A DNA stretch of 64,000 nt from Lyngbya sp. HA4199-MV5 (GTDB lineage Bacteria > Cyanobacteriota > Cyanobacteriia > Leptolyngbyales > Leptolyngbyaceae): contig JAHHHL010000017.1 in NCBI GenBank assembly GCA_019359375.1, positions 62,001 to 126,000 on the forward strand. Direction: 5' to 3'. Below, piece after piece: positions 1 through 64,000 of this stretch. Every line of letters starts with the position of its first letter. Within the stretch, counting starts at the first letter, position 1. The translations under genes were made by a program, and so were the position numbers. Under the pieces are notes generated by a model that was not told the DNA's origin, did no database searches, and saw only the letters and a program-made list of their open reading frames with translations.

Positions 1-668
1 TCGCTGGCAGGATACGCCTTGCCGCTACGCAGTTGCTCGATCGGCGCATACCCCTCGGTGCCAATCTTTGTACCTGGTTGGTTAGATGCCTCCACTGACA
101 GGAGTTTGGCAACACCAAAATCAATGAGCACCAGCTTATTGTCAAACTTGCGGCGAATAATATTGGACGGAGTGATGTCGCGATGAATAACCTGATGATC
201 GTGAACGAACTTGAGGATCGGTAAAACACCCGCCAGCACTTCGCGAATGCGCTGCTCAATAAACACGCCGTTCTGAGCCAGTTCTTGCAAGAGCGTGTTG
301 CCTTCAATGAACTGCTGCACCAAATAAAGGCGTTTATCGTGTTCAAAATATGCCAATAGCGCTGGGATTTGGGGGTGTTCACCCAGTTCATACAGCCGCA
401 CTGCCTCTTGCTCAAAGAGCTTGACGGCTTTTTCCAATGACTTTGTGCCCTGTAGCTGGGGTGAAAACTGCTTGATGACGCACTTTGCTTTCAGGCGATC
501 GTCATCCAATGCCAGGTACGTTCTGCCAAAACCACCCTGCCCGATCGGACGCATGAGCCGATAACGTCCCCGCAACAAGGGTATCAGTTTGGTGCCACAA
601 CTAAGGCAAAACTCGGCATCATCAGCGTTTTGGGGGTGCTGGCAGTCTGGATTAAGGCAGCAGGTCAT
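1..668 (-). CDS. Serine/threonine protein kinase with N-terminal zinc ribbon (partial, 3' end outside window)
   Basis: I translated this from the minus strand; the ATG is at 666-668 and the frame stays open to base 1, giving 222 residues. The first ~30 residues form a four-cysteine zinc-ribbon-like motif (C-x-N-P-x-C, then FCLSCG), as in a large cyanobacterial Hanks-type kinase class. The kinase domain follows: glycine loop GQGGFGRTYLA, a lysine in CVIKQF, catalytic loop VIHRDITPSNII, LIDFGVAK, and the activation segment GTEGYAPIEQ. It should phosphorylate Ser/Thr on unknown targets. The C-terminal half, where a membrane or sensor domain may lie, is beyond the window. Kinase assignment is firm; the signal is unknown. 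Confidence 0.93.
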   Translation of the reverse strand, partial: MTCCLNPDCQHPQNADDAEFCLSCGTKLIPLLRGRYRLMRPIGQGGFGRTYLALDDDRLKAKCVIKQFSPQLQGTKSLEKAVKLFEQEAVRLYELGEHPQIPALLAYFEHDKRLYLVQQFIEGNTLLQELAQNGVFIEQRIREVLAGVLPILKFVHDHQVIHRDITPSNIIRRKFDNKLVLIDFGVAKLLSVEASNQPGTKIGTEGYAPIEQLRSGKAYPAS

Positions 669-1034
669 ACGTATGCACCAGGAACTTGTACTCTATTTTC
701 CCTGATTCGCCGCGTTCTACACTACTCTTGTACGCGATCGCCAAGACTCGCTGACATGAGCAACCCTTGAGGCTTCTGCCCAAACACCCTTACAGAGTCA
801 AGAAGCGAAGCTGGGTTTAACCTTGTTTCGTCACCACTGGCTTTACCCAACCTACTCAAGAATCGGGGTTTTGAGCGTTTTGTCAGTCAATCAGGGTGCT
901 TAGACAAAGGTTGTTCAAACGCAATTGAACCTCTTCCAACGCTGAGCAGTCTAACGTTTGACTCAATGCTTCTGCCGCTTCATCGCCTTGCTGCCAACGC
1001 AAACGTCTCTAACCTTTATTCGGTTCAACCACGT
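669..1034. other. Intergenic region between divergent kinase and protease genes
   Basis: About 366 bases between a minus-strand kinase and a plus-strand protease, so promoters for both should lie here. I see no convincing -10/-35 pair, RNA gene or repeat. Confidence 0.4.
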
Positions 1035-2333
1035 ATGACTACGCAGAAATTTTTTGCTAGAACAGCCGTCTTAGTCGCTACAACGGTACTCGTTACGGGT
1101 GCGGCTAGTAGTTCCAAGAGTTGGGCAGAGCCGCAACCGAGTCCAAAGCAACTGGTAAATCAAGTCTGGCAGATTCTCGATCAAAACTATGTTGACAGCA
1201 GTTTTAATCAACAAGATTGGAAAGCGGTACGGCAAGATTATTTAGGGCGCACCTACAGCTCCAAACAGCAAGCCTATACGGCGATTCAGCAGATGGTGGC
1301 GAAGTTAGGCGATCGCTACACCGAATTTTTTGAGCCGCAGGCATATAATGCTCTCAATACCGAAATTAGCGGCAATCTCTCTGGCATTGGTCTGGAGCTT
1401 GCTGCCAATGAAAAGACAAAAGCGCTAACAGTCGTTGCCCCCATCGAGCGATCGCCCGCAGCATTAGCAGGCATTTTACCGGCTGATGTGATTACTAGCA
1501 TTAATGGACAGTCCACGCGCGGCATGAACATCAACGATGCCGTCAAAAGAATTAAAGGACAAGCAGGGACGCAGGTTGTACTCAACATCCTGCGAGGCAA
1601 CCAAGACCTGACCTTCAAGCTCACGAGAGCCAACATCACCATCAATCCCGTGTCTTTTCGCACAGAAACGACTGAGTTTGGCAAAATCGGCTATATTCGT
1701 CTGCCAGAGTTTACGCAAACAGCGCCTGCTGAGATGAATCGTGCGATCGTCACCCTGGAAAAGCAAGGTGTGCAAGGCTACGTCCTTGACCTGCGGTCTG
1801 ATCCAGGTGGGTTGTTGGATGCCAGCTTAAAGATCGCCAGCATGTGGATGGAGCGAACCCCGATCGTCTCCCTCGTGAATCGGCAAGCAGTCAAAGAGCG
1901 CTACGAGACAGAAGGGCGATCGCTGACGCAAAAGCCGTTAGTTGTGTTGGTAGACGGTGGTTCTGCCAGCGCCAGCGAGATTTTAGCAGGAGCGCTGCAA
2001 GATGATGGACGCGCCATTTTAGTGGGTACACGCACGTTTGGCAAAGGCTTGGTGCAAGCGATACAACCCCTGGGTGACGGCTCGGCGCTCAAGCTCACGA
2101 TCGCCAAATACTACACCCCAAAAGGACGAGACATCAATCATGTCGGCATTACACCCGATGTGATCGTCGGACTAACAGATGCCCAGAAGAAAGCGCTTGT
2201 GCAAAAACGTCAGGTCGGAACGACTGCTGATCCCCAGTACCTTAAGGCGATCGACAGCTTAGGGCGGTTAATTCAAGCCAAAGCAGCGGCTCCGATGCAA
2301 TCAGGTGAGCCTCTTAAAGCCGTTCTACAGTAA
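1035..2333 (+). CDS. S41 family C-terminal processing peptidase
   Basis: A carboxyl-terminal processing protease (Ctp family, Ser/Lys dyad) that would act in the periplasm or thylakoid lumen. Cyanobacterial members include the CtpA enzyme that matures D1 of photosystem II, but paralogues exist and I cannot tell which this is. The frame is open from 966; I prefer 1035 because the next ~31 residues read as a signal peptide (MTTQKFFARTAVLVATTVLV..., ending near SKSWA). A PDZ domain (GIGLELA, SPAALAGILPADVI) is followed by the S41 core with GGSASASEI (first Ser about residue 310) and the lysine motif FGKGLVQ. Length 432 residues is normal. The gene is monocistronic by spacing. Confidence 0.92.
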   Translation: MTTQKFFARTAVLVATTVLVTGAASSSKSWAEPQPSPKQLVNQVWQILDQNYVDSSFNQQDWKAVRQDYLGRTYSSKQQAYTAIQQMVAKLGDRYTEFFEPQAYNALNTEISGNLSGIGLELAANEKTKALTVVAPIERSPAALAGILPADVITSINGQSTRGMNINDAVKRIKGQAGTQVVLNILRGNQDLTFKLTRANITINPVSFRTETTEFGKIGYIRLPEFTQTAPAEMNRAIVTLEKQGVQGYVLDLRSDPGGLLDASLKIASMWMERTPIVSLVNRQAVKERYETEGRSLTQKPLVVLVDGGSASASEILAGALQDDGRAILVGTRTFGKGLVQAIQPLGDGSALKLTIAKYYTPKGRDINHVGITPDVIVGLTDAQKKALVQKRQVGTTADPQYLKAIDSLGRLIQAKAAAPMQSGEPLKAVLQ

Positions 2334-2378
2334 GCCGTTCTACAGTAAAAACTGCTTGACAAAATGATGTTGCAACCA

Positions 2379-2843
2379 TTACGGCAGCACAAGTTTTGCA
2401 GCAGTGATGGCTTGCAGCGCTCGAGGCGATAGCTCAATTTCAACGCCTGCCTCACCCGCGCCGATCAATATGGTTGGAAAAGCCATCAAGCTTCCATCTA
2501 TAAAGACAGACATCGAACCCGCACCGATCGGAGAAATGCCATTGGGTGGATAATCGAGCAACTCTAAAAGAGTCGTTCTGTCTGCCAATTGCAAGCGCTT
2601 GCAGCCCATTTGTGCAGCTATCTGATGCAAGTCTATGCGCTGGTTACTCGGAGCCACGATCAGACAACGCTGCTCTCGGTCTTTTGCCTCTAGCAGCAAG
2701 GTTTTCGTAATGCGACGAATCTCGTAACCCAATGCTTGAGCAACATCATGGGGGCTGCGAATGGGCATCAGCAGGTCTTTATGAACATGCACCTGATAAG
2801 GCGTTCTGGTCTCCTCCAGACATCTCCTGATGCGATCGTGCAT
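2379..2843 (-). CDS. YbaK/aminoacyl-tRNA deacylase domain protein
   Basis: A 155-residue YbaK/ProX-like protein. Family members hydrolyse mischarged aminoacyl-tRNAs such as Cys-tRNA(Pro). Family-like features are the N-terminal helix with VHVHKDLLMPIRSP, the TKTLLLEAKD strand, CLIVAPSNQRIDL, and NGISPIGAGSMSVFIDGSL, which matches the G-x-x-x-P-x-G loop. A longer frame begins with TTG at 2885 and overlaps the stop of the upstream gene; I chose the ATG at 2843, which starts at the first recognisable helix. It follows the 3643-2878 region gene on the same strand and may be co-transcribed. Exact substrate is unknown. Confidence 0.82.
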   Translation of the reverse strand: MHDRIRRCLEETRTPYQVHVHKDLLMPIRSPHDVAQALGYEIRRITKTLLLEAKDREQRCLIVAPSNQRIDLHQIAAQMGCKRLQLADRTTLLELLDYPPNGISPIGAGSMSVFIDGSLMAFPTILIGAGEAGVEIELSPRALQAITAAKLVLP

Positions 2844-2877
2844 AACGGTCACCCTGACGCTTAACACTGTAGGCAGT

Positions 2878-3627
2878 TTACCCAAACGCCTGCGCTAAGC
2901 GAGCAAACGGACATTTGCTGACTTTAGGCGTGACCGGATGATGTTGTGGAAGCGGTGCTACCGGATGATCTTGCACAAGCTGAGACTGTGCCAGAGCTAA
3001 AGCGCTTCGAGCATGACTTAGCTTGCTTTCATCCTTGATGATCGAACTCATGCGATTTAGATAGGCTTGCAGATACCTGACTCGAAGTTGAGGCTGGTCA
3101 CTGATGCGCTCCAGGAAGGGAAGATCTGACTCTGCCATAAACCGAATCGCCAGCATTGGAATCGGGCTACGGAGAGGACGGAAATCAGGATTATGCAGCC
3201 CCGGCGTTTCATTATGCTGATGAAACTCGCCAAGCATGAGACCTTGTTCAACAAAGAAGGGCTTGAGCTTTTGCTGTACCGCATCAATAAGTTCAGGTGC
3301 CTGCTCAGGCGAAACATCGGGAAAGACGAGCATAATGGCTTTGTAAAACGCAAGCTCTCCGCTCTTAGGTTCTAGCTCTAAAAACTGATCCCGGTAGCAA
3401 CGCACAATCTCTTCAACCTGAGCTTGCCCCATTGCCTGTGTGTGAATGACTGCTAGCCGAATGGTGTCAAGTTGCAAGGCACGCGGTACAAACGGACACA
3501 CGGGACCCGATCGCCCCAAATCGGGATGTGGTCTCCCCAAAAAATTCTTGACCCACTCGTTCATTTCGGTTAAACAAGTCAGATCTGGCTGTAGCTGATT
3601 GAGATCAGCAGGTGCAAAAAACTGCAT
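2878..3627 (-). CDS. Conserved protein of unknown function with two CPF motifs (DUF6875-like?)
   Basis: A 249-residue soluble protein without signal peptide or membrane segment. An N-terminal block WVKNFLGRPHPDLGRSG is followed by GPVCPFVPRAL, and the C-terminus ends CPFARLAQAFG, so each end carries a Cys-Pro-Phe motif. The middle has FHQHNETPGLHNPDFRPLRSPIPML, rich in His and Pro, which could bind a ligand or metal. The N-terminal block resembles what I remember of the DUF6875 family, but I am not certain. It is transcribed divergently from the NRPS at 4101 and sits just upstream of the YbaK-like gene. A role with the NRPS is possible from position only. Confidence 0.6.
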   Translation of the reverse strand: MQFFAPADLNQLQPDLTCLTEMNEWVKNFLGRPHPDLGRSGPVCPFVPRALQLDTIRLAVIHTQAMGQAQVEEIVRCYRDQFLELEPKSGELAFYKAIMLVFPDVSPEQAPELIDAVQQKLKPFFVEQGLMLGEFHQHNETPGLHNPDFRPLRSPIPMLAIRFMAESDLPFLERISDQPQLRVRYLQAYLNRMSSIIKDESKLSHARSALALAQSQLVQDHPVAPLPQHHPVTPKVSKCPFARLAQAFG

Positions 3628-4100
3628 GTTCTTAGGTCCATAGAACGTTAACGGTTTGGTTGCGCCAAGGTGAGTAGCGCCTCACCAAGTCAAAAAGTTG
3701 ACTGCTGAAGAATGAACTGGTAGCTGTTAGGCACTGAAAACTATGCCGCCACTAAAGATCTAGCAGGCAGGGTATTGACACCGTTGGGGAGCGTGCATGA
3801 TGTCTCCGCTGAATTGACTTAAAAGACTTGTAAAAATACTTGAGCAACTTTCTGAGCAAAGCCAACTCAAAGTAGACATCTTAGGTGATTTGTCTGGAGT
3901 AACTGATGGTTACAGATTGCCTTCCCCATCAGGTGGTCGCCTACGTGTGATCGCTTATGTTGACTGAAACTTTATTCACTTATTACGAACCATAAAGTTT
4001 GAACAAACTTGAAGCTGAAAGGACTGCCAAATCAAGGTTGAGGGTGAATCGTTTGGTAATGGGAGATTGTTGCCGGACGTAAAGATGGAGCTAAGACGCA
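3628..4100. other. Divergent intergenic region upstream of the NRPS
   Basis: 473 bases between the CPF-motif gene and the NRPS. Besides the interrupted small ORF at 3797-3967 I see no repeat or RNA. GGAG at 4087-4090, ten bases before the NRPS ATG, is a plausible ribosome binding site, and an in-frame TAA at 4092 excludes an upstream extension of the NRPS. Confidence 0.5.
3797..3967 (+). pseudogene. Possible small ORF interrupted by an in-frame TGA
   Basis: Two consecutive ATG codons (3797, 3800) lie 6-9 bases after a GGGGAG ribosome-binding-like run. The frame reads MMSPLN, then TGA at 3815-3817, then about 49 open codons ending at TGA 3965-3967. The downstream part reads like protein (LSEQSQLKVDILGDLSG, then GGRLRVIAYVD). 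It may be the remnant of a small gene, a sequencing error, or chance. I do not recognise the family. Confidence 0.25.
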
Positions 4101-6809
4101 ATGCAAGGGGACAAACGGACAACTTCAGGCAACCTTTTGACGGCTGAATGCCAGATGTCACCTTCTTTATGGGAAGGGAACCGTGTTGATACAAACCAGG
4201 CAGCATGTATTCATCTTTTGTTTGAAGCACAGGTTGAAAAAACACCCGATGCGATCGCGGCTGTCTTTGAAAACCAGACCTTTACGTACCGGGCATTGAA
4301 CCAACGAGCCAATCAATTGGCACATCACCTGATCAATCAAGGGGTCGGCGCTGATGTGCTTGTTGGCATCTGTGTGGAACGATCGCTGGCGATGCTTGTC
4401 GGGCTGCTCGGCATTCTCAAAGCAGGTGGAGCGTATGTGCCCCTTGATCCCACCTACCCAGCAGAGCGTTTGGCATTTATTCTGGACGATACCCAAGTGC
4501 CTGTTATTCTGACTCAGGCGCATCTGGTTAACAGTTTGCCTGCCTGCGCTGCTCAGGCGATCTGTCTAGACTCTGACTGGGAAGCGCTCAGCCGGAATAC
4601 TTCAGAAAATCCCACCGGGCGAGCGATCGCCAGTAACTTGATGTATGTCATTTACACGTCGGGATCGACTGGTAAACCGAAGGGTGTCATGATTCCTCAC
4701 GCGGGCATTTGGAATCAACTTCACTGGAGACAAACAACCTTTACCCTCACACCAGCAGACCGAGTTTTGCAGTCTATTTCCTTCAGCTTTGACCCGTCTG
4801 TCTGGCAGATCTTTTGGCCATTATCGTTTGGGGCACAGTTGGTCTTGCCAGTTCCAGACGGGCAAAAAGATCTAACCTATCTCATTCAATTAATGGTTCA
4901 ACAGCAGGTAACCGTTACGGCATTGGTGCCATCTCTGCTGCGCGTTTTATTAGCACAGCCAGCGCTGGCTCAGTGTACTTCTTTAAAGCATGTCTTCTGT
5001 GGTGGGGAAGCGTTACCAACTGAGCTGATCGAACAGTTTTATCAGCGCTTTCGGTCAAGTACGCTGTTACACAACGTTTACGGTCCCACCGAAGCCTCGA
5101 TCGACGCAACGTTTTGGACGTGTCAGCCTTGTGTTGATCGTCGGATCGCCCCGATCGGTCGAGCGATCGCAAACACACAAATCCACATTCTTGACGAACA
5201 CCTGCAACCTGTAGCCTCTGGAGAAGCAGGTGAACTGCATATCAGCGGTGCAGGGCTGGCTCGTGGCTATCTCAATCGTGCCAAACTGACGGCTGAAAAG
5301 TTTATTCCTGACCCACACAGCAACGCACCCAATGCCCGTCTCTACAAAACGGGAGATTTGGCACGCTATTTACCCGACGGCAACATTGAATTTCTGGGAC
5401 GCATTGACCATCAAGTAAAAATTAGGGGCTTTCGGATTGAGTTAGGCGAAATTGAAACGGCGCTCAATCAGCATCCTTTGCTTGCTGAAACGGTAGTTAT
5501 TGCCCGTGAAGACTCGCCAGGAAATCATCGTTTAGTTGCTTATGTTGTGCCGTCTGAAAAAGTAGTGCCAACGACAACTGAACTCCGAAGTTTTTTGCAG
5601 GAAAAGCTGCCTGAGTACATGGTGCCATCCGCTTTTGTAGTGCTAAAAGCTTTGCCCTTAAACACAAGCGGTAAGTTAGACCGCCAAGCTCTACCGATCC
5701 CAGACGCAGAAGATTTTGCTTTAGAAACTGCCTTTGAAGCACCAAAAGATGCTTTAGAACAGGATTTAGCACAGCTTTGGGAGCAGGTTTTGAACATTCA
5801 TCCGATCGGGGTGAAAGATAACTTCTTTGAACTAGGGGGAGACTCTCTACTGGCTACCCGCGTGTTGGCTCAAGTCGAAACGCTGCTCGGACAAAACCTA
5901 CCTCTGGCTGTGTTTCAGGAAGCAGCAACAGTAGAAAAACTGGCTGAGTTTATCCGGCGGCAAGATTTGCCCATGACTCAGAAGCCGCTAGTTGCCATTC
6001 AGCCGCAGGGGACACGACCACCGCTCTTCTGCATTCACTCAAGGAACCATCATGTTTTGAACTATTTCCCCTTGGCTCGCTACCTGAACCCCGATCAACC
6101 TGTTTATGGCTTACAGCCATCCACAACAGATATTGACCTGATTACCAAACTCTCAGTCGAAGCACTGGCGACTGAATATATTGGAGAGATACGAACCATT
6201 CAGCCTCATGGTCCCTATTTTTTGCTGGGCTATTCTTTTGGGGGACTGGTTGCCTATGAAATGGCTAGACAACTCACTCTTCAAGGGGAATGCGTTGCAT
6301 TGTTAGCGATGGTTGATACCTACAATTTAAGACAGCCGTGGTTTAGACCTGTACCGATTCATCGTCATCTTTTCAGACGTTTAGCCATTCACAAAGCTGC
6401 TCTTAGCAAGCGGCGACTGAGGGAAAAAGTGAGCTATGGCTGGAAGCTCTTAGCGCAGGACATACAAAAAGAGACAGGCGAACAATCATTGCGGTCGCTT
6501 CAGTCGCCTGCCCCTGAAACTGTGGTGATCGAAGCGGCTTATAGTCAGATGACGCAAAACTACAGCCCTCAAAGCTATCCGGGACGAGCGATCCTGTTTA
6601 GAACACCTCAAGCACCTGAAGAATGGCTGCGTTTGGTTCCCGCTAAAATTGATGCCTTGTTAGGCTGGTCAAAACTAATCGACAGCCTTGAGGTTTGTGA
6701 GCTGCCATGTGACCATTTCAACGTGGTTTTCGAGCCTTTCGTTCAGCATTTAGCAGCAGGGCTACAGAGGTACCTTGATGTTGCTCAGGGTAATGACTCG
6801 ATCGGCTGA
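4101..6809 (+). CDS. Single-module nonribosomal peptide synthetase, A-PCP-TE, no condensation domain
   Basis: A 902-residue NRPS-like enzyme. The adenylation domain (about 35-535) has LKAGGAYVPLDP, YTSGSTGKPKGV, NVYGPTEASI, YKTGDLARY, GRIDHQVKIRGFRIELGEIE and the lysine motif NTSGKLDRQ. Aligned by eye to GrsA, the specificity residues read D-P-W-A-F-G-V-I-D-K; the leading Asp suggests an alpha-amino acid, but I cannot name it. A carrier domain follows (ELGGDSLL, Ser about 582). A type I thioesterase follows, with GYSFGG (Ser 712), Asp about 739 and HF (His about 872). The N-terminal stretch LLTAECQMSPSLWEGN resembles the linker that normally follows a C domain, so the protein may descend from a larger synthetase. 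No other NRPS or PKS genes are near. The start is set by the RBS at 4087 and an in-frame stop at 4092. Confidence 0.93.
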   Translation: MQGDKRTTSGNLLTAECQMSPSLWEGNRVDTNQAACIHLLFEAQVEKTPDAIAAVFENQTFTYRALNQRANQLAHHLINQGVGADVLVGICVERSLAMLVGLLGILKAGGAYVPLDPTYPAERLAFILDDTQVPVILTQAHLVNSLPACAAQAICLDSDWEALSRNTSENPTGRAIASNLMYVIYTSGSTGKPKGVMIPHAGIWNQLHWRQTTFTLTPADRVLQSISFSFDPSVWQIFWPLSFGAQLVLPVPDGQKDLTYLIQLMVQQQVTVTALVPSLLRVLLAQPALAQCTSLKHVFCGGEALPTELIEQFYQRFRSSTLLHNVYGPTEASIDATFWTCQPCVDRRIAPIGRAIANTQIHILDEHLQPVASGEAGELHISGAGLARGYLNRAKLTAEKFIPDPHSNAPNARLYKTGDLARYLPDGNIEFLGRIDHQVKIRGFRIELGEIETALNQHPLLAETVVIAREDSPGNHRLVAYVVPSEKVVPTTTELRSFLQEKLPEYMVPSAFVVLKALPLNTSGKLDRQALPIPDAEDFALETAFEAPKDALEQDLAQLWEQVLNIHPIGVKDNFFELGGDSLLATRVLAQVETLLGQNLPLAVFQEAATVEKLAEFIRRQDLPMTQKPLVAIQPQGTRPPLFCIHSRNHHVLNYFPLARYLNPDQPVYGLQPSTTDIDLITKLSVEALATEYIGEIRTIQPHGPYFLLGYSFGGLVAYEMARQLTLQGECVALLAMVDTYNLRQPWFRPVPIHRHLFRRLAIHKAALSKRRLREKVSYGWKLLAQDIQKETGEQSLRSLQSPAPETVVIEAAYSQMTQNYSPQSYPGRAILFRTPQAPEEWLRLVPAKIDALLGWSKLIDSLEVCELPCDHFNVVFEPFVQHLAAGLQRYLDVAQGNDSIG

Positions 6810-6826
6810 CTCGATTGATCGATTGG

Positions 6827-7705
6827 TCACGAAGGCAATGCTACAGGTGGCACGGCTTTGGTTTCTAGGAGCGCAACACTACGACGGGTGGCTTCCACAA
6901 AGCGGCTAACGCGGATGGGATCGATCGGCTGATCGCGACGACCATGTCGCTTGAGCGATGTAGAGGCAATCACACCATTTGCCGCCTGCATCAGGGTTGG
7001 AACATTCTCCCAATCGGCACCACTGCCAATGAAAACAGGTGTACCGTTTGCGGCAGCAGTCGCGAGTTCTAAATCTTCCAGATTCGGCGGACTCCCTGTA
7101 GCCCATCCAGACAGAATGACGGCATCTGCCAAACCGCGCTCGATCGTATCCTGCACGGCAACGGTGAGGTTGGGTGAACTCAGCGGACGAGCATGTTTGA
7201 CCAACACATCCGCAAAGATTTTGACATCGCTGCCCAACTCACGCCGATAACGGAGCAGTTCATGGGCGTTGCCTTCAATGAGCCCCTGATCAGTTGCCAT
7301 CACGCCTGTGAGCACATTGACGCGGATGAATTGCGTCTGCGTACAGGTGGCGATCGCCAGCGCACTCCGCCCATCATTCCGCAGCACGTTAATGCCAATC
7401 GGAAGCGTCACCATCTGCTGTAGCCGATGCACGACCAGGCTCATCGCACTCACAACCGCTGGATCAACATGCTCTTTGGGGAACGGTGCATCAAAAAAGT
7501 TTTCGACAATGATGCCATCCACACCACCGGAAGCAAGAGCAGTCGCTTCTTGTTCGGCGCGATCGATGACCGCTTTCAGGCTACCGCCCCATAGCGCCGA
7601 AGTGGGCAGTGGCAATAAATGAACCACACCAATGATCGGGTTGGAAGTTTTGAAAATTTGAAGTAAGTCCACAGGCGTAAAAAATTCGGACTCATCTGAG
7701 TGCAT
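6827..7705 (-). CDS. btpA: BtpA family protein (photosystem I biogenesis)
   Basis: A 292-residue TIM-barrel-like protein of the BtpA/SgcQ family. Diagnostic stretches are PIIGVVHLLPLPTS near the N-terminus, GVDGIIVENFFDAPF, LPIGINVLRND, FIRVNVLTGVM, DVLVKHARPL and TPVFIGSGA with IASTSLKR. In Synechocystis, BtpA is a thylakoid-associated factor needed to accumulate photosystem I reaction-centre proteins; that role is assigned here by family. It is convergent with the NRPS, whose stop is 18 bases away, so the two are separate units. Confidence 0.93.
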   Translation of the reverse strand: MHSDESEFFTPVDLLQIFKTSNPIIGVVHLLPLPTSALWGGSLKAVIDRAEQEATALASGGVDGIIVENFFDAPFPKEHVDPAVVSAMSLVVHRLQQMVTLPIGINVLRNDGRSALAIATCTQTQFIRVNVLTGVMATDQGLIEGNAHELLRYRRELGSDVKIFADVLVKHARPLSSPNLTVAVQDTIERGLADAVILSGWATGSPPNLEDLELATAAANGTPVFIGSGADWENVPTLMQAANGVIASTSLKRHGRRDQPIDPIRVSRFVEATRRSVALLETKAVPPVALPS

Positions 7706-7717
7706 CGATTATCAGAA

Positions 7718-9487
7718 TCATAACTTTTTACCGTCCTGTATTTGTTGTAAATACTGATCGGCTGCCGCAGCCTCTTGAGGTTTGCCCTGTACTTCAAAAA
7801 CGTTGCGGGCTTGCTGCAATTCTGTTCTGGCGGCGGCAACATCACCTTGTTTGAGCAGCGCGATCCCCAGACTGTAGTGCAAATTTGGGTCATAGCTGAA
7901 CTGTCGCTGAATTGCCTGTCGATACAATGCGATCGCCTCTGAAACGTTCCCTTGCTGCACCAGCGCCTTGCCTAAACCTAATCGCGCACTACTACTGAGA
8001 AAGCCAGAATCCCGGCGAAGCGACTCTCGATAGGTGGCGATCGCCTCAGACAATTTGCCTTGTTGCATCAGCGCATCGCCGAGGTAAGACAGCGTAAAAG
8101 GATTGGAGGGATCGAGTCGCATCGTTTCGTTATACGCGGCGATCGCCTCCGTTAGATTGCCCTGCTTTGCCAGAGCGTTACCTAGATACAGGTGAGCATA
8201 TGGTCTTTTGGGAGCCAGTTGAATCGCCTTACGAAGCAGCGCGATCGCTTCAGTCGCATTGCCTTGTTCGATCAAGTTTTGGGCTAGCTCCTCATAAGCG
8301 CCAGCATTGCTTGGGTTCTCCCGAATTGCGTCCCGACCTTTAGCAATGTCAGCCGTCAGAGTGCTAGCAGGTTTCGGTGATATTCCGTAAATTTGGCTTA
8401 GCTCTGGGGCACGCTGGGTTGCCTCACGGGCGATCGCCATTGCTTCTGCCAGGTTGCCTTGTCGAGCCAACGTTCTCACCAACCCCGCGTAGGCTTTGGT
8501 TGCATGTCCAGGCTCCAGCCGAATTGCTCGTCGGTATTCAACCACTGCCTCGGTTAAATCATCCTGTTTCGCCAGCACATCTCCCAATTCCTCACTAATG
8601 ACCCAGCTGGTAGGATCGAGGCGAGTCGCTTGCCGATAGGATACAACGGCAGCTTTTAGCTCACCCTGACGTGCCAGAGCGCCACCCAGCCTGTAGTAAC
8701 CACCGGAAAAGTTGGGCAACAGTTGAATCACTTGCTTGAACGCGACCACAGCTTCGGCGAGATCTCCGTGTCCTGTCACATTGTTTTGCTGCACCAGAAC
8801 GTCGCCCAACTCGGACTGAAACTCTGGACGGTTCGGCGCTAGCTGTACGGCTTGTCGTAACTCGGCTACGGCAGCATCAAAATCAGCCCGTGCCTTCACC
8901 AAAATGTGACCCAGATTGTAGTGATACTCTGCATTTTGAGCATAAAGCTGAATTGCTTTTTGGTAGTACGCGATCGCCTCATCGGGCTTAGTTTGCTTCT
9001 CAAAGGCAAGCCCTAACTCGTTAAGCGTGTTGGCATTCGTCTGATCAAGCTGAAACGATCGCTCCAGCACCGTGATCGCCTCGCTAAGGTTGCCCTGTTT
9101 ACGAAGCGCAACGCCCAGATGAAAGTAGGGTCGAGCATCATCAGGCGCAACCCGAATCGCTTGGCGTTGAACCGCGATCGCCTCTGCCAATTTATTTTGG
9201 AATGCAAGCAACCAACCCAGCGGTAAGTAAGCTGTAACATCATCAGGGTTTAGCTGAATGGCTTTGCGAAAAGCATTTTCAGCTTCTTGAAAGCGTTGCT
9301 GTTGGGCAAGTGTGACTCCCTGTTCGACGTAGCGATCGTAGTTGGAGGCACTCTGGTTTTGAGCCAGAATGAAGGCGTTGAGCGGCTGGTTGGCAGGTTT
9401 TGCAGCAATCGCCCCACTGCGAGCTTGAGAAACCAGGCTGGTGGTCGTGATTGCGAACACCAGGAAAAAGTGAGGTATGCTAGGCAT
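7718..9487 (-). CDS. Tetratricopeptide repeat protein, exported
   Basis: A 589-residue protein made almost wholly of TPR units. The start at 9487 is preferred over 9529 because it opens with a signal peptide (MPSIPHFFLVFAITTTSLVS, then QARSG). From about residue 50 onward about fourteen ~34-residue repeats follow, each built on a pattern like EAIAxYRQAIRLxPxxxxAYxxLGxALxxQG. It ends in a short Gln/Ala-rich helix. TPRs mediate protein-protein contacts; no catalytic domain is present. It lies 12 bases upstream of btpA on the same strand, so co-transcription is possible, but a functional link is inference. Confidence 0.88.
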   Translation of the reverse strand: MPSIPHFFLVFAITTTSLVSQARSGAIAAKPANQPLNAFILAQNQSASNYDRYVEQGVTLAQQQRFQEAENAFRKAIQLNPDDVTAYLPLGWLLAFQNKLAEAIAVQRQAIRVAPDDARPYFHLGVALRKQGNLSEAITVLERSFQLDQTNANTLNELGLAFEKQTKPDEAIAYYQKAIQLYAQNAEYHYNLGHILVKARADFDAAVAELRQAVQLAPNRPEFQSELGDVLVQQNNVTGHGDLAEAVVAFKQVIQLLPNFSGGYYRLGGALARQGELKAAVVSYRQATRLDPTSWVISEELGDVLAKQDDLTEAVVEYRRAIRLEPGHATKAYAGLVRTLARQGNLAEAMAIAREATQRAPELSQIYGISPKPASTLTADIAKGRDAIRENPSNAGAYEELAQNLIEQGNATEAIALLRKAIQLAPKRPYAHLYLGNALAKQGNLTEAIAAYNETMRLDPSNPFTLSYLGDALMQQGKLSEAIATYRESLRRDSGFLSSSARLGLGKALVQQGNVSEAIALYRQAIQRQFSYDPNLHYSLGIALLKQGDVAAARTELQQARNVFEVQGKPQEAAAADQYLQQIQDGKKL

Positions 9488-9536
9488 AGGATGCAACAGG
9501 CGGACGTATCTATAATGCAGTGGCAACAAGGCTTGC

Positions 9537-9576
9537 GTAAACTATCGTAATGTTGCCTGTAAACTATCGTAATGTT
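9537..9576. repeat. Tandem 18-bp duplication
   Basis: The sequence GTAAACTATCGTAATGTT occurs twice, at 9537-9554 and 9559-9576, separated by four bases. It lies upstream of both the TPR gene and rimO and could be a duplicated regulator site or a simple duplication. Confidence 0.6.
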
Positions 9577-9744
9577 CCGGTTTTCGCGCTATAGTATTAG
9601 TATTGTCATCTGGGCGATAGCGGTTGATAGTAGCTGAGAAAAGGCTGCTGCATGATTTGGACGCGAGGGGTTAATCCGTCGCATGAGCGATCGCTACAGC
9701 TTACCGACTGACCACCCTTCTAGTTCTACTCGTTACAGGATTTC

Positions 9745-11100
9745 ATGGGCAACAAGCCAACGATTGCCGTCGCACATTTAGGCTGCGAGAAAAACCGAAT
9801 TGATACAGAGCATATGCTGGGGCTTTTAGTCCAGGCGGGTTATGAGGTCGATGCCAACGAAGCATTAGCGGATTTCGTCGTTGTCAACACATGCAGTTTT
9901 ATCCAGGACGCACGCGAAGAATCGGTACGAACGCTGGTAGAGCTAGCCGAGGCAGACAAGAAGATTGTCATCACGGGCTGTATGGCGCAGCATTTTCAGG
10001 AGCAGCTTTTAGAAGAGATCCCGGAAGCTGTTGCGCTGGTCGGTACAGGTGATTATCACAAAATTGTCAACGTGCTTGAGCGGGCTGAAGCCGGAGAACG
10101 CGTCCAGGAAGTTTCTCAGGAGCCGACATACATTGCTGACGAGACCACACCCCGCTACCGCACGACCACCGAAGGTGTAGCCTATCTCAGAATTGCCGAA
10201 GGCTGCGACTATGGGTGTGCCTTTTGCATCATTCCCCATCTGCGGGGCAAACAGCGATCGCGCCCTATTGAATCGATCGTGGCAGAAGCCGAGCGTTTGG
10301 CTGCTGAGGGCGTGCGGGAAATTATTCTGATTTCCCAAATCACCACGAACTATGGGTTAGATATCTATGGCGAACCTCGGCTAGCAGAGCTGTTGCGAGC
10401 GCTGGGTCGTGTAGATATTCCCTGGATTCGGATGCACTACGCGTATCCAACGGGATTGACCCCCCGCGTCCTTGCGGCTATTCAAGAAACGCCCAACGTT
10501 TTGCCCTATCTCGATTTGCCGCTTCAGCACTCCCATCCAGAGGTGCTGCGATCGATGAATCGTCCGTGGCAGGGGCGGGTGAATGACGGGGTAATCGATC
10601 GCATTAAAGCGGCGATCCCCAACGCGGTGCTGCGAACCACCTTCATTGTTGGGTTCCCCGGTGAAACGGATGAGCACTTCCAGCATTTGCTGGAGTTTGT
10701 CCAACGCCACGAATTTGATCATGTAGGCGTTTTTACCTTCTCTGCCGAGGAGGGCACGCCTGCCTATACCTTGCCTAATCAGCTTCCTCAGACTGTGATG
10801 GACGAGCGGCGAGATGCGCTAATGACTACTCAGCAGCCCATTTCACTCAAGCGAAATCGGCTCGAAGTGGGCAAGGTAGTGGATGTGCTGATCGAGCAAG
10901 AAAACCCTGAGACGGGCGAATTGATTGGTCGCTCGGCTCGTTTCTCACCCGATGTGGATGGCTTGGTGTATGTCCAAGGTCATGCTGCTCTGGGATCACT
11001 GGTGCCCGTGACGATCGCCGATGCCGATGTGTACGACCTGTATGGTCATGTGGCGATCGCCTCCGACCTCATTCGCATGCAGCTACTGGCGGTTCCTTGA
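9745..11100 (+). CDS. rimO: Ribosomal protein S12 methylthiotransferase RimO
   Basis: A 451-residue radical-SAM methylthiotransferase that adds a methylthio group to an aspartate of ribosomal protein S12. The N-terminal UPF0004 domain begins [15 protein letters not shown] with cysteines in GCEKN, NTCSF and GCMAQ for the second iron-sulfur cluster. The radical-SAM cluster motif is [12 protein letters not shown] (about residues 153-164). A C-terminal TRAM domain ([14 protein letters not shown] onward) follows. The RimO-type NTCSFI and GTGDY, rather than MiaB motifs, support the subtype. AGGA lies about six bases before the ATG. Confidence 0.95.
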
Positions 11101-11206
11101 GTTCATGATGTGGGCTAAATGCATCTGCTCAAGCCTGCTTGTGTCATCTTTTTGCTGTCAATTCTTTGCAATCAACGTACTCTCATACCCTTAACTAGGA
11201 GATTCA

Positions 11207-12664
11207 ATGACCCTTTCGTTTCATAGCCTTGGTCTTTCCGAAGCCCGTATCCGTCACCTGGAATCGATGGACTTTACGGTTCCTACCGCGATTCAAGCAC
11301 AGGCAATCCCCCATCTTCTCTGTGGGCGGGATGTAGTAGGGCAAGCTCAAACTGGTACTGGTAAAACAGCCGCATTTGCACTACCTATCCTCGATCGCAT
11401 CGATGTTAAGTTACCCGCTGTGCAGGCGCTCATCTTGACTCCGACCCGCGAACTAGCGATGCAGGTGGGTCAGGCAATCCGTGGCTTTATCGACGATCGC
11501 CGCCTGAAAGTTGTCACTATCTACGGTGGACAGGCGATCGACCAGCAAATTTCTCGCCTGGAGCGTGGTGCCCAGATTGTCGTGGGTACACCGGGACGGG
11601 TACTCGACCTCCTCAGTCGGGGCGATCTCAAGCTCAATCAGTTGAGCTGGATGGTACTGGATGAAGCGGATGAAATGCTCAACATGGGCTTCATTCAAGA
11701 TGTAGAAAAAATTCTCAATCAGGCACCGATCGAGCGCCAAACTGCGTTCTTCTCCGCCACAATGGAACCCTCGGTGCGGAAGCTGGTGACGAAGTTTTTG
11801 CGATCGCCCATTACGGTCACGATCGAGCAGCCCAAAACCGCGCCGACTCGCATTAACCAGGTTGCTTACATGATCCCCCGTGGTTGGACGAAGGCACGCG
11901 CCCTTCAACCCATCCTGGAACTGGAAGATCCAGAAGCCGCGCTAATCTTTGTCCGCACCCGGAAAGCCGCGGCAGAACTCACCAGCCAATTGCAAGCCGC
12001 TGGTCATAGTGTGGATGAATATCACGGCGACCTTAGCCAATCTCAGCGGGAGCGTCTGTTGCTTCGGTTCCGTCAGCGTCAGGTGCGCTGGGTTGTAGCG
12101 ACTGATATTGCGGCACGGGGCATCCACGTCGATGACCTGACCCATGTGATCAACTATGATTTACCCGATAGCGTGGAAAACTATGTCCACCGCATCGGTC
12201 GTACTGGGCGTGCTGGCAAGGAAGGGACGGCAATTTCCCTGATTCACTCCCTCGATCGCCGCAAACTGCGTGACATTGAATACCACATGCGTCAGCGCTT
12301 AGAAGTGGTTTCGATCCCAACTCGCGCCCAGATTGAAGCTCGTCAAATTGACAAACTCCAGGGTCAAATCCGGGAAGCGCTGGTGGGTGAACGGATGGCA
12401 TCGTTCTTGCCGATCGTCGCTCAACTGTCCGAAGAATACGAACCCCACGCGATCGCGGCAGCCGCGTTGCAGATGGCATACGACCAGACGCGCCCCACCT
12501 GGATGCGATCGAATCAGCAAGACCCGGCAGAAGAGCCGTCTTATAGCGGTGGCAGTGGTGGTGGACATCACGGCGGCAATGGTTCCCCCAAGCCCAAGCC
12601 CGTCAAGCGCGGTCGCAATGTTGGGAATTCTGAGAACCAGGTTTCGCCATCGCTCGATCGGTAA
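11207..12664 (+). CDS. DEAD-box ATP-dependent RNA helicase
   Basis: A 485-residue helicase with all core motifs: Q-motif (FTVPTAIQAQAIP), AQTGTGKTAA, PTRELAMQ, TPGRVLD, DEAD (VLDEADEMLNMGF), SAT, IFVRTRKAA, TDIAARGIHVD and HRIGRTGRAGKEG. The C-terminal extension carries a glycine-rich segment (SGGSGGGHHGGNG) and a basic tail, likely for RNA binding. Cyanobacterial relatives include the redox- and cold-responsive CrhR; the family fit is good but orthology is not shown. An AGGAG lies nine bases before the ATG. It acts in the cytoplasm on structured RNA. The 3' end runs into a MITE at 12698. Confidence 0.94.
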   Translation: MTLSFHSLGLSEARIRHLESMDFTVPTAIQAQAIPHLLCGRDVVGQAQTGTGKTAAFALPILDRIDVKLPAVQALILTPTRELAMQVGQAIRGFIDDRRLKVVTIYGGQAIDQQISRLERGAQIVVGTPGRVLDLLSRGDLKLNQLSWMVLDEADEMLNMGFIQDVEKILNQAPIERQTAFFSATMEPSVRKLVTKFLRSPITVTIEQPKTAPTRINQVAYMIPRGWTKARALQPILELEDPEAALIFVRTRKAAAELTSQLQAAGHSVDEYHGDLSQSQRERLLLRFRQRQVRWVVATDIAARGIHVDDLTHVINYDLPDSVENYVHRIGRTGRAGKEGTAISLIHSLDRRKLRDIEYHMRQRLEVVSIPTRAQIEARQIDKLQGQIREALVGERMASFLPIVAQLSEEYEPHAIAAAALQMAYDQTRPTWMRSNQQDPAEEPSYSGGSGGGHHGGNGSPKPKPVKRGRNVGNSENQVSPSLDR

Positions 12665-12697
12665 CGGAGCGCGATCGGCTGAAAGAGTGAACCCGTA

Positions 12698-12827
12698 CTA
12701 GAGGCTGTCATCAATGACGACTACACGTTACTCTTAGAAAGGGTTTCAGCTTCTAGCTTCATGCCTTGGACGGGCGCAATGATGCTGATACAGCAAGGGT
12801 TCGGAGCTGAATTGATGACGCGCCCTG
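12698..12827 (-). mobile_element. MITE copy 1 (IS5-like ends)
   Basis: A ~130-bp noncoding element related by inversion to those at 13995-14123 and 39231-39361. Ends read AGGCTGTCATCAATGA on the left and TTGATGACGCGCCCT on the right, an imperfect inverted repeat. Inner blocks such as CTGATACAGCAAGG are shared with the other copies. CTAG precedes the left end; the right flank is CTGG, so the target duplication is not clean. No transposase is encoded. Confidence 0.75.
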
Positions 12828-12840
12828 GTAATAATGAGCG

Positions 12841-12865
12841 GTAGGGTGGGCATTGCCCACCCTTG
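12841..12865. repeat. Palindromic hairpin GGGTGGGCA-t-TGCCCACCC
   Basis: A 19-bp perfect inverted repeat just before the exonuclease gene. This GTAGGGTGGGCATTGCCCACCC unit is, from memory, a widespread interspersed repeat in cyanobacteria. It could affect mRNA structure near the start at 12870. Confidence 0.6.
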
Positions 12866-12869
12866 TTTT

Positions 12870-13679
12870 ATGAGTGTTGTTGAGCCATTGCCCGTGCTAT
12901 CAACTGATTTGCTTGCCTTCTACCGTCGCGTCAGCCAAGAAACGTTCACAGTGGTAGACGTGGAAACCACGGGACATCGAGCTTCTGGCGGGTGTCGGGT
13001 GATTGAAGTGTCCGTTTTGCAGGCAACGCTGGCAGAGGGGATTTTACATCAGCAGACCCATCTGGTGAATCCAGAGGTGCTTGTTCCTGCAATGATTACC
13101 CGGTTTACGGGAATTGACCAGGCAATGGTAGATCAAGCTCCTCTTGCAGAAGACGTTTGGCATCAATACCTCCCGTTACTCAACCAAGGGGTTTTGACCG
13201 CTCACAATCTGGCGTTTGACTATGCGTTTTTGTGTGCCGAGTTTGATCAGTTGGGCATTGAATTCTCGCGATCGCCCGCCGAACAATTGTGTACCGTGAT
13301 TCTGGCGCGCCTGATGCTGCCTGAGTTGCCATCCCGTAGTTTGCCTGACTTAGTAAAGCATTTTCAGTTTCCAGTTGGGCATTCTCACCGTGCTGAAGCG
13401 GATACGATCGCCTGTTGGCTTCTCGCCAAACGCCTGCTGACCGAAATACAAAACGAGCCAGATGAGGTGCTGCTGAAGCGCTTTGTCCAACAATGGTTGC
13501 CGCTTGGCGATGTCGCTGCACTGTTTGGTTGTTCGGGTAAACAGGCACGATCGCGCCTTGAGAAAGCGGGTGTTTTTCCTAAATTTGTGGGTCGCCACAA
13601 AACGCCCATGTATCAACGGGGACGGGTGGAGCGTGTGGTATTGGAACAGTCCGCACCCATCCAGCTTTCGTGGTTGTAG
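12870..13679 (+). CDS. 3'-5' exonuclease, DEDDh (DnaQ-like) family
   Basis: A 269-residue protein whose first 180 residues form a DnaQ-type exonuclease. The motifs are DVETTG (ExoI), AHNLAFDYAFL (ExoII) and HSHRAEADT (ExoIII, with H and D), giving a complete DEDDh active site. The remaining ~85 residues have a helix-turn-helix-like segment (LGDVAALFGCSGKQARSRLEKAG) that could bind nucleic acid. An in-frame ATG at 12834 exists, but its 12 extra codons translate the palindromic repeat, so I start at 12870. It is too short for a polymerase and lacks other DNA Pol III parts; a role in repair or RNA trimming is inferred. Confidence 0.88.
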   Translation: MSVVEPLPVLSTDLLAFYRRVSQETFTVVDVETTGHRASGGCRVIEVSVLQATLAEGILHQQTHLVNPEVLVPAMITRFTGIDQAMVDQAPLAEDVWHQYLPLLNQGVLTAHNLAFDYAFLCAEFDQLGIEFSRSPAEQLCTVILARLMLPELPSRSLPDLVKHFQFPVGHSHRAEADTIACWLLAKRLLTEIQNEPDEVLLKRFVQQWLPLGDVAALFGCSGKQARSRLEKAGVFPKFVGRHKTPMYQRGRVERVVLEQSAPIQLSWL

Positions 13680-14228
13680 CGCATTCTTGATTACCGTTTG
13701 CTTTTCTGGAGAAAAGACGGTAAGCGCTTTATACTTATGAATTTTATCTAGCACGCTTTTAGAGAGGATTTCCGCTGGATATTGCGAATTATTGCCAGGA
13801 TTTGTCCAGCGGTAACGAGTTGCTCAGGTTTAGAAGGAAGTAACCCTGCTGCAAGTATGATGAGTGACTAAGACAAGAAACTGCTCGTATTCGCAGACAG
13901 CGTTAAGTTAAATACTTTGACACGATCGCTGTCTTCGGCTGAGTTATCTGCTGTGCCCAACTTGGCGACTGCATAAAAGCATTTAGTACGAGTTTAGGGC
14001 GCGTCATCAATTAGCTCTACAACCTTGCGGTATCAGCATAATCGCGCCCGTCCCAACACACCAGGCTAGGGGCTGGAACCTTTGCTGTCAGTAGTGTGTA
14101 GTCGTAATTGATGACAGCCCCTAGCCCTGCTGAAAAGAGTAAGGGCAGCATAGACCTGACGCATAAATTGCATACCGGGCATAGCCATTTGGTTTATGCC
14201 CAAAAAGCTCGTTTGGGGAATTTAGAAA
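13680..14228. other. 549-bp intergenic region upstream of the porin
   Basis: The only structure I can define is the MITE at 13995-14123. The remaining sequence shows no coding frame. The porin promoter should lie between the MITE and 14229. Confidence 0.5.
13995..14123 (+). mobile_element. MITE copy 2 (IS5-like ends)
   Basis: A ~128-bp element with ends AGGGCGCGTCATCAATTA (left) and TAATTGATGACAGCCCCT (right). It shares CGCCCGTCCCAACACACCAG and GGCTAGGGGCTGGAA with the 39231 copy. The ends resemble those of IS5-family elements as I remember them, suggesting mobilisation in trans. No coding capacity. Confidence 0.78.
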
Positions 14229-15905
14229 ATGCCTTATTTGCTTCATAAATTATTACTCAGTGCCGCCATTTTCATGGTTTCTTCGGTTTACTTTCAGCCT
14301 GCGATCGCTGCTCCTGATTCGATCGTCGATCGTGCTGAAGCAGCCGACCCTGCGCCTATTTTGTTGAGATCACAAACATCATCAGCAAATGTTGACACAC
14401 AAAACAGTGCTGAAGAAGAATCCATGTCGCAAGTAACTTCCGTTTCGCAGTTGACAGACGTTCGACCGACCGATTGGGCATTTCAAGCGTTGCAGTCGCT
14501 CGTAGAACGGTATGGCTGTATTGTGGGCTACCCCGATCGCACGTTTCGCGGCAATCGGGCGCTGAGTCGCTATGAGTTTGCGGCGGGGCTGAATGCTTGC
14601 ATGGATCGCATCAATGAACTGATTGCGGCTGGTACTGCCAATTTGGTGAAGAAAGAAGATTTAGTCGCGCTGCAACGGTTACAGGAAGAATTTGCGGCTG
14701 AACTTGCCACACTCCGGGGTCGAGTGGGGTCACTGGAGGCACGGACTGCCACGCTGGAACGACAGCAGTTCTCTACAACCACCAAGCTGAATGGTGAATT
14801 GATCTTTGGGATTGTCAGTGTTTTGGGGGGCGATCGGGCAGATGGCACCGAGGCTGAGCGAAATCCTACGTTTGGCTATAGAATGCGGCTGAATCTGGAA
14901 ACGAGCTTTACTGGCAGAGATCTCCTCACCACCCGGCTGCAAGCAAACAATGTCACTCCTCTCGGTGGCACGACCGTTACGGGGGGTGGTCTCGGTGTGT
15001 TGGGCACCAACGAAGGACGCATCGAATTTGACGGCGACAGTCGTGGCTCCGTGGGCATCGGGCTATTGCGCTATCGGTTTCCGATCGGCTCTCGCACCAA
15101 CATCTACCTCGCAGGCGCAGGCAATGGCTTCGTAGATATTGATGCCTCCCAGCAGTTGAATCCCTACTTTGATGGGGGTGCCGTTTCGCTGTTTGGTCTG
15201 CGTAACTCGATTTACAACTACTCTGGCGGTACGGGCTTTGGGCTGCGTCACTTCTTCAATGACACGCTGGAACTCAACCTGGGCTACCTGGTGCCCAACG
15301 CGAACGACCCCAGCGCTAAAAATGGGTTGTTTAACGGTCAATACGGCGCTCTGGCACAACTCATTGTGAACCTGAGTCCCTCCAGTCGAATTGGGTTTAC
15401 CTACATCAATGCCTACGGCCCCTTTCCTGACAGGATTCAACCCGATATTGCTTCCAGCCTGGGTGCCACGGGCAGCAATCTGGCAAACAGTAACTTTGGT
15501 ACCTCGGTAAGCACCAATGCCTTTGGCTTCTCAGGCAGCATCAACTTTAGCCCCAACATTTCCCTCGCTGGTTGGGTTGGCTATGCTCAGCAGCGCTATA
15601 TCAACAGGGGCGATGGTGAAGTTTGGAACTGGATGCTTGGTCTGGCGTTTCCCGATCTTGGCAGGAAAGGCGACCTGGGCGGCATTTTGGTGGGGATGGA
15701 ACCAAAGTTAACCAGCTTGACGAATGGCGTGAATGGTGGACAAGCCGATCGCGATACGTCGCTACACGTAGAAGGTTTTTACCGCTTTCGCATCAGCGAT
15801 AATATTGCGATTACGCCTGGTGTGATTTGGCTGACGGCACCGAATCATGACGATCGCAACGATGATGTGTTTATCGGCGTATTGCGAACGGTGTTCTATT
15901 TCTAA
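14229..15905 (+). CDS. SLH-domain OprB-type porin (iron uptake porin family)
   Basis: A 558-residue outer-membrane protein. It opens with a signal peptide (MPYLLHKLLLSAAIFMVSSV, cleavage after AIAA). An SLH domain at about 75-130 (LTDVRPTDWAFQALQSLVER, YPDRTFRGNRALSRYEFAAG) would anchor to peptidoglycan. A short coiled coil (LVALQRLQEEFAAELATLRGR, heptad pattern) then leads into a ~360-residue OprB-type beta-barrel ending in aromatic VLRTVFYF. This SLH-coiled coil-OprB layout is the main cyanobacterial porin; some members are linked to iron or inorganic ion uptake. The substrate here is unknown. The gene stands alone. Confidence 0.92.
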   Translation: MPYLLHKLLLSAAIFMVSSVYFQPAIAAPDSIVDRAEAADPAPILLRSQTSSANVDTQNSAEEESMSQVTSVSQLTDVRPTDWAFQALQSLVERYGCIVGYPDRTFRGNRALSRYEFAAGLNACMDRINELIAAGTANLVKKEDLVALQRLQEEFAAELATLRGRVGSLEARTATLERQQFSTTTKLNGELIFGIVSVLGGDRADGTEAERNPTFGYRMRLNLETSFTGRDLLTTRLQANNVTPLGGTTVTGGGLGVLGTNEGRIEFDGDSRGSVGIGLLRYRFPIGSRTNIYLAGAGNGFVDIDASQQLNPYFDGGAVSLFGLRNSIYNYSGGTGFGLRHFFNDTLELNLGYLVPNANDPSAKNGLFNGQYGALAQLIVNLSPSSRIGFTYINAYGPFPDRIQPDIASSLGATGSNLANSNFGTSVSTNAFGFSGSINFSPNISLAGWVGYAQQRYINRGDGEVWNWMLGLAFPDLGRKGDLGGILVGMEPKLTSLTNGVNGGQADRDTSLHVEGFYRFRISDNIAITPGVIWLTAPNHDDRNDDVFIGVLRTVFYF

Positions 15906-15935
15906 GTTGCAGTGGCCCAAACTAACGCAATTTGA

Positions 15936-16006
15936 TCAAAACCTCGGAGGTTGAAGTCATCGTGTTAGTCGCGATGTTTGATGCTTCGTTAAAACCTCCG
16001 GGGCTT
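15936..16006. repeat. Paired palindromic repeat, locus 1
   Basis: AAAACCTCGGAGGTTG at about 15938 and AAAACCTCCGGGGCTT at about 15991 are two related palindromes ~50 bases apart. The same two-unit layout occurs at 39392-39460 and 54570-54640. Its place right after the porin stop means it could also act in transcript ending. Confidence 0.6.
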
Positions 16007-16262
16007 CTCAAAAATTTGTTTTCCGATACGCTCAAAAGCGCGCTAACGGTTCGTTTTTTAACGTATTTACAAGTATCTTCAATAAAGTTAATAGCGTTCT
16101 CAGTTAAATAATTCTTGGGATAGACCCTGCAAGGGTCAATCGTTTGTATTCTTAAAGGAATCGCTTTTTACGCTTTGCGACAGATGAGTTTGTAAGCTTA
16201 GTTGTTTAATAAGCTCGGAGACTAGCTAAACCTTAACGATTATTCCCAAACGCTTAAGCATG

Positions 16263-16314
16263 GGAACCTGGTTGAGACTCTTTATAAAAATTTTTGTCAA
16301 TGAGTCCAGGTTCT
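16263..16314. promoter_or_regulatory. Inverted repeat upstream of the ABC binding-protein gene
   Basis: GAACCTGG at about 16263 pairs with CCAGGTTC at about 16306, and an inner GACTC pairs with GAGTC, enclosing an AT-rich loop. It lies ~70 bases before the start codon and could be an operator or a leader hairpin. Confidence 0.4.
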
Positions 16315-16384
16315 TAGAACCATTCGATGATTTCAACCATAGAAAAAATTCGCTGCATTACCGTTTCAAGTTGGGCTTTTTCCG

Positions 16385-17716
16385 ATGAATTTTGTGCGAT
16401 CGCTGCAACAGTTTTTCACTCAACGCTGGCACCAATCACGACGCTTCAGGATTGGTAGCTGGATTGCGTTAATGGTGCTGAGTGCCTTGTTGGTGGCTGT
16501 TCCCGTTGTGCTGTCACAACAGCCCGTCACGCTACGACTGCTGATGTTAGCTCCCGACATTCCGCCTTACAAAGTGTTGGTCAAAGCGTTTGAAGCGCAG
16601 AATCCCGGCATTCGCATTCAACTGGATGAAGGTCCCAACTCTGCAAACACCAACGAAGACCTGTACACTACCTCGTTTCTGTTGGGCAATTCTCCCTACG
16701 ATCTCATCAATATGGATGTGGTCTGGACACCCAAATTTGCAGCAGCAGGCTGGCTATTGGATCTTACCGATGAGGTGTCGCCGCAGGATCTCGCGGGGTT
16801 TTCGCCCCAGGCTGTAGAAAGTGGACGCTACGAAGATCGGCTGTATCGCATGCCCGTGCGATCAGATGCAGGTGTCCTCTATTACCGCAAAGACCTGATC
16901 GAGAATGCCGGATTGCAGCCTCCTAAAACGCTGGACGATCTCATGAGCATCTCGAAAACGCTTCAAGAGAAGAAAGCAACTCGTTGGGGCTACCTCTGGC
17001 AGGGTCGGCAGTATGAAGGCTTGATCACCATGTTTGTGGAAGTGCTGAAGGGCTACGGCGGTTTTTGGATCGATCCCAAATCATTGGATGTGGGTCTCGA
17101 TCGCCCCGAAGCCGTGCGTGCGGCTGAATTTTTGCGGCAGACGATCGCCCAGGGCGTTTCACCTCCCGGCGTGACCACCTACGTTGAAGAAGATACGCGA
17201 CGGATCTTTCAAGCGGGCGACGCGGTTTTCCTCCGTAACTGGCCCTATGCCTGGGAGTTGGTGAACAAAGACGATTCGCGCATCAAAGGCAAAGTAGGCA
17301 TCATGCCGATGGTGCCTGCATCTGGTCAACCCGTTGGCGGATCTTGCCTGGGCGGTTGGGGAGTTGGCATCGCGAAAACGACTCGACATCCCAAAGAAGC
17401 GTTGAAGGCAGTGAAATTTCTCACCAGTCAGGCACCCCAAAAGGCATACATTCTCGAGTCAGGCTACGTTCCCAGTCGTCGCAACCTCTTTAACGATCCA
17501 GAGATTGTTGCCAAATACAGTCACTATCCCCAACTGCTCAAAGTCGTCGATCAAGCAGTTCTGCGCCCGTCGATCGCCCAATACGCGCAAGCATCCGACA
17601 TTCTCCAACGCTACCTCAGCGCTGCCCTGACCAACCAGCAAGCCCCAGAGCAAGCCATGAAAGCCGCCGCTGGTGAAACACGACGCTTGTTAGAAGCAGG
17701 GAAGAAGAGGGTTTGA
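16385..17716 (+). CDS. ABC transporter sugar-binding protein (family 1 extracellular solute-binding)
   Basis: A 443-residue binding protein. The N-terminus has one hydrophobic segment (WIALMVLSALLVAVPVVL, about 27-44) without a lipobox cysteine, so it may stay as a membrane anchor or be cut. The mature part has the cluster-1 fold: VTLRLLMLAPD, FEAQNPGIRIQLDEG, YDLINMDVVWTPKFAAAGWL, DAGVLYYRKDLIENAG, and AVFLRNWPYAW. Related cyanobacterial systems take up osmolytes such as glucosylglycerol, trehalose and sucrose (Ggt type), but the substrate cannot be read here. It heads a cluster with two permeases and an ATPase on the same strand. Confidence 0.9.
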   Translation: MNFVRSLQQFFTQRWHQSRRFRIGSWIALMVLSALLVAVPVVLSQQPVTLRLLMLAPDIPPYKVLVKAFEAQNPGIRIQLDEGPNSANTNEDLYTTSFLLGNSPYDLINMDVVWTPKFAAAGWLLDLTDEVSPQDLAGFSPQAVESGRYEDRLYRMPVRSDAGVLYYRKDLIENAGLQPPKTLDDLMSISKTLQEKKATRWGYLWQGRQYEGLITMFVEVLKGYGGFWIDPKSLDVGLDRPEAVRAAEFLRQTIAQGVSPPGVTTYVEEDTRRIFQAGDAVFLRNWPYAWELVNKDDSRIKGKVGIMPMVPASGQPVGGSCLGGWGVGIAKTTRHPKEALKAVKFLTSQAPQKAYILESGYVPSRRNLFNDPEIVAKYSHYPQLLKVVDQAVLRPSIAQYAQASDILQRYLSAALTNQQAPEQAMKAAAGETRRLLEAGKKRV

Positions 17717-17899
17717 GATAGTTGTTAGTTGTTGGTTGGATAGCCCGATGGGCATTCAAGAAAAGTTGTTGGTTTGAAGTTTCTTCCTCTGCCTCCCCTG
17801 CCCCCTCTGCTTTCCCTTCTGCCCTCTGCCTCCTGCCTTCTGCCTCCCACTGGCTAACTTTTTATCCTTCATCCTTTAGCCTTCATCCTTTCCTTCCTC
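17717..17899. repeat. Short-repeat tract in ABC cluster, spacer 1
   Basis: Begins with GTTGTTAGTTGTTGGTTGG, includes a small hairpin TAGCCCGATGGGCA followed by TTCAAGAAAAGTTGTTGG, then a run of CTGCC/CTCCTGCC and CCTTCATCCTTTAG units. The TAGCCC-GGGCATTCAAGAAAA block occurs again, inverted, at about 32705-32735. Confidence 0.75.
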
Positions 17900-18805
17900 A
17901 TGCAACCGACAAACAGCAAAACCATTCAGTCACGAGAACAGCGCGTCGGGTTGTACTTACTCCTGCCGTCGATCGCCGTCCTTTTGCTCGTGTTTGCGTA
18001 TCCTATTGCGCGATCGATTTGGTTAGGGCTGTTTGCTCAAAACCTGGGCACCGAACTAAAACCCGTCTTTGCAGGCTTGAGTAACTACGGGCGCATTATC
18101 GGCGACGGGCATTTTTGGGAAACGTTGGGAGTCACCACCCGGTTTACCGTCATCTCGGTTGTGCTGGAACTGATCTTGGGTATGGGCATTGCGCTGGTGC
18201 TAAATCAGCCGTTTCGTGGGCGTAACGTTCTTCGCACCGTGGCAATTATTCCCTGGGCGTTGCCGACCGCGTTGATTGGTTTGGGCTGGACGTGGATTTT
18301 TAACGATCAGTACGGCATTGCCAATGACATTTTGCGAAATTTGGGGCTAATTACCACAGGCATTAACTGGTTGGGCGAGCCGCTCACCGCCACGATCGCC
18401 GTCATCTTCGCAGACGTTTGGAAGACGACCCCCTTTATCAGTCTGTTGCTGCTAGCGGGACTGCAATCCATTCCCGGCGATCTGTATGAGGCATATTCCC
18501 TGGAAGGAGCAACGCCCTGGCAAAGTTTTTGGCGCATTACGGTGCCCTTACTGCTACCGCAAATTATTATCGCCATGCTGTTTCGCTTTGCCCAGGCATT
18601 TGGCATTTTTGACCTGATTCAAGTGATGACGGGCGGCGGTCCTGGTGGTGCAACAGAAGTGGTCTCGCTCTATATTTATTCCAATGCGATGCGGTATCTC
18701 GATTTTGGTTATGCATCCGCGCTTATTGTCGTGACGTTCTTGCTGCTTGTCATTGCCGTGATGGTTGGCAGCAGTTTAATTCGACGATCGCAAACAGCTA
18801 TATAG
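17900..18805 (+). CDS. ABC sugar transporter permease (MalF-like)
   Basis: A 301-residue inner-membrane permease with about six transmembrane helices. The first helix is LYLLLPSIAVLLLVFAYPIA. The cytoplasmic EAA loop, which docks on the ATPase, reads EAYSLEGATPWQSFWRITVP (about 198-217). The tail GGPGGATEVVSLYIYSNAM is typical of sugar permeases of this class. It should pair with the second permease at 18959. The ribosome-binding region lies inside a repeat tract, unlike a normal operon spacer. Confidence 0.93.
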   Translation: MQPTNSKTIQSREQRVGLYLLLPSIAVLLLVFAYPIARSIWLGLFAQNLGTELKPVFAGLSNYGRIIGDGHFWETLGVTTRFTVISVVLELILGMGIALVLNQPFRGRNVLRTVAIIPWALPTALIGLGWTWIFNDQYGIANDILRNLGLITTGINWLGEPLTATIAVIFADVWKTTPFISLLLLAGLQSIPGDLYEAYSLEGATPWQSFWRITVPLLLPQIIIAMLFRFAQAFGIFDLIQVMTGGGPGGATEVVSLYIYSNAMRYLDFGYASALIVVTFLLLVIAVMVGSSLIRRSQTAI

Positions 18806-18958
18806 GGTTTTTAGTTGTTAGTTTTTAGTTTTTAGAATGATAGGGCGTGGGCTGTAGATTCAAAAAAATGAACCTAATTACTTTTTCTAATCAACAACTA
18901 ACAACCAACTTTCTCTGGTCTAACAACCAACAACCAAAAACTAACAACTCTTCAAACA
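18806..18958. repeat. Short-repeat tract in ABC cluster, spacer 2
   Basis: TTAGTTGTTAGTTTTTAGTTTTTAG on the left and CTAACAACCAACAACCAAAA on the right are reverse-complementary, so the transcript could fold into a long imperfect hairpin between the two permease cistrons. Confidence 0.7.
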
Positions 18959-19849
18959 ATGGCAACCACACTTGATTCCAATCGACCAACCAATGCTTCC
19001 GTTCCTCCTAAACGGCAGTCAGTTTCGGTGAGCAGAATCTTGTTTTGGGTAGCCGTGGTTGCGATCGCCATTTTTTGTTTGGCTCCGATGCTCTGGCAGG
19101 TGCTTACGTCTTTCAAGGTTAATGAAGATATTTCGGCAGTGCCAAATGTTTACTTGCCAACCCGGTTGACGCTCAACCACTACATTGAATTGTTTAGCCG
19201 TCGTCCGTTTATGCGCTACATCTTAAATAGCGCGATCGTGTCCTTAATTTCGACGGTTGCGTGTTTGGCGATCGGTTCTCCAGCCGCCTATGCACTGGCT
19301 CGGTTACGTCCTTTGGGTGGCAAAATTGTGCAGGCAGTCATTCTGCTCATCACCCTATTTCCTGGCATTTTGTTGCTTCAAGGATTACTTGAAATCGTGC
19401 AGTTTTTCCATCTAGGGAATAACTACATGGCGCTGATTATTCCCTATACCGCCATCAATCTACCGCTGACCATTCTGGTGATGCAGAGCTTTTTTGAGCA
19501 GCTACCCAAAGATCTGGAAGATGCTGCCAAAGTGGATGGCTATTCCATCTGGCAAATGCTGATTCAAATTGTCATGCCGCTCACCCTGCCAGCGCTCGTC
19601 ACCACAGGCATTCTCACCTTCATCTTTGCTTGGAATGAATACATTTTTGCCCTTACCTTCCTCACCGAAGAAAGCATGAAAACGATCCCCGTTGCCTCTG
19701 CCCAAATTGGTGGTTCCTCTGTCTTTGAAATTCCCTACGGTCCGATCGCAGCGGCTACCGTCGTTGGCACCATTCCCCTTGTCATCCTCGTCCTCTTCTT
19801 CCAGCGCCAGATTGTGCAAGGCTTAACCGCTGGAGCTGTCAAAGGATGA
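18959..19849 (+). CDS. ABC sugar transporter permease (MalG-like)
   Basis: A 296-residue permease with about six transmembrane helices. It has the second-permease signature: LAPMLWQVLTSFKVNEDI near the start, a long periplasmic segment, and the EAA loop DLEDAAKVDGYSIWQMLIQ (about 185-203) followed by MPLTLPAL. C-terminal FFQRQIVQGLTAGAVKG is the usual end of this family (QRxIVxGLTAGAVKG). It completes the membrane channel with the MalF-like protein. Confidence 0.94.
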   Translation: MATTLDSNRPTNASVPPKRQSVSVSRILFWVAVVAIAIFCLAPMLWQVLTSFKVNEDISAVPNVYLPTRLTLNHYIELFSRRPFMRYILNSAIVSLISTVACLAIGSPAAYALARLRPLGGKIVQAVILLITLFPGILLLQGLLEIVQFFHLGNNYMALIIPYTAINLPLTILVMQSFFEQLPKDLEDAAKVDGYSIWQMLIQIVMPLTLPALVTTGILTFIFAWNEYIFALTFLTEESMKTIPVASAQIGGSSVFEIPYGPIAAATVVGTIPLVILVLFFQRQIVQGLTAGAVKG

Positions 19850-19854
19850 GGCGG

Positions 19855-19945
19855 GGCAGTTGTTAGTTTTTAGTTGTTGGTTGTTAGTTGTTAGAGAGGT
19901 AGAGAGCGAAGACAAAGCAAAGTTTAATTTTTAGAGAGATAAGGA
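19855..19945. repeat. Short-repeat tract left of the four-helix-bundle gene
   Basis: GTTGTTAGTTTTTAGTTGTT and following units. Its reverse complement lies on the other side of the next gene at about 20335-20410, so the gene is bracketed by inverted copies. Confidence 0.65.
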
Positions 19946-20317
19946 GTGAGCTATAGATTTGAAAGATTGATTGTTTGGCAGAAGTCAATGGGTTTTTGCG
20001 TCAAAGTTTACGATAAGACAAGGCAGTTCCCGAAAGAAGAAGTTTATGGATTGACATCACAAATTAGACGAGCAGTAACATCAATACCACTCAATATTGC
20101 TGAAGGATCAGCCTGTAAAACGTCAAAAGAGTTTATGCAGTTTCTATACAGCGCGCTGCGATCGCAGTATGAAGTCGTCACCATTATTAAACTTGCGACC
20201 CGCCTACAATACTTCGACAATGCTACTCAACAAGAACTCGAACTAGACATCGCCGAAATCGGTAGACCCCTCCAAGCTCTAATCAATTCTCTACAAAAAC
20301 CGCCCAAAAACCAATAA
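19946..20317 (+). CDS. Four-helix-bundle protein (23S rRNA IVP/S23-like)
   Basis: A 123-residue protein of the family named for proteins encoded in 23S rRNA intervening sequences. Diagnostic stretches are FERLIVWQKSMGFCVKVY, FPKEEVYGLTSQIRRAVTSIP, NIAEGSACKTSKEFMQFL and a final coiled helix. It forms a small helical bundle; function is unknown. The start is GTG with AAGGA just before it. It splits the permeases from the ATPase of a sugar importer, and inverted repeats flank it. That suggests the gene arrived as a unit and has no direct role in transport. Confidence 0.88.
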   Translation: MSYRFERLIVWQKSMGFCVKVYDKTRQFPKEEVYGLTSQIRRAVTSIPLNIAEGSACKTSKEFMQFLYSALRSQYEVVTIIKLATRLQYFDNATQQELELDIAEIGRPLQALINSLQKPPKNQ

Positions 20318-20319
20318 CT

Positions 20320-20410
20320 AAAACTCCTTCTCTTATCTAACAACTAACTACTAACAACCGACTAACTCTTTCTTGTCTAACAACCAAAAACTAACAACCA
20401 ACAACTAACC
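20320..20410. repeat. Short-repeat tract right of the four-helix-bundle gene
   Basis: TCTAACAACTAACTACTAAC and CTAACAACCAAAAACTAACA units, the complement of the tract at 19855-19945, running up to the ATG of the ATPase gene. Confidence 0.65.
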
Positions 20411-21487
20411 ATGTCCAGGCTTGAACTAAAAAACCTCAACAAAACCTTCACCCCAAAAGTCATTCCTGTTAAAGACATTAGCCTGTCGGTTGAGGATGGC
20501 GATGTCCTGAGTTTGCTGGGTCCCTCTGGCTGTGGGAAATCGACCATTCTCCGCATGATTGCTGGGTTAGAGCAGCCCACGCGGGGACAGGTGCTCATTG
20601 GCGATCGCGATGTCACGTTTAAACGACCGGGCGATCGCAACATTGCGATGGTGTTTCAGAGCTACGCGCTGTATCCACATCTCAACGTGCGCGAAAACCT
20701 GCGTGCTGGATTGAAGCTCAAGAAAGTGCCGACGGATGAAATCGAAAAACGGATTACCGAAGTCTCTGGGATTCTGGGATTGGATGACCTGATGCAGCGC
20801 AAACCGGGGCAACTTTCGGGGGGGCAACGACAACGGGTGGCGGTGGGACGGGCATTGGTGCGGCGATCGGATGTGTTTTTGCTGGATGAACCCTTGAGCA
20901 ACCTGGATGCCTTGCTGCGAGAACACGTTCGCGCTGACCTGAAGCAGATTTTCTCGGTGCAGAAAGCGCCTGTGGTTTACGTGACCCATGACCAAACGGA
21001 AGCGATGACGCTCTCGACGCGGGTGGCGGTGCTGAACAATGGCTATCTGCAACAGCTAGATGCACCAGAGCGAATTTACGATCGACCTGCCAATCAGTTT
21101 GTGGCGGGTTTTGTGGGTAGTCCGCAAATGAATCTGCTCACGCTGCCCTGTGAGGGGAACTACGCCCTGCTAGGAGACTTCAAAATTCGGCTCCCCGATT
21201 TGCCCACGGTGCCGCCTCAAATCGTGCTGGGTCTGCGTCCAGAACACCTTCACCTTGCCGAATCGGAGGATGCGGCGACGCTGAAAGGCACCGTTTTTCT
21301 GGTCGAGAACCTGGGCATGCACAATCTGGTCAGCGTCAAAGTAGCTAACGCTCAGGGAGAGCCGATCATCCTGCGGACGCTGCTGCCGCCAGAGCATTGG
21401 TCAAACCGAGAGCTAGCTTTCACCATTCCACCGGATGAAACCCATTGGTTTGATGTGCAGTCAGGTGATTCGCTGGTACGACGGTAG
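20411..21487 (+). CDS. ABC sugar transporter ATP-binding protein (MalK/UgpC family)
   Basis: A 358-residue ATPase that would power the importer encoded upstream. Walker A is GPSGCGKST (about 37-45), Q-loop VFQSYALYPHLNV, signature LSGGQRQRVAVGRAL, Walker B DVFLLDEPLSNLDA, and H-loop YVTHDQTEAMTL. A C-terminal TOBE/MalK-type regulatory region follows (FVGSPQMNLL, VLGLRPEHLHLAE). The length is standard. A second MalK-type ATPase lies at 25309, so which one serves which permease pair is open. Confidence 0.94.
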   Translation: MSRLELKNLNKTFTPKVIPVKDISLSVEDGDVLSLLGPSGCGKSTILRMIAGLEQPTRGQVLIGDRDVTFKRPGDRNIAMVFQSYALYPHLNVRENLRAGLKLKKVPTDEIEKRITEVSGILGLDDLMQRKPGQLSGGQRQRVAVGRALVRRSDVFLLDEPLSNLDALLREHVRADLKQIFSVQKAPVVYVTHDQTEAMTLSTRVAVLNNGYLQQLDAPERIYDRPANQFVAGFVGSPQMNLLTLPCEGNYALLGDFKIRLPDLPTVPPQIVLGLRPEHLHLAESEDAATLKGTVFLVENLGMHNLVSVKVANAQGEPIILRTLLPPEHWSNRELAFTIPPDETHWFDVQSGDSLVRR

Positions 21488-21490
21488 AGA

Positions 21491-22087
21491 TCAATCTGGG
21501 TCTTGCTTATAGCGTCTTGGATTCTTGCGATCGCTGCCTTCTGTTTGTTCCAAAAACCAGCGTCGCCACTCTTTAGAACTGCGTATCGCCAGCCAGAGCA
21601 GCAGCAACGCAATCAACCCACCCTGCCGTGGCGCATCGAGCGCAAACAGCACCAGCACGAAACAGAGAGCATCTTGTGCAAACACCACCCAGAGGGGAAT
21701 CTGCTTTAAGCGGTAAGACCAACCCGCCTGTACAAGTTGCAGCACAAACGCCACGAGACCGCCAATACCGCCCAATAGCCAAACGAGCCAGGTTGGAATG
21801 CCTGCTGCCTGCGCCACTGCCATGCCCATGATGGCACCGACCAGTGGGCTGAAGAGGAGTTGTACAAGCTGGAGCGATCGCTGTCCCAGTCGATTCTTAG
21901 ACGCAAAAATTTCCACTAAAGACCAGCTCACCAGCACACCTAACACAACGGGTGGTGAGAGGTTAGACAGCAGTGGCACGCGTGACCACAAACTGCCTCC
22001 GTACAGTAGACCAATCAACAGCAGCGGAAGCGCTATTCGCATTCCCGCCGCGGCGGAGGCAGAAAGTGCAGCCAGGATTTCAATCAT
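21491..22087 (-). CDS. DUF4126 membrane protein
   Basis: About 198 residues, mostly hydrophobic. I start at the ATG at 22087 (MIEILAALSASAAAGMRIALPL) rather than 22147, because the family begins with this glycine/alanine-rich helix. There are about five membrane helices, including WLVWLLGGIGGLVAFVLQLV. The C-terminal tail is charged (WRRWFLEQTEGSDRKNPRR). The function is unknown. It is convergent with the ATPase gene, with only a few bases between the stops. Confidence 0.8.
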   Translation of the reverse strand: MIEILAALSASAAAGMRIALPLLLIGLLYGGSLWSRVPLLSNLSPPVVLGVLVSWSLVEIFASKNRLGQRSLQLVQLLFSPLVGAIMGMAVAQAAGIPTWLVWLLGGIGGLVAFVLQLVQAGWSYRLKQIPLWVVFAQDALCFVLVLFALDAPRQGGLIALLLLWLAIRSSKEWRRWFLEQTEGSDRKNPRRYKQDPD

Positions 22088-22187
22088 AGAAATGGTTTCA
22101 CCAGATTTCGCATCCTTTGCTGCCAGGATTCTGTGAACCAAATTCACACCAGCAGTGGAATCTTATCACTTCTAGTTTGACGCAATT

Positions 22188-23282
22188 TTAGAGTGGCTGC
22201 GACTCTAAAGGGCAAGTCATTGAGGTTTTGCCAGACCAGGTTGTAAAGGTGGTTTCATCTTGATAATGACGAGGCGTTTGTAGCAGTAGACGCCAAGCTT
22301 CGCCCGCACCCAGTACATAATGGCTCCGTGCCGGATAATGCTCTTGAATCAGCCTTTGCACATGAGGGTAATAGTCAGAATTAAGACCTGGGAAGATATG
22401 GTGTTCCGTGTGATATGAAAAATTGAAATGCAATCGATCGAATACCGTTGGCACACGCAGCGAAATACTGTTTACAAGTGGATCATTAACGTTCGTCATC
22501 CGGCTTAGCATGTGATTAGTGTAAATATAAAACATGACACCCGCATAGCCAAGACTAATCGGTAAAAAGTAAGCCAATACTAGCTTGAGAGGATGGAATT
22601 GTAAGTAATATAGAACGCTAAAGTGCAGACTTATAACAACGAACAATTCACCGACGATCGCGGCTTTCTCTTTGGGACTAACGGTAAAGGCAGCTGGCAC
22701 ATAAGTCACATCTTTGTGGTTAAAAAACAGCACAGACGTGAGATTCCGAAACGTATGCACGCCCCACGCCGTTCCCATACCCAGCACTAATCCTAACGGA
22801 TGCACTTCTAGCGAGGGAACAAATTGATCCTGAATCCATTTGCCCCAGGTATTGGGCTGTTGATGCAAATAGTTGCGATCGGGATCTGCAACGGAATTGG
22901 TGTGGTTGTGGTGTTCGCGGTTGTGTACTACTTTCCAGAGAGTGGGTGGCATCCATAGCAGGGTGAGTCCCAGCAAACTGATCGCACGACGTAAATGGGG
23001 CGAGCGAATGGCGCTGCTGTGCATTAAATCGTGGGTACTAAAGAGCAATACAACCACGCTATTGCCCATCAACACTGCTAAAGGAAGATACAGCGGCAGC
23101 AGATACCACGTCCATCGATCCAGGTAGGATGCGATCGCCCAGCCTAAAACCAAAATCATGACATTAATCATGAGAATGAGAATTTTGCTCCGATCTGGTA
23201 AAAATGCTTCTTCAGGTAGAAGCGGGCGTAATTTTTTAGCGTATTCCGATTGGTGTACGAGGAAATTGTCTAGGGCTTGCAT
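22188..23282 (-). CDS. Membrane fatty acid desaturase family protein
   Basis: A 364-residue di-iron membrane enzyme. The three histidine boxes are present: HDLMHSS (about 84), HNREHHNHT (about 120) and YHTEHHIFPG (about 290), with hydrophobic helices between. It would introduce a double bond (or hydroxyl) in a lipid chain at the membrane, using ferredoxin-type electrons. It does not match the HDCGH box of typical acyl-lipid DesA/B/C, so position and substrate are unclear. It is transcribed away from a CFAS-like methyltransferase at 23552, sharing a ~270-bp promoter region. Confidence 0.87.
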   Translation of the reverse strand: MQALDNFLVHQSEYAKKLRPLLPEEAFLPDRSKILILMINVMILVLGWAIASYLDRWTWYLLPLYLPLAVLMGNSVVVLLFSTHDLMHSSAIRSPHLRRAISLLGLTLLWMPPTLWKVVHNREHHNHTNSVADPDRNYLHQQPNTWGKWIQDQFVPSLEVHPLGLVLGMGTAWGVHTFRNLTSVLFFNHKDVTYVPAAFTVSPKEKAAIVGELFVVISLHFSVLYYLQFHPLKLVLAYFLPISLGYAGVMFYIYTNHMLSRMTNVNDPLVNSISLRVPTVFDRLHFNFSYHTEHHIFPGLNSDYYPHVQRLIQEHYPARSHYVLGAGEAWRLLLQTPRHYQDETTFTTWSGKTSMTCPLESQPL

Positions 23283-23341
23283 AACGGTTTCTGCCTAACA
23301 TCGAAGGATGAAAGGATATCTAAGAAGCATGATTAGCAGCG

Positions 23342-23440
23342 AATTAAGACCGGATGAAACGGATAGCGCATGAATTTAACCCGCAATCTACCATCTGCGA
23401 CCTCCGGCTTCCTATCCGTTGCTAACGGATTTGACACTTT
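23342..23440. repeat. GCGGATG-type interspersed repeat, locus 1
   Basis: ACCGGATGAAACGGATAGCG and, further right, TATCCGTTGCTAACGGAT form the diverged left and right halves of an element also seen at 24728, 38605 and 61988. It sits in the shared desaturase/methyltransferase promoter region. Confidence 0.5.
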
Positions 23441-23551
23441 TCAGACATCCTCTGAAGGTGACTTTGTTTTAAATCTTGAAGAAAGCTTGAATAAAATTTT
23501 CCTTATAGTAGCGTGATTAGTAATGTTTTAGAAGCTAAATGGAGACTTAGT

Positions 23552-24685
23552 ATGACTACAACTCCGGTGCTACATGACATTGAGCGATACATTCCTGTCA
23601 TAGGCGATGTGAATCAAAAGAACGCTATTGCCTATCAACTAACGCGTGGTGCTGTTTCAACCGTAAACGCAGTGCAAATGGCAGTAGCAGAGTCCTACAT
23701 CAATGGGTTAGAAGTGCCTGACTCTGTACTAAAGGCATTATTTAACACCTGTATGCCAGTTTTTTTCAAGTACTTTCCCTCCTTGCTTGCTCCTTATGAT
23801 TGGGTCTTAAAAGAGACTAATCAGTTGGCAGAGGGCTCAAAAGATTTGATGAAAGTCCAGTATGACATGCCTCAAGCAATGTTGAACCCAATGTTAGGTG
23901 ATTGGGATTTGATTTACCCCAAATATAGTATGGGGCTATGGCAAAAGGGTGCTGCCAACCTGGAAGAATCTCAAAAGCACATGATCGATGACATGATCGA
24001 AAAAATGGATATCCAGGATGGGGATAACATTTTAGACTTTGGTTGTGGTTGGGGCTGTGTTGCGAATTATATTTTGTCCAAATTTCCCAATGTCCGTTTT
24101 ACAGGGCTAAACTTGAGCCATTGGCAGTGTGAGTATATGCGTGCCAAGATGCAAGATCCTAAAAGCTATCTGAGTTCAGGACGCTTCACGTTGTACGAAG
24201 GCGATATGAACACGGCTGAATTTACCGAAAAATTTGACAAAATCCTCTCGGTTGGCGTGTTTTGTCATGTCGGAAATCTGACAAATTCTTTTCAGAAACT
24301 AGCATCCTTTCTCAAAGAAAATGGGGTCGTTTTCATTCACATCATTACAGTACGAACACCCAACAATATTTCCAGCCCTTTCACGCACAAATACATTTTT
24401 CCTCACGGGCGCTATTGGAATTATGATGCGGTTCCTAGCCACAACAAAGACTTGAAGACCGTTAATCGTTGGTATCTAAACGGTATCAACTACCATAAAA
24501 CCTTTGCTGCCTGGTTAGAAAACTTTGATGCCAACCAGGATTACATCAAACAGCTCAATTATGGGATTGACTATGCCCGTTTTCGCCGGATTTGGCGCTT
24601 TTATTTGCTGTGGTTGGGCACTAATTTTGGAACCTGCGATGGTGAATACAACGGCAATGGACAATACCTCATGGTTCACACCTGA
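23552..24685 (+). CDS. SAM-dependent methyltransferase, cyclopropane-fatty-acid-synthase/coclaurine N-methyltransferase-like
   Basis: A 377-residue class I methyltransferase. The start at 23552 has GGAG seven bases upstream; the frame is open from 23513. An N-terminal helical domain (about 1-95) precedes VQYDMPQAMLNPMLGD and YSMGLWQKGAANLEESQ, the substrate-side motif of CFAS-type enzymes. Motif I is NILDFGCGWGCVANYIL; further motifs are FTGLNLSHWQ, FDKILSVGVFCHVGN and FIHIITVRTPNN. The product could be a modified lipid or an N-methylated amine. The gene looks AT-richer than its neighbours and I found no CGATCG core inside it, which hints at recent transfer. Confidence 0.85.
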   Translation: MTTTPVLHDIERYIPVIGDVNQKNAIAYQLTRGAVSTVNAVQMAVAESYINGLEVPDSVLKALFNTCMPVFFKYFPSLLAPYDWVLKETNQLAEGSKDLMKVQYDMPQAMLNPMLGDWDLIYPKYSMGLWQKGAANLEESQKHMIDDMIEKMDIQDGDNILDFGCGWGCVANYILSKFPNVRFTGLNLSHWQCEYMRAKMQDPKSYLSSGRFTLYEGDMNTAEFTEKFDKILSVGVFCHVGNLTNSFQKLASFLKENGVVFIHIITVRTPNNISSPFTHKYIFPHGRYWNYDAVPSHNKDLKTVNRWYLNGINYHKTFAAWLENFDANQDYIKQLNYGIDYARFRRIWRFYLLWLGTNFGTCDGEYNGNGQYLMVHT

Positions 24686-24727
24686 GTTTTGAATGATTGT
24701 GCCGTTTCATGCTAGATAACGCTCGAC

Positions 24728-24840
24728 GGGCAGCGGATGGGAACGGATGAAACAGATGACTTCTCAATCCTGGGTAGACCGTGTACTCAGTTCTTCTGTC
24801 CTAAATCCGTTGCTCATAAGACTCAGCTTTAAGAATGAAA
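24728..24840. repeat. GCGGATG-type interspersed repeat, locus 2
   Basis: GCAGCGGATGGGAACGGATG begins the element and a diverged right half (AATCCGTTGCTCATAAG) ends it. It is nearly identical in its left half to the copy at 38605. Confidence 0.6.
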
Positions 24841-24849
24841 TATTCCTGA

Positions 24850-25086
24850 TTACTTCGGTTGGTCAGGAGACTGTTCCGGTTGAGCTTGGGGATCAAGCTG
24901 TTCGCGTTCCAGTCCTTTTTGACGCACATCGATCGCGGTTTGCTTCGCCTTGTTAATGGGAGCTGCTACCGAGAAGGCAGGGCTGGATTCGGCTTGCGGC
25001 TTTGCTTGAGGTGCTTTTGTGCATCCGATCGCCGTGCTCATCAAGATCAGGCTCAACGCCCACCGCATTCTTTTAACCATCACCAT
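24850..25086 (-). CDS. Small lipoprotein of unknown function
   Basis: A 78-residue lipoprotein precursor. The start at 25086 is preferred because TTGAGG lies just before it and it opens with MVMVKRMRWALSLILM and a lipobox ending STAIGC. The mature part is short and Gln/Pro/Lys-rich (APQAKPQAESSPAF, ending QPEQSPDQPK). No domain is recognised. A 92-residue frame begins at 25128 but lacks a signal start. It faces the methyltransferase gene across a repeat. Confidence 0.6.
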   Translation of the reverse strand: MVMVKRMRWALSLILMSTAIGCTKAPQAKPQAESSPAFSVAAPINKAKQTAIDVRQKGLEREQLDPQAQPEQSPDQPK

Positions 25087-25142
25087 CGACCTCAAGCGCA
25101 CTACTGGCTTAGCGTACCCCAAAAGCATTTCAGCCTGTACAC

Positions 25143-25290
25143 AAGTTGTTGGTTGTTAGAAGGAGGCAGGAGGCAGGAGGCAGAAGGAGCAGCAATGGCA
25201 GGGAAGCAAAACTCAAAACTTTCCCTCACACTCCGCACCCCTCTTCTCTAACAACCAACAACCAATAACCAACAACTGGACTAACTCCTC
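25143..25290. repeat. Short-repeat tract between lipoprotein and ATPase genes
   Basis: TTGTTGGTTGTTAG, then GGAGGCAGGAGGCAGGAGGC, then after ~60 bases CTAACAACCAACAACCAATA. Inverted halves suggest a hairpin-prone tract. Confidence 0.7.
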
Positions 25291-25308
25291 ACACGTTAGA
25301 GGCGATCG

Positions 25309-26763
25309 CTATCTAGCATCAGTAGGCACGATCGCCTGTCCATCGTGGTCAAAGAGGTGGATTTTGTCGGGAGACATGGAGAGCCAGAGTTGTTCTCCAA
25401 GATGCACGGGGCGATCGGGTTCTATGCGTGCTTGCAGCAGGGAAGCATCGGAACTTGCATTTACAAGACTTACGGCTAAATAGGTCTCACTACCGAGTGC
25501 TTCCACCAGTTCCACCTGCACAGGCAAGTTTTTGGGTGCGGCAGCGCTCACATTTAGATGCTCTGGACGAATGCCAAGGGTCAACGTTTGTCCATCGTAG
25601 GGTTTAAGTGCCGTTGCCCAAACTTCGGGCAGGGTGAGGCGAAACTGAGGGTGAGTGAGGAGCAGCGGCGCTTTAAACTGCACAGACAAAAAGTTCATTG
25701 GCGGGGAACCGATAAACTCGGCGACAAAGCGATTGGCAGGATGGTTGTAAAGCTCCAAAGGGGTGGCAATCTGCTGAATCTGCCCAGCGTTCATGACGGC
25801 AATGCGATCGCCCATCGTCATGGCTTCTGTCTGGTCATGGGTGACGTAGATGGTGGTGGTGCCCAACTGTCGCTGAAGCTTCACAATTTGCGATCGGGTT
25901 TCCGCTCGTAGTTTGGCATCCAGGTTTGACAATGGCTCATCCATCAAAAAGACCTGGGGATTGCGCGCCATTGCTCGACCCAGTGCCACCCGTTGCTTTT
26001 GTCCACCCGATAACTGTTTAGGCAGTCGGTGCAACAACGGCTCGATTTGCAAAATCTGAGCGACGGCTCGTACCTGCTGGTCGATCGCGTGTTCCCGCGC
26101 TGAACGAAACCGCAGACCCTTCGGCAGTTTACGAGTGGTTTCAATCAGCAAATTTTCAGCCCAGATGGGGAGAGAGGAGGGTGGGGTGTAGGGTGTAGGG
26201 TGTGGGGTGTGGGGTGGCGCTTTAAGTTTTGCTTCTCCTGCTTCCCCTGCTCCCGTTGCTTCCCCTCCTGCCTGCCTTCTGCCTCCTGCCTCCTGCCTCC
26301 TGCCTTCTACCTCTTGCCCTCTGCCTTCTACCTCCCCACTCCCCACTTTCGTCCTTCTCAGCCCAAACGCCAGGTTCTCGTACACCGTCATGTGCGGGTA
26401 GAGCGCGTAGTTCTGGAACACCATTGCAATGTCGCGCTCTTTGGGTGGCAGGTCGTTGACGAGGCGATCGCCCACGTAAATATTGCCCCCAGTCAACTCT
26501 TCTAACCCTGCAATCAGGCGCAGCAGCGTGCTTTTACCGCAACCAGAGGGACCCACCAGCACCATAAATTCGCCATCTTGAATGGTCAGGTTAATGGCAC
26601 GGAGAACACTGGTCGCGTGGGAACGAGTTGTCTTCTCCTTCGTTGCCGTTGCACTAGCTTTGCCGACTGGTGCCAGCAACGGCTCTGCTGCAACGGTCGC
26701 CACTGGGTCGCCCTGACGACCAGAGAAACTTTTGTAAATGTTTTCAAGAACAACCTGTGCCAC
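25309..26763 (-). CDS. ABC transporter ATP-binding protein (MalK/UgpC-like) with an in-frame repeat insertion
   Basis: A 484-residue ATPase, longer than the ~360-430 expected. Walker A GPSGCGKST at 71-79, Q-loop MVFQNYALYPH about 114-124, signature LSGGQKQ at 251-257, Walker B VFLMDEP at 271-277, H-loop THDQTEAMTM, then the MalK-type C-terminal domain (FIGSPPMNFL, LGIRPEHLNV). Residues ~139-199 are low-complexity (GEVEGRGQEVEGRRQ, then HTPHPTPYTPP) and are translated from the same GGCAGGAGGCAG and GGTGTGG repeats as the spacers. Cyanobacterial relatives carry a variable insert here, so the repeat has probably landed in a tolerant loop. A spacer-like segment, residues ~11-50, is also low-complexity. 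Confidence 0.9.
   Translation of the reverse strand: MAQVVLENIYKSFSGRQGDPVATVAAEPLLAPVGKASATATKEKTTRSHATSVLRAINLTIQDGEFMVLVGPSGCGKSTLLRLIAGLEELTGGNIYVGDRLVNDLPPKERDIAMVFQNYALYPHMTVYENLAFGLRRTKVGSGEVEGRGQEVEGRRQEAGGRRQAGGEATGAGEAGEAKLKAPPHTPHPTPYTPPSSLPIWAENLLIETTRKLPKGLRFRSAREHAIDQQVRAVAQILQIEPLLHRLPKQLSGGQKQRVALGRAMARNPQVFLMDEPLSNLDAKLRAETRSQIVKLQRQLGTTTIYVTHDQTEAMTMGDRIAVMNAGQIQQIATPLELYNHPANRFVAEFIGSPPMNFLSVQFKAPLLLTHPQFRLTLPEVWATALKPYDGQTLTLGIRPEHLNVSAAAPKNLPVQVELVEALGSETYLAVSLVNASSDASLLQARIEPDRPVHLGEQLWLSMSPDKIHLFDHDGQAIVPTDAR
26167..26348 (-). repeat. Short-repeat tract inside the ATPase coding region
   Basis: About 182 bases made of GGTGTGG/GGTGTAG heptamers, then CTTCCCCTGC and GCCTCCTGCC units, inside an open frame. 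The reading frame is kept. Confidence 0.85.
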
Positions 26764-26967
26764 GACAGTTCCTATCTCTACACTCGATTAGCTTAGCGCT
26801 GATCAGTTCACGAACTTACCATGCTGCGGATCTCAACGATATGGTATTTCAGTTGTTCTCACTTAGGATAAGATCCTCAAGTTATTTAAATGCCAAGCTC
26901 TACCATTGGGAAGATGCGTTAATTTAGGCGTTGGGCACTTTTCTCGACCTCATACACCACTAAGGGA

Positions 26968-29796
26968 ATGAAACGAATCTCGCTGGTTGCTGCGTTTGTG
27001 TTTGGGTTGTTCCTGGTGTTTTTGCCAGTTTACGTGCGGAGTGAGCAACGATCGCCAGTACCAGCGATCGACCAGCTCTTGACAGTGCCCACAGCCATTA
27101 CTCCAACCAATGAAGCCAGCCCGCGTGAGCCAGAGAGTCTGGAGAAAGCACCGTTCATCAAACCAGCGCCCTTAATTGCAGAGGAGACGGAGCCAGAAGC
27201 AACCCAGCCAGCGACCTTTGAGCAGATTACCAAAGGCACCCAACAACTGAAGGGACTTTTTACGCTCTATCGCGATGAGGCGGCTGGCAAGCTTTATGCG
27301 GAGATTCAGCCCGACCAACTGAATGTGAACTACCTGTGTACCATCACGATGGAGTCGGGGATTGGGCAGGGTGGCATTTACAGTGGCTTACCGCTCAACG
27401 ATTTTTTGTTTAACTTTCGTCGGGTTGGCAACAAGCTTCAGTTTGTGGTGCCCAATGTGTTCTTTCGGACGCGTCCGGGTGATCCGCAGCAGCGATCGGT
27501 CAAGCGATCGTTTAGCGACTCGGTTTTACAAGCATTGACCATCCGCAGCGTTCACCCCAAGCGCAAAAGTCTACTCGTCGATCTCAGCCCGCTGTTTTTG
27601 AGCGATTTGCCGGGGCTAAGCCAGATGCTTGCCGAAGACCTTGGCTCGACATACAACCTGGATGCGGGCAAGTCATCCTTCGGTCCGGTGCAGGCGTTTC
27701 CGCTGAATGTGGAATTGGAGTCAAACTACGGCTTCTCAAGCAGCACAGAGAGTCCACCCCTGCCGTATCTTTTCGCGTTGCCGGATAGCAAAACGTTTAA
27801 TCTACGGGTACGCTACAGCCTGTCGCGCTTGCCAGCGAACCATCGCTATCGTCCTCGTCTGGCAGACGATCGCGTGGGCTATTTCATCACGGCGTATCAG
27901 GATCTCTCTAATGATTCGCCCCGCGATCCCTTCGTGCGCTACATCCAGCGCTGGCATTTGCAAAAGCAAGATCCCAAGCTGCCGCTCTCTCCCCCGGTAA
28001 AGCCGATCGTCTTTTGGATCGAAAACACCGTGCCGCTGGAATACCGTGAGGCGGTGCGAGAGGGTGCGCTGATGTGGAACAAAGCGTTTGAGGAGGCGGG
28101 CTTTAAAGAGGCGATCGAAGTGCGCCAGATGCCCGATGATGCCAGGTGGAATCCTGCGGATGTTCGCTACAACACGATCCGCTGGCTCACCTCCTTCGAT
28201 GCTGGCTTTGTTGGTCTTGGTCCCTCACGGGTCAATCCTTTGACCGGTGAAATCCTGGATGCCGATATTTTGATTGACAGCAGTTTTGCCCGCTATCTTA
28301 AGCAGATGTACAAAACGCTGTCTCGTTCGCAGCAGTCATCAAAGGCAGCGGTGTCAATGACCGACTCTAGCGTTTGTGGCGATGGCACTGCATCTGCTTC
28401 TTTAAAGTCGACCACTACCAAAGCGGCGAGACCGCAGCGCTTGCTGCAAGCCATGAAGCAGTACGACTTCTGTTATGGCTTAGAAGCGTCACGGCAATTG
28501 GCGATCGGCGCTATGTCTCTCAACCTTTTGCACAATGTCACTCCTAGCAGCGATGCGATGAAGCGCTTTGTGCAGTCCTACCTGCGAGAACTGGTTGCCC
28601 ATGAAGTGGGGCATACGCTAGGACTACGCCATAACTTCCGTGGCAGCACCATGCTCTCCCCCAGTGACTTAAACAACACCAACATCACGCATCAACGAGG
28701 GTTGGTTTCGTCTGTGATGGATTACACCGCCATAAACCTGGCACCCCCAGGCACGCCGCAAGGAGATTACTTTACGCCGTCGATCGGTGCCTATGATGCA
28801 TGGGCGATCGCCTATGGGTACACGCCGACCGATGCCTTCATCCCGCAAGCAGAAGCGCGTCTCCTGGAGCAGATTGCTGGACGCGCACCCGAACCTGCAC
28901 TGGCTTACGCAACGGATGAAGATGTTGAGGCAGAACTTGATCCTCTGACCCAGCGCTTTGACCTCAGCGGAGACCTGTTAACCTATGCGCCCTGGCAGAT
29001 GGAGAACGCCCAAACGCTCTGGCAAAAGCTCGACCAGAGCGCTCCCATCAAAGGGGAAAGCTTTAGCGATATGCGCGTGAAGTTTGACGATATCTACGCT
29101 TACTACCTGCGTAATGCCAACTTCTTAACCACGTATATTGGTGGACAATCCTTCAATCGCTTTCGAGGGGGCGATGCTGCAGGGCGACTCCCCTTTGAGC
29201 CGATCGCCGCTGAGAAACAACGGCAGGCAATGGCATTACTTCAAACCCATGTGTTTGATACGAGTAAGTTCCAGTTCTCTCCAGCGTTTTTGAATAAACT
29301 AGCGCCCTCTCGCTGGGAACATTGGGGAGAAGAAGCCCAAACTTTTTCGCTCGATTACCCCATCCACGATCGCATTCTGTTCCTGCAATCGATCGTGCTG
29401 TCCAACCTACTCAGCCCCGATCGACTGGCGCGACTGCGGGATGCCACCCTCAAGACAGCAGCCGGACAAGCATTCACCCTGCCAGAACTTTTCGACACAC
29501 TGCAAACGTCGATTTGGCAGGAGGTACTGCAACCAGACGGGAAACTACAGCTTTCGAGCCTGCGTCGGGGGTTACAGCGCGAACACCTCAAAGCACTGAC
29601 TGGCATGGTGCTGCGTACTGTTTATGTTCCCGACGATGCTCGTACCCTGGCATGGTATGAACTGAAACAGCTTGCTGGCGGGATCGATCGCGCTCTCAAA
29701 CATCACGGCAAGGCAGACACCGAAACGATCGCCCATCTAGAGGAAACCCGCGATCGCATTACGAAAACCCTGGATGCCAAATTACTGACGCAGTGA
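26968..29796 (+). CDS. Zinc-dependent metalloprotease (DUF5117/DUF5118 type)
   Basis: A 942-residue exported protein. The N-terminus has a hydrophobic signal segment (ISLVAAFVFGLFLVFLPVYV). Residues ~80-330 match the DUF5118/DUF5117 region (GLFTLYRDEAAGKLYAEI, NFRRVGNKLQFVVPN). The catalytic part has IENTVPLEYREAVREGALMW and the extended zinc motif HEVGHTLGLRH (about 545), then SSVMDYTAIN, a methionine-turn-like stretch. The protein is one of a large gluzincin/metzincin-like group; the target is unknown. A low-complexity Ser/Ala stretch at about 450-490 lies between catalytic segments. Confidence 0.9.
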   Translation: MKRISLVAAFVFGLFLVFLPVYVRSEQRSPVPAIDQLLTVPTAITPTNEASPREPESLEKAPFIKPAPLIAEETEPEATQPATFEQITKGTQQLKGLFTLYRDEAAGKLYAEIQPDQLNVNYLCTITMESGIGQGGIYSGLPLNDFLFNFRRVGNKLQFVVPNVFFRTRPGDPQQRSVKRSFSDSVLQALTIRSVHPKRKSLLVDLSPLFLSDLPGLSQMLAEDLGSTYNLDAGKSSFGPVQAFPLNVELESNYGFSSSTESPPLPYLFALPDSKTFNLRVRYSLSRLPANHRYRPRLADDRVGYFITAYQDLSNDSPRDPFVRYIQRWHLQKQDPKLPLSPPVKPIVFWIENTVPLEYREAVREGALMWNKAFEEAGFKEAIEVRQMPDDARWNPADVRYNTIRWLTSFDAGFVGLGPSRVNPLTGEILDADILIDSSFARYLKQMYKTLSRSQQSSKAAVSMTDSSVCGDGTASASLKSTTTKAARPQRLLQAMKQYDFCYGLEASRQLAIGAMSLNLLHNVTPSSDAMKRFVQSYLRELVAHEVGHTLGLRHNFRGSTMLSPSDLNNTNITHQRGLVSSVMDYTAINLAPPGTPQGDYFTPSIGAYDAWAIAYGYTPTDAFIPQAEARLLEQIAGRAPEPALAYATDEDVEAELDPLTQRFDLSGDLLTYAPWQMENAQTLWQKLDQSAPIKGESFSDMRVKFDDIYAYYLRNANFLTTYIGGQSFNRFRGGDAAGRLPFEPIAAEKQRQAMALLQTHVFDTSKFQFSPAFLNKLAPSRWEHWGEEAQTFSLDYPIHDRILFLQSIVLSNLLSPDRLARLRDATLKTAAGQAFTLPELFDTLQTSIWQEVLQPDGKLQLSSLRRGLQREHLKALTGMVLRTVYVPDDARTLAWYELKQLAGGIDRALKHHGKADTETIAHLEETRDRITKTLDAKLLTQ

Positions 29797-29850
29797 GTAG
29801 GATTAAGGCGAGAACAAAAACGGCAACTGCACCTTGGGGGTCTAGCCTGA

Positions 29851-31662
29851 ATGCGTGACTTTCTTAAAAACACCCTCGCCACGGTACTGGGGTTATTCAT
29901 CTTTCTAGGCTTGAGCGTCAGCGGGCTAATCACGCTTATCATTGCGATCGCCGCTAGCGATACTGGACCTCAAGTCAAAGACAAATCCGTACTGGTGTTC
30001 AACCTGGGCACTACCATTACAGATGCGCGACGAAGCTCTAGCACCAGTCAGGCGTTAGGGGATGCTCTGTCAGGAACCGAGACCAACGAAACCATCAGCC
30101 TCCGGGCTGTTTTGGGTGCCATCAACGAAGCCACTCGCGATCCCAACATTGTGGGCATTTATCTTCAGGGTGACGATGAAGGGGCTGGGGGGGCTGGGTT
30201 TGCGACGCTCAAAGAAGTGCGTGAGGCACTGCAACGCTTTCGAGCTTCCGGCAAAAAGATTGTGGCATACGACGTTGCCTGGGGTGAGCGCGAGTATTAC
30301 CTGGGATCGGTTGCCAACACGATCGTTCTGAACCCCATTGGGTCGGTGAATCTCAACGGACTGAGTTCCGAAACCATGTTTTACGCAGGTGCCTTGAAAA
30401 AGTTCGGCATTGGCGTACAGGTGACACGCGTGGGCAAATACAAGTCGGCAGTAGAACCCTTTTTGCTGACGCAGCGCAGTCCCGAAAGCCGTGTGCAAAC
30501 GCAGGCATTGCTCAACGATTTGTGGACTGAGTTTCTGACCGCGACAAGTAAAGACCGTAAGCTTACGCCACAGCAGCTACAAGCCATTGCTGACAGGCAG
30601 GGGATGCTCATGCCAGACGATGCGCTCAAGAGCCGTTTAGTTGATAAGCTGGCGTACCTTGATGAAGTGGTTGCTGACTGGAAGCAACTGGCTGGCAGCG
30701 ATGAAAAAAACAAAACGTTTCGGCAAATTGGTCTGAAGACTTATGCCAAAATCGCTGAAGAGAAGCTGGACAAAGACGCGAAAAATCAGGTGGCTGTGGT
30801 GTATGCAGAAGGCAACATTGTCAGCGGACAGGGTGGGACAGGGGATGTGGGCGGCGATCGCCTCGCCAAGCAACTCCGCCAACTGCGTCAGGATAAGGAC
30901 GTGAAAGCGGTCGTGCTGCGGGTCAATAGCCCTGGCGGTAGCGTCACTGCTTCAGAAGTGATTCAGCGAGAAGTCGTCCTCACTCGCAAGGCAAAACCAG
31001 TGGTGGTTTCGATGGGATCTGTCGCTGCATCGGGTGGCTATTGGATCGCCACGGACAGCGATCGCATCTTTGCCGAACCCAACACCGTTACAGGGTCGAT
31101 CGGGGTCTTTGGCATTCAGCCCAACTTCCAGACGATCGCCAACGCCAACGGCATTACTTGGGATGTGGTCAAGACTGGGCGCTACGCCGATAGCCAGACC
31201 ACAACGCGACCCAAAAACCCGCAAGAGTTAGCCATCCTGCAAAAATCCGTCGATCAGATCTACGATCAGTTCCTCACCAAGGTCGCCGACTCTCGCAAGC
31301 TGACCAAAGCCAGGGTCGCTGAAATCGCTCAGGGACGCGTGTGGTCGGGTCTCAAAGCCAAGCAGATTGGTCTGGTTGACGAGCTAGGCGGGCTGGAAGC
31401 CGCCATTCAGGATGCAGCCAAACGCGCCAAACTGGGAACCGACTGGCAGGTTGAAGAATATCCCAAGTCGCGCAGTTTTCCCGAACGTTTCTTCGAGCAG
31501 TTGGGGAATGATGCCGCCGCCCAATTTGGTCAGAGTGCTAAAACCCGCGACCCACTCACAACCCAGGTCGAAAAACTTCAGTCAGACCTCGCGGTACTCA
31601 AAACGATGAACGACCCGCTGGGTGTCTACGTTCGCCTACCGTTCAACTTTAGAATTGACTAG
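29851..31662 (+). CDS. sppA: Signal peptide peptidase SppA, 67-kDa type
   Basis: A 603-residue S49 peptidase of the long, tandem-domain form. One N-terminal membrane helix (TVLGLFIFLGLSVSGLITLI) anchors it. The N-terminal S49 domain (about 55-290) contains KKIVAYDVAWGEREYYLGS; the C-terminal domain (about 320-540) carries VLRVNSPGGSVTASEVI and SMGSVAASGGYWIA with the catalytic serine. It degrades signal peptides left in the membrane; in cyanobacteria related proteases act in thylakoid remodelling. It starts 54 bases after the metalloprotease and may share its transcript. Confidence 0.94.
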   Translation: MRDFLKNTLATVLGLFIFLGLSVSGLITLIIAIAASDTGPQVKDKSVLVFNLGTTITDARRSSSTSQALGDALSGTETNETISLRAVLGAINEATRDPNIVGIYLQGDDEGAGGAGFATLKEVREALQRFRASGKKIVAYDVAWGEREYYLGSVANTIVLNPIGSVNLNGLSSETMFYAGALKKFGIGVQVTRVGKYKSAVEPFLLTQRSPESRVQTQALLNDLWTEFLTATSKDRKLTPQQLQAIADRQGMLMPDDALKSRLVDKLAYLDEVVADWKQLAGSDEKNKTFRQIGLKTYAKIAEEKLDKDAKNQVAVVYAEGNIVSGQGGTGDVGGDRLAKQLRQLRQDKDVKAVVLRVNSPGGSVTASEVIQREVVLTRKAKPVVVSMGSVAASGGYWIATDSDRIFAEPNTVTGSIGVFGIQPNFQTIANANGITWDVVKTGRYADSQTTTRPKNPQELAILQKSVDQIYDQFLTKVADSRKLTKARVAEIAQGRVWSGLKAKQIGLVDELGGLEAAIQDAAKRAKLGTDWQVEEYPKSRSFPERFFEQLGNDAAAQFGQSAKTRDPLTTQVEKLQSDLAVLKTMNDPLGVYVRLPFNFRID

Positions 31663-32013
31663 GAAGCGGATTGATTCAATTCACAATCCCACAGCGGTTT
31701 TCATCTGGTGATAGAAAACTTTTAGGTTTGAGGCAGAGGGCAGAAGGCAGGAGGCAGAAGGGAATCCTGATTTATCGACCTTCCGCTTCGCTAAGACGTA
31801 TCTCGCTAGATTTATGAGAACCGTAAAAGAAGATGGGGTTCGATCGAAGCAAGCGCTCTCAACCCGTGAAGCCGAATAATTCTGTGCCTACTCTGGGAAT
31901 CATGAGCTAAACTAGGCAAGAGCATTGTGAGATTCTCTCTCAAACGCTCGTTGGCTTCGAGAAGTTTTAACTTCGTGGGAAGTGGGTTACGCCCACTTTT
32001 TTTATTGGTACTC
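31663..32013. other. 351-bp intergenic region upstream of rimP
   Basis: Carries a short AGGCAGAGGGCAGAAGGCAG repeat tract at about 31734-31765 and the rimP leader hairpins at 31956-32003. No coding frame is convincing. Confidence 0.6.
31956..32003 (+). promoter_or_regulatory. rimP leader: hairpin and terminator-like attenuator
   Basis: GAAGTTTTAACTTC is a perfect inverted repeat at about 31960, followed by AAGTGGG-ttacg-CCCACTT (31980-31998) and a T run to 32003. The terminator-like stem ends only ten bases before the rimP ATG. A GTGGG at 31975-31979 could pair instead with CCCAC, so an alternative fold exists. This suggests control of the rimP-nusA-infB operon by attenuation or by ribosome access. 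Confidence 0.55.
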
Positions 32014-32475
32014 ATGGTTCATCCGCTTATTCCACACGTCATCGATCTCGCTCAACCACTGACAGAGACGCTCGGTTTACAGCTTGTTGGAGCGGTTTTT
32101 TACACCCACCAGCAACCACCAGTCTTACGGGTCGATATCTGCCACCCCGATCGCGATATCAGCCTGGAGGATTGTGAGCAGATGAGTCGAGCCTTAGAGT
32201 CAGCGCTTGACGCGATCGACATCTTTCCAGATGCTTACGTGCTGGAGGTTTCTAGCCCAGGGATTTCACGATCGCTCACCACCGATCGTGAATTTATTTC
32301 CTTCAAAGGCTTTCCCGTCATCGTCTCAGCCGCTGAACCCTACGGTGGAAAGCAAGAGTGGACAGGCAAACTAATCCGTCGAGATGACAGTAGCATTCAG
32401 ATCAATCAAAAAGGACGAACAATCTCCATTCCGCGTGCGTTAGTCACAAAAGTACAGCTAGAGGATCAGCAGTAA
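32014..32475 (+). CDS. rimP: Ribosome maturation factor RimP
   Basis: A 153-residue protein that helps assemble the 30S subunit. The frame is open from 31927, but the family begins with MVHPLIPHVIDLAQPL, so I start at 32014. Family motifs are GLQLVGAVF, PPVLRVDICHPDRDISLEDCEQMSRALE, VLEVSSPGISRSLTTDREF and the C-terminal Sm-like fold (GKLIRRDDSSIQINQKGRTISIP). It is the first gene of the conserved rimP-nusA-ylxR-infB order. No ribosome-binding site is visible, which fits leader control. Confidence 0.94.
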   Translation: MVHPLIPHVIDLAQPLTETLGLQLVGAVFYTHQQPPVLRVDICHPDRDISLEDCEQMSRALESALDAIDIFPDAYVLEVSSPGISRSLTTDREFISFKGFPVIVSAAEPYGGKQEWTGKLIRRDDSSIQINQKGRTISIPRALVTKVQLEDQQ

Positions 32476-32795
32476 AGCAGAGCCATAAGGAAGTTGTTGG
32501 TTTTTAGTTTTTAGTTGTTAGAAGGAGTCAGGAGCCAGAAGTCAGGAGTCGAGGGAGTTGTAAAGCCCTCTGGGCATACCAGAAAGGTTGTTAGTTGAAG
32601 GAGTCAGGAGTCAGAAGTTAGCGGACAGCGAGAACTCAAAACTTCATCCTTTAGCCCTACTCCCCACTCCCCATTCCCTACTCCCCCTTTTTCTCTAACA
32701 ACTTTTCTTGAATGCCCAAAGGGCTATACAACCAACAACTAAAAACTCTCAACTCAAACTTCCCCCATCCCTTCACACTTACGGAGTCTTATCCA
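32476..32795. repeat. Short-repeat tract between rimP and nusA
   Basis: A ~320-base spacer of GTTGTTGGTTTTTAG, GGAGTCAGGAGYCAGAAG and CTAACAACTTTTCTTGAATG units. The TTGAATGCCCAAAGGGCTAT hairpin block matches the inverse of a block at about 17740. In many bacteria rimP and nusA are nearly adjacent, so this spacer is unusually long. Confidence 0.75.
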
Positions 32796-34163
32796 ATGTC
32801 AATGGTCAGCCTACCCGGACTCAGAGAGATGATTGACAGCATCAGCCGGGAGCGAAACTTGCCCAAGCTGTCAGTGCAGGCGGCGCTGCGAGAAGCTTTG
32901 CTGAAAGGGTACGAGCGCTATCGACGCACCCAACGCATGGATAACCCTACCTTTGACGAAGAGTACTTCGCTAACTTTGAAGTGGAGCTGGATGTCGAAG
33001 AAGAAGGGTTTCGCGTGCTGGCGGCAAAGACGATCGTGGAAGACGTTGAAAATCCTGACCACCAGATAGCGCTCGAAGAAGTGCAGGAAGTAGCGGCTGA
33101 AGCTCAGTCGGGCGATACAGTTGTGCTCGATGTCACTCCCGATCAGGGCGATTTTGGTCGCATGGCGGCAATTCAAACGAAGCAAGTGCTGGCGCAGAAA
33201 TTACGCGATCAACAGCGCAAGCTGGTGCAAGAAGAGTTCCAGGATCTTGAAGGCACCGTGCTACAGGCAAGAGTGCTGCGGTTTGAGCGGCAATCCGTCA
33301 TTCTGGCGGTCAATAGCGGCTTTGGGCAACCAGAGGTGGAAGCAGAATTGCTCAAGCGCGATCAACTTCCCAATGACAACTACCGCGCCAATGCGACGTT
33401 CAAGGTTTATCTCAAAAAGGTGTCTGAAGGTGCTCATCGAGGACCACAATTGCTGGTTTCTAGAGCGGACGCTGGGTTGGTGGTCTACCTCTTTGCCAAC
33501 GAAGTCCCAGAAATTGAGGATGAAATTGTGCGGATTGTGGCAGTTGCTCGCGAAGCCAACCCACCGTCTCGCTTCGTAGGACCACGCACCAAAATTGCGG
33601 TCGATACCGTTGAGCGCGATGTTGATCCCGTTGGAGCTTGCATTGGAGCGAGAGGTTCGCGAATTCAGGTCGTCGTGAACGAGCTGCGCGGTGAAAAAAT
33701 TGATGTGATTCGCTGGTCGCCCGATCCCTCCACCTATATCTCGAATGCGTTGAGTCCTGCTCGCGTAGATGAAGTGCGTCTGGTTGACCCGGAAGGACGG
33801 CAAACGCATGTGCTGGTGCCGGAAGATCAGCTCAGTCTGGCGATCGGCAAAGAGGGACAAAACGTGCGTCTGGCGGCTCGTCTTACCGGGTGGAAAATTG
33901 ACATCAAGGACTCTGCCAAGTACGACTACGACGCAGAAAATCAGAAGATTGCTGCTGCAATGGAAGCCCGTCGTCGCTTTCAGCCAGAAGCAGATGAAGA
34001 CGCTGATTATGAGTATGAAGATGACGCTCAGGAAGCTGACAATGATGCTTACGTAGTGCCTGAAATGGTGACAAATAATGATGATACGGAAGACGAGACG
34101 ATCGCAGGTGCCACCGCTGATGGATCGGGTGTTGAGTCAGACGATGCACTCAAGCGTCCCTAG
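32796..34163 (+). CDS. nusA: Transcription termination/antitermination protein NusA
   Basis: A 455-residue NusA. I start at 32796, where GGAG lies nine bases upstream and the protein begins MSMVSLPGLREMIDSIS; the longer frame from 32712 translates repeat sequence. Order: N-terminal RNAP-binding domain (about 1-125), S1 domain (about 133-200, DLEGTVLQARVLRFERQ), KH1/KH2 (SRFVGPRTKIAVDTVERDVD, ACIGARGSRIQVVVNELRGE, AIGKEGQNVRLAARLTGWKI). The tail after about 390 is highly acidic (DEDADYEYEDDAQEADND) and replaces the AR repeats of E. coli. It acts with RNA polymerase. Confidence 0.96.
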   Translation: MSMVSLPGLREMIDSISRERNLPKLSVQAALREALLKGYERYRRTQRMDNPTFDEEYFANFEVELDVEEEGFRVLAAKTIVEDVENPDHQIALEEVQEVAAEAQSGDTVVLDVTPDQGDFGRMAAIQTKQVLAQKLRDQQRKLVQEEFQDLEGTVLQARVLRFERQSVILAVNSGFGQPEVEAELLKRDQLPNDNYRANATFKVYLKKVSEGAHRGPQLLVSRADAGLVVYLFANEVPEIEDEIVRIVAVAREANPPSRFVGPRTKIAVDTVERDVDPVGACIGARGSRIQVVVNELRGEKIDVIRWSPDPSTYISNALSPARVDEVRLVDPEGRQTHVLVPEDQLSLAIGKEGQNVRLAARLTGWKIDIKDSAKYDYDAENQKIAAAMEARRRFQPEADEDADYEYEDDAQEADNDAYVVPEMVTNNDDTEDETIAGATADGSGVESDDALKRP

Positions 34164-34172
34164 CCATCGCCT

Positions 34173-34466
34173 ATGAAGCCAAACGATCGGCGCTGTGTAA
34201 GCTGCCGCAAAGTTGCCCCTAAAGCGGAATTTTGGCGTATTGTGCGGGTGCAGTCGGCTCAAAGGCACTCTCCTCCAACCGTGCAGTTAGATCAGGGTAT
34301 GGGGCGATCGGCTTACTTGTGCCCGCAAGCAAATTGTTTGCAATTGGCACAAAAAAAAGATCGCCTGGGTCGCGCACTTAAAGCTCCCGTTGCCGATCAA
34401 CTGTACAAGACGCTTTGGCAACGTCTCTCAGATCAGCCGACACAGCTTATAGATACAAGCACCTAG
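34173..34466 (+). CDS. ylxR: YlxR family RNA-binding protein (DUF448)
   Basis: A 97-residue protein nine bases after nusA. Family motifs are RRCVSCRKVAPKAEFWRIVR at the start and GRSAYLCPQANCLQLAQKKD with two cysteines, followed by RLGRALKAPV. It belongs to the conserved nusA-ylxR-infB block; family members bind RNA or associate with nucleoid and RNase P, but the role is not fixed. Confidence 0.93.
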   Translation: MKPNDRRCVSCRKVAPKAEFWRIVRVQSAQRHSPPTVQLDQGMGRSAYLCPQANCLQLAQKKDRLGRALKAPVADQLYKTLWQRLSDQPTQLIDTST

Positions 34467-35316
34467 CCACCTTGAGGAGGGCGATCGCGCAAAAAGCAAC
34501 CCCACAACGACCGTCAAACCAGGAGACGTAAGCCGTAGCGAGGCAGTTCTGAGCCACCATAACGATAATTTTGCATAATGTCTGCGCTCAAAACGGCATG
34601 GATTGGCTAAACTAATATCTGCAGTGCCAGACATTTAGAGGGTGACTGTTTGATCTGTTGCAAGCCAACGAAACTCCAACCAACAAAACTTCAACTAACG
34701 AAATTCCAACCATTGAGGTCATCTATCGCTTACGAGCAAAATACGGCTTCCCAACGCAACGCTCTGGGAGCGCTCAGTTTCAGTGATCAGCGTTGTCCCA
34801 TGTGCCAGCCTCGATCGCAGCCTGATTCAGATCTTGCCGTCTCCTCATCAAAGCTTCATTCCAGCCGTGGTGGTCAGAGGAGATGTGGGTGATTCAAGCG
34901 ATGATTTTGTGAGGAAAGCGATGAGCGGTCACGGCTCGCCTGATTTCAAACTACGCCTTACAGCAGTTTTCACTAAGGTAAGCTAGTGTGAAGATAAGGT
35001 GCTGTACTCACTGTAAGCTGTGAAAGGAACCTGAAGCCCAAACCAAGCTAGTGTCATCATTGTGTGCAAAATTAGAGGAGGCATCCCATTGCGAAGCGCA
35101 GGCATGACCCACCAAGGTCTGAATCAATGCCTGAATCAATGTCTGAGACTGTTGTTATTAGGGACTGTTGTCATGAAAAGCTAGAGTCACCCCCGACCGG
35201 AATCAGTAGGTCTTTAGTTCCAAGCGTGGAAATAAGTTCAATTTGAATCCAATGTCGTTTTAGTCAAAGCAGCAGGCAATTATGTGAAAACAGGATAGGT
35301 AGCGAGGGCAGAGTGG
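34467..35316. other. 850-bp region between ylxR and infB without a confident gene
   Basis: The longest gene-free stretch of the window. One frame (GTG at 34783, 67 codons) has a protein-like middle (PAVVVRGDVGDSSDDFV), but no ribosome-binding site. A neighbouring frame has PTKLQPTKLQLTKFQPL from a short AACCAAC-type repeat at about 34667-34710. A small direct repeat (GAATCAATGCCTGAATCAATG) lies at about 35120. A long leader or separate promoter for infB would fit. Confidence 0.4.
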
Positions 35317-38300
35317 ATGAATAGTGGCAAAGTCAGAATTTACGAGTTATCAAGGGAATTGAATTTGGACAATAAGGATTTATTAGCCGTTTGCGAACAG
35401 TTGAATATTTCAGTAAAAAGCCACAGCAGCACCATTACTGATACAGAAGCTGAGTTAATTCGTGCGGCTGCCGAGAAATACACTGCCAATCACCCTTCGC
35501 CCGCTAAGTCTACCCCATCTCGCAATGGGGCTAACGCTCATACGGCAGAGGTAAAAACGAAGACGGCTGCTCCGGTTCAGAAAAAGCAGCAAATTCTTGA
35601 GATTCGCAAGCCCATTATCCGTCAGGCACCCAGTCCAGAACCCCCAAACTACCCTCCAGCCAGCGCTCCTCAGTCCGCTGCAACCGAATCTACAACTGTG
35701 GCACCAGCGAAGCCATCAGCCCCCAGCCGCCCTTCTCATCCAACGGCTCCTGACGTATACTCAGTCCCTACAGCCAGTTCTGATGTTGCGCCGCTAGAGT
35801 CAGTACCGGACGATCGCCTGCCTGACCTGGACGAATCAGTGCCAGTTGAGGAAACGGTTTCCGTGGCGGCTCCCGTAGACGATCGACCTGCGGCAAGAGA
35901 GGCTGTAGAGCTAAGTCAGCCAGAGCTTTCGGGTCCTCCAGCACGACCCAGCACCTCAGCAAATACCCCACGAGTGAACCTGGCGAACCGTCCGCTGCTC
36001 AAGCGGGCACGGTCAGAACAGTCTCCTCAACCCGCTCGTGAGTCCGCTGGTGACGTAGCAACGCCTGCCAGCTCCCCAAGCCTTCCATCGGAGCGCGATG
36101 CTGCCTTCAAGCCGCAAGCAAAACAAGCTCCCAACCGTGCCCCAGGACCGGTAAAGCCCGGTGAAGCCCGTCCAGCACCGCGTCCGCAGACCATTGTTGA
36201 ACTGCGCCGTCCGCCCCGCCCAGTTCGTCCTGGTGAAGGCGCACCCGTTGAGGGGGCACGGGCAACCGAAGGAGTTGTTCTGCGAGGCAATCGTCCGGCT
36301 GCACCGTCAGCGGGAGCCACTGCTGCTCCTGGCGGAGTTGCCTCTCCTGACGTGCAACTGCAAACCAGACCGACGCTTCCCCGCGCCAAAAAAGCCAAGA
36401 GCTGGCAGGAGGAAGAAGAGGAAGGGCGCGAGGCTGAAAAGGCAGCGAAGGTTGCTGGCAAGACAAAGCGTCGCACTCAAGTGGCGGTGGACGAAGACGA
36501 AGATGACATTGATGCTCTCTTGGATAAAGATAGCGATGCAGCAACACCTGTCAGCCTTTCACTGGTTCGTCCCGCTAAACCAAAATCTGCCCGTGTGGCT
36601 CAGGTCAAAGCACCCGCTGCTGCACCCAGAGCGAAGAAGGCTTCAAGTCCTCGCGATCGGCGCGATCGGCGTGAGCAAGAGGTGAAAGTTGAAAAGCCAG
36701 AAAAGATTACATTGCACGGCGGCTTGACGGTGCAAGAGCTGTCCTCCATCATGGCGATTCCCGATACAGATATCATCCGCACCTTGTTCATGAAGGGCAT
36801 CGCGGCAACAGTCACCCAAACCCTTGACGTTGGTACGGCGACGATGGTGGCGCAGGAGCTTGGTGTTGAGGTTGAAACGGGTCAACGCGAAGCTGAGGCG
36901 AAAAAAATCACCGAGATGCTGGATGCTGGCGACTTGGAAAAACTTCAGCGTCGTCCGCCCGTTGTCACCATCATGGGGCATGTGGATCACGGCAAAACGA
37001 CCCTTCTGGACTCGATTCGCAAAACCAAGGTGGCGCAAGGCGAGGCAGGTGGCATTACCCAGCACATTGGTGCCTATCACGTCGATGTTGAACACGAAGG
37101 CAAGACGCAGCAAGTCGTCTTCCTGGATACGCCCGGGCACGAAGCGTTTACCGCTATGCGGGCACGGGGCGCACGGGTGACAGACATTGCGATCCTTGTG
37201 GTGGCGGCAGATGACGGGGTGCGCCCACAAACGATCGAGGCGATTAGCCATGCGAAAGCAGCAGAAGTGCCCATTGTTGTTGCCATCAACAAAGTAGATA
37301 AGGAGGAAGCCCAGCCCGATCGTGTCAAACAAGAGTTGACCGAATACGGCTTGGTGCCCGAAGAATGGGGCGGCGATACAGTCATGGTTGCTGTTAGCGC
37401 CATTTCAGGTGAGAACCTGGACACCTTACTAGAGATGATTCTGCTGGTCGCTGAAGTGGAAGACCTCTACGCCAACCCCGATCGCTCGGCGAGAGGAACG
37501 GTGATTGAAGCACACCTCGACAAAGCGAAAGGTCCGGTCGCCACCCTGCTCATTCAAAACGGGACGTTGCGCGTTGGCGATACCATCGTGGCGGGTTCTG
37601 CCTTGGGTAAGGTGCGGGCAATGGTGGACGATCGCGGCGCACGGGTGAAGCAAGCCGATCCGTCCTTTGCAGTTGAAGTGCTTGGTCTGGGCGATGTGCC
37701 TGCTGCTGGTGATGACTTCCAGGTCTTTGAGGACGAGAAAGAAGCCCGTTCCGTCGCGTCCGATAAAACGGATGAACAGCGTCAGTCTCGCCTCTTGCAG
37801 GCAATGTCTTCTCGCCGCGTAAGCCTGAATACTCTGTCAGCACGCGCTCAAGAAGGCGACCTCAAGGAACTGAACCTTGTTCTGAAAGCAGACGTGCAAG
37901 GCTCTGTAGAGGCGCTCTTAGGTGCCCTCAAGCAGTTGCCTCAGAACGAAGTGCAGGTACGGGTGCTGTATGCCGCTCCGGGTGAAATTAGCGAAACCGA
38001 CGTTGATTTAGCCGCCGCGAGTGATGCTGTCATGATTGGGTTTAACACCACCCTGGCGACAGGTGCCCGTCAGGCTGCCGATCGTGCGGGGGTAGATGTT
38101 CGTGAGTACAACATCATCTATGCGCTGCTCGACGATATTCAAGCCGCAATGGAAGGTCTACTTGAACCCGAACTCATTGAAGAACCGCTGGGTCAAGCTG
38201 AAGTGCGTGCAGTCTTCCCGGTGGGGCGTGGAGCCGTCGCAGGCTGCTACGTTCAGTCTGGTAAGCTGGTGCGTAACTGCAAGGTTCGCATTCGCCGTGG

Positions 38301-38484
38301 TGGCGATGTGGTCTACGAAGGCAACCTGGATTCGCTGAAGCGGATGAAGGAAGATGCGCGTGAGGTGAATGCTGGTTACGAGTGCGGTATCGGCATTGAT
38401 GGGTTTAGCACCTGGAAGGAAAGCGATGTCATTGAGGCATACCGCATGATCACTAAGCGCCGGACACTCTCACCGAATAAGTAA
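35317..38484 (+). CDS. infB: Translation initiation factor IF-2
   Basis: A 1055-residue IF-2, long because of a ~400-residue Pro/Ala/charged linker typical of cyanobacteria. The N-terminus begins [19 protein letters not shown] (IF2_N). A second IF2_N-like domain sits at about 460-520 ([18 protein letters not shown]). The GTPase domain has GHVDHGKTT (from residue 554), [16 protein letters not shown] and NKVDKEE. Domains II-IV follow ([45 protein letters not shown]). It delivers initiator tRNA to the 30S subunit. It ends the nusA block after an 850-bp gap. Confidence 0.97.
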
Positions 38485-38604
38485 GACACCTGATCAAAGA
38501 GGACGATCTTTAGCAAAAGCGGGTAACTTTAGGGTTGCTCGCTTTTCTCTTTGAAGCCCAGTTTGGCAGTCGGGGCTATTTCATGCTGTCGAACGATGAG
38601 TGGG

Positions 38605-38690
38605 CAGCGGATGGGAACGGATGAAACGGATGCTTTTTTCACCTGTTGACGATCGCATATCCGCTGCATCCGTTTGGCTTCTAACCGTGA
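38605..38690. repeat. GCGGATG-type interspersed repeat, locus 3
   Basis: GCAGCGGATGGGAACGGATG with AAACGGATG, then after ~30 bases ATATCCGCTGCATCCGTTTG. The halves are partly complementary, so it may fold. It lies 3' of both infB and the convergent CPBP gene. Confidence 0.65.
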
Positions 38691-39187
38691 AAGCGTTTCA
38701 AACCTCCAAAGAGAAGCAACCATGCCACCACGATCGCCCAATGGATGAAAATAGGTATCCAGACGGAGCCGCTCTTGAGATACGACAGGGTGCAGATGAT
38801 GCCAAGTAACCCGGCTCCAAGCAAGAAGGCAAGTGTTCTAAAAAAAGAAGGAACAAGGGGATGTAAGTGATAAGCCACAAAGAGGAGCCAGCTAAAACCA
38901 CTGAAAAGCCATCGCGTTGAGGGTGAAGTGGATTCTGCTGGATGGGGAAGCAGTAGCACTCGAAAGCCTAATTCTTCGAGCAAGGATGGCATAAACAATG
39001 CCCCTAGACTTACGCTTACAACCGTCTGCCAGGACGATCGCACATCAAGCTCAAGAAACCCTAGCCCAAAGCCGATCGGTAGATAAACGAAGGCAAAGAT
39101 CAGCAGCAAGCCAATAGCTTGAAGCCAATCGTTGGTGTGAGGAATAGTAAAAAATGCCGACTTAACTCGGCGAAAAATGAGTTGCAC
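38681..39187 (-). CDS. CPBP family intramembrane metalloprotease
   Basis: A 168-residue membrane protein with four to five helices. CPBP motifs are MPSLLEELGFRVLLL (EExxxR), FVAYHLHP (FxxxH type) and IFIHWAIVVAWLL, where the usual HxxxN/B ends in V. Rce1-like family members cut prenylated or other membrane proteins; targets here are unknown. It is shorter than many members, so the N-terminal helix may be reduced. It is convergent with infB. Confidence 0.8.
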   Translation of the reverse strand: MQLIFRRVKSAFFTIPHTNDWLQAIGLLLIFAFVYLPIGFGLGFLELDVRSSWQTVVSVSLGALFMPSLLEELGFRVLLLPHPAESTSPSTRWLFSGFSWLLFVAYHLHPLVPSFFRTLAFLLGAGLLGIICTLSYLKSGSVWIPIFIHWAIVVAWLLLFGGLKRFHG

Positions 39188-39230
39188 CTAAGAAGAGCTG
39201 GCTATAAGAAATATCTTTCTAATGGTTAGT

Positions 39231-39361
39231 CTAGGGCGTGTCATCAATTAGCTCCGAAACCTTGCAATATCAGCAGTGTCACGCCCGTCCCAACACACCA
39301 GGCTAGGGGCTGGAATCCTTACTGCAAGCAATATGTAGTAGTAATTAATGACAGCCTCTAG
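39231..39361 (+). mobile_element. MITE copy 3 with CTAG flanks
   Basis: Ends GGGCGTGTCATCAATTA and TAATTAATGACAGCCT are inverted repeats. CTAG lies at 39231-39234 and 39358-39361, a likely target duplication. The interior shares CGCCCGTCCCAACACACCAG with copy 2, which is close in sequence. Confidence 0.8.
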
Positions 39362-39391
39362 CGATCGTACTTCATTGTGATCGAACTTATA

Positions 39392-39460
39392 CAAACCTCG
39401 AAGGTTTTAAAGAAATTAAGCATCTTGACCAATACAGCGGCTGAAACTTCCGAGGTTTTA
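39392..39460. repeat. Paired palindromic repeat, locus 2
   Basis: CAAACCTCGAAGGTTTT and GAAACTTCCGAGGTTTTAG lie ~50 bases apart. The right half plus TCAAAATG matches, inverted, the left half at 54565 (CATTTTGACTAAAACCTCCG). Confidence 0.65.
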
Positions 39461-39594
39461 GTCAAAATGTATTACAGCGTTTTCCAATTTGCTGAGGTAC
39501 ACCTTACCCTCTTGACTACTTGACTCCCTGCATGGGTCTGTACTTCACTTGATTGAAAATTGCTGTAAGTCTTGTTTGATTGCGATCGCTCCAT

Positions 39595-39629
39595 AAAAAA
39601 CAGCCACACAAATTGCATGGCTGTCTTTA
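39595..39629 (-). terminator. Rho-independent terminator of sodB
   Basis: Read on the minus strand, GACAGCCATGCAATTTGTGT and GGCTGT form a stem (ACAGCCA/TGGCTGT) followed by a run of T. It lies ~35 bases after the sodB stop. Confidence 0.8.
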
Positions 39630-39665
39630 AAGCTTTAGAAATTGATCCTTCAGAAAATAATCGAC

Positions 39666-40268
39666 CTAATAAGCCGACAAATTCTGCTCTGCAAACTCCC
39701 AGTTCACGAGGTTATCAAGGTAGTTCTTGATAAAGGCAGGGCGAGCGTTGCGGAAGTCGATGTAGTAAGCATGCTCCCACACGTCGAGGGTCAGAAGTGC
39801 TTTTTGACCGTGCGCCAGTGGATTTTCTGCGTTGGGTGTTTTGGTGACTTTCAACGTCCCGTTATCATCAATCAACCAGGCCCAGCCGCTACCAAATTGA
39901 GTGGTGGCAGCGTTGGTAAACTCTTCCTTGAATTTGTCAAAGCTGCCAAACGATGCGTCGATTTGCTTGGCAAGGGTACCACTGGGTGAACCACCCCCAT
40001 TGGGTGATAGGCTACTCCAGAAGAAGGTGTGGTTCCAGACTTGAGCCGCGTTATTGAAGATGCCTGCTTTAGATGAATCTTTGAACGAGAGCTTGATCAC
40101 GTCTTCCAAGGATTTATCTGCCAGTTCGGTGTCTGCAACCAGCTTATTCAGGTTGTCAACGTATGCCTTGTGGTGCTTACCGTAGTGATACTCAAAGGTT
40201 TCACCTTTCATACCATGCGACTCCAGGGCGTTGAAGTCGTAAGGAAGGGGGGATTGTTCAAATGCCAT
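39666..40268 (-). CDS. sodB: Superoxide dismutase, iron type
   Basis: A 200-residue SOD converting superoxide to H2O2 and O2. It has the N-terminal ligand region YHYGKHHKAYVDNLN, NNAAQVWNHTFFW, and the C-terminal DVWEHAYYIDF with Asp and His ligands. The AAQ before VWNHTFFW is typical of Fe-SODs; Mn forms differ there. No signal peptide, so it is cytoplasmic. It has its own terminator at 39595-39629 and a divergent ~450-bp upstream region, so it is a single-gene unit. Confidence 0.96.
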   Translation of the reverse strand: MAFEQSPLPYDFNALESHGMKGETFEYHYGKHHKAYVDNLNKLVADTELADKSLEDVIKLSFKDSSKAGIFNNAAQVWNHTFFWSSLSPNGGGSPSGTLAKQIDASFGSFDKFKEEFTNAATTQFGSGWAWLIDDNGTLKVTKTPNAENPLAHGQKALLTLDVWEHAYYIDFRNARPAFIKNYLDNLVNWEFAEQNLSAY

Positions 40269-40363
40269 GTGTTCTTCTCTCTGTTTAATGTGCGTTTAAA
40301 GTCTAAAACCTGCCGATTCAGGGTCTACAGCCGTAAACTCGACAGGAACGATCGCTCCGCCTC

Positions 40364-40395
40364 TATGGACTACAAGAGCCATGGACTACAAAAGT
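40364..40395. repeat. Tandem 16-bp near-duplication
   Basis: ATGGACTACAAGAGCC and ATGGACTACAAAAGTC follow directly. It lies ~100 bases upstream of sodB and could duplicate a regulator site. Confidence 0.55.
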
Positions 40396-40508
40396 CTGAG
40401 AGACATATAGAAACAGAACTTAACGAGTAAATTCTATCGCATAAGCACAGATTACACCTGTCTCTGGTGCTCCTTCTATGGATAGAGTTTCTTCAGCGCC
40501 TCTACTAC

Positions 40509-40548
40509 GTGCAACCAAACAAATGTGAGTGCAACCAAACAAATGTGA
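40509..40548. repeat. Perfect tandem 20-bp duplication
   Basis: GTGCAACCAAACAAATGTGA occurs twice in a row with no spacer and no mismatch, so it looks recent. Confidence 0.75.
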
Positions 40549-40721
40549 GGAAAGGATAACTTTTCACCCTCTTGCAAAGCGATGTCATGAACTAATGACC
40601 CTGACCTACAAGGATTGCAGCCAATTGGTGCTGGTGAAGCGATCGTAAGACGCGTATCGGTAGAGTCAAGGTTCTCTATAATTTTGGTAAAGGCAGAGAC
40701 ATTCCGTCCTGAATTGAACTA

Positions 40722-42029
40722 TTGAGTCTACTTGATTTGCCTGCGGTTCTCAGTCCAACGCGGTTGCCAGCGCATGTGGTGATGCTGTGTAACGGGTTAA
40801 CACTTATTCACCAACGCACTCCTGGTACCCCGGTTGCCGCTGTTGACATTTGGGTCAGGGCAGGCGCGATCGCCGAACCCGATGAATGGTCTGGTATGGC
40901 GCATTTTCTAGAGCACATGATTTTTAAGGGCACTGAGCGGCTGGCTCCGGGTGCGTTTGACCTGGCGATCGAGCGACGGGGTGGCATCACGAACGCAGCC
41001 ACAAGCTACGACTACGCGCATTACTTCATTACAACCGCAGCACAGCACCTGGAAGAAACCTTGCCCTATCTGTCCGAGTTGCTACTCCATGCTGTCATTC
41101 CAGACAACGAATTTGATCGAGAGCGTCAGGTTGTCCTGGAGGAAATTAATCAATCGTATGACAACCCTGATTGGCTGGCATTTCAGGCACTCAACGAAAT
41201 GGTGTACCAGCGCCATCCGTATGGTCGTCCCATCTTAGGTACTGAGGAGTCGCTAGCTGCCCGATCGCCTGCCGAAATGCGCCAGTTTCATCGTGCTCAT
41301 TACCAACCCGAGCAGATGACAGTGGTGATGGTGGGAGATTTTCCTCAAAGCGCAGCGATCGACCTGGTGAGCCAGACGTTTCATACCTTTCCAGTGCCTC
41401 TAGACTGCCCTCGCCTTGTGGCGGAAGCCGAACCGCCCATTACCGATATTCGTCGTCAAGAACTTTTTTTGCCCCGGCTAGAGCAAGCCCGGTTGTTAAT
41501 GGCTTGGATTGGACCAGGAGTCGATTCTCAATCGCAGGAAATTGACAAGCAACTGCAAGCGGCGTATGGACTGGACATTCTTTCGGTGTTGCTGGCTGAA
41601 GGACGAACATCACGGTTGGTCTGGGAACTACGAGAAGAACGCCATTTAGTGCAAGCGATCGGCAGCAGCTTTTCGCTCCAGCGGGAGTCGGGCTTGTTTA
41701 CGATCAGTGCATGGCTTGATCCCGAAAACTTAGAGCGGGTGGAAGCCATCATCTGCGATCGGCTCTCCCAACTAGCTGCGACCCCAATTTCGGAAGCAGA
41801 GCTTGCCCGCTGCAAACGGTTGCTCTGCAATGACTACGCGTTTTCTACTGAAACCCCCAGTCAACTGGCTGGGCTTTACGGCTATTACAGCATTCTGGCT
41901 GAGCCTCATATTGCCACCACCTATCCACAGCGCCTCCAGGCTATCCAGGCTAGTGACCTTCAATGTCTCGCCAGCCACTACCTTTCGCCCTATCACTATG
42001 CCGCGACCGTTGTTAGACCATTGGGTTAG
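40722..42029 (+). CDS. M16 family zinc peptidase, catalytic type
   Basis: A 435-residue M16B peptidase. The inverted zinc motif HFLEH (in SGMAHFLEHMIFKG, about 62-66) and the downstream FDRERQVVLEEI glutamate complete the site. The usual two-repeat fold continues with PYGRPILGTEESL and QPEQMTVVMVGDF. TTG is the first start of the frame; an in-frame ATG at 40782 (MLCNGLTL) would cut the protein too close to the domain, so TTG is kept with some doubt. It pairs with the second M16 gene 26 bases downstream. The likely partner use is a heterodimeric processing peptidase. Confidence 0.88.
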   Translation: MSLLDLPAVLSPTRLPAHVVMLCNGLTLIHQRTPGTPVAAVDIWVRAGAIAEPDEWSGMAHFLEHMIFKGTERLAPGAFDLAIERRGGITNAATSYDYAHYFITTAAQHLEETLPYLSELLLHAVIPDNEFDRERQVVLEEINQSYDNPDWLAFQALNEMVYQRHPYGRPILGTEESLAARSPAEMRQFHRAHYQPEQMTVVMVGDFPQSAAIDLVSQTFHTFPVPLDCPRLVAEAEPPITDIRRQELFLPRLEQARLLMAWIGPGVDSQSQEIDKQLQAAYGLDILSVLLAEGRTSRLVWELREERHLVQAIGSSFSLQRESGLFTISAWLDPENLERVEAIICDRLSQLAATPISEAELARCKRLLCNDYAFSTETPSQLAGLYGYYSILAEPHIATTYPQRLQAIQASDLQCLASHYLSPYHYAATVVRPLG

Positions 42030-42055
42030 CGGCTCTTTGCAACAAGGATAATTGC

Positions 42056-43393
42056 GTGAATTTAGGCATCAAACAGTTACCCCAAACCCGTACAGTGCTT
42101 GCTAACGGTATGGTTGTGCTGGTGTGGGAAAACCCATCCGCTGACATCATTGCCACCCGTATCTTTGTAAGGGCAGGCAGCCAGTGGGAAACCACTCAAA
42201 CAGCAGGGCTGGCGCACTTGCTAGCATCTGTGCTCACCAAAGGTACCGAGCAGCGATCGTCTTTACAGATTGCCGAACAGGTCGAATCGGTGGGTGCCAG
42301 CCTGGGTACAGATTCTGCGACAGACTACTTTCTGCTTAGCCTCAAAACGGTGTCTTCAGACTTTTCAGAACTGCTGCAGCTCGCTGGGGAGTTGTTGCGA
42401 TCGCCCAGCTTTCCACAGCATGAAATTGATCTGGAGCGCCGCCAAACCATTCAGGCGATTCGCTCTCAGCAAGAGCAACCGTTTTCGATCGCCTACGACC
42501 AGCTCCGGCAGATTGTGTATGGCGATCATCCCTATGCCCTCTCCGGTTTAGGTACTGAAGCCAGTGTGTCACAGCTTGATCGCGCCGATCTCCAGCACTA
42601 TCACCAAACGCACTTTCGCCCAGACAACATGGTTGTCAGCCTTTCGGGTCGCATTCAGCCGGATGCTGCGATCGCGCTTATAGAGAGCGTTTTTGGCGAT
42701 TGGCAACCACCTGAAACGCCGTTACCGATACTCACATTACCTGCCATCACCGCACGTCCCATCAAAGCCGCGATCGCTCAAGAAACGCAGCAGTCGATCG
42801 TGATGTTGGGCTACCTGGCCCCAGCGGTTGTACCTGAGCACAATGAAGCCCTACAGCAAACCGGAACACCCTCTGTGCCGCCTTCTCCAGCCTCTCGTGA
42901 CCATTCGATGGCAGAATACACGGCGCTGAAACTGCTCAATAGCTACCTGGGCAATGGGCTATCCAGTCGCCTGTTTGTGGAATTGCGCGAAAAGCGTGGG
43001 TTAGCCTACGACGTTTCGGCGTTTTACCCAACACGGCTGCATCCTGCGCCTTTCGTCGTTTATATGGGCACCGCACCCGAAAATACCGCGATCGCGATCG
43101 CGGGGTTAAAAGCAGAAGTCGATCGACTGCGCACTCATCCCTTTGACCCTGAAACCTTGCAGGCCGCCAAAGATAAGATCCTGGGGCAGCAGGCACTTGG
43201 CAAGCAGACCAATGCGCAAATTGCTCAAACGTTTGGTTGGTATGAAACATTGGGTCTGGGCATTGCTTTTGATGCTCAGTTTCAGGAGCAGTTGAACGCT
43301 GTCACATTGGAAGCGGTGCAGTCTGCGGCAGACCATTACCTCATGGAACCCTATCTGTCTCTCGTCGGTCCTGCTGCTGTTGTTAAGGAATAA
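42056..43393 (+). CDS. M16 family peptidase-like subunit, zinc motif lost
   Basis: A 445-residue M16 homologue. Where the first gene has HFLEH, this has TAGLAHLLASVLTKG, so the catalytic His-Glu pair is missing. The rest of the fold is intact: FPQHEIDLERRQTIQAI, DHPYALSGLGTE, FRPDNMVVSLSG, and the C-terminal R/Y region EKRGLAYDVSAFYPT. Such degenerate partners form the non-catalytic half of M16B heterodimers. The start is GTG, with AAGGA before it. A short Pro/Ser segment at about 270-285 (TPSVPPSPAS) looks like a spacer. Confidence 0.9.
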   Translation: MNLGIKQLPQTRTVLANGMVVLVWENPSADIIATRIFVRAGSQWETTQTAGLAHLLASVLTKGTEQRSSLQIAEQVESVGASLGTDSATDYFLLSLKTVSSDFSELLQLAGELLRSPSFPQHEIDLERRQTIQAIRSQQEQPFSIAYDQLRQIVYGDHPYALSGLGTEASVSQLDRADLQHYHQTHFRPDNMVVSLSGRIQPDAAIALIESVFGDWQPPETPLPILTLPAITARPIKAAIAQETQQSIVMLGYLAPAVVPEHNEALQQTGTPSVPPSPASRDHSMAEYTALKLLNSYLGNGLSSRLFVELREKRGLAYDVSAFYPTRLHPAPFVVYMGTAPENTAIAIAGLKAEVDRLRTHPFDPETLQAAKDKILGQQALGKQTNAQIAQTFGWYETLGLGIAFDAQFQEQLNAVTLEAVQSAADHYLMEPYLSLVGPAAVVKE

Positions 43394-43738
43394 TGTTAAG
43401 GAATAAAATGCATCTCCATAATTCTACGGAAATTTTTTTCTATAAAGTGGAGAAAGCTAGAGAATTTACGGAATCCGTCTCTACGTGAAAGCGGTAGGCT
43501 GTGTTGTGGTAAGGGTGTGATGCCATTGAACGCGAGGGTGCGTCCTGGTCAAGTGTGCCGCTAAGATTGACCCACTCTGAACCAAGCCGGACGAGATGCG
43601 ATCGCCTGTGAAAGTTGAACCACGGCGTTTTGAGCTGGGTTTGGTCGTCGCGACTCGTCCAGAAAAGCACATGCACAGTCTAAGCGTTCATTCCCATTCA
43701 ACGCCTCAACCCATCAAGCTTGTTCCCTAAAACTAACT
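43394..43738. other. 345-bp intergenic region upstream of the TPR gene
   Basis: I see no repeat of the window's families, RNA gene or convincing small frame here. Confidence 0.4.
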
Positions 43739-44839
43739 ATGAATAGCGACCTTGCAGCGATCGACGCAACGCCTGCATCTTCCCGCGAAACCGTGTTTCC
43801 CTCTGAGCATGAATTGCTCAAAACGAGCCTCCTAACCCCGAACGTCAGCGAAACGCTCATCGCCGATGCCACGCAGGCGATGTCAGAGCGTCTCCTCCAT
43901 GAGGGCTGTGAGCATTACCATACAGGGCAATTTGAAGCAGCATTAAAAGCCTTTCAGCAAGCGTTTTTGCTTTGTCGCGATTGTGGAAACGTGCCTGGGC
44001 AAGAGAAAGCACTGAGCGGTCTGGGCTTGACTCACTACAGCCTGAGAGACTACGCCAGAGCCATTAAATATTCCAAGCAAAGCTTAGACATTGCACAAAC
44101 GCTTCAAGATCGCCGGGGGATTGTCAAAATCCTCGGCAACTTGGGCAATGCCTATCGTCATCTCAAAGAACAGATGAAGGCGATCGAGTACCAGCAGCAA
44201 AGTCTGACCATCGCGCAAGAAATTGGCGATCGGCGGGGTGAAATGGCTGCATTGAACAATCTGGGTTTGGCTCACAAGGCATTGGGCGATTATGAGGCTG
44301 CCATTCGCTGTGAAGAACAAAGCCTGGTGATTGCGCGTGAACTGCAAGATGACCAGATTGAGGAGCAGATTCTTAAAAATCTAGGCAACGCCTGTTATGC
44401 GCTGGGCAACTACACCCGCGCGATCGATTACTATCAGCAACGCCTGGTGCTGGCACGAGAATTCAACGATCGTCGCATCGAAGGTCAGATTCTACGCAAT
44501 TTAGGAAATGCTTGCTATGCCCTTGGCGACTATGATCGCGCGATTGAATACAGTAAGCAATGGCTGCATGTCACGCGGGAAACTCACGATCGTCGTGGCG
44601 AAGAACAAGCACTGGGTAGCGTTGGCGTTGGCTACGATGCCCTCGGCAACTATGCACGCGCGATCGACTACTACGAACAGCGCTTAGCGATCGCCCACAA
44701 AATGAAGGATCACCGCATTGCCGAACAAGTGTTGGGTAGTCTGCGTGTTGCCTATTACGCGATCGGCGACTACGCCAAAGCTACCGAATGTACAGAGCAG
44801 CGCCAAGCACTCCTGGAAGCGACCTTGCGCCATCCTTAG
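43739..44839 (+). CDS. Tetratricopeptide repeat protein, LGN-like
   Basis: A 366-residue protein with no signal peptide. After ~45 residues come about seven units of ~40 residues with the pattern Q-x-x-A-L-x-x-L-G-x-A-Y-x-A-L-G-D-Y. Examples are GNAYRHLKEQMKAIEYQQQS and GNACYALGDYDRAIEYSKQW. This is the 40-residue TPR type of LGN/Rapsyn proteins, usually scaffolds for signalling complexes. No effector domain is fused. Stands alone; function not known. Confidence 0.88.
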   Translation: MNSDLAAIDATPASSRETVFPSEHELLKTSLLTPNVSETLIADATQAMSERLLHEGCEHYHTGQFEAALKAFQQAFLLCRDCGNVPGQEKALSGLGLTHYSLRDYARAIKYSKQSLDIAQTLQDRRGIVKILGNLGNAYRHLKEQMKAIEYQQQSLTIAQEIGDRRGEMAALNNLGLAHKALGDYEAAIRCEEQSLVIARELQDDQIEEQILKNLGNACYALGNYTRAIDYYQQRLVLAREFNDRRIEGQILRNLGNACYALGDYDRAIEYSKQWLHVTRETHDRRGEEQALGSVGVGYDALGNYARAIDYYEQRLAIAHKMKDHRIAEQVLGSLRVAYYAIGDYAKATECTEQRQALLEATLRHP

Positions 44840-44914
44840 GATCGTGTACAGTTTGATACTCCCGCATGGCTGCAACCCTGCTAGCGTTAGCCAGTTGTAA
44901 GCACGGTGTGATGT

Positions 44915-45736
44915 ATGGCGCGATCGCTTGTTGGTTCAATTGAAACACTCTGGCGTTATCCCGTAAAATCGATGCTGGGAGAAGAACTGGAGGCATCAGA
45001 AGTCACAAAGCACGGGCTGTTGGGCGATCGAGCATATGCGCTGCTGGATGTGCAAAGCGGCAGGGTTGCCAGTGCCAAGAATCCGAAAAGATGGGCAAAG
45101 CTGCTGGATTTTCAGGCGGCATATACAGAGACTCCGGAGCGTGAAACCCTTCCTCCAGTGCGCGTTTCCTTGCCGGATGGTGGGTCGGTACTGAGTGAGG
45201 CGATCGACACCAGCCGTATTCTCTCTGGGCTGCTCGATCGAGAGGTACAGCTTTTAACCGCAGCTCCAGCAACCGCCAGCCTGGATCAATACTGGCCCAA
45301 CGTTGAAGGCACGGCACATCAGGAAGCCATCACCGAGCTAGTGTTGCCACCGGGTACGTTTTTCGATTCCTGCCCTATCCACGCGATCACGACCGCAACA
45401 TTGGCATGTCTTCAGGAACTTTATCCAGAGGGGCAGTTTGATTTGCGTCGCTTTCGACCCAATTTGTTGATCAAGCCCGTGTCTGATGAGGCAACGTTTG
45501 TGGAAGATGCCTGGGTCGGTGGCGTGCTGGCGATCGGTGAAGAAGTACGCCTCAGCATCGATACCGCCTGCCCTCGCTGTGTCGTGACAACGCTAGCTCA
45601 AGCTGGTTTGCCGAATGATTTGGGCATTTTGCAAACAACGGCAAAGCATAATAACGTGATTGCAGGCATCCGTGCCTCAGTCTTACAAGGCGGCACCATT
45701 CATAAAGATGATCCAATTTGGCTAGAGTCACTGTAA
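44915..45736 (+). CDS. MOSC domain-containing protein (YcbX-like)
   Basis: A 273-residue protein with an MOSC_N beta-barrel (VGSIETLWRYPVKSMLGEEL) and a C-terminal MOSC domain. FRPNLLIKP and DTACPRCVVTTLAQAGL contain the arginine and the conserved cysteine that would bind molybdenum cofactor. In E. coli YcbX reduces N-hydroxylated compounds; here no ferredoxin domain is fused, so an electron donor must be separate. The start ATG at 44915 comes after TGTGATGT without a strong RBS. Confidence 0.9.
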   Translation: MARSLVGSIETLWRYPVKSMLGEELEASEVTKHGLLGDRAYALLDVQSGRVASAKNPKRWAKLLDFQAAYTETPERETLPPVRVSLPDGGSVLSEAIDTSRILSGLLDREVQLLTAAPATASLDQYWPNVEGTAHQEAITELVLPPGTFFDSCPIHAITTATLACLQELYPEGQFDLRRFRPNLLIKPVSDEATFVEDAWVGGVLAIGEEVRLSIDTACPRCVVTTLAQAGLPNDLGILQTTAKHNNVIAGIRASVLQGGTIHKDDPIWLESL

Positions 45737-45877
45737 AGGATTGTTAGACTACAAAAGTATCTATAGACATATGAGTGTGGATTTTTTCACACGTTTCCTT
45801 TGCCAGTCGTCACGATAGATTAATCTGGTTAACTGGGTCAGGTAGCATAGAAGTATGGTTCCCATAGGGCTAAAGCG

Positions 45878-46288
45878 ATGACCCTAACAGCCAGTGAACA
45901 GACAGGAATTACTCGCACAGAACGCGGACTGACGATCGCAGGTACGCGCATCACTCTTTATGATGTGATGGATTATCTGACAGCTCAGTACCCACCCAAG
46001 TTCATCCGTGGTCTCTTTAACCTAACCGATGAGCAAATTAACGTTGCTCTTGCCTACATTGAGAAAAATCGCGCGGAAGTCGAAGCCGAGTATCAAATTG
46101 TACTGAAGGAAGCTGAGGAACTTCGACAGTATTACGAAGCTCGGAACCATGATCTCATTGCCCGACTTGCGACAGAGCCACCTAAGGCAGGTATGGAATC
46201 TGCCTGGGGAAAACTTCAAGCACAGAAGGCAAAACATCAAGCTTTGCGTGAGTCTAGGCATGATTTTTCTAGTCGATCACAATCTTGA
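45878..46288 (+). CDS. DUF433 domain protein (antitoxin-like)
   Basis: A 136-residue protein. The N-terminal DUF433 winged-helix domain reads GLTIAGTRITLYDVMDYLTA and FNLTDEQINVALAYIEKNR; the rest is a charged helix (EAEYQIVLKEAEELRQYYEA) that may bind a partner. It overlaps the PIN-like gene at 46260 by 29 bases. DUF433 proteins are known antitoxins paired with DUF5615/Mut7-C PIN-like toxins, so an RNase toxin-antitoxin pair is the likely reading. Confidence 0.85.
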   Translation: MTLTASEQTGITRTERGLTIAGTRITLYDVMDYLTAQYPPKFIRGLFNLTDEQINVALAYIEKNRAEVEAEYQIVLKEAEELRQYYEARNHDLIARLATEPPKAGMESAWGKLQAQKAKHQALRESRHDFSSRSQS

Positions 46289-46655
46289 AGGACATGCTCT
46301 ACTTTTGTCAGGTTATATTGCTAGTCTAGGCTGGCTTGATCTCCTGTCCATTCGCTTTCTCACCTTTGAAGCGCTTGCATTACCCATCACGAGTAGTGAT
46401 AGAAATGTGTGGCGGTTTGCACAGAAAAATCAAATGATCTTGCTAACAGCCAATCGGAGTATAAAAGACAAGAATTCTCTAGAGCAAGTGATGCGTGAAG
46501 AAAATACATCGACATCACTGCCCGTTGTCACCGTTGGAGATGCTGATCGAATTCTGACCGATGCTGATTATAGCAATCGGTGTGTTGATCGGCTGATTGA
46601 GATTGTCTTTGATCTTGATGAGTACCGAGGCTCAAGGAGACTTTTCATTCCATAA
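46260..46655 (+). CDS. PIN-like (DUF5615/Mut7-C-type) putative toxin
   Basis: A 131-residue protein. The frame is open from 46149 but the domain starts with MIFLVDHNLEGHALLLSGY, so I begin at 46260. An acidic residue in VDHNL, then FAQKNQMILLTANRS, and DADRILTDADY give a PIN-like layout, although several active-site acids are not obvious. It overlaps the DUF433 gene. The toxin role is inferred from pairing. The region looks AT-richer than its surroundings. Confidence 0.72.
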   Translation: MIFLVDHNLEGHALLLSGYIASLGWLDLLSIRFLTFEALALPITSSDRNVWRFAQKNQMILLTANRSIKDKNSLEQVMREENTSTSLPVVTVGDADRILTDADYSNRCVDRLIEIVFDLDEYRGSRRLFIP

Positions 46656-46701
46656 GATTGTCGGTATTGGGCGGTAACAGTGGCGATCAATGCATACTGA
46701 A

Positions 46702-47064
46702 CTATAAGCCCCGATCGCGCTCCAGATCGTGAATCACTTTTTCGTAAATCCACATGAGAGAGCGATCGGGATTTTGTGCTTGAGCCTCTTCCACGAGATG
46801 CCTTGCTAACGATTCATTCCCGTTGAGTAACATCACCAGGCGGCGATGGAGCGGGGCTACCTGCCAGTCCGTTTCAGCGGACGATTGTTGAGTTTGGGTC
46901 ATCACCTGTTCGCCCCGTGCAATCAGGTCATCCACGGTTTGCTGCACCTCGACCTGTACCGCGGCGATGCTTTCATCCAAGCGCTCGATTTGTTCGATCG
47001 TCACCGCGACTAACCCTGCCCCAAAATAGAAGGTTTTTTGAAGCAGATCGTTCAAGCTATCCAT
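46702..47064 (-). CDS. Phasin-like helical protein
   Basis: A 120-residue protein. It starts MDSLNDLLQKTFYFGAGLVA, and continues with a long amphipathic helix (IEQIERLDESIAAVQVEVQ) that resembles polyhydroxyalkanoate granule-associated phasin-type proteins. The C-terminal half (NGNESLARHLVEEAQAQNPD) is conserved-looking but unknown. No membrane helix is strong. Called phasin-like with caution; no PHA genes are nearby. Confidence 0.6.
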   Translation of the reverse strand: MDSLNDLLQKTFYFGAGLVAVTIEQIERLDESIAAVQVEVQQTVDDLIARGEQVMTQTQQSSAETDWQVAPLHRRLVMLLNGNESLARHLVEEAQAQNPDRSLMWIYEKVIHDLERDRGL

Positions 47065-47189
47065 AACTACCTACTTCTTTGAGTTGCAACGTTCTTATTC
47101 TGCCTTCGACTCCATCGTACTGTCCAACAATGGAAGACAATTCATGACCTCCACGGTTGGACAGCGCGATCGTACTTACTATCCAATTG

Positions 47190-48566
47190 CTATTGACCAA
47201 CCAGGCTGGATAGAATCCGTTGCCAAAAGGGACGCGCATCACCTTCGATTTGCGGCAGCTTTTTACGAATGTCTTGAATGTTCCATCCGGTCAGGCGCGA
47301 CAGGTTTTGTGCCTGTTGCTCAAACCGACGGGGGAGCGATCGGCGATACTGGTATGCTGCCTGACACTTCGGCGCTCCGGTAAAGGCATGACGCAGCACA
47401 TAGCGACCCTGGAACGTCTCGCGGTTGCCCGTTTCCTGAAAGACCAGATCTTCGGGGAACTTATCGCGGGTATAGCGGACGTGCAGACGGGTGATGAAAA
47501 CATTGGAGGAGGGGAAACGACGGGGACGGAATCCACCTGATGGCATGGGAACCGCATCGTCTGGATTGTCGAGCCAGAAAACACCCGCTTGTTTCAGTTC
47601 TGTTGGTGACAGTGGCTCTGCGGAACAGGGGTCGCAGTTTGCCATATCCCACGCATATTCCATAAAGGCAACTTTGCGATCTTCGCGATCGTATGCCGTC
47701 TGGAACATTGCCTTGTAAAAATCGCTAAACTCATTTTTCACAAACACTGGAATCTCCGAATCTGACGGCACTTTCACGGTGCGATAGTTTGTGACTTCCG
47801 TTTGTCCTTCGGGTGAAAGCACGTAGATGAGCAAATCCTGTGCGGCTTTTGCATTGATCATGCCTAACCGAATGGGCAGCATAAAACGTGGCGACTCGTA
47901 GGCTATTTGCAGGGGACGGAGGGATTGATAGCCCGCTTTATCGTATTCATTCAAATTGACCTTTGCCACGAAAAACTTTAGCTTCTGCCGAATGTAAGGC
48001 TTTAGCAGTTGGTTCGCCCCTTTGGGAATTTTGTAGCCATTCTGATTCAACCAGGTCTGCAATCCATCCGATTCCTTGGCGCTCAGTAACAGAATGTCAT
48101 ACTCGCCCACAGTATAGCGGGCTTCTACCGTCACACCCAGCGAGTCTCTACGTGCTCTGTTTGACTCCTGAGCCGCTCCTGACGCAGCAGAGGGAGCCGG
48201 AACCGCCCGCTCGTACAGCCGCTGCTCACACGGATCTTCGTCAAAATATTCCACCAGACGGGGCGCACTAAAGGCATCCAACCGCTCAATGATTTTGGGG
48301 TCAGCCACTTTAATCTGATCCTTCCGCAGCACTACTGGGACAGGCACGACGATCGCAAAATCTTTCACTTCGCCCTGAAAGTCATTTGCCATCGTTAGCA
48401 CCGTGCGATTGCCTGCACGCGCGATCGCCACCTGCGAAGCCTGGTTGTACAGTTTGGCATCTGCTTTTGCGACGTAAAAGCCGCAGAACGCCCACGCACT
48501 CGGAGCAACCAGCAGGCAAACAAGACAGGTAAACAATAAGGTTATGAGAATACGTAGGGGTTTCAT
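47190..48566 (-). CDS. DUF2330 protein, exported
   Basis: A 458-residue protein with a signal peptide (LRILITLLFTCLVCLLVAPS, cut after AWA). The mature start CGFYVAKADAKLYNQASQV and FQGEVKDFAIVVPVPVV are the core of DUF2330. Two internal stretches rich in Pro/Ala/Ser occur. The C-terminus (WNIQDIRKKLPQ) is hydrophilic. Function unknown. It lies on the same strand downstream of an RnfD-like gene, separated by ~196 bases of repeats; co-regulation is possible. Confidence 0.85.
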   Translation of the reverse strand: MKPLRILITLLFTCLVCLLVAPSAWAFCGFYVAKADAKLYNQASQVAIARAGNRTVLTMANDFQGEVKDFAIVVPVPVVLRKDQIKVADPKIIERLDAFSAPRLVEYFDEDPCEQRLYERAVPAPSAASGAAQESNRARRDSLGVTVEARYTVGEYDILLLSAKESDGLQTWLNQNGYKIPKGANQLLKPYIRQKLKFFVAKVNLNEYDKAGYQSLRPLQIAYESPRFMLPIRLGMINAKAAQDLLIYVLSPEGQTEVTNYRTVKVPSDSEIPVFVKNEFSDFYKAMFQTAYDREDRKVAFMEYAWDMANCDPCSAEPLSPTELKQAGVFWLDNPDDAVPMPSGGFRPRRFPSSNVFITRLHVRYTRDKFPEDLVFQETGNRETFQGRYVLRHAFTGAPKCQAAYQYRRSLPRRFEQQAQNLSRLTGWNIQDIRKKLPQIEGDARPFWQRILSSLVGQ

Positions 48567-48762
48567 GATTAGTTTTGAGTTTTGAGTTGTTGGAGAGGAG
48601 TCAGAAGACAGAGGAAGTTGTTGGTTGTTAGTTGTTGATTGTTAGAAGGAGTCAGAAGGTAAAGGAAGTTGTTGGTTGTTAGAAGAGGCAGGGGGAGAAG
48701 AGTTTTGAGTTTTGAGCTTTGGCTGATAGCTGACGGCTGATAGCTGCCCGGATTTACGAGCT
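48567..48762. repeat. Short-repeat tract between DUF2330 and RnfD-like genes
   Basis: TTGAGTTTTGAGTTGTTGG, GAAGTTGTTGGTTGTTAG units and GGCTGATAGCTGACGGCTGA. The same family is also translated at 48785-48834 in the tail of the next gene. Confidence 0.7.
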
Positions 48763-49836
48763 TTAAGTAACCAGTGCTGTCATTTCTCCCTCCCCTGCCC
48801 CCTCTGCCTCCCCTGCCTCCTCTGCTTCCTTCGCTCGACTCTGCCAAACAAAGCGATCGCCCGGAAAAACGGCATCGATCAAAATGCTCAACGGTGCCAG
48901 CGCGAAGAGTGCCCAGAAGACAGCGGTTGAAAGAAACAGGTAGTTGCGGAGAAAGAAGGTGAGGAGCGCGATCGCCGTTGCCCACAGCAATCGACCGATT
49001 CGAGCATTGGGAATGGTGCGCGGGTCAGTGATCATAAACAGAGAAAACATGAGCAGCGAACCACTCATCAGGCGATGCGCCCACACATCCCATGTCCAGC
49101 CCAGCAAGACGTTGCGGATACCCTCCAGCACGGCGTAGCTACCCAGAAAGGCGATCGTCGTATCCCACCGTCCCACTCGCCCCACCACCAACCCACCGCA
49201 GCTTAAAAACATCAGGGCATACCAGCCTTCTTCGCCCCACTGTCCCGGTGATACCCACGCATCTGGTGTGAGTAGGAGCGCTGCCACAATGCCAAAATTA
49301 CCTGGGTTGAAGACATGCTTCCCGTTAACTCGAATCAGAAATTTGCTGACGATCGCCGCCACACACGCGAAAACCATTGTGCTGTAATGATCGGCGCGAA
49401 GGAGGATGCTGAGTCCAAGTGAGGTGACAAGAGCACTGGGGAGAGAGGAGAGAAAGGCAGGGGAAAGGATGAAGGCTAAAGGAGGAAGGCTAAAAGATGA
49501 GGGATGAAGGCTAAAGGCGGAAGGCGAAAGGCTAAAGGCTTTGAATTTTCCCGACTCCCAATTCCCGACTCCCGACTCCCCACCCCTCTCCTCTCCTGCT
49601 CCCCCTGCCTCCTCCGCTTCCCCTGCTCCTGCCTTCTGCCCCCTGCCCTCTGCCTTCTGCCTCACGCCAACCATCACCCACTGAGTCGTTACACACGTTG
49701 CGATCGCCACCGCAATCATGCCGGGTTTCAGCGACCAATCCCGTGTGCCCAAACCCACCACTAGAAAGAGTCCCAGGAAGAGGATTTGATACGTGCGGGC
49801 ATCATCCCATAGGCGATCGTCAGTCCAGAACAGCAT
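48763..49836 (-). CDS. RnfD-like membrane subunit with in-frame repeat insertion
   Basis: A 357-residue RnfD/NqrB-type membrane protein. Helices and motifs such as FAPLSIL-like APLSILIDAVF, KHVFNPGNFGIVAALLLTPDAWVSPGQWGEEGWYA (read in parts) and ITDPRTIPNARIGR fit the family. Residues 60-133 are low-complexity (EGRGQKAGAGEAEEAGGAG, later FSLSPSAFSLHPSSFSLPP) and come from spacer-type repeats. They replace a short loop between two helices. The C-terminal tail (KEAEEAGEAEGAGEGE) is also repeat-derived. No other Rnf or Nqr subunit is in the window, so a stand-alone ion or flavin role is unclear. Confidence 0.85.
   Translation of the reverse strand: MLFWTDDRLWDDARTYQILFLGLFLVVGLGTRDWSLKPGMIAVAIATCVTTQWVMVGVRQKAEGRGQKAGAGEAEEAGGAGEERGGESGVGNWESGKFKAFSLSPSAFSLHPSSFSLPPLAFILSPAFLSSLPSALVTSLGLSILLRADHYSTMVFACVAAIVSKFLIRVNGKHVFNPGNFGIVAALLLTPDAWVSPGQWGEEGWYALMFLSCGGLVVGRVGRWDTTIAFLGSYAVLEGIRNVLLGWTWDVWAHRLMSGSLLMFSLFMITDPRTIPNARIGRLLWATAIALLTFFLRNYLFLSTAVFWALFALAPLSILIDAVFPGDRFVWQSRAKEAEEAGEAEGAGEGEMTALVT
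49440..49664 (-). repeat. Short-repeat tract inside the RnfD-like coding region
   Basis: AAGGCTAAAGG and GATGAAGGCTAAAGGCGGAA units, then CCCGACTCCCAATTCCCGAC, then CTGCTCCTGCCTTCTGCCCC units. About 225 bases, kept in frame. Confidence 0.85.
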
Positions 49837-50015
49837 CGGTAGCCCTCAGTGAAGAACATTGGATGGCTGCTATTATGACCTCGCTAAAATGAAAACCTGG
49901 AATTGTTACGGTTTAGGTAACGGTAGGGATGAAAGCTCGCTTGATGCAGAGAAATGAAGTTAGTTACAACAAAAAGCTGTCTATGCTAAACACAACGCTC
50001 AGCACCTAATGCTAT

Positions 50016-50327
50016 ATGGATGAATTGGTTGGCTTTACAGCACGAGAAAAATATATTCTCAATGCTTACCGCGATCGAGCACTCTCAAAGCCATCGCTGT
50101 ATGTGACATGGGAGTTGACTTACATCATTCCTTCACTGCTTTTTATCAGTTTTTACTTTTGGTACAAAGATGTAACCTGGCTCTTTGTCGGCTACGCTTT
50201 GTTGCTCTTTCGGACTGGCTTCAGAATAAAGCAGACCATTCTTTTCTTAGGGTCTTATCGGAGCATTTTCGCAAAGTATGAAGCGAAGATTCAAGAGCTC
50301 ATGGAAGTACAGCAAGAAAGAGAGTAG
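50016..50327 (+). CDS. Small membrane protein of unknown function
   Basis: A 103-residue protein with two hydrophobic helices (LTYIIPSLLFISFYFWY and WLFVGYALLLF) and charged ends. The C-terminal helix (SIFAKYEAKIQELMEVQQE) is amphipathic. No family was recognised. The start at 50016 has no strong RBS. The ORF stands between divergent and convergent genes and its coding nature rests on composition. Confidence 0.55.
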   Translation: MDELVGFTAREKYILNAYRDRALSKPSLYVTWELTYIIPSLLFISFYFWYKDVTWLFVGYALLLFRTGFRIKQTILFLGSYRSIFAKYEAKIQELMEVQQERE

Positions 50328-50363
50328 TACAACGTCCTATCCCCTCTCGTATCTCGCATTGAG

Positions 50364-52448
50364 CTATTGCCCGATCGCCTTCTTCCATGTCTGAATCTCT
50401 TGCTGTGCCTCCGCGTAAGCACCCGAACGCGACGGAATTTTTTGGGCAACGGCGATCGCCTCTGGCACATCGTAAACCGACTGACTCTTGGCGACTTGCA
50501 AAAGCTGGGTACTCCATTCATTGATCGCATTGTCCGCATCCGATCGCAGCGCACTACCCGCTGGCACCTGCTCTGCCATCCGAATGGCGTTAGCTAAGCC
50601 GTCTGGAGACCCTGAGTTGGCTAATTGTCGAGCCGCCTGCAGATTTTGCTCTGCCTGTGCCTGAAGCTCCTGATTGCGTAGCTGCTTGCGCCATTGTCTA
50701 ATATCCACCTGAGCATCCGCATAGAGCGATCGCCCGGAGCCAATTTGCTCGGCTGTTCTGATGGCTGAGGGTAGATCACCTGCGTTGGCGAACTCTCTGG
50801 CGCGATCGAGGTAGGGCTGATCTTGAATCTGTTGCACCTGGGCTGTCCAGGTACGAGCTTTGCTTTGCGCCTCTTTGTACAACGCTCGTCCTGGAGCAAT
50901 CTGATTTGCCTGCGCTGCCGCTGCCTGCAACGAAACCAGATCACCCTGCGCGGCAATTTGTTCTGCCTGCTCTAAAATTGGACGATCCTCGATGGTTTGA
51001 ATTTGCGCTATCCAGGTTTGAATCTGCTTTTGCACTTCATCCCAACGAGGGTTTGAGCGAGCAATGGTAGAAGCTTCGGCGATCGCGGCTGATAGATCGG
51101 CAATCGTACCGGGCTGGGACAAAATGCGTGCTTTCTCAAGTTGGGCGATCGCTTCAATTTCAAGCTGCCAGCGGACGATGAGTTGCTGCGCTTTGCGATA
51201 GAGTGGGCGATTGGGTTGAATCCGCTGCGCCTGAGAAATCGCTTCTTCAATATCTGGCACGGTGTTTAGCCACACCTGGGACTGAGCATTTGCCAGCACG
51301 GTCAGGTCTTTCACTTGCTCATTGAGCTTGACGACATCGGGGATTTTGCCCAAGACATTCAAAGCTCCCTGTAAGTCGCGGCGATCGAGCATTGCCTGCG
51401 CTAGTTCAACCATTTTCTGCCCAAAGTCTCCGATCGCCTTCTGCGCCGCTTGATGCACGTAGCTCTCCGGCTTAATGGACTGTGCCAGCTTGATGGCTTC
51501 TAACAAGTTGGTCAGTCCGCCATCATCAGCCAGCCGTTGCGCTTTACCCAGGGTATTGCCATCTTCCCGCGATGCTGTAATCTTGCCGCTCAGTTCGTTG
51601 TACTTGGTGGTTTGCCAGAAGGTATTATCCACATCCAGCAAGCGCACCGCGTAGGAAAACGCCTGTCGCCAATCGAGGTCACGTAAGGATGCTTCAGCTT
51701 TGCGGTAAAGGGTTTCTGCTTTAGACCAGATGGTTTGCCAGCGCTGCACCCGTTCTTCCACCAGTTTGTAGGCAGACACTTTGGGGGAGATCCGCCGTGC
51801 CGCCGCGATCGCCTCGTTCAGCTTCCCCGCGTTGAAATCGGCTTCTGCCAGCTTCAAGACTTCCAGTGACCAGAGTTCCACCAGGCGATCGGCTTCATCT
51901 CGCAGCGGGTGATCTTTGGGAAGAGAATCCACCAGCGCGATCGCCTGTAGCAAGTCGGTTGAGGTTTGCTTACTGGCTGCCAATCGCGCACACTCAAAGC
52001 GTAACGACGCTGAAGCCAGGGGCCAAAAAATCGCTGGGCAGTTAGGCAACCCTGGCAATTGCAGCAGCAGCGCTAAGGCTAACGCTCCGGTACCCACACA
52101 GCCCACTCCAGTTGCCAGCAGCCAAAACTTCCAGCTATAGAGCCAGCGCAACCAACGGCGCGGTAGCCTATGAGCACCAGGGGGGTGAGCACCAGAGGGG
52201 TAAGCACCAGAGGCGTTGCTAAACGCTGGTTCGTCCGGGTTAGTTGTCTTAGCAACCCGTGGCTTCGGCGGCTGCGAGGGCATAGGGGGTGGGGGTGGCA
52301 AAGCTGAGCCTGCCTGCATCTGGGACTGCGAAACCGAAGTCGCTGCGACCGGACGAGGCGCTGACTGCTGAGGCAACGTCCCACTGTTTCTAGGTTTTGG
52401 CGATCGCTTTGACGGTCGACGGTCTGGTGTGCCCGAATCTCTAGTCAT
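50364..52448 (-). CDS. Large repeat protein with one membrane helix (cyanobacterial, unknown)
   Basis: A 694-residue protein. I start at the ATG at 52448 (MTRDSGTPDRRPSKRSPKPR). Residues ~1-95 are Pro/Ser-rich and disordered, with a short tandem repeat (SGAYPSGAHPPGAHR). A single membrane helix follows (FWLLATGVGCVGTGALALAL). The remaining ~560 residues are helical units of ~60 residues with a pattern like a-E-Q-I-A-x-x-G-D-L-x-x-A-I-x-x-A-x-x-I, ending in W-x-x-Q-I. Examples: LDRAREFANAGDLPSAIRTA, SAYAEAQQEIQTWK. I think databases often label such proteins chromosome-segregation ATPase-like; I see no Walker motif to support an ATPase. Confidence 0.65.
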   Translation of the reverse strand: MTRDSGTPDRRPSKRSPKPRNSGTLPQQSAPRPVAATSVSQSQMQAGSALPPPPPMPSQPPKPRVAKTTNPDEPAFSNASGAYPSGAHPPGAHRLPRRWLRWLYSWKFWLLATGVGCVGTGALALALLLQLPGLPNCPAIFWPLASASLRFECARLAASKQTSTDLLQAIALVDSLPKDHPLRDEADRLVELWSLEVLKLAEADFNAGKLNEAIAAARRISPKVSAYKLVEERVQRWQTIWSKAETLYRKAEASLRDLDWRQAFSYAVRLLDVDNTFWQTTKYNELSGKITASREDGNTLGKAQRLADDGGLTNLLEAIKLAQSIKPESYVHQAAQKAIGDFGQKMVELAQAMLDRRDLQGALNVLGKIPDVVKLNEQVKDLTVLANAQSQVWLNTVPDIEEAISQAQRIQPNRPLYRKAQQLIVRWQLEIEAIAQLEKARILSQPGTIADLSAAIAEASTIARSNPRWDEVQKQIQTWIAQIQTIEDRPILEQAEQIAAQGDLVSLQAAAAQANQIAPGRALYKEAQSKARTWTAQVQQIQDQPYLDRAREFANAGDLPSAIRTAEQIGSGRSLYADAQVDIRQWRKQLRNQELQAQAEQNLQAARQLANSGSPDGLANAIRMAEQVPAGSALRSDADNAINEWSTQLLQVAKSQSVYDVPEAIAVAQKIPSRSGAYAEAQQEIQTWKKAIGQ
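52168..52215 (-). repeat. In-frame 15-bp tandem repeat
   Basis: Three near copies of GAGCACCAGGGGGGT encode the SGAYPSGAHPPGAHR segment. It is a small tandem expansion in a disordered region. Confidence 0.6.
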
Positions 52449-52672
52449 ACTCACAAAACAAGCAGCCGCGCTGCATAGAATCCTCACAAACCATCTGCAT
52501 AGATGCCATGCTACTCTTCAAGCTCCAAAAAGCCAACTTGGTTTGTGCCTCATCGCGCGATCGGCAGAACGACAGCAGCAAGAAGCGCTAGTCTTTATAC
52601 CAGACAATATGAACACCAAACAAGATGAACGCTCAACGTTACGAACCTTTTGTCGGAGCATGATGACCCAGA

Positions 52673-53455
52673 ATGAATTTGCGAACGGTCACTGCCACAC
52701 GCTATGTCACCCCGCTACGTGAAGGAGGCTCTCTGCCTGCCATTATCGAAGCCGATGATGACGGCATGTATGTACTCAAATTTCGAGGAGCGGGTCAGGG
52801 AGCCAAAGCGCTGATTGCAGAGCTGGTCGCTGGAGAAATTGCCCGTGCCGTTGGGTTGCCCGTGCCTGAAGTTGTCTTTGTGATGCTTGACCCGGATCTC
52901 GCTCGCACAGAGCCAGATCCTGAAATTCAAGATTTAATTCGGGCGAGTGCAGGGCTGAACCTTGCCTTAGACTACCTGCCCGGTTCCGTCACCTTTGACC
53001 CGATCGCAGGGCAAGCCGAAGCAAATCTTGCGTCAGAAATCGTCTGGTTTGATGCCTATGTCACCAACATCGATCGCACACCGCGCAACGCCAATATGCT
53101 GGTCTGGCACCGCAAACTCTGGCTCATTGACCACGGAGCATCGCTTTACTTCCATCACACCTGGCAAAACTACCGCGATCGCAGTCAAGCCTCCTTTGCG
53201 GCGATCAAAGATCATGTGCTACTACGCTTTGCTAACGAACTGCAAGCAGCAGATGCTCTGTTGACCGCACGCCTTACCCCAGCCATGATCGACCACATTT
53301 TGCAACTGATTCCTGACACATGGTTAGTAGACGGTTCTCCCTTTGCTGATGTAGTGCAGCATCGGGATGCTTACCGTGAATATTTGGTGAGACGATTAGA
53401 AGCACCCCACGCGTTTCTGGAGGAGGCATTGCGTGCTCGATCGCTTCACGTATGA
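52673..53455 (+). CDS. HipA-family kinase
   Basis: A 260-residue HipA-like kinase. YVLKFRGAGQGAKALIAEL gives the ATP-binding strand, DAYVTNIDRTPRNANMLVW the catalytic loop with Asp and Asn, and LWLIDHGASLYFHH a DFG-like site. It lacks the N-terminal lobe of full HipA toxins and looks minimal. The next gene (DUF3037) starts before this stop, so the two are translationally linked. Function as toxin or regulator is inferred. Confidence 0.83.
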   Translation: MNLRTVTATRYVTPLREGGSLPAIIEADDDGMYVLKFRGAGQGAKALIAELVAGEIARAVGLPVPEVVFVMLDPDLARTEPDPEIQDLIRASAGLNLALDYLPGSVTFDPIAGQAEANLASEIVWFDAYVTNIDRTPRNANMLVWHRKLWLIDHGASLYFHHTWQNYRDRSQASFAAIKDHVLLRFANELQAADALLTARLTPAMIDHILQLIPDTWLVDGSPFADVVQHRDAYREYLVRRLEAPHAFLEEALRARSLHV

Positions 53456-53828
53456 CTACGCCATTATTCGCGTCGTCCCCAAGGTTGAGCGTGAAGAGTT
53501 TCTCAATGTGGGGGTGATTGTTTCCTGTGACAGCCGCCGCTTTCTTGAAGCGCGCATTGCACTGGATGAGTCGCGGTTGCTGGCGATCGACCCCACGCTA
53601 GATCTCGACCTGATTCAAAGCTATCTGGCAGCGATTCCGGTAATGTGTGCAGGTGGTAAAGCGGCAGGCGCGATCGGTCAACTACCCATGAGGGAACGCT
53701 TTCACTGGCTGGTTGCGCCTCGCAGCACGATTATTCAGACTTCGCGAGTGCATACAGGTCTTTGCAACCATCTGCCCGATGTTGCCGAACATCTGCTCAA
53801 CCTGATGGTACGTACATCCTGCACTTGA
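53433..53828 (+). CDS. DUF3037 domain protein
   Basis: A 131-residue protein of DUF3037. It starts with GTG at 53433, with GGAGG about nine bases upstream, and overlaps the HipA-like gene by 23 bases. Motifs are FTYDYAIIRVVPKVEREEFL, NVGVIVSCDSRRFLEARI and MRERFHWLVAPRSTIIQTS. The DUF3037/HipA pair recurs in bacteria; the partner role (antitoxin or substrate) is inferred. Confidence 0.85.
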   Translation: MLDRFTYDYAIIRVVPKVEREEFLNVGVIVSCDSRRFLEARIALDESRLLAIDPTLDLDLIQSYLAAIPVMCAGGKAAGAIGQLPMRERFHWLVAPRSTIIQTSRVHTGLCNHLPDVAEHLLNLMVRTSCT

Positions 53829-53874
53829 AACACCCTGTACTTCAAGCAAAGACACTTAAAAACGAGCCAAAAAA

Positions 53875-53946
53875 CTGGGGCGCTAGGATTCGAACCTAGG
53901 GATGGCGAGACCAAAACCCGCTGCCTTACCACTTGGCGACGCCCCA
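53875..53946 (-). tRNA. tRNA-Gln (anticodon TTG)
   Basis: A 72-nt cloverleaf on the minus strand. Acceptor stem TGGGGCG pairs with CGCCCCA, with G73 as discriminator. The anticodon arm GCGGG-TTTTGGT-CTCGC has anticodon TTG, and the T arm CCTAGGTTCGAATCCTAGG is complete. U1-A72 and G73 are glutamine identity elements. The 3' CCA is not encoded; a T run follows. GatB nearby is part of the enzyme that converts Glu-tRNA(Gln) to Gln-tRNA(Gln). Confidence 0.96.
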
Positions 53947-54132
53947 ACGCATTACCAGAGTCTATAGTAGCAGTTTACGTCCCAGACGTGTCAAGAATTA
54001 GGCGTAAAAGACGAGAGGGCGGCTGATAAACCCTGCGATCGCTCGCCCTTCACCGCTTTGAGACATGCCTCTGCCATCAAAAAAACGTCGTCAAAAAAAC
54101 GGTTCTCCAAGGAGTTTATAGCTGACAACACC
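53947..54132. other. Intergenic stretch right of tRNA-Gln
   Basis: About 190 bases between tRNA-Gln and the tandem repeat at 54133. No feature is evident; the tRNA promoter should lie here. Confidence 0.4.
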
Positions 54133-54183
54133 GACTGTCTTCTGCCTACGACTGCCTTCTGTCTACGACTGTCTTCTGTCTAC
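54133..54183. repeat. Tandem repeat, 3 x 17 bp
   Basis: Three copies of GACTGYCTTCTGYCTAC in a row, differing at one or two positions. It touches the stop of the 101-residue gene at 54180. Confidence 0.75.
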
Positions 54184-54485
54184 GTATGAGCACGACTCAA
54201 CGCTGTGACGCGCTGGGCATTGGCAAATACCCCTTCACCGTGAATTTGAGCGATCGTAGGCTTCAACTCAATCTTTGCCACATTGGCTCTATTCACACAG
54301 ACCGTTTGCTCTGCCAGATGGAAAAACCACCATTCCTTGTCCAGAATCCGCCGGATCTCCTGCTGAACTTCTTGCTCCAGTGCGGCAGGGTCAGCAAACT
54401 GAGAAAAGGTGTAGGCTTCGGTCTGACCATTCAGATAGTAAATGGTGATTTGCATTTCATTGTTGATCTGATTCTGCATCGTCAT
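54180..54485 (-). CDS. Conserved-looking protein of unknown function
   Basis: A 101-residue protein. An AGAGGAG lies four bases before the ATG, a strong ribosome-binding site. It begins MTMQNQINNEMQITIYYLNG and continues with QTEAYTFSQFADPAALEQEV, a helix (IRRILDKEWWFFHLAEQ), and VCVNRANVAKIELKP. No motif or family was recognised. The RBS and composition support a real gene. Confidence 0.7.
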   Translation of the reverse strand: MTMQNQINNEMQITIYYLNGQTEAYTFSQFADPAALEQEVQQEIRRILDKEWWFFHLAEQTVCVNRANVAKIELKPTIAQIHGEGVFANAQRVTALSRAHT

Positions 54486-54793
54486 TTCTCCTCTTTAAGG
54501 TGTTGCTCAGGCAATTCAAGGTTTAAATTAAGAGCGATTCTTATAAAAACAGGACTGACGCATTTTGACTAAAACCTCCGAGGTTTGAGCCGCCATGTGA
54601 ATCAGTGCCCGCTCCTTTGGTTAAGGTCTCCGAGGTTTGCGTGGTTTAATCGGTTGGGCGCGATCGACTGACAATAGTTTCCGACAAAAACGCCTGTTGT
54701 GCCATGTCTTCCTCAAAAGAGAGCGTCATACGTGGTCTCCCACAACGGCTAAGATAGAGCTAACTGTTCCACAGTCGCAAGCTGAAAAGGTCT
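54486..54793. other. 308-bp region upstream of gatB
   Basis: Contains the paired palindrome at 54570-54640 and the likely gatB promoter. No coding frame is seen. Confidence 0.5.
54564..54640. repeat. Paired palindromic repeat, locus 3
   Basis: TTTTGACTAAAACCTCCGAG and AAGGTCTCCGAGGTTTGCG are related palindromic units ~50 bases apart, as at 15936 and 39392. Confidence 0.65.
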
Positions 54794-56284
54794 ATGACTA
54801 CTGCCGCTCCGGTAAAAACTCAGTATGAAGCTGTCATTGGGTTAGAAACACACTGCCAGCTCAGCACCCAAACCAAAATTTTCTCCAACAGCTCCACTGC
54901 CTTTGGAGCCACGCCCAACACCCACATCGATCCCATTTGCCTGGGCTTGCCGGGAGTGCTGCCTGTCCTGAATCAGAAGGTGCTGGAGTACGCGGTGAAA
55001 GCTGGGTTAGCGCTGAATTGTCAGATTGCCCCGTACAGCAAGTTCGATCGCAAGCAGTATTTCTACCCCGACTTGCCCAAGAACTACCAGATCTCGCAGT
55101 ACGATTTGCCGATCGCCGAACATGGCTGGCTCGAAATTGAGCTGTACGACAAAGAAACGGGCACCGTCACCCGCAAACGCATCGGTGTGACCCGTCTGCA
55201 CATGGAAGAAGACGCGGGCAAATTGGTGCATGGCGGGAGCGATCGACTTTCCGGCTCCACCTATTCGCTGGTGGACTACAACCGTGCAGGAGTACCGCTC
55301 ATCGAAATCGTTTCAGAGCCAGACATTCGCAGTGGGAGGGAAGCGGCAGAGTACGCGCAAGAACTCCGGCGGATTGTGCGCTATCTGGGCGTGAGCGACG
55401 GCAACATGCAGGAAGGCTCGCTGCGCTGCGATGTCAATATTTCTGTGCGTCCTGTGGGTCGTGCCGAATTTGGCACCAAAGTCGAAATCAAAAACATGAA
55501 CTCGTTTAGCGCCATTCAAAAGGCGATCGAGTTTGAGATTGAGCGGCAAGTTGAAGCGATCGAATCCGGTGAACGCATCGTGCAAGAAACGCGCCTGTGG
55601 GAAGAAGGGGCACAACGCACCATCAGTATGCGGGTGAAGGAAGGCTCCAGCGATTACCGCTACTTCCCCGAACCCGATTTGGGTCCCATTGAAGTGTCGT
55701 CAACCCAACTAGAACAATGGCGATCAGAACTGCCCGAGCTGCCTGCCCAAAAGCGCAAGCGGTATGAAACCGAACTCAGTCTTTCCGTTTACGATGCGCG
55801 AGTGTTGACGGATGATCAGTCGATCGCCGCCTACTTTGAGGCAACCGTTGCAGCAGGTGGCAACCCCAAACAAGCCGCCAACTGGGTCATGGGCGACATC
55901 AGTGCCTACCTCAACAGCAACAACAGCTTGAGCATTACCGATCTCCCCATCCAGCCCGCCGACCTCGCTGAACTCATTAGCCTCATCGACAGCGGCACTA
56001 TCAGCAACAAAATTGCCAAGGACATCTTGCCCGACCTGCTCGCTCAAGGGGGATCGCCCAAAGCCTTAGTCGAGCAAAAGGGACTGATTCAAATTTCTGA
56101 TACGGGCGCGATCGAAGCCGCGATCGCCGAAGTCATTGCTGCCCATCCCAAAGAATTGGAGATGTACCGGAACGGCAAAACCAAGATGCTGGGTTTCTTT
56201 GTGGGACAGGTGATGAAGCAAACAGGCGGACGTGCTGACCCCAAACTCACCAACCAACTCCTCGCCAAACAGCTCAACGGTTAA
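54794..56284 (+). CDS. gatB: Asp-tRNA(Asn)/Glu-tRNA(Gln) amidotransferase subunit B
   Basis: A 496-residue GatB. It begins MTTAAPVKTQYEAVIGLETH. The catalytic half has YPDLPKNYQISQYDLPIAE, GVTRLHMEEDAGKLVH and DYNRAGVPLIEIVSEPD; the Yqey/GatB tail domain spans about 350-496 (AANWVMGDISAYLN, GKTKMLGFFVGQVMKQTGGR). With GatA and GatC, elsewhere, it amidates Glu-tRNA(Gln). The tRNA-Gln lies ~850 bases upstream on the other strand. Confidence 0.97.
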   Translation: MTTAAPVKTQYEAVIGLETHCQLSTQTKIFSNSSTAFGATPNTHIDPICLGLPGVLPVLNQKVLEYAVKAGLALNCQIAPYSKFDRKQYFYPDLPKNYQISQYDLPIAEHGWLEIELYDKETGTVTRKRIGVTRLHMEEDAGKLVHGGSDRLSGSTYSLVDYNRAGVPLIEIVSEPDIRSGREAAEYAQELRRIVRYLGVSDGNMQEGSLRCDVNISVRPVGRAEFGTKVEIKNMNSFSAIQKAIEFEIERQVEAIESGERIVQETRLWEEGAQRTISMRVKEGSSDYRYFPEPDLGPIEVSSTQLEQWRSELPELPAQKRKRYETELSLSVYDARVLTDDQSIAAYFEATVAAGGNPKQAANWVMGDISAYLNSNNSLSITDLPIQPADLAELISLIDSGTISNKIAKDILPDLLAQGGSPKALVEQKGLIQISDTGAIEAAIAEVIAAHPKELEMYRNGKTKMLGFFVGQVMKQTGGRADPKLTNQLLAKQLNG

Positions 56285-56383
56285 GCGTTTGGGGAGACGT
56301 GAGGCAAAAATTAACGCCCCTTTGTCAAAAAAACATAAAAAAGGGGGTGACACCCCCCACCCCATTAGTGGCATACTGTGTCT

Positions 56384-56440
56384 AGTAGATGCACCCTGAT
56401 GATAAGAGGGAGACGCTTTGGTGTCTCCCTCTTTTTTTTG
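56384..56440 (+). ncRNA. Candidate small RNA, ~57 nt
   Basis: A -10-like CATACT at 56372-56377 lies 19 bases after GTGACA, and a strong terminator ends the ~57-nt stretch. The interval begins TAGTAGATGCACCCTGATG. Prediction only; conservation was not tested. Confidence 0.35.
56406..56439 (+). terminator. Strong Rho-independent terminator
   Basis: GAGGGAGAC and GTCTCCCTC pair around an eight-base loop, followed by T8. It lies ~120 bases after gatB, and may end gatB or a small RNA. Confidence 0.85.
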
Positions 56441-56748
56441 TGCAAGAAACTGGAGGCAGGAAGCGAAGGCAGAAGGCAGGAAGCGAAGGCAGAAGGCAGG
56501 AGGCAGAGGGCAGAAGGGGGAAAGGGAAAGGCTAAAGGCTAAAGGCTAAAGGCTAAAAAGCTGATCGCTGACCGCTGACCGCTCAATCAACTCATAACTC
56601 TCCTCCCGCTCCCTACTTCTGACCTTTCATCCCTCATCCCTCTTTTATCCTTCATCCTTTATCCTTTCCAACTGCTCCTGTCTAACAACTAAACGCCCGT
56701 CCCCCTGATATAATCGCCAGTCATGCGGTGGAGTAAGCGGAGGCAAGC

Positions 56749-57990
56749 ATGGCAGAGTGGCAGGAAATTTCGGGAAGCATCACAGCACCTAAAGGGTATC
56801 GCGCCGTGGGGATGACAGCAGGGCTGAAACCATCCGGTTTGCCTGACCTGGCGCTGATTGTCTCAGACGTAGAGGCGATCGCTGCGGGGGTGTTTACCAC
56901 CAGTCAGGTACGCGCTGCCTGCGTCGATTACTGTCGGGAGCGCCTGGAGACAAAAGCCAGTGCCCGTGCGATTCTGTGCAACGCAGGTCAGGCAAATGCG
57001 GCAACAGGGGCACTGGGGCTACAGGATGCGCTGGAAAGTGCGAAAGCCTTGAGTGAAGTGCTGGGTGTGCCATCCGAATTGATTTTGCTGGCTTCTACAG
57101 GGGTCATCGGTCAGCGGATTAAGCTGGATGCCTTGAAAGCCGCCTTGCCTCAACTGGTGGCTAACGTTTCAGAAGCGGGTGGGGCAAGTACTGCAAAGGC
57201 GATTATGACCACGGATTTAGTACCCAAGACGATCGCGTTGGAAACCACGTTAGAGGATCGTCCCGTTCGCATTGGTGGTATCGCGAAAGGATCGGGCATG
57301 ATTCATCCCAATATGGCGACCATGCTGGCGTTTGTGACTTGTGATGCAGCCGTGTCTCCCCACCTTTGGCAGCAAATGCTGAGCCGAGCCGCCGATCGTA
57401 GCTTTAACCAGATCACAGTGGATGGCGATACCAGCACAAACGATTCGCTCATCGCTCTAGCAAATGGACAGTCGCGCACCCCAGCTATTACGGAACCAGG
57501 ACCCGAAGCCGATAAGTTGGAAGCAATGCTGACAGAGGTGTGCATTCATCTAGCAAAGGCGATCGCGCGGGATGGTGAAGGCGCAACCTGTTTAGTCGAA
57601 GTGCAAGTTTCGGGCACAAATGATGATGCCGAGGCTCGTCTCATTGCCCGCACGATCGCCGGATCATCCCTCGTCAAATCTGCCATCTTCGGACGCGATC
57701 CCAACTGGGGCAGAATTGCGGGTGCGGCGGGACGGGCAGGCGTTATCTTCAACCAGGATGATCTGCAAATCAAGCTGGGTGACTTTCTCATGATGCAGAA
57801 CGGTCAACCCCAAGCCTTTGATCGCTCGGCTGCCAGCAACTACTTACGGCAAGCCGCTCTGGGTGAATATTTGAAAGACGATACGGTGGCGATCGCCGTC
57901 AGTGTCGGTAGCGGTTCCGGCTCTGGCACAGCCTGGGGTTGCGACCTCAGCTACGATTACGTCAAAATCAACGCCGAGTACACCACATAG
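56749..57990 (+). CDS. argJ: Bifunctional ornithine acetyltransferase / N-acetylglutamate synthase ArgJ
   Basis: A 413-residue ArgJ for arginine synthesis; it moves acetyl from N-acetylornithine to glutamate. It begins MAEWQEISGSITAPKGYRAV. The autocleavage site is KGSGMIHPNMATMLAFVTCD with the nucleophilic Thr. Further motifs are NQITVDGDTSTNDSLIALA and RDPNWGRIAGAAGRAGV. GGAGTAAGCGGAGGC precedes the ATG. It starts just after a repeat tract. Confidence 0.97.
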   Translation: MAEWQEISGSITAPKGYRAVGMTAGLKPSGLPDLALIVSDVEAIAAGVFTTSQVRAACVDYCRERLETKASARAILCNAGQANAATGALGLQDALESAKALSEVLGVPSELILLASTGVIGQRIKLDALKAALPQLVANVSEAGGASTAKAIMTTDLVPKTIALETTLEDRPVRIGGIAKGSGMIHPNMATMLAFVTCDAAVSPHLWQQMLSRAADRSFNQITVDGDTSTNDSLIALANGQSRTPAITEPGPEADKLEAMLTEVCIHLAKAIARDGEGATCLVEVQVSGTNDDAEARLIARTIAGSSLVKSAIFGRDPNWGRIAGAAGRAGVIFNQDDLQIKLGDFLMMQNGQPQAFDRSAASNYLRQAALGEYLKDDTVAIAVSVGSGSGSGTAWGCDLSYDYVKINAEYTT

Positions 57991-58004
57991 GTAAACAACC
58001 GGGA

Positions 58005-58694
58005 ATGATGCGACTCCTCCAATTCAGCACGTCTCATTACTGCCGCAAAGCGCGACTGGCGTTGGGCTACAAACACATCCCCTATACGGTCGAAAACCTG
58101 ACTCCTGGCGCACATGTGCTGAAGCTAAAGCCCCTAACTGGCTTGAAAACCGTGCCTGTTTTGCTGCCAGAGGTAGAAGGAGAATCCACCGCGATCGCCG
58201 ACTCCACCCACATTCTGCACTTTCTAGAACGCCATCAACCCGATCCCACCTTCTTTCTGGCTGATCCTCAACTTCAGACCGAAGCAGCGTTGCTCGAAGA
58301 TTGGCTGGATGAAAGCATCGGCACAGCAACCCGCTTTGTCTACTACGATTTTCGTCGTGGCGACGGGAAGCAGATTGATCCATCCCTTTCTAGCCAACTC
58401 GTAATTCAGGTTGTACGCTGGCAGTACGACATGAATCCTGCTGCGGTGGAGCTTGCCCGTCAACGACTCGCGATCGCCTTTGCTGCTCTAGCCGATCGCT
58501 GGAAGTCCACCCCTTATCTCGTTGGCAATCAATTCAGCATTGCCGATATCGCCGCCGCAGCACTCCTCAGCCCACTCGCCCTGATCCCAGTGTATCGACA
58601 GCAGCAGTCGTGGCTCTTTGACCGCATTCGTGAGATTCATCAGCTTTGTGGTGAACCATTGCCGCCGGGGATGAGGGATGGGGATGAAGGCTAA
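58005..58694 (+). CDS. Glutathione S-transferase family protein
   Basis: A 229-residue GST. Frame is open from 57939, but this overlaps argJ; MMRLLQFSTSHYCRKARLAL at 58005 is the natural thioredoxin-fold start, 14 bases after argJ. The C-terminal helical domain has TPYLVGNQFSIADIAAAALLS. A Ser-x-x-Cys (SHYC) lies at the active-site position. The last residues (MRDGDEG) come from the GGGATGAAGG repeat that follows. Possibly co-transcribed with argJ. Confidence 0.88.
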   Translation: MMRLLQFSTSHYCRKARLALGYKHIPYTVENLTPGAHVLKLKPLTGLKTVPVLLPEVEGESTAIADSTHILHFLERHQPDPTFFLADPQLQTEAALLEDWLDESIGTATRFVYYDFRRGDGKQIDPSLSSQLVIQVVRWQYDMNPAAVELARQRLAIAFAALADRWKSTPYLVGNQFSIADIAAAALLSPLALIPVYRQQQSWLFDRIREIHQLCGEPLPPGMRDGDEG

Positions 58695-58850
58695 AGGATG
58701 AAGGCTAAAGGCTAAAAGGGGAGGGATGAAGGCTGTCAAGGGAGTTTTTGGTTTTTGGTTTTTAGTTTTTAGAAGGAGTCAGGAAAGGTTCATGAACTAA
58801 CAACTAACAACTAACAACTAACAACTCTTAAGCTGACCGCTCAAGGATAC
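58670..58850. repeat. Short-repeat tract after the GST gene
   Basis: GGGATGAAGGCTAAAGGATG and AAGGCTAAAGG units, then TTTTTGGTTTTTGGTTTTTA, then AACTAACAACTAACAACTAA. It overlaps the last codons of the GST gene. Confidence 0.75.
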
Positions 58851-58854
58851 AGTA

Positions 58855-59229
58855 ATGGCACACGCAAAGCAGACCATAAACCCGATGCACAGAGAAAACC
58901 CTTTATCGTTTATCGTTTATCGTTTATCCTTTCCCCCTCGCACGTTGGTGCTGATGGGATTGCTTTTGATTGCGATCGCCCCTGCCCACGCATTACCTCG
59001 CCCAGACGATACGCCCGAAGAAGTGCTGCGAACCGAGATTATTACGGGTGCCCGATCGCCAATCGACGGTAAACCCATTTCAGCCAGCGAGTACGCTCAA
59101 CTCCAGGCAGAATTGCAGGAGCCTGGACCAGCACGCCCGGTAGTGGGGCGATCGCTCGAAAAAAACCTCAACCTGCTACGCCTTCGCAAATTCATCAAGA
59201 CCTTTTTCCCGTTTTTGCCCGTTCCGTAG
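58855..59229 (+). CDS. Small exported protein, repeat at its N-terminus
   Basis: A 124-residue protein. A hydrophobic segment (LVLMGLLLIAIAPAHALPRP, cut likely after AHA) is followed by a conserved-looking part, EEVLRTEIITGARSPIDGKP, SASEYAQLQAELQ and a basic C-terminus (LRLRKFIKTFFPFLPVP). Residues ~16-26 (SFIVYRLSF) are translated from four heptamers TTTATCG. An alternative start at residue 11 is possible. Function unknown. Confidence 0.7.
   Translation: MAHAKQTINPMHRENPLSFIVYRLSFPPRTLVLMGLLLIAIAPAHALPRPDDTPEEVLRTEIITGARSPIDGKPISASEYAQLQAELQEPGPARPVVGRSLEKNLNLLRLRKFIKTFFPFLPVP
58902..58930 (+). repeat. TTTATCG heptamer repeat in coding region
   Basis: Four near-perfect TTTATCG units in a row before the signal helix of the small exported protein. 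Confidence 0.8.
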
Positions 59230-59646
59230 CACAGCACCGTTCGCCGTGTGCGATCACGCCAACACCTCACGTTTAACCCCTGAGTGTTGACCCTTCGTAC
59301 TCGATCGAGGCGCAAACACTGCTATCGCTAGCAATTTACATAGCATTACCTGAGTTAGGAGAAGTAACAAACCCGGAAACTCTGCTGTTGCTGCCTTTGA
59401 TTTCATCCTTCATCCCTCATTCCTTTTTTATCCTTCATCCTTTAGCCTTCATTCCTCCTGCCTCCTGCCCCCTGCCTCCTGCCTCCTGCCCCCTGCCTCC
59501 TGCCCCCTAACAACTAACAACCAACCCCTATTCTCGCCCTCTGCCTTCTGCGATAAACCCCTCGCCGATGGGCAAACTGGTTATAGGAATCGTCTAGCCA
59601 CTGTCTTGTGATGCGGCGATCGTTCTATAACCCTGGAGGAAGCACG
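59230..59646. other. 417-bp region upstream of the FIST gene, mostly repeats
   Basis: A repeat tract at about 59395-59560 contains TCATCCTTCATCCCTCATTC and CTCCTGCCCCCTGCCTCCTG units. Elsewhere I see nothing. GGAGGA just before 59647 is the FIST ribosome-binding site. Confidence 0.6.
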
Positions 59647-60804
59647 ATGTTTAAGGTCGCGGTGGGTCACAGTAATGATCCAGATTCATTGGTGGCAGCG
59701 AATGAATTGCTAGAGCAGTGTCGGGTTGCGTTGGCTGGCGATCTGCCTCAAGCGGGCATTTTGTTTGCGGCGATCGACTTTGACCACGCCCTTATCCTGC
59801 ACCGCATTCAGGAAGCGTTTCCAGGCATCACGCTTATTGGCGGCACAACCAACGGGGAACTTTCTTCAGTCTTAAAATTTCAGCAAGATTCCTTAACGCT
59901 GATGGTCTTTGCCTCCGATGACGTGGAAATTTATGCTGGGCTGGGGCGTGATGTTTCAACTGATCCCATTGCCGCTGCTTACCAGGCTGTTGCGGCTGCG
60001 AAAGCGAAAGCGACCCATTCCCCCCAGTTATGTTTGACCTTTCCCGATAGTCTGACGGCTAGCGGCGTTCTCGTTTTAGATGGGTTGAAACAAGCGCTTG
60101 GAACCGTCCCGATCGTGGGCGGCATGACAGCCGATGACTACACGTTTAAGAAAACGCATCAATTCTTTCAAACAGACGTTTTGGTTGATTCTGTACCAGT
60201 GCTTCTCTTTTCCGGTCATTTACTCTTTTCGCATGGGGTTGCCAGTGGATGGAACCCGATCGGTAAGCGCAGCCAAATTACTAAAGTTGAAGGCAACACA
60301 GTTTATGAAATTGACGGTCAGCGGGCACTCGATTTCTATCAACATTATTTAGGCGCAGACACATTTACGTCTCAATTTGCCATTCATGCGCTGGCGATTT
60401 TTGAACCCCAGGGCGAACGGTTTTATATGAGAGCACCCAGTGGCTACGACTCTGAAACGGGCAGCGTCAGCTTCTTAGCAGATATTCCTGAACACGCGAT
60501 CGTGCAAATGACCAACACCTCGCGCGACGAGATCTTAGCCGCCTCTGAAGCCTCGTTGCAGGAAGCCATTGAGCACTATCCTGGCACCGAGCCAGCGGCA
60601 GCACTACTGATTTCTTGTGCCGCTCGACGGCGCATTTTGGGCACTCGCACTAACGAGGAATACCAGCTTGTCGAAAGCGCCATTCCTAAGGCAATACCTA
60701 GCTGTGGCTTCTATACCTACGGTGAGATCGCACCGTTAGAAAACCACAGACAAACCTGGTTTCACAACAAAACGTTTGTCTCGTTGCTGTTAGGCTCACG
60801 TTAA
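59647..60804 (+). CDS. FIST domain signalling protein
   Basis: A 385-residue protein. I start at 59647 (MFKVAVGHSNDPDSLVAANE) because GGAGGA lies six bases upstream; the frame is open from 59608. FIST_N spans about 20-190 (FDHALILHRIQEAFPGITLIGGT); FIST_C spans about 205-345 (YEIDGQRALDFYQHYLG, ISCAARRRILGTR, CGFYTYGEIAP). FIST domains are sensory ligand-binding modules. The histidine kinase gene follows 28 bases downstream, so the two probably form a pathway. Confidence 0.93.
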   Translation: MFKVAVGHSNDPDSLVAANELLEQCRVALAGDLPQAGILFAAIDFDHALILHRIQEAFPGITLIGGTTNGELSSVLKFQQDSLTLMVFASDDVEIYAGLGRDVSTDPIAAAYQAVAAAKAKATHSPQLCLTFPDSLTASGVLVLDGLKQALGTVPIVGGMTADDYTFKKTHQFFQTDVLVDSVPVLLFSGHLLFSHGVASGWNPIGKRSQITKVEGNTVYEIDGQRALDFYQHYLGADTFTSQFAIHALAIFEPQGERFYMRAPSGYDSETGSVSFLADIPEHAIVQMTNTSRDEILAASEASLQEAIEHYPGTEPAAALLISCAARRRILGTRTNEEYQLVESAIPKAIPSCGFYTYGEIAPLENHRQTWFHNKTFVSLLLGSR

Positions 60805-60832
60805 GCGCTGATGCGATCGATGAGGGTAATGT

Positions 60833-61933
60833 ATGGATTGGGAACAGCACACCAACGCACTGGAAAAAGCCAATCGAGTCCTTCAGAGAAAACTGGAACG
60901 CTCTGAAGCAGAACGGGCACAGTTAGAGATTGACAACGAGAAAAAAGAGTTTCTTCTGAAACAAGTCATCGGTGATTTGGAGCAATCTCGCTCTGAACTA
61001 GAGCAGAAGCAGAACGAACTAGAAGCGGCATTCACAGACCTGCAAATCATGCAGGATAAAATGGCAAGTCTGGGTGGTTTGGTCGCTGGAGTGGCGCACG
61101 AAATTAATAACCCAATCAGCTTTCTATCTGGAAATTTGCGCCCTGCTCAAGATTACATCACTGATTTGCTGCGCTTGCTTACTTCCTACCAACACAGTTT
61201 CCCAAACCCAGGCATCAAGATTGAGGCTGAAATTGTCGCGATCGATTTAGAGTTTCTACAAGAGGATTTACCGAAACTGATTGCGTCAATGCGAGAGGGC
61301 ATTAATCGCATTCGAGACATTAGCAGTAGCCTGAGAACCTTCTCTCGTGCCGATCGTGATCATCCCGTCACCTTCGATATTCATCAGGGCATCGACAGCA
61401 CCTTACTGATCCTGAAGCATCGTCTTAAAGCCAGCGACGTGCGACCAACAATCAACGTGGTCAAGCAATACAGTCAGCTACCGCTCGTGGAATGTTATGC
61501 AGGACAACTAAACCAGGTCTTCATGAACATTCTGGCAAACGCAATTGACGCATTAGAAGAAAAGTCTTTAGGCTGTGCGTCCGGTTCCACAAACGGTGCT
61601 GTAGAGAAGATGAGTTCACGACAGGACTGTAACAACCCACACACCAGTCTGGATGTCATCACGATCGCCACAGAATGCTCTCAAGACGGTACACATGTTT
61701 GCATTCGCATCAAAGATAATGGTCCTGGCATGACCGAAGACACCAAGCAAAAAGTGTTTGATTATTTGTTTACCACTAAATCGGTTGGTCAAGGAACAGG
61801 CTTAGGCTTAGCCATTGCCCATCAGATTGTAGTCGATAAACACAACGGCACGTTGATCGTTAATTCTGCCCTGGAGCAAGGCACAGAATTTGTGATTAGC
61901 CTACCCATTAAAGCGTGCATTATCACTGAGTAA
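60833..61933 (+). CDS. Sensor histidine kinase, soluble
   Basis: A 366-residue kinase with no membrane helix. A coiled coil at about 1-75 (ANRVLQRKLERSEAERAQLE) leads to the phosphorylation site GVAHEINNPISFLSGNL (His about 88). The ATP domain has NQVFMNILANAIDALEE (N box), IKDNGPGMTEDTKQKVFDYL (G1) and GQGTGLGLAIAHQIVVDKHN (G2). The layout is of the NtrB/FIST-linked class that takes its signal from a partner protein, here likely FIST. No response regulator follows. Confidence 0.93.
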   Translation: MDWEQHTNALEKANRVLQRKLERSEAERAQLEIDNEKKEFLLKQVIGDLEQSRSELEQKQNELEAAFTDLQIMQDKMASLGGLVAGVAHEINNPISFLSGNLRPAQDYITDLLRLLTSYQHSFPNPGIKIEAEIVAIDLEFLQEDLPKLIASMREGINRIRDISSSLRTFSRADRDHPVTFDIHQGIDSTLLILKHRLKASDVRPTINVVKQYSQLPLVECYAGQLNQVFMNILANAIDALEEKSLGCASGSTNGAVEKMSSRQDCNNPHTSLDVITIATECSQDGTHVCIRIKDNGPGMTEDTKQKVFDYLFTTKSVGQGTGLGLAIAHQIVVDKHNGTLIVNSALEQGTEFVISLPIKACIITE

Positions 61934-62374
61934 ATATTAATGCCAGAGGCATTTCATTCTAAACGTAGAGTCGTATTGGCAACAGATTTGGTAGCGGATG
62001 AAGCGGATATGTTGTCTACAAAGGCTGAAGAAACCATCTGTTTCATCTGTTCTCATCCGTTGCTCACCATGCCTAAGGTTTGTTAATTTTTGCTAAAAAA
62101 GCGGTGAGTCGCCACTCGGAAAAAATCTGCGTGATGTAAAGAAAAATTCGGATAATTTTATCAAATTGTGTCAGATATTTCCCGAAATGCTTGCCGGGTA
62201 TGCTTTTCTGGTACAAACAGGAATGTGCATCAATGTAACAGTCAGTGTTCAGTGATCAGGCTATCGGCGATCGCTGAACGCAAGCCAGACTTAGCAGGCT
62301 TAAGTTGCTTGCAATGGCTGCTAACGGCTGACTGTTAACCCTCTTGTGCGTCCCAAGATAAGGAGCCTAACCGC
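61934..62374. other. 440-bp region upstream of chlH
   Basis: Contains the GCGGATG-type repeat (61988-62076) and an inverted pair AACAGTCAG/CTGACTGTT at about 62238 and 62329, ~90 bases apart. The chlH promoter should lie right of 62080. AAGGAG at 62360-62365 is its ribosome-binding site. Confidence 0.55.
61988..62076. repeat. GCGGATG-type interspersed repeat, locus 4
   Basis: TAGCGGATGAAGCGGATATG and, after ~25 bases, CATCTGTTTCATCTGTTCTC with ATCCGTTGCTCACC. The two parts are approximate complements. Confidence 0.6.
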
Positions 62375-64000
62375 ATGTTCACACACGTCAAGCCCACCAT
62401 CAGACACGTTGCACCCGATGACCTTCGGGGACGCGCTCTGCTCCGAGTGGTCTATGTCGTGCTGGAGCCTCAGTACCAGAGTTCGCTTTCGGCAGCGGTG
62501 CGCGCCATCAACCAGAACCATCCCACCCTGGCTGTCGAAATTAGCGGTTACTTGATTGAGGAACTCCGCGATTCAGAGAATTACGAAGCGTTTCAACATG
62601 ATGTTTCACGGGCGAATATCTTTATTGCATCGCTAATTTTCCTGGAAGATCTGGCAGATAAAGTGGTGGCGGCTGTAGAACCCCACCGCGATCGCCTGGA
62701 TGTCGCCGTAGTTTTCCCTTCCATGCCTCAGGTGATGCGCCTGAACAAGATGGGCAGCTTCTCGATGGCGCAGTTGGGTCAATCCAAAAGCGCGATCGCC
62801 CAGTTCATGAAGAAGCGCAAGGAGAAATCCGGTTCTGGCTTCCAGGATGGGATGCTGAAGCTGCTGAACACGCTGCCCAAAGTGTTGAAGTACCTGCCGA
62901 TGGACAAAGCGCAGGATGCCCGTAATTTCATGCTCAGCTTCCAATACTGGCTGGGTGGTTCGCAGGAGAATCTGGAGAATTTCCTGCTGATGCTCGCCGA
63001 TCGCTACGTCTACAAAGATCTGGATACGGACAGCGGCGCGTTGCAGTACCGCGATCCCGTCACCTATCCCGACATGGGCATCTGGCATCCCCTCGCGCCC
63101 ACCATGTTTGAGGACGTGAAGGAATACCTCAACTGGTTCAACTCTCGCACCGATATTTCCGACGACCTGAAAGACCCACTGGCTCCCTGTGTGGGACTGG
63201 TGCTGCAACGGACGCATCTGGTGACGGGTGATGATGCTCACTACGTCTCGATGGTGCAAGAGCTGGAAAGCATGGGCGCACGAGTGATCTCGGTGTTCGC
63301 TGGCGGATTAGACTTCTCTAAGCCCGTGGATGCCTTCTTTTATAGTGAGGGAAGAGGAGAGAGGGGAGAGGGATTTGGCTCACACCTCACACCTCACACC
63401 TCACACCTCACTGCCATTGTGGATGTTGTCATTTCACTCACAGGCTTTGCCCTAGTCGGTGGTCCCGCAAAACAAGATCATCCGAAGGCGATCGACTCCC
63501 TGAAGCGGCTCAACCGTCCCTATATGGTGGCGCTGCCTCTCGTGTTTCAGACCACCGAAGAATGGGAAGACAGCGATCTCGGTCTGCATCCCATTCAAGT
63601 CGCGCTGCAAATTGCGTTACCCGAACTGGATGGCGCGATCGAACCCATCATTCTCTCCGGTCGGGATGGCATGACGGGCAAAGCGATCGCCTTGCAAGAT
63701 CGAGTGGAAGCGATCGCCCAACGTGCGATGAAATGGGCAAACCTCCGCCGCAAGCCCAAACTGACCAAGAAAGTTGCCATCACCGTTTTCAGCTTCCCGC
63801 CCGATAAAGGGAATGTGGGGACGGCTGCTTATCTGGATGTGTTCGGTTCTATCTACAAAGTGATGGAAGCGTTACAGCACAATGGCTACGACGTGCAAGG
63901 ATTACCCGAAACTGCCGAAGCACTGATGCTGGAAGTGCTCCACGATGCTCGCGCTCAATACAACAGTCCCGAATTGAATGTGGCGTATCGCATGTCCGTG
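62375..64000 (+). CDS. chlH: Magnesium chelatase subunit H (partial, N-terminal 542 codons)
   Basis: Open from the ATG at 62375 (AAGGAG nine bases upstream) to base 64000, where the window cuts it. Translation shows [99 protein letters not shown] and [20 protein letters not shown], all ChlH/BchH. The enzyme inserts Mg2+ into protoporphyrin IX with ChlI and ChlD. Residues ~324-347 are an odd insert ([20 protein letters not shown]) made from CACACCT-type repeats in a loop that is shorter in other ChlH proteins as I remember them. Confidence 0.96.
63345..63410 (+). repeat. Heptamer repeat inside chlH
   Basis: A GAGAGGGGAGAGGG stretch followed by four tandem CACACCT-like heptamers, in frame, within codons 324-347. 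Confidence 0.85.

Follow-up and report, generated by a model that had tools for sequence, protein, structure and literature searches.

What a nonribosomal peptide synthetase (NRPS) built of a single module and devoid of a condensation (C) domain could produce was the question raised by an open reading frame at positions 4101..6809 (plus strand) of the window, i.e., the whole stretch of 64,000 nucleotides analyzed here. The frame encodes a 902-aa protein in which Pfam and TIGR01733 recognized an adenylation (A) domain at aa 41 to 525 (4221..5675, plus strand; AMP-binding at 41-391 with 316 bits, AMP-binding_C at 450-525), a peptidyl carrier (PCP) domain at aa 555 to 618 (5763..5954, plus strand; PP-binding), and a thioesterase (TE) domain from aa 641 to the end (6021..6806, plus strand; Thioesterase at 641-741), and the Pfam scan found no Condensation domain in it. 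The TIGR01733 model aligned end to end over one unbroken stretch of 405 residues, with 480 bits against a cut-off of 317. Ser582 of the carrier domain (in LGGDSL) and Ser712, Asp739, and His872 of the TE domain were all present, and we take these to be the catalytic residues, from the motif positions of carrier and TE domains in NRPSs. The protein thus combines the features of a C-less single-module NRPS: A, PCP, and TE domains with their catalytic residues and no C domain.

An in-frame stop lies just 2 codons ahead of the ATG, which rules out a C domain concealed in the same frame. In the 6.9-Mb genome, none of the 4 candidates scored matched PF00668 (Condensation), a model that was positive in 4 of 14 control genomes, and the sole TIGR01733 match over the cut-off was this same A domain. 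These results bore out the initial annotation, which had described a lone A-PCP-TE module without a C domain; its further suggestion, that the TE releases an amino acid or an oligomer, agrees with what we would predict as the natural outcome.

Code and clade of the adenylation domain

The code residues (231, 232, 235, 274, 299, 301, 326, 334, 335, and 525) read DPWAFGVIDK, identical at each position to the string annotated before. Aryl-keto-acid A-T-TE enzymes of the atromentin or ralfuranone type have lost the equivalent of Asp235, which is present here as Asp231, and indigoidine synthetases of the BpsA type have an A domain interrupted by an oxidase domain, whereas here Pfam found no oxidase insert and the TIGR01733 match was unbroken; both assignments were rejected. 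In the A-domain phylogeny, which had been proposed as a check, the 33 DPW-type A domains, from at most 32 different cyanobacterial genomes, formed a single clade (SH-aLRT, 99) that is sister to Ser/Gln A domains. Twelve of its members are single-module proteins, and 17 lie in proteins of about 2000 aa.

Compared with the Gln-type code DAWQFGLIDK, 7 of the 10 letters were equal (its A, Q, and L are replaced here by P, A, and V, respectively), versus 4 for the Trp code DGWAVASVCK and 3 for the Kyn code DAWTTTGVGK, both of which are given in the available text of PMC9113097. Because the clade is sister to Ser/Gln A domains, Asp at position 331 is kept, and the letters agree better with the Gln-type than with the Trp code, the sequence would favor a polar substrate over plain tryptophan, and the code suggested none that could be named with confidence. 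None of six code strings looked for was mentioned in the literature searched.

Descent of the N-terminus

The N-terminus had been likened to the linker that follows a C domain, and this likeness stood: in phmmer searches, the alignment with McyB (8hlk, from chain residue 447 on) reached back to residue 11, and that with McyA (8jbr, from 451 on) to residue 21. The conclusion drawn from it, that the protein is a truncated derivative of a larger enzyme, did not. No C domain lies nearby in frame, and intact homologues with the same N-terminus exist: L001 to L007, with 52-79% identity, and likewise L008 are full A-PCP-TE proteins, and their frames could extend no more than 2-41 residues ahead of the first residue of the window protein. 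The same A domain also forms the N-terminal start in all 8 proteins read among those of about 2000 aa. A linker-like N-terminus is usual in initiation modules, and this, together with the start shared by the homologues, is why the idea of truncation fails. Given that a fuller linker survives in L003 and that the DPW-type A domain of L015 comes behind a C domain, the linker-like appearance probably goes back to an ancestral elongation module. Loss of modules was seen in a few relatives (L005 and L006), inside the protein and not at its N-terminus.

DUF6875 and YbaK-like neighbors

The initial annotation had noted no tailoring genes nearby apart from a CPF-motif gene and a YbaK-like protein; both are there, but their importance was undersold, as these neighbors are the best lead to function and the former is a recurrent partner of the NRPS gene. 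The CPF-motif gene (2878..3627, minus strand) is divergent from the NRPS gene and encodes a 249-aa DUF6875 protein (PF21780, 222.1 bits versus a curated cut-off of 24.5), a putative thiolate-heme oxygenase by its invariant residues, fold comparison, and PMC13307353. According to the available text of that paper, some members of the family are heme proteins that oxidize tryptophan, i.e., L-tryptophan itself. Cys44 was invariant in the DUF6875 sequences compared, and it is the one feature here that suggests heme and tryptophan oxidation for the window protein.

Counted as genomes and not as independent events, 11 of the 386 cyanobacterial genomes sampled contained DUF6875, and all 11 had a DPW-type A domain, ten found by the per-genome search and that of G127 recognized through L104. 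Each of the 17 genomes that had initially been selected by the A domain gave exactly one DUF6875 match. Among 27 other cyanobacterial genomes with NRPS relatives, DUF6875 was over the cut-off in 6, all of them with a DPW-type A domain, and no such A domain was found (matches at E <= 1e-215) in the other 21 NRPS-bearing genomes, which were without DUF6875, an absence that is not firm, given a per-genome search that scored 3 candidates per genome and missed the A domain of G127.

The NRPS and DUF6875 genes lie near each other in 9 of the 17 genomes picked for the A domain and were not seen together in 8, among which L008 is a contig end. The gene order, whose recurrence had been another point to check, does recur, in three arrangements: the pair is divergent in the window and in L001 to L003, DUF6875 is upstream of the NRPS gene on the same strand in L005 to L007, L009, and L015, and it is downstream in L004. 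As judged by the longest open reading frames, the gap is 8-10 bases in L005, L006, and L109. No published record of the A-PCP-TE and DUF6875 pair was found in the literature searched, in which a single paper mentions DUF6875 by name.

Of 61 plasmid records with DUF6875, the neighborhoods of 13 were read. In three, from Streptomyces (H11, H12, and H14), DUF6875 immediately precedes an NRPS gene whose first domain is an A domain, with codes unlike DPWAFGVIDK; in three it is near trp genes (H1, H2, and H15), and in two YbaK is beside it (H17 and H20). Neither NRPS, trp genes, nor YbaK was noted in H4, H8, and H13, and in the unannotated Rhizobium neighborhoods H7 and H9 tblastn found only DUF6875 and not YbaK. 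The DUF6875-YbaK half of the locus was found again on Rhizobium symbiosis plasmids, where the stretches read were free of NRPS genes. In Pseudomonadota, PF21780 matched in 8 of 398 genomes, and neighborhoods were taken for the six over the cut-off (G580 and G734 being below it): YbaK is present in G691 and G481, whose proteins resemble the ones on the Rhizobium plasmids, tblastn found neither YbaK nor NRPS in G724, G687, and G760, and G596, just over the cut-off, looks like a DUF1415 protein. The search of 9 non-cyanobacterial genomes with NRPS relatives gave no DUF6875, and its controls gave nothing either.

Sequence searches of the PDB with DUF6875 yielded no match, or unrelated weak ones at E >= 0.17. 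An AlphaFold model from 10 sequences was weak (mean pLDDT, 65), and in Foldseek its ranks 1-5 were five AglA entries (E, 2.4e-3 to 3.2e-3; probability, 0.96-0.99; TM, 0.26-0.33), all matches having E > 0.001. VIA-align scored AglA at Z 7.5-8.0 over 133-154 residues (rmsd, 3.9-5.3), tied with the small alpha/beta folds IF3 and Smr. In this weak model, DUF6875 would resemble the YqcI/YcgG heme N-hydroxylases (AglA and GntA) in its similar size and in four strands flanked by helices, but identity in the structural alignments was 7-10%, and no Pfam cross-match to YqcI/YcgG was listed. The heme ligand of AglA is a cysteine numbered 44 (PMC12866846, available text), a likeness to Cys44 of DUF6875 by number alone. 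"Cytochrome P422" (ZigI) is named in the title of a bioRxiv preprint cited in the available text of PMC13307353, and by our own reading of that citation P422 and DUF6875 are one family, sharing the Pfam family over the cut-off and the invariant cysteine; the cyanobacterial members differ in that they accompany an NRPS initiation module. Beyond the zigralone paper, the literature searched offered nothing further on tryptophan 7-hydroxylation or P422.

The YbaK-like gene (2379..2885, minus strand) follows DUF6875 immediately and is read in the same direction. With the listed TTG as its start, the two genes would overlap by 8 bp; an ATG is located 14 codons inside that start. The YbaK-like product, a predicted aminoacyl-tRNA editing protein of the INS superfamily, matched the tRNA_edit domain (PF04073, 87 bits) and solved YbaK structures, and remained below the cut-off of the YbaK Cys-tRNA(Pro) deacylase equivalog TIGR00011 (86.4 versus 153.25 bits). 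YbaK occurred in only 3 of the 26 cyanobacterial loci compared, and the window gene belongs to a rare subfamily, members of which come after DUF6875 on some Rhizobium plasmids as well.

A putative pathway and its alternatives

We favor, with moderate confidence, the reading that the A-PCP-TE protein and DUF6875 constitute a two-gene pathway for an oxidized amino acid; together they probably make and process an unusual amino acid of this kind. In the order of steps that we infer, DUF6875, as a thiolate-heme-type protein, would oxidize the amino acid as a free molecule or while it is bound to the carrier, and the A domain would activate this amino acid and load it onto Ser582 of the PCP. Tryptophan or a tryptophan derivative is the leading guess for the substrate of DUF6875 in cyanobacteria, although the A domain, as noted above, speaks for a polar one. 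In the absence of a C domain, the cycle would be ended by the TE (Ser712/Asp739/His872), which would either set the amino acid free as its acid or couple it to an outside nucleophile or to another copy of itself. Many Nostocales have the same initiation module fused to C-A-PCP-TE, for which reason their product should be a dipeptide, and the bimodular Nostoc relatives thus predict compounds searchable in culture extracts. Such a pathway would turn an orphan single-module NRPS into a testable system of two or three genes and link a recently described family of heme proteins with initiation modules of NRPSs that have a DPW-type code.

A third gene may belong to the set, since in the window lineage the YbaK-like protein could hydrolyze tRNA mischarged with the oxidized amino acid. 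In this extended form, which we regard as possible but doubtful, DUF6875 would make a toxic or mistranslation-prone oxidized amino acid, the A-PCP-TE protein would capture it and release or conjugate it, and a dedicated trans-editing enzyme of the YbaK subfamily would clear the tRNA. If true, the producer would be spared poisoning its own ribosomes, suggesting that tRNA trans-editing can serve as self-protection for the producer of an unusual amino acid; among the titles and abstract starts searched, no report of YbaK-type self-protection in a biosynthetic cluster was found.

The two-gene pathway leaves room for oxidation of the free or the bound amino acid, and a narrower version, in which DUF6875 acts only on the carrier-bound form and hydrolysis by the TE yields a free beta-hydroxy or N-hydroxy amino acid, appears unlikely. 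It has a precedent in the P450 NikQ, which with NikP1 oxidizes a carrier-bound amino acid. That system resembles the window set in placing one amino acid on a carrier and in using an oxygenase and a TE for release, but the window set has an oxygenase of another kind than the P450s and a TE fused to the synthetase, and it may include a tRNA-editing gene. This version would tie carrier, TE, and oxygenase-type protein into one pathway, and DUF6875 does pair with the initiation module in single-module and bimodular proteins alike; however, the family is reported to oxidize L-tryptophan itself (PMC13307353, available text), and the Rhizobium DUF6875-YbaK neighborhoods without NRPS point to the free amino acid. 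That the module is instead a decaying remnant of a larger NRPS pathway, with neighbors there by chance, is very improbable: its linker-like N-terminus and a genome with no C domain found and no other TIGR01733 match over the cut-off would fit decay, but the active-site motifs are intact, eight full-length homologues begin at the same place, and the partner gene is conserved in three arrangements.

The module might also be a MysE-like A-T-TE enzyme, joining serine to mycosporine-glycine to give shinorine, which we consider extremely unlikely. Ser-type codes do occur in the neighboring A-domain clade, but DPWAFGVIDK shares 5 of 10 letters with DVWHISLIDK and is not of the serine type, for which the code is DVWH.SLIDK. 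The single DHQ-synthase-family match in the genome is AroB, over its equivalog cut-off, no MysA or mys cluster was found, and DHQ synthase occurred in 0 of 19 DPW-type loci; the MysE reading is thus largely refuted. According to the available text of PMC7693272 and PMC4558948, MysE (Ava_3855-type A-T-TE) is a C-less A-PCP-TE protein in most cyanobacteria having it, and so shares architecture and phylum with the window protein, which differs in its A-domain code, the lack of a detected MysA, and its DUF6875 partner. The mys cluster of C. fritschii PCC 6912 encodes a MysE that includes a C domain (PMC4558948, available text), whereas the DPW-type L007 of the same organism is without one and sits with DUF6875.

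The single-module NRPS and its relatives

The open frame at 4101-6809 (+) encodes a 902-aa protein with AMP-binding, AMP-binding_C, PP-binding and Thioesterase domains (A-PCP-TE), in which the carrier Ser582 is intact and the putative TE triad Ser712/Asp739/His872 is in place, and no Condensation domain was found among its domain matches. The genome (6.9 Mb, 95 contigs, completeness 100%; the window lies on contig C94) gave no PF00668 (Condensation) match, and therefore no C-domain partner was found in any part of the assembly; of its seven TIGR01733 matches, only the 902-aa protein scored over the cut-off.

The initial annotation had suggested that this gene is a truncated derivative of a larger NRPS, with an N-terminus like the linker between C and A domains. 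While the likeness to a C-A linker was confirmed by sequence comparison and was also seen with the related locus L003, truncation was not borne out, since complete A-PCP-TE homologues share a near-identical start. Among the best 80 of 111 loci from the genome-collection scan, these homologues are L001-L008 (L008 close to a contig end), and their frames start at most 2 to 41 residues before residue 1 of the window protein. The N-terminus of GrsA likewise resembles a C-A linker, and we read this feature of the window protein as a probable old trace of elongation-module ancestry, not as damage.

The same A-PCP opens a set of longer relatives (L009, L011-L014, L016, L019 and L026), which continue for 1073 to 1087 extra residues and contain two A-domain codes each; L009, whose whole sequence was read, is A-PCP-C-A-PCP-TE. 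In L015, the DPW-type A domain is internal to a 3333-aa protein, after C-A-PCP. The last A domain of all these long relatives, including L015, carries an unusual code, DVRHFALLAK or DPRHFAFQAK (DVRHLALLAK in L019), and presumably resembles Lys2-type A domains; a literature search found no mention of DVRHFALLAK.

A monophyletic group of A domains

Re-reading the specificity residues returned the code first assigned to the window A domain, DPWAFGVIDK. Of 213 distinct matches that covered 480 or more query residues, the 76 scoring >560 bits were used for a tree and the 137 weaker ones set aside; 33 A domains with DPW-type codes (32 DPW, 1 DPM) fell on one branch with an SH-aLRT of 99. The consensus of the 32 DPW members is DPW[ATG][FTSI]G[CV]IDK, and the neighbours of the branch carry DVWH.SL.DK and DAWQFGLIDK, which we take to be Ser-type and Gln-type codes, respectively.

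Judged by open-frame length, 12 of the 33 members are single-module (window, L001-L008, L100, L135 and L145), 17 have frames of ~1960 to 2010 aa, and 4 have other lengths (L015, L141, L146 and L147). The single-module members occupy at least three places in the tree, and therefore module gain or loss occurred more than once. The TEs of L005 and L006 are 54 to 64% identical to those of the bimodular L009, L014 and L016, which is consistent with loss of an internal C-A-PCP in those two, while in L007, L008 and the window the TE is only 34 to 39% identical to the same three and thus has a different history. L147 is a second clade member in its genome (G407), with the shifted code DPMATGSIEK in a 2485-aa open frame; the other clade member there is a normal DPW-type gene.

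Association with DUF6875 and YbaK-like genes

The gene at 2878-3627 (-), described at first by its CPF motif, encodes a DUF6875 protein (PF21780, 222 bits). DUF6875 was found in 11 of 386 genomes that sample the phylum evenly. An A-domain search of the same genomes, in which only three candidates were scored per genome, gave matches at E <= 1e-222 in 12 genomes; ten have a DPW-type code and are all DUF6875-positive, and the other two (G062 and G255) have Ser or Gln codes and are DUF6875-negative. In the eleventh DUF6875 genome (G127), the DPW-type A domain adjoins DUF6875 at L104, though the A-domain search overlooked it, and this A domain is therefore present in 11/11 DUF6875-positive sample genomes. 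The chance of drawing the same 11 of 386 is 1.6e-21; neither kinship among the genomes (6 genera) nor the incomplete recall of the A-domain search is allowed for in this value.

Exactly one DUF6875 match was found in each of 17 genomes chosen for the A domain. DUF6875 matched in 7 of another 27 cyanobacterial genomes that carry NRPS relatives and exceeded the cut-off in 6, all six of which also have a DPW-type A domain. The other 21, of which G411 carries the sub-cut-off match and G429 has coordinates identical to those of sample genome G062, gave A-domain matches at E <= 1e-215 in 5, all with Ser-type codes, not every candidate being scored in 4 of the 21. The DUF6875-positive set comprises at most 32 different genomes (11 + 17 + 6, with L005 and L006 being sample genomes by coordinates).

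DUF6875 and the NRPS lie close together in 9 of the 17 A-domain-chosen genomes (L001-L007, L009 and L015), 5/11 sample genomes and 3/6 further genomes. The two genes are divergent in the window and L001-L003; DUF6875 comes first on the same strand in L005-L007, L009, L015, L100 and L109 (with gaps of 8 to 10 bases by longest ORFs in L005, L006 and L109) and stands behind the NRPS in L004. The window order CtpA-YbaK-DUF6875-NRPS-BtpA is conserved in L001. In five sample genomes (L102, L103 and L105-L107), DUF6875 lies apart from the NRPS, in a neighbourhood common to them.

YbaK is linked to DUF6875 in two distant groups. The YbaK-like gene of the window (2379-2885, -) has a tRNA_edit domain and scores under the cut-off of the YbaK equivalog; within the 386-genome sample, the window's own genome alone gave a match at E <= 1e-15, and homologues in L001 (70% identity) and L002 (64%) each adjoin DUF6875. 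DUF6875 is present in 42 Rhizobium plasmid records. YbaK lies directly 3' of it in four (H17, H18, H19 and H20) and in two near-identical genome loci, and was not found in two other Rhizobium records, H7 and H9, where DUF6875 is of another type. Among the plasmid matches listed (10 of 78 records), those from Rhizobium had E values of 8e-22 to 2e-21, and plain YbaK 8e-12 to 2e-11. On two nod-type Rhizobium plasmids (L181, ~9875-11175; L184, ~5779-7177), a YbaK-like gene comes immediately after DUF6875, nodD3 lies no more than ~9 kb away, and an NRPS gene is absent from the stretch; symbiosis-linked amino-acid oxidation with tRNA editing is possible there. PMC10018355 describes CtdA, of an editing family different from YbaK, as a stand-alone editing protein against the antimetabolite canavanine.

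The DUF6875 protein and a candidate substrate

Some DUF6875 proteins are reported to bind heme and to oxidise tryptophan (PMC13307353). Cys44 is invariant in 10/10 cyanobacterial DUF6875 proteins, and Cys44, R39, V43, G133, F135, N146, P155, P157, R162, D168 and F171 are invariant in 13 proteins chosen from cyanobacteria, Streptomyces and Rhizobium. With the AlphaFold model (mean pLDDT 65), the top five Foldseek matches were five AglA entries, at E >= 2.4e-3 and TM-scores of 0.26 to 0.33. In AglA, which N-hydroxylates with a heme cofactor, the heme ligand is a cysteine of the same number, Cys44 (PMC12866846). VIA-align gave Z of 7.5 to 8.0 over 133 to 154 residues, tied with smaller folds over 78 to 92 residues. 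The L007 DUF6875 protein matched DUF1415 weakly (E 2.6e-4, below the cut-off), and DUF6875, DUF1415 and YqcI/YcgG may belong to one heme superfamily. A protein at L201 (7069-7647), barely over the DUF6875-model cut-off, has its own CPF motif and appears DUF1415-like.

We propose that the DUF6875 protein would bear heme and oxidise the substrate, that the A domain would load the carrier, that the TE would release or conjugate the loaded amino acid and that the YbaK-like protein would edit tRNA. The pair would be of a known kind, in which carrier-based amino-acid activation is joined to a heme-type oxygenase. Among the titles and abstract openings listed in a literature search on cyanobacterial single-module A-PCP-TE enzymes, none described an A-PCP-TE + DUF6875 pair, the A-PCP-TE in PMC4558948 concerning shinorine. 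In further literature searches, a single paper mentioned DUF6875 by name, and no mention of DPW-type codes was found.

A tryptophan-derived substrate is a tentative suggestion, somewhat short of an even chance. Tryptophan or hydroxytryptophan is favoured by the family chemistry as reported, by trp genes in three Streptomyces loci and by the small pocket residues A278, G301 and C/V322; against it stand the Ser/Gln A domains as sister clade, the retained Asp331 and the agreement of the Trp and window codes at only 4/10 letters.

Among 13 DUF6875 plasmid neighbourhoods, trp genes occur in three (H1, H2 and H15), and an NRPS starting with an A domain lies directly 3' of DUF6875 in another three (H11, H12 and H14). 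On Streptomyces plasmids (L179, L180 and L185), DUF6875 is immediately 5' of a 2340- to 2400-aa NRPS, A domain first, with TauD-type dioxygenase genes before the two and lysA or asnB after. On another (L187, 9420-15380), ATP-grasp, 'histidine decarboxylase', DUF6875, MFS transporter and trpA genes form a row that looks like a small pathway to a tryptophan-derived product.
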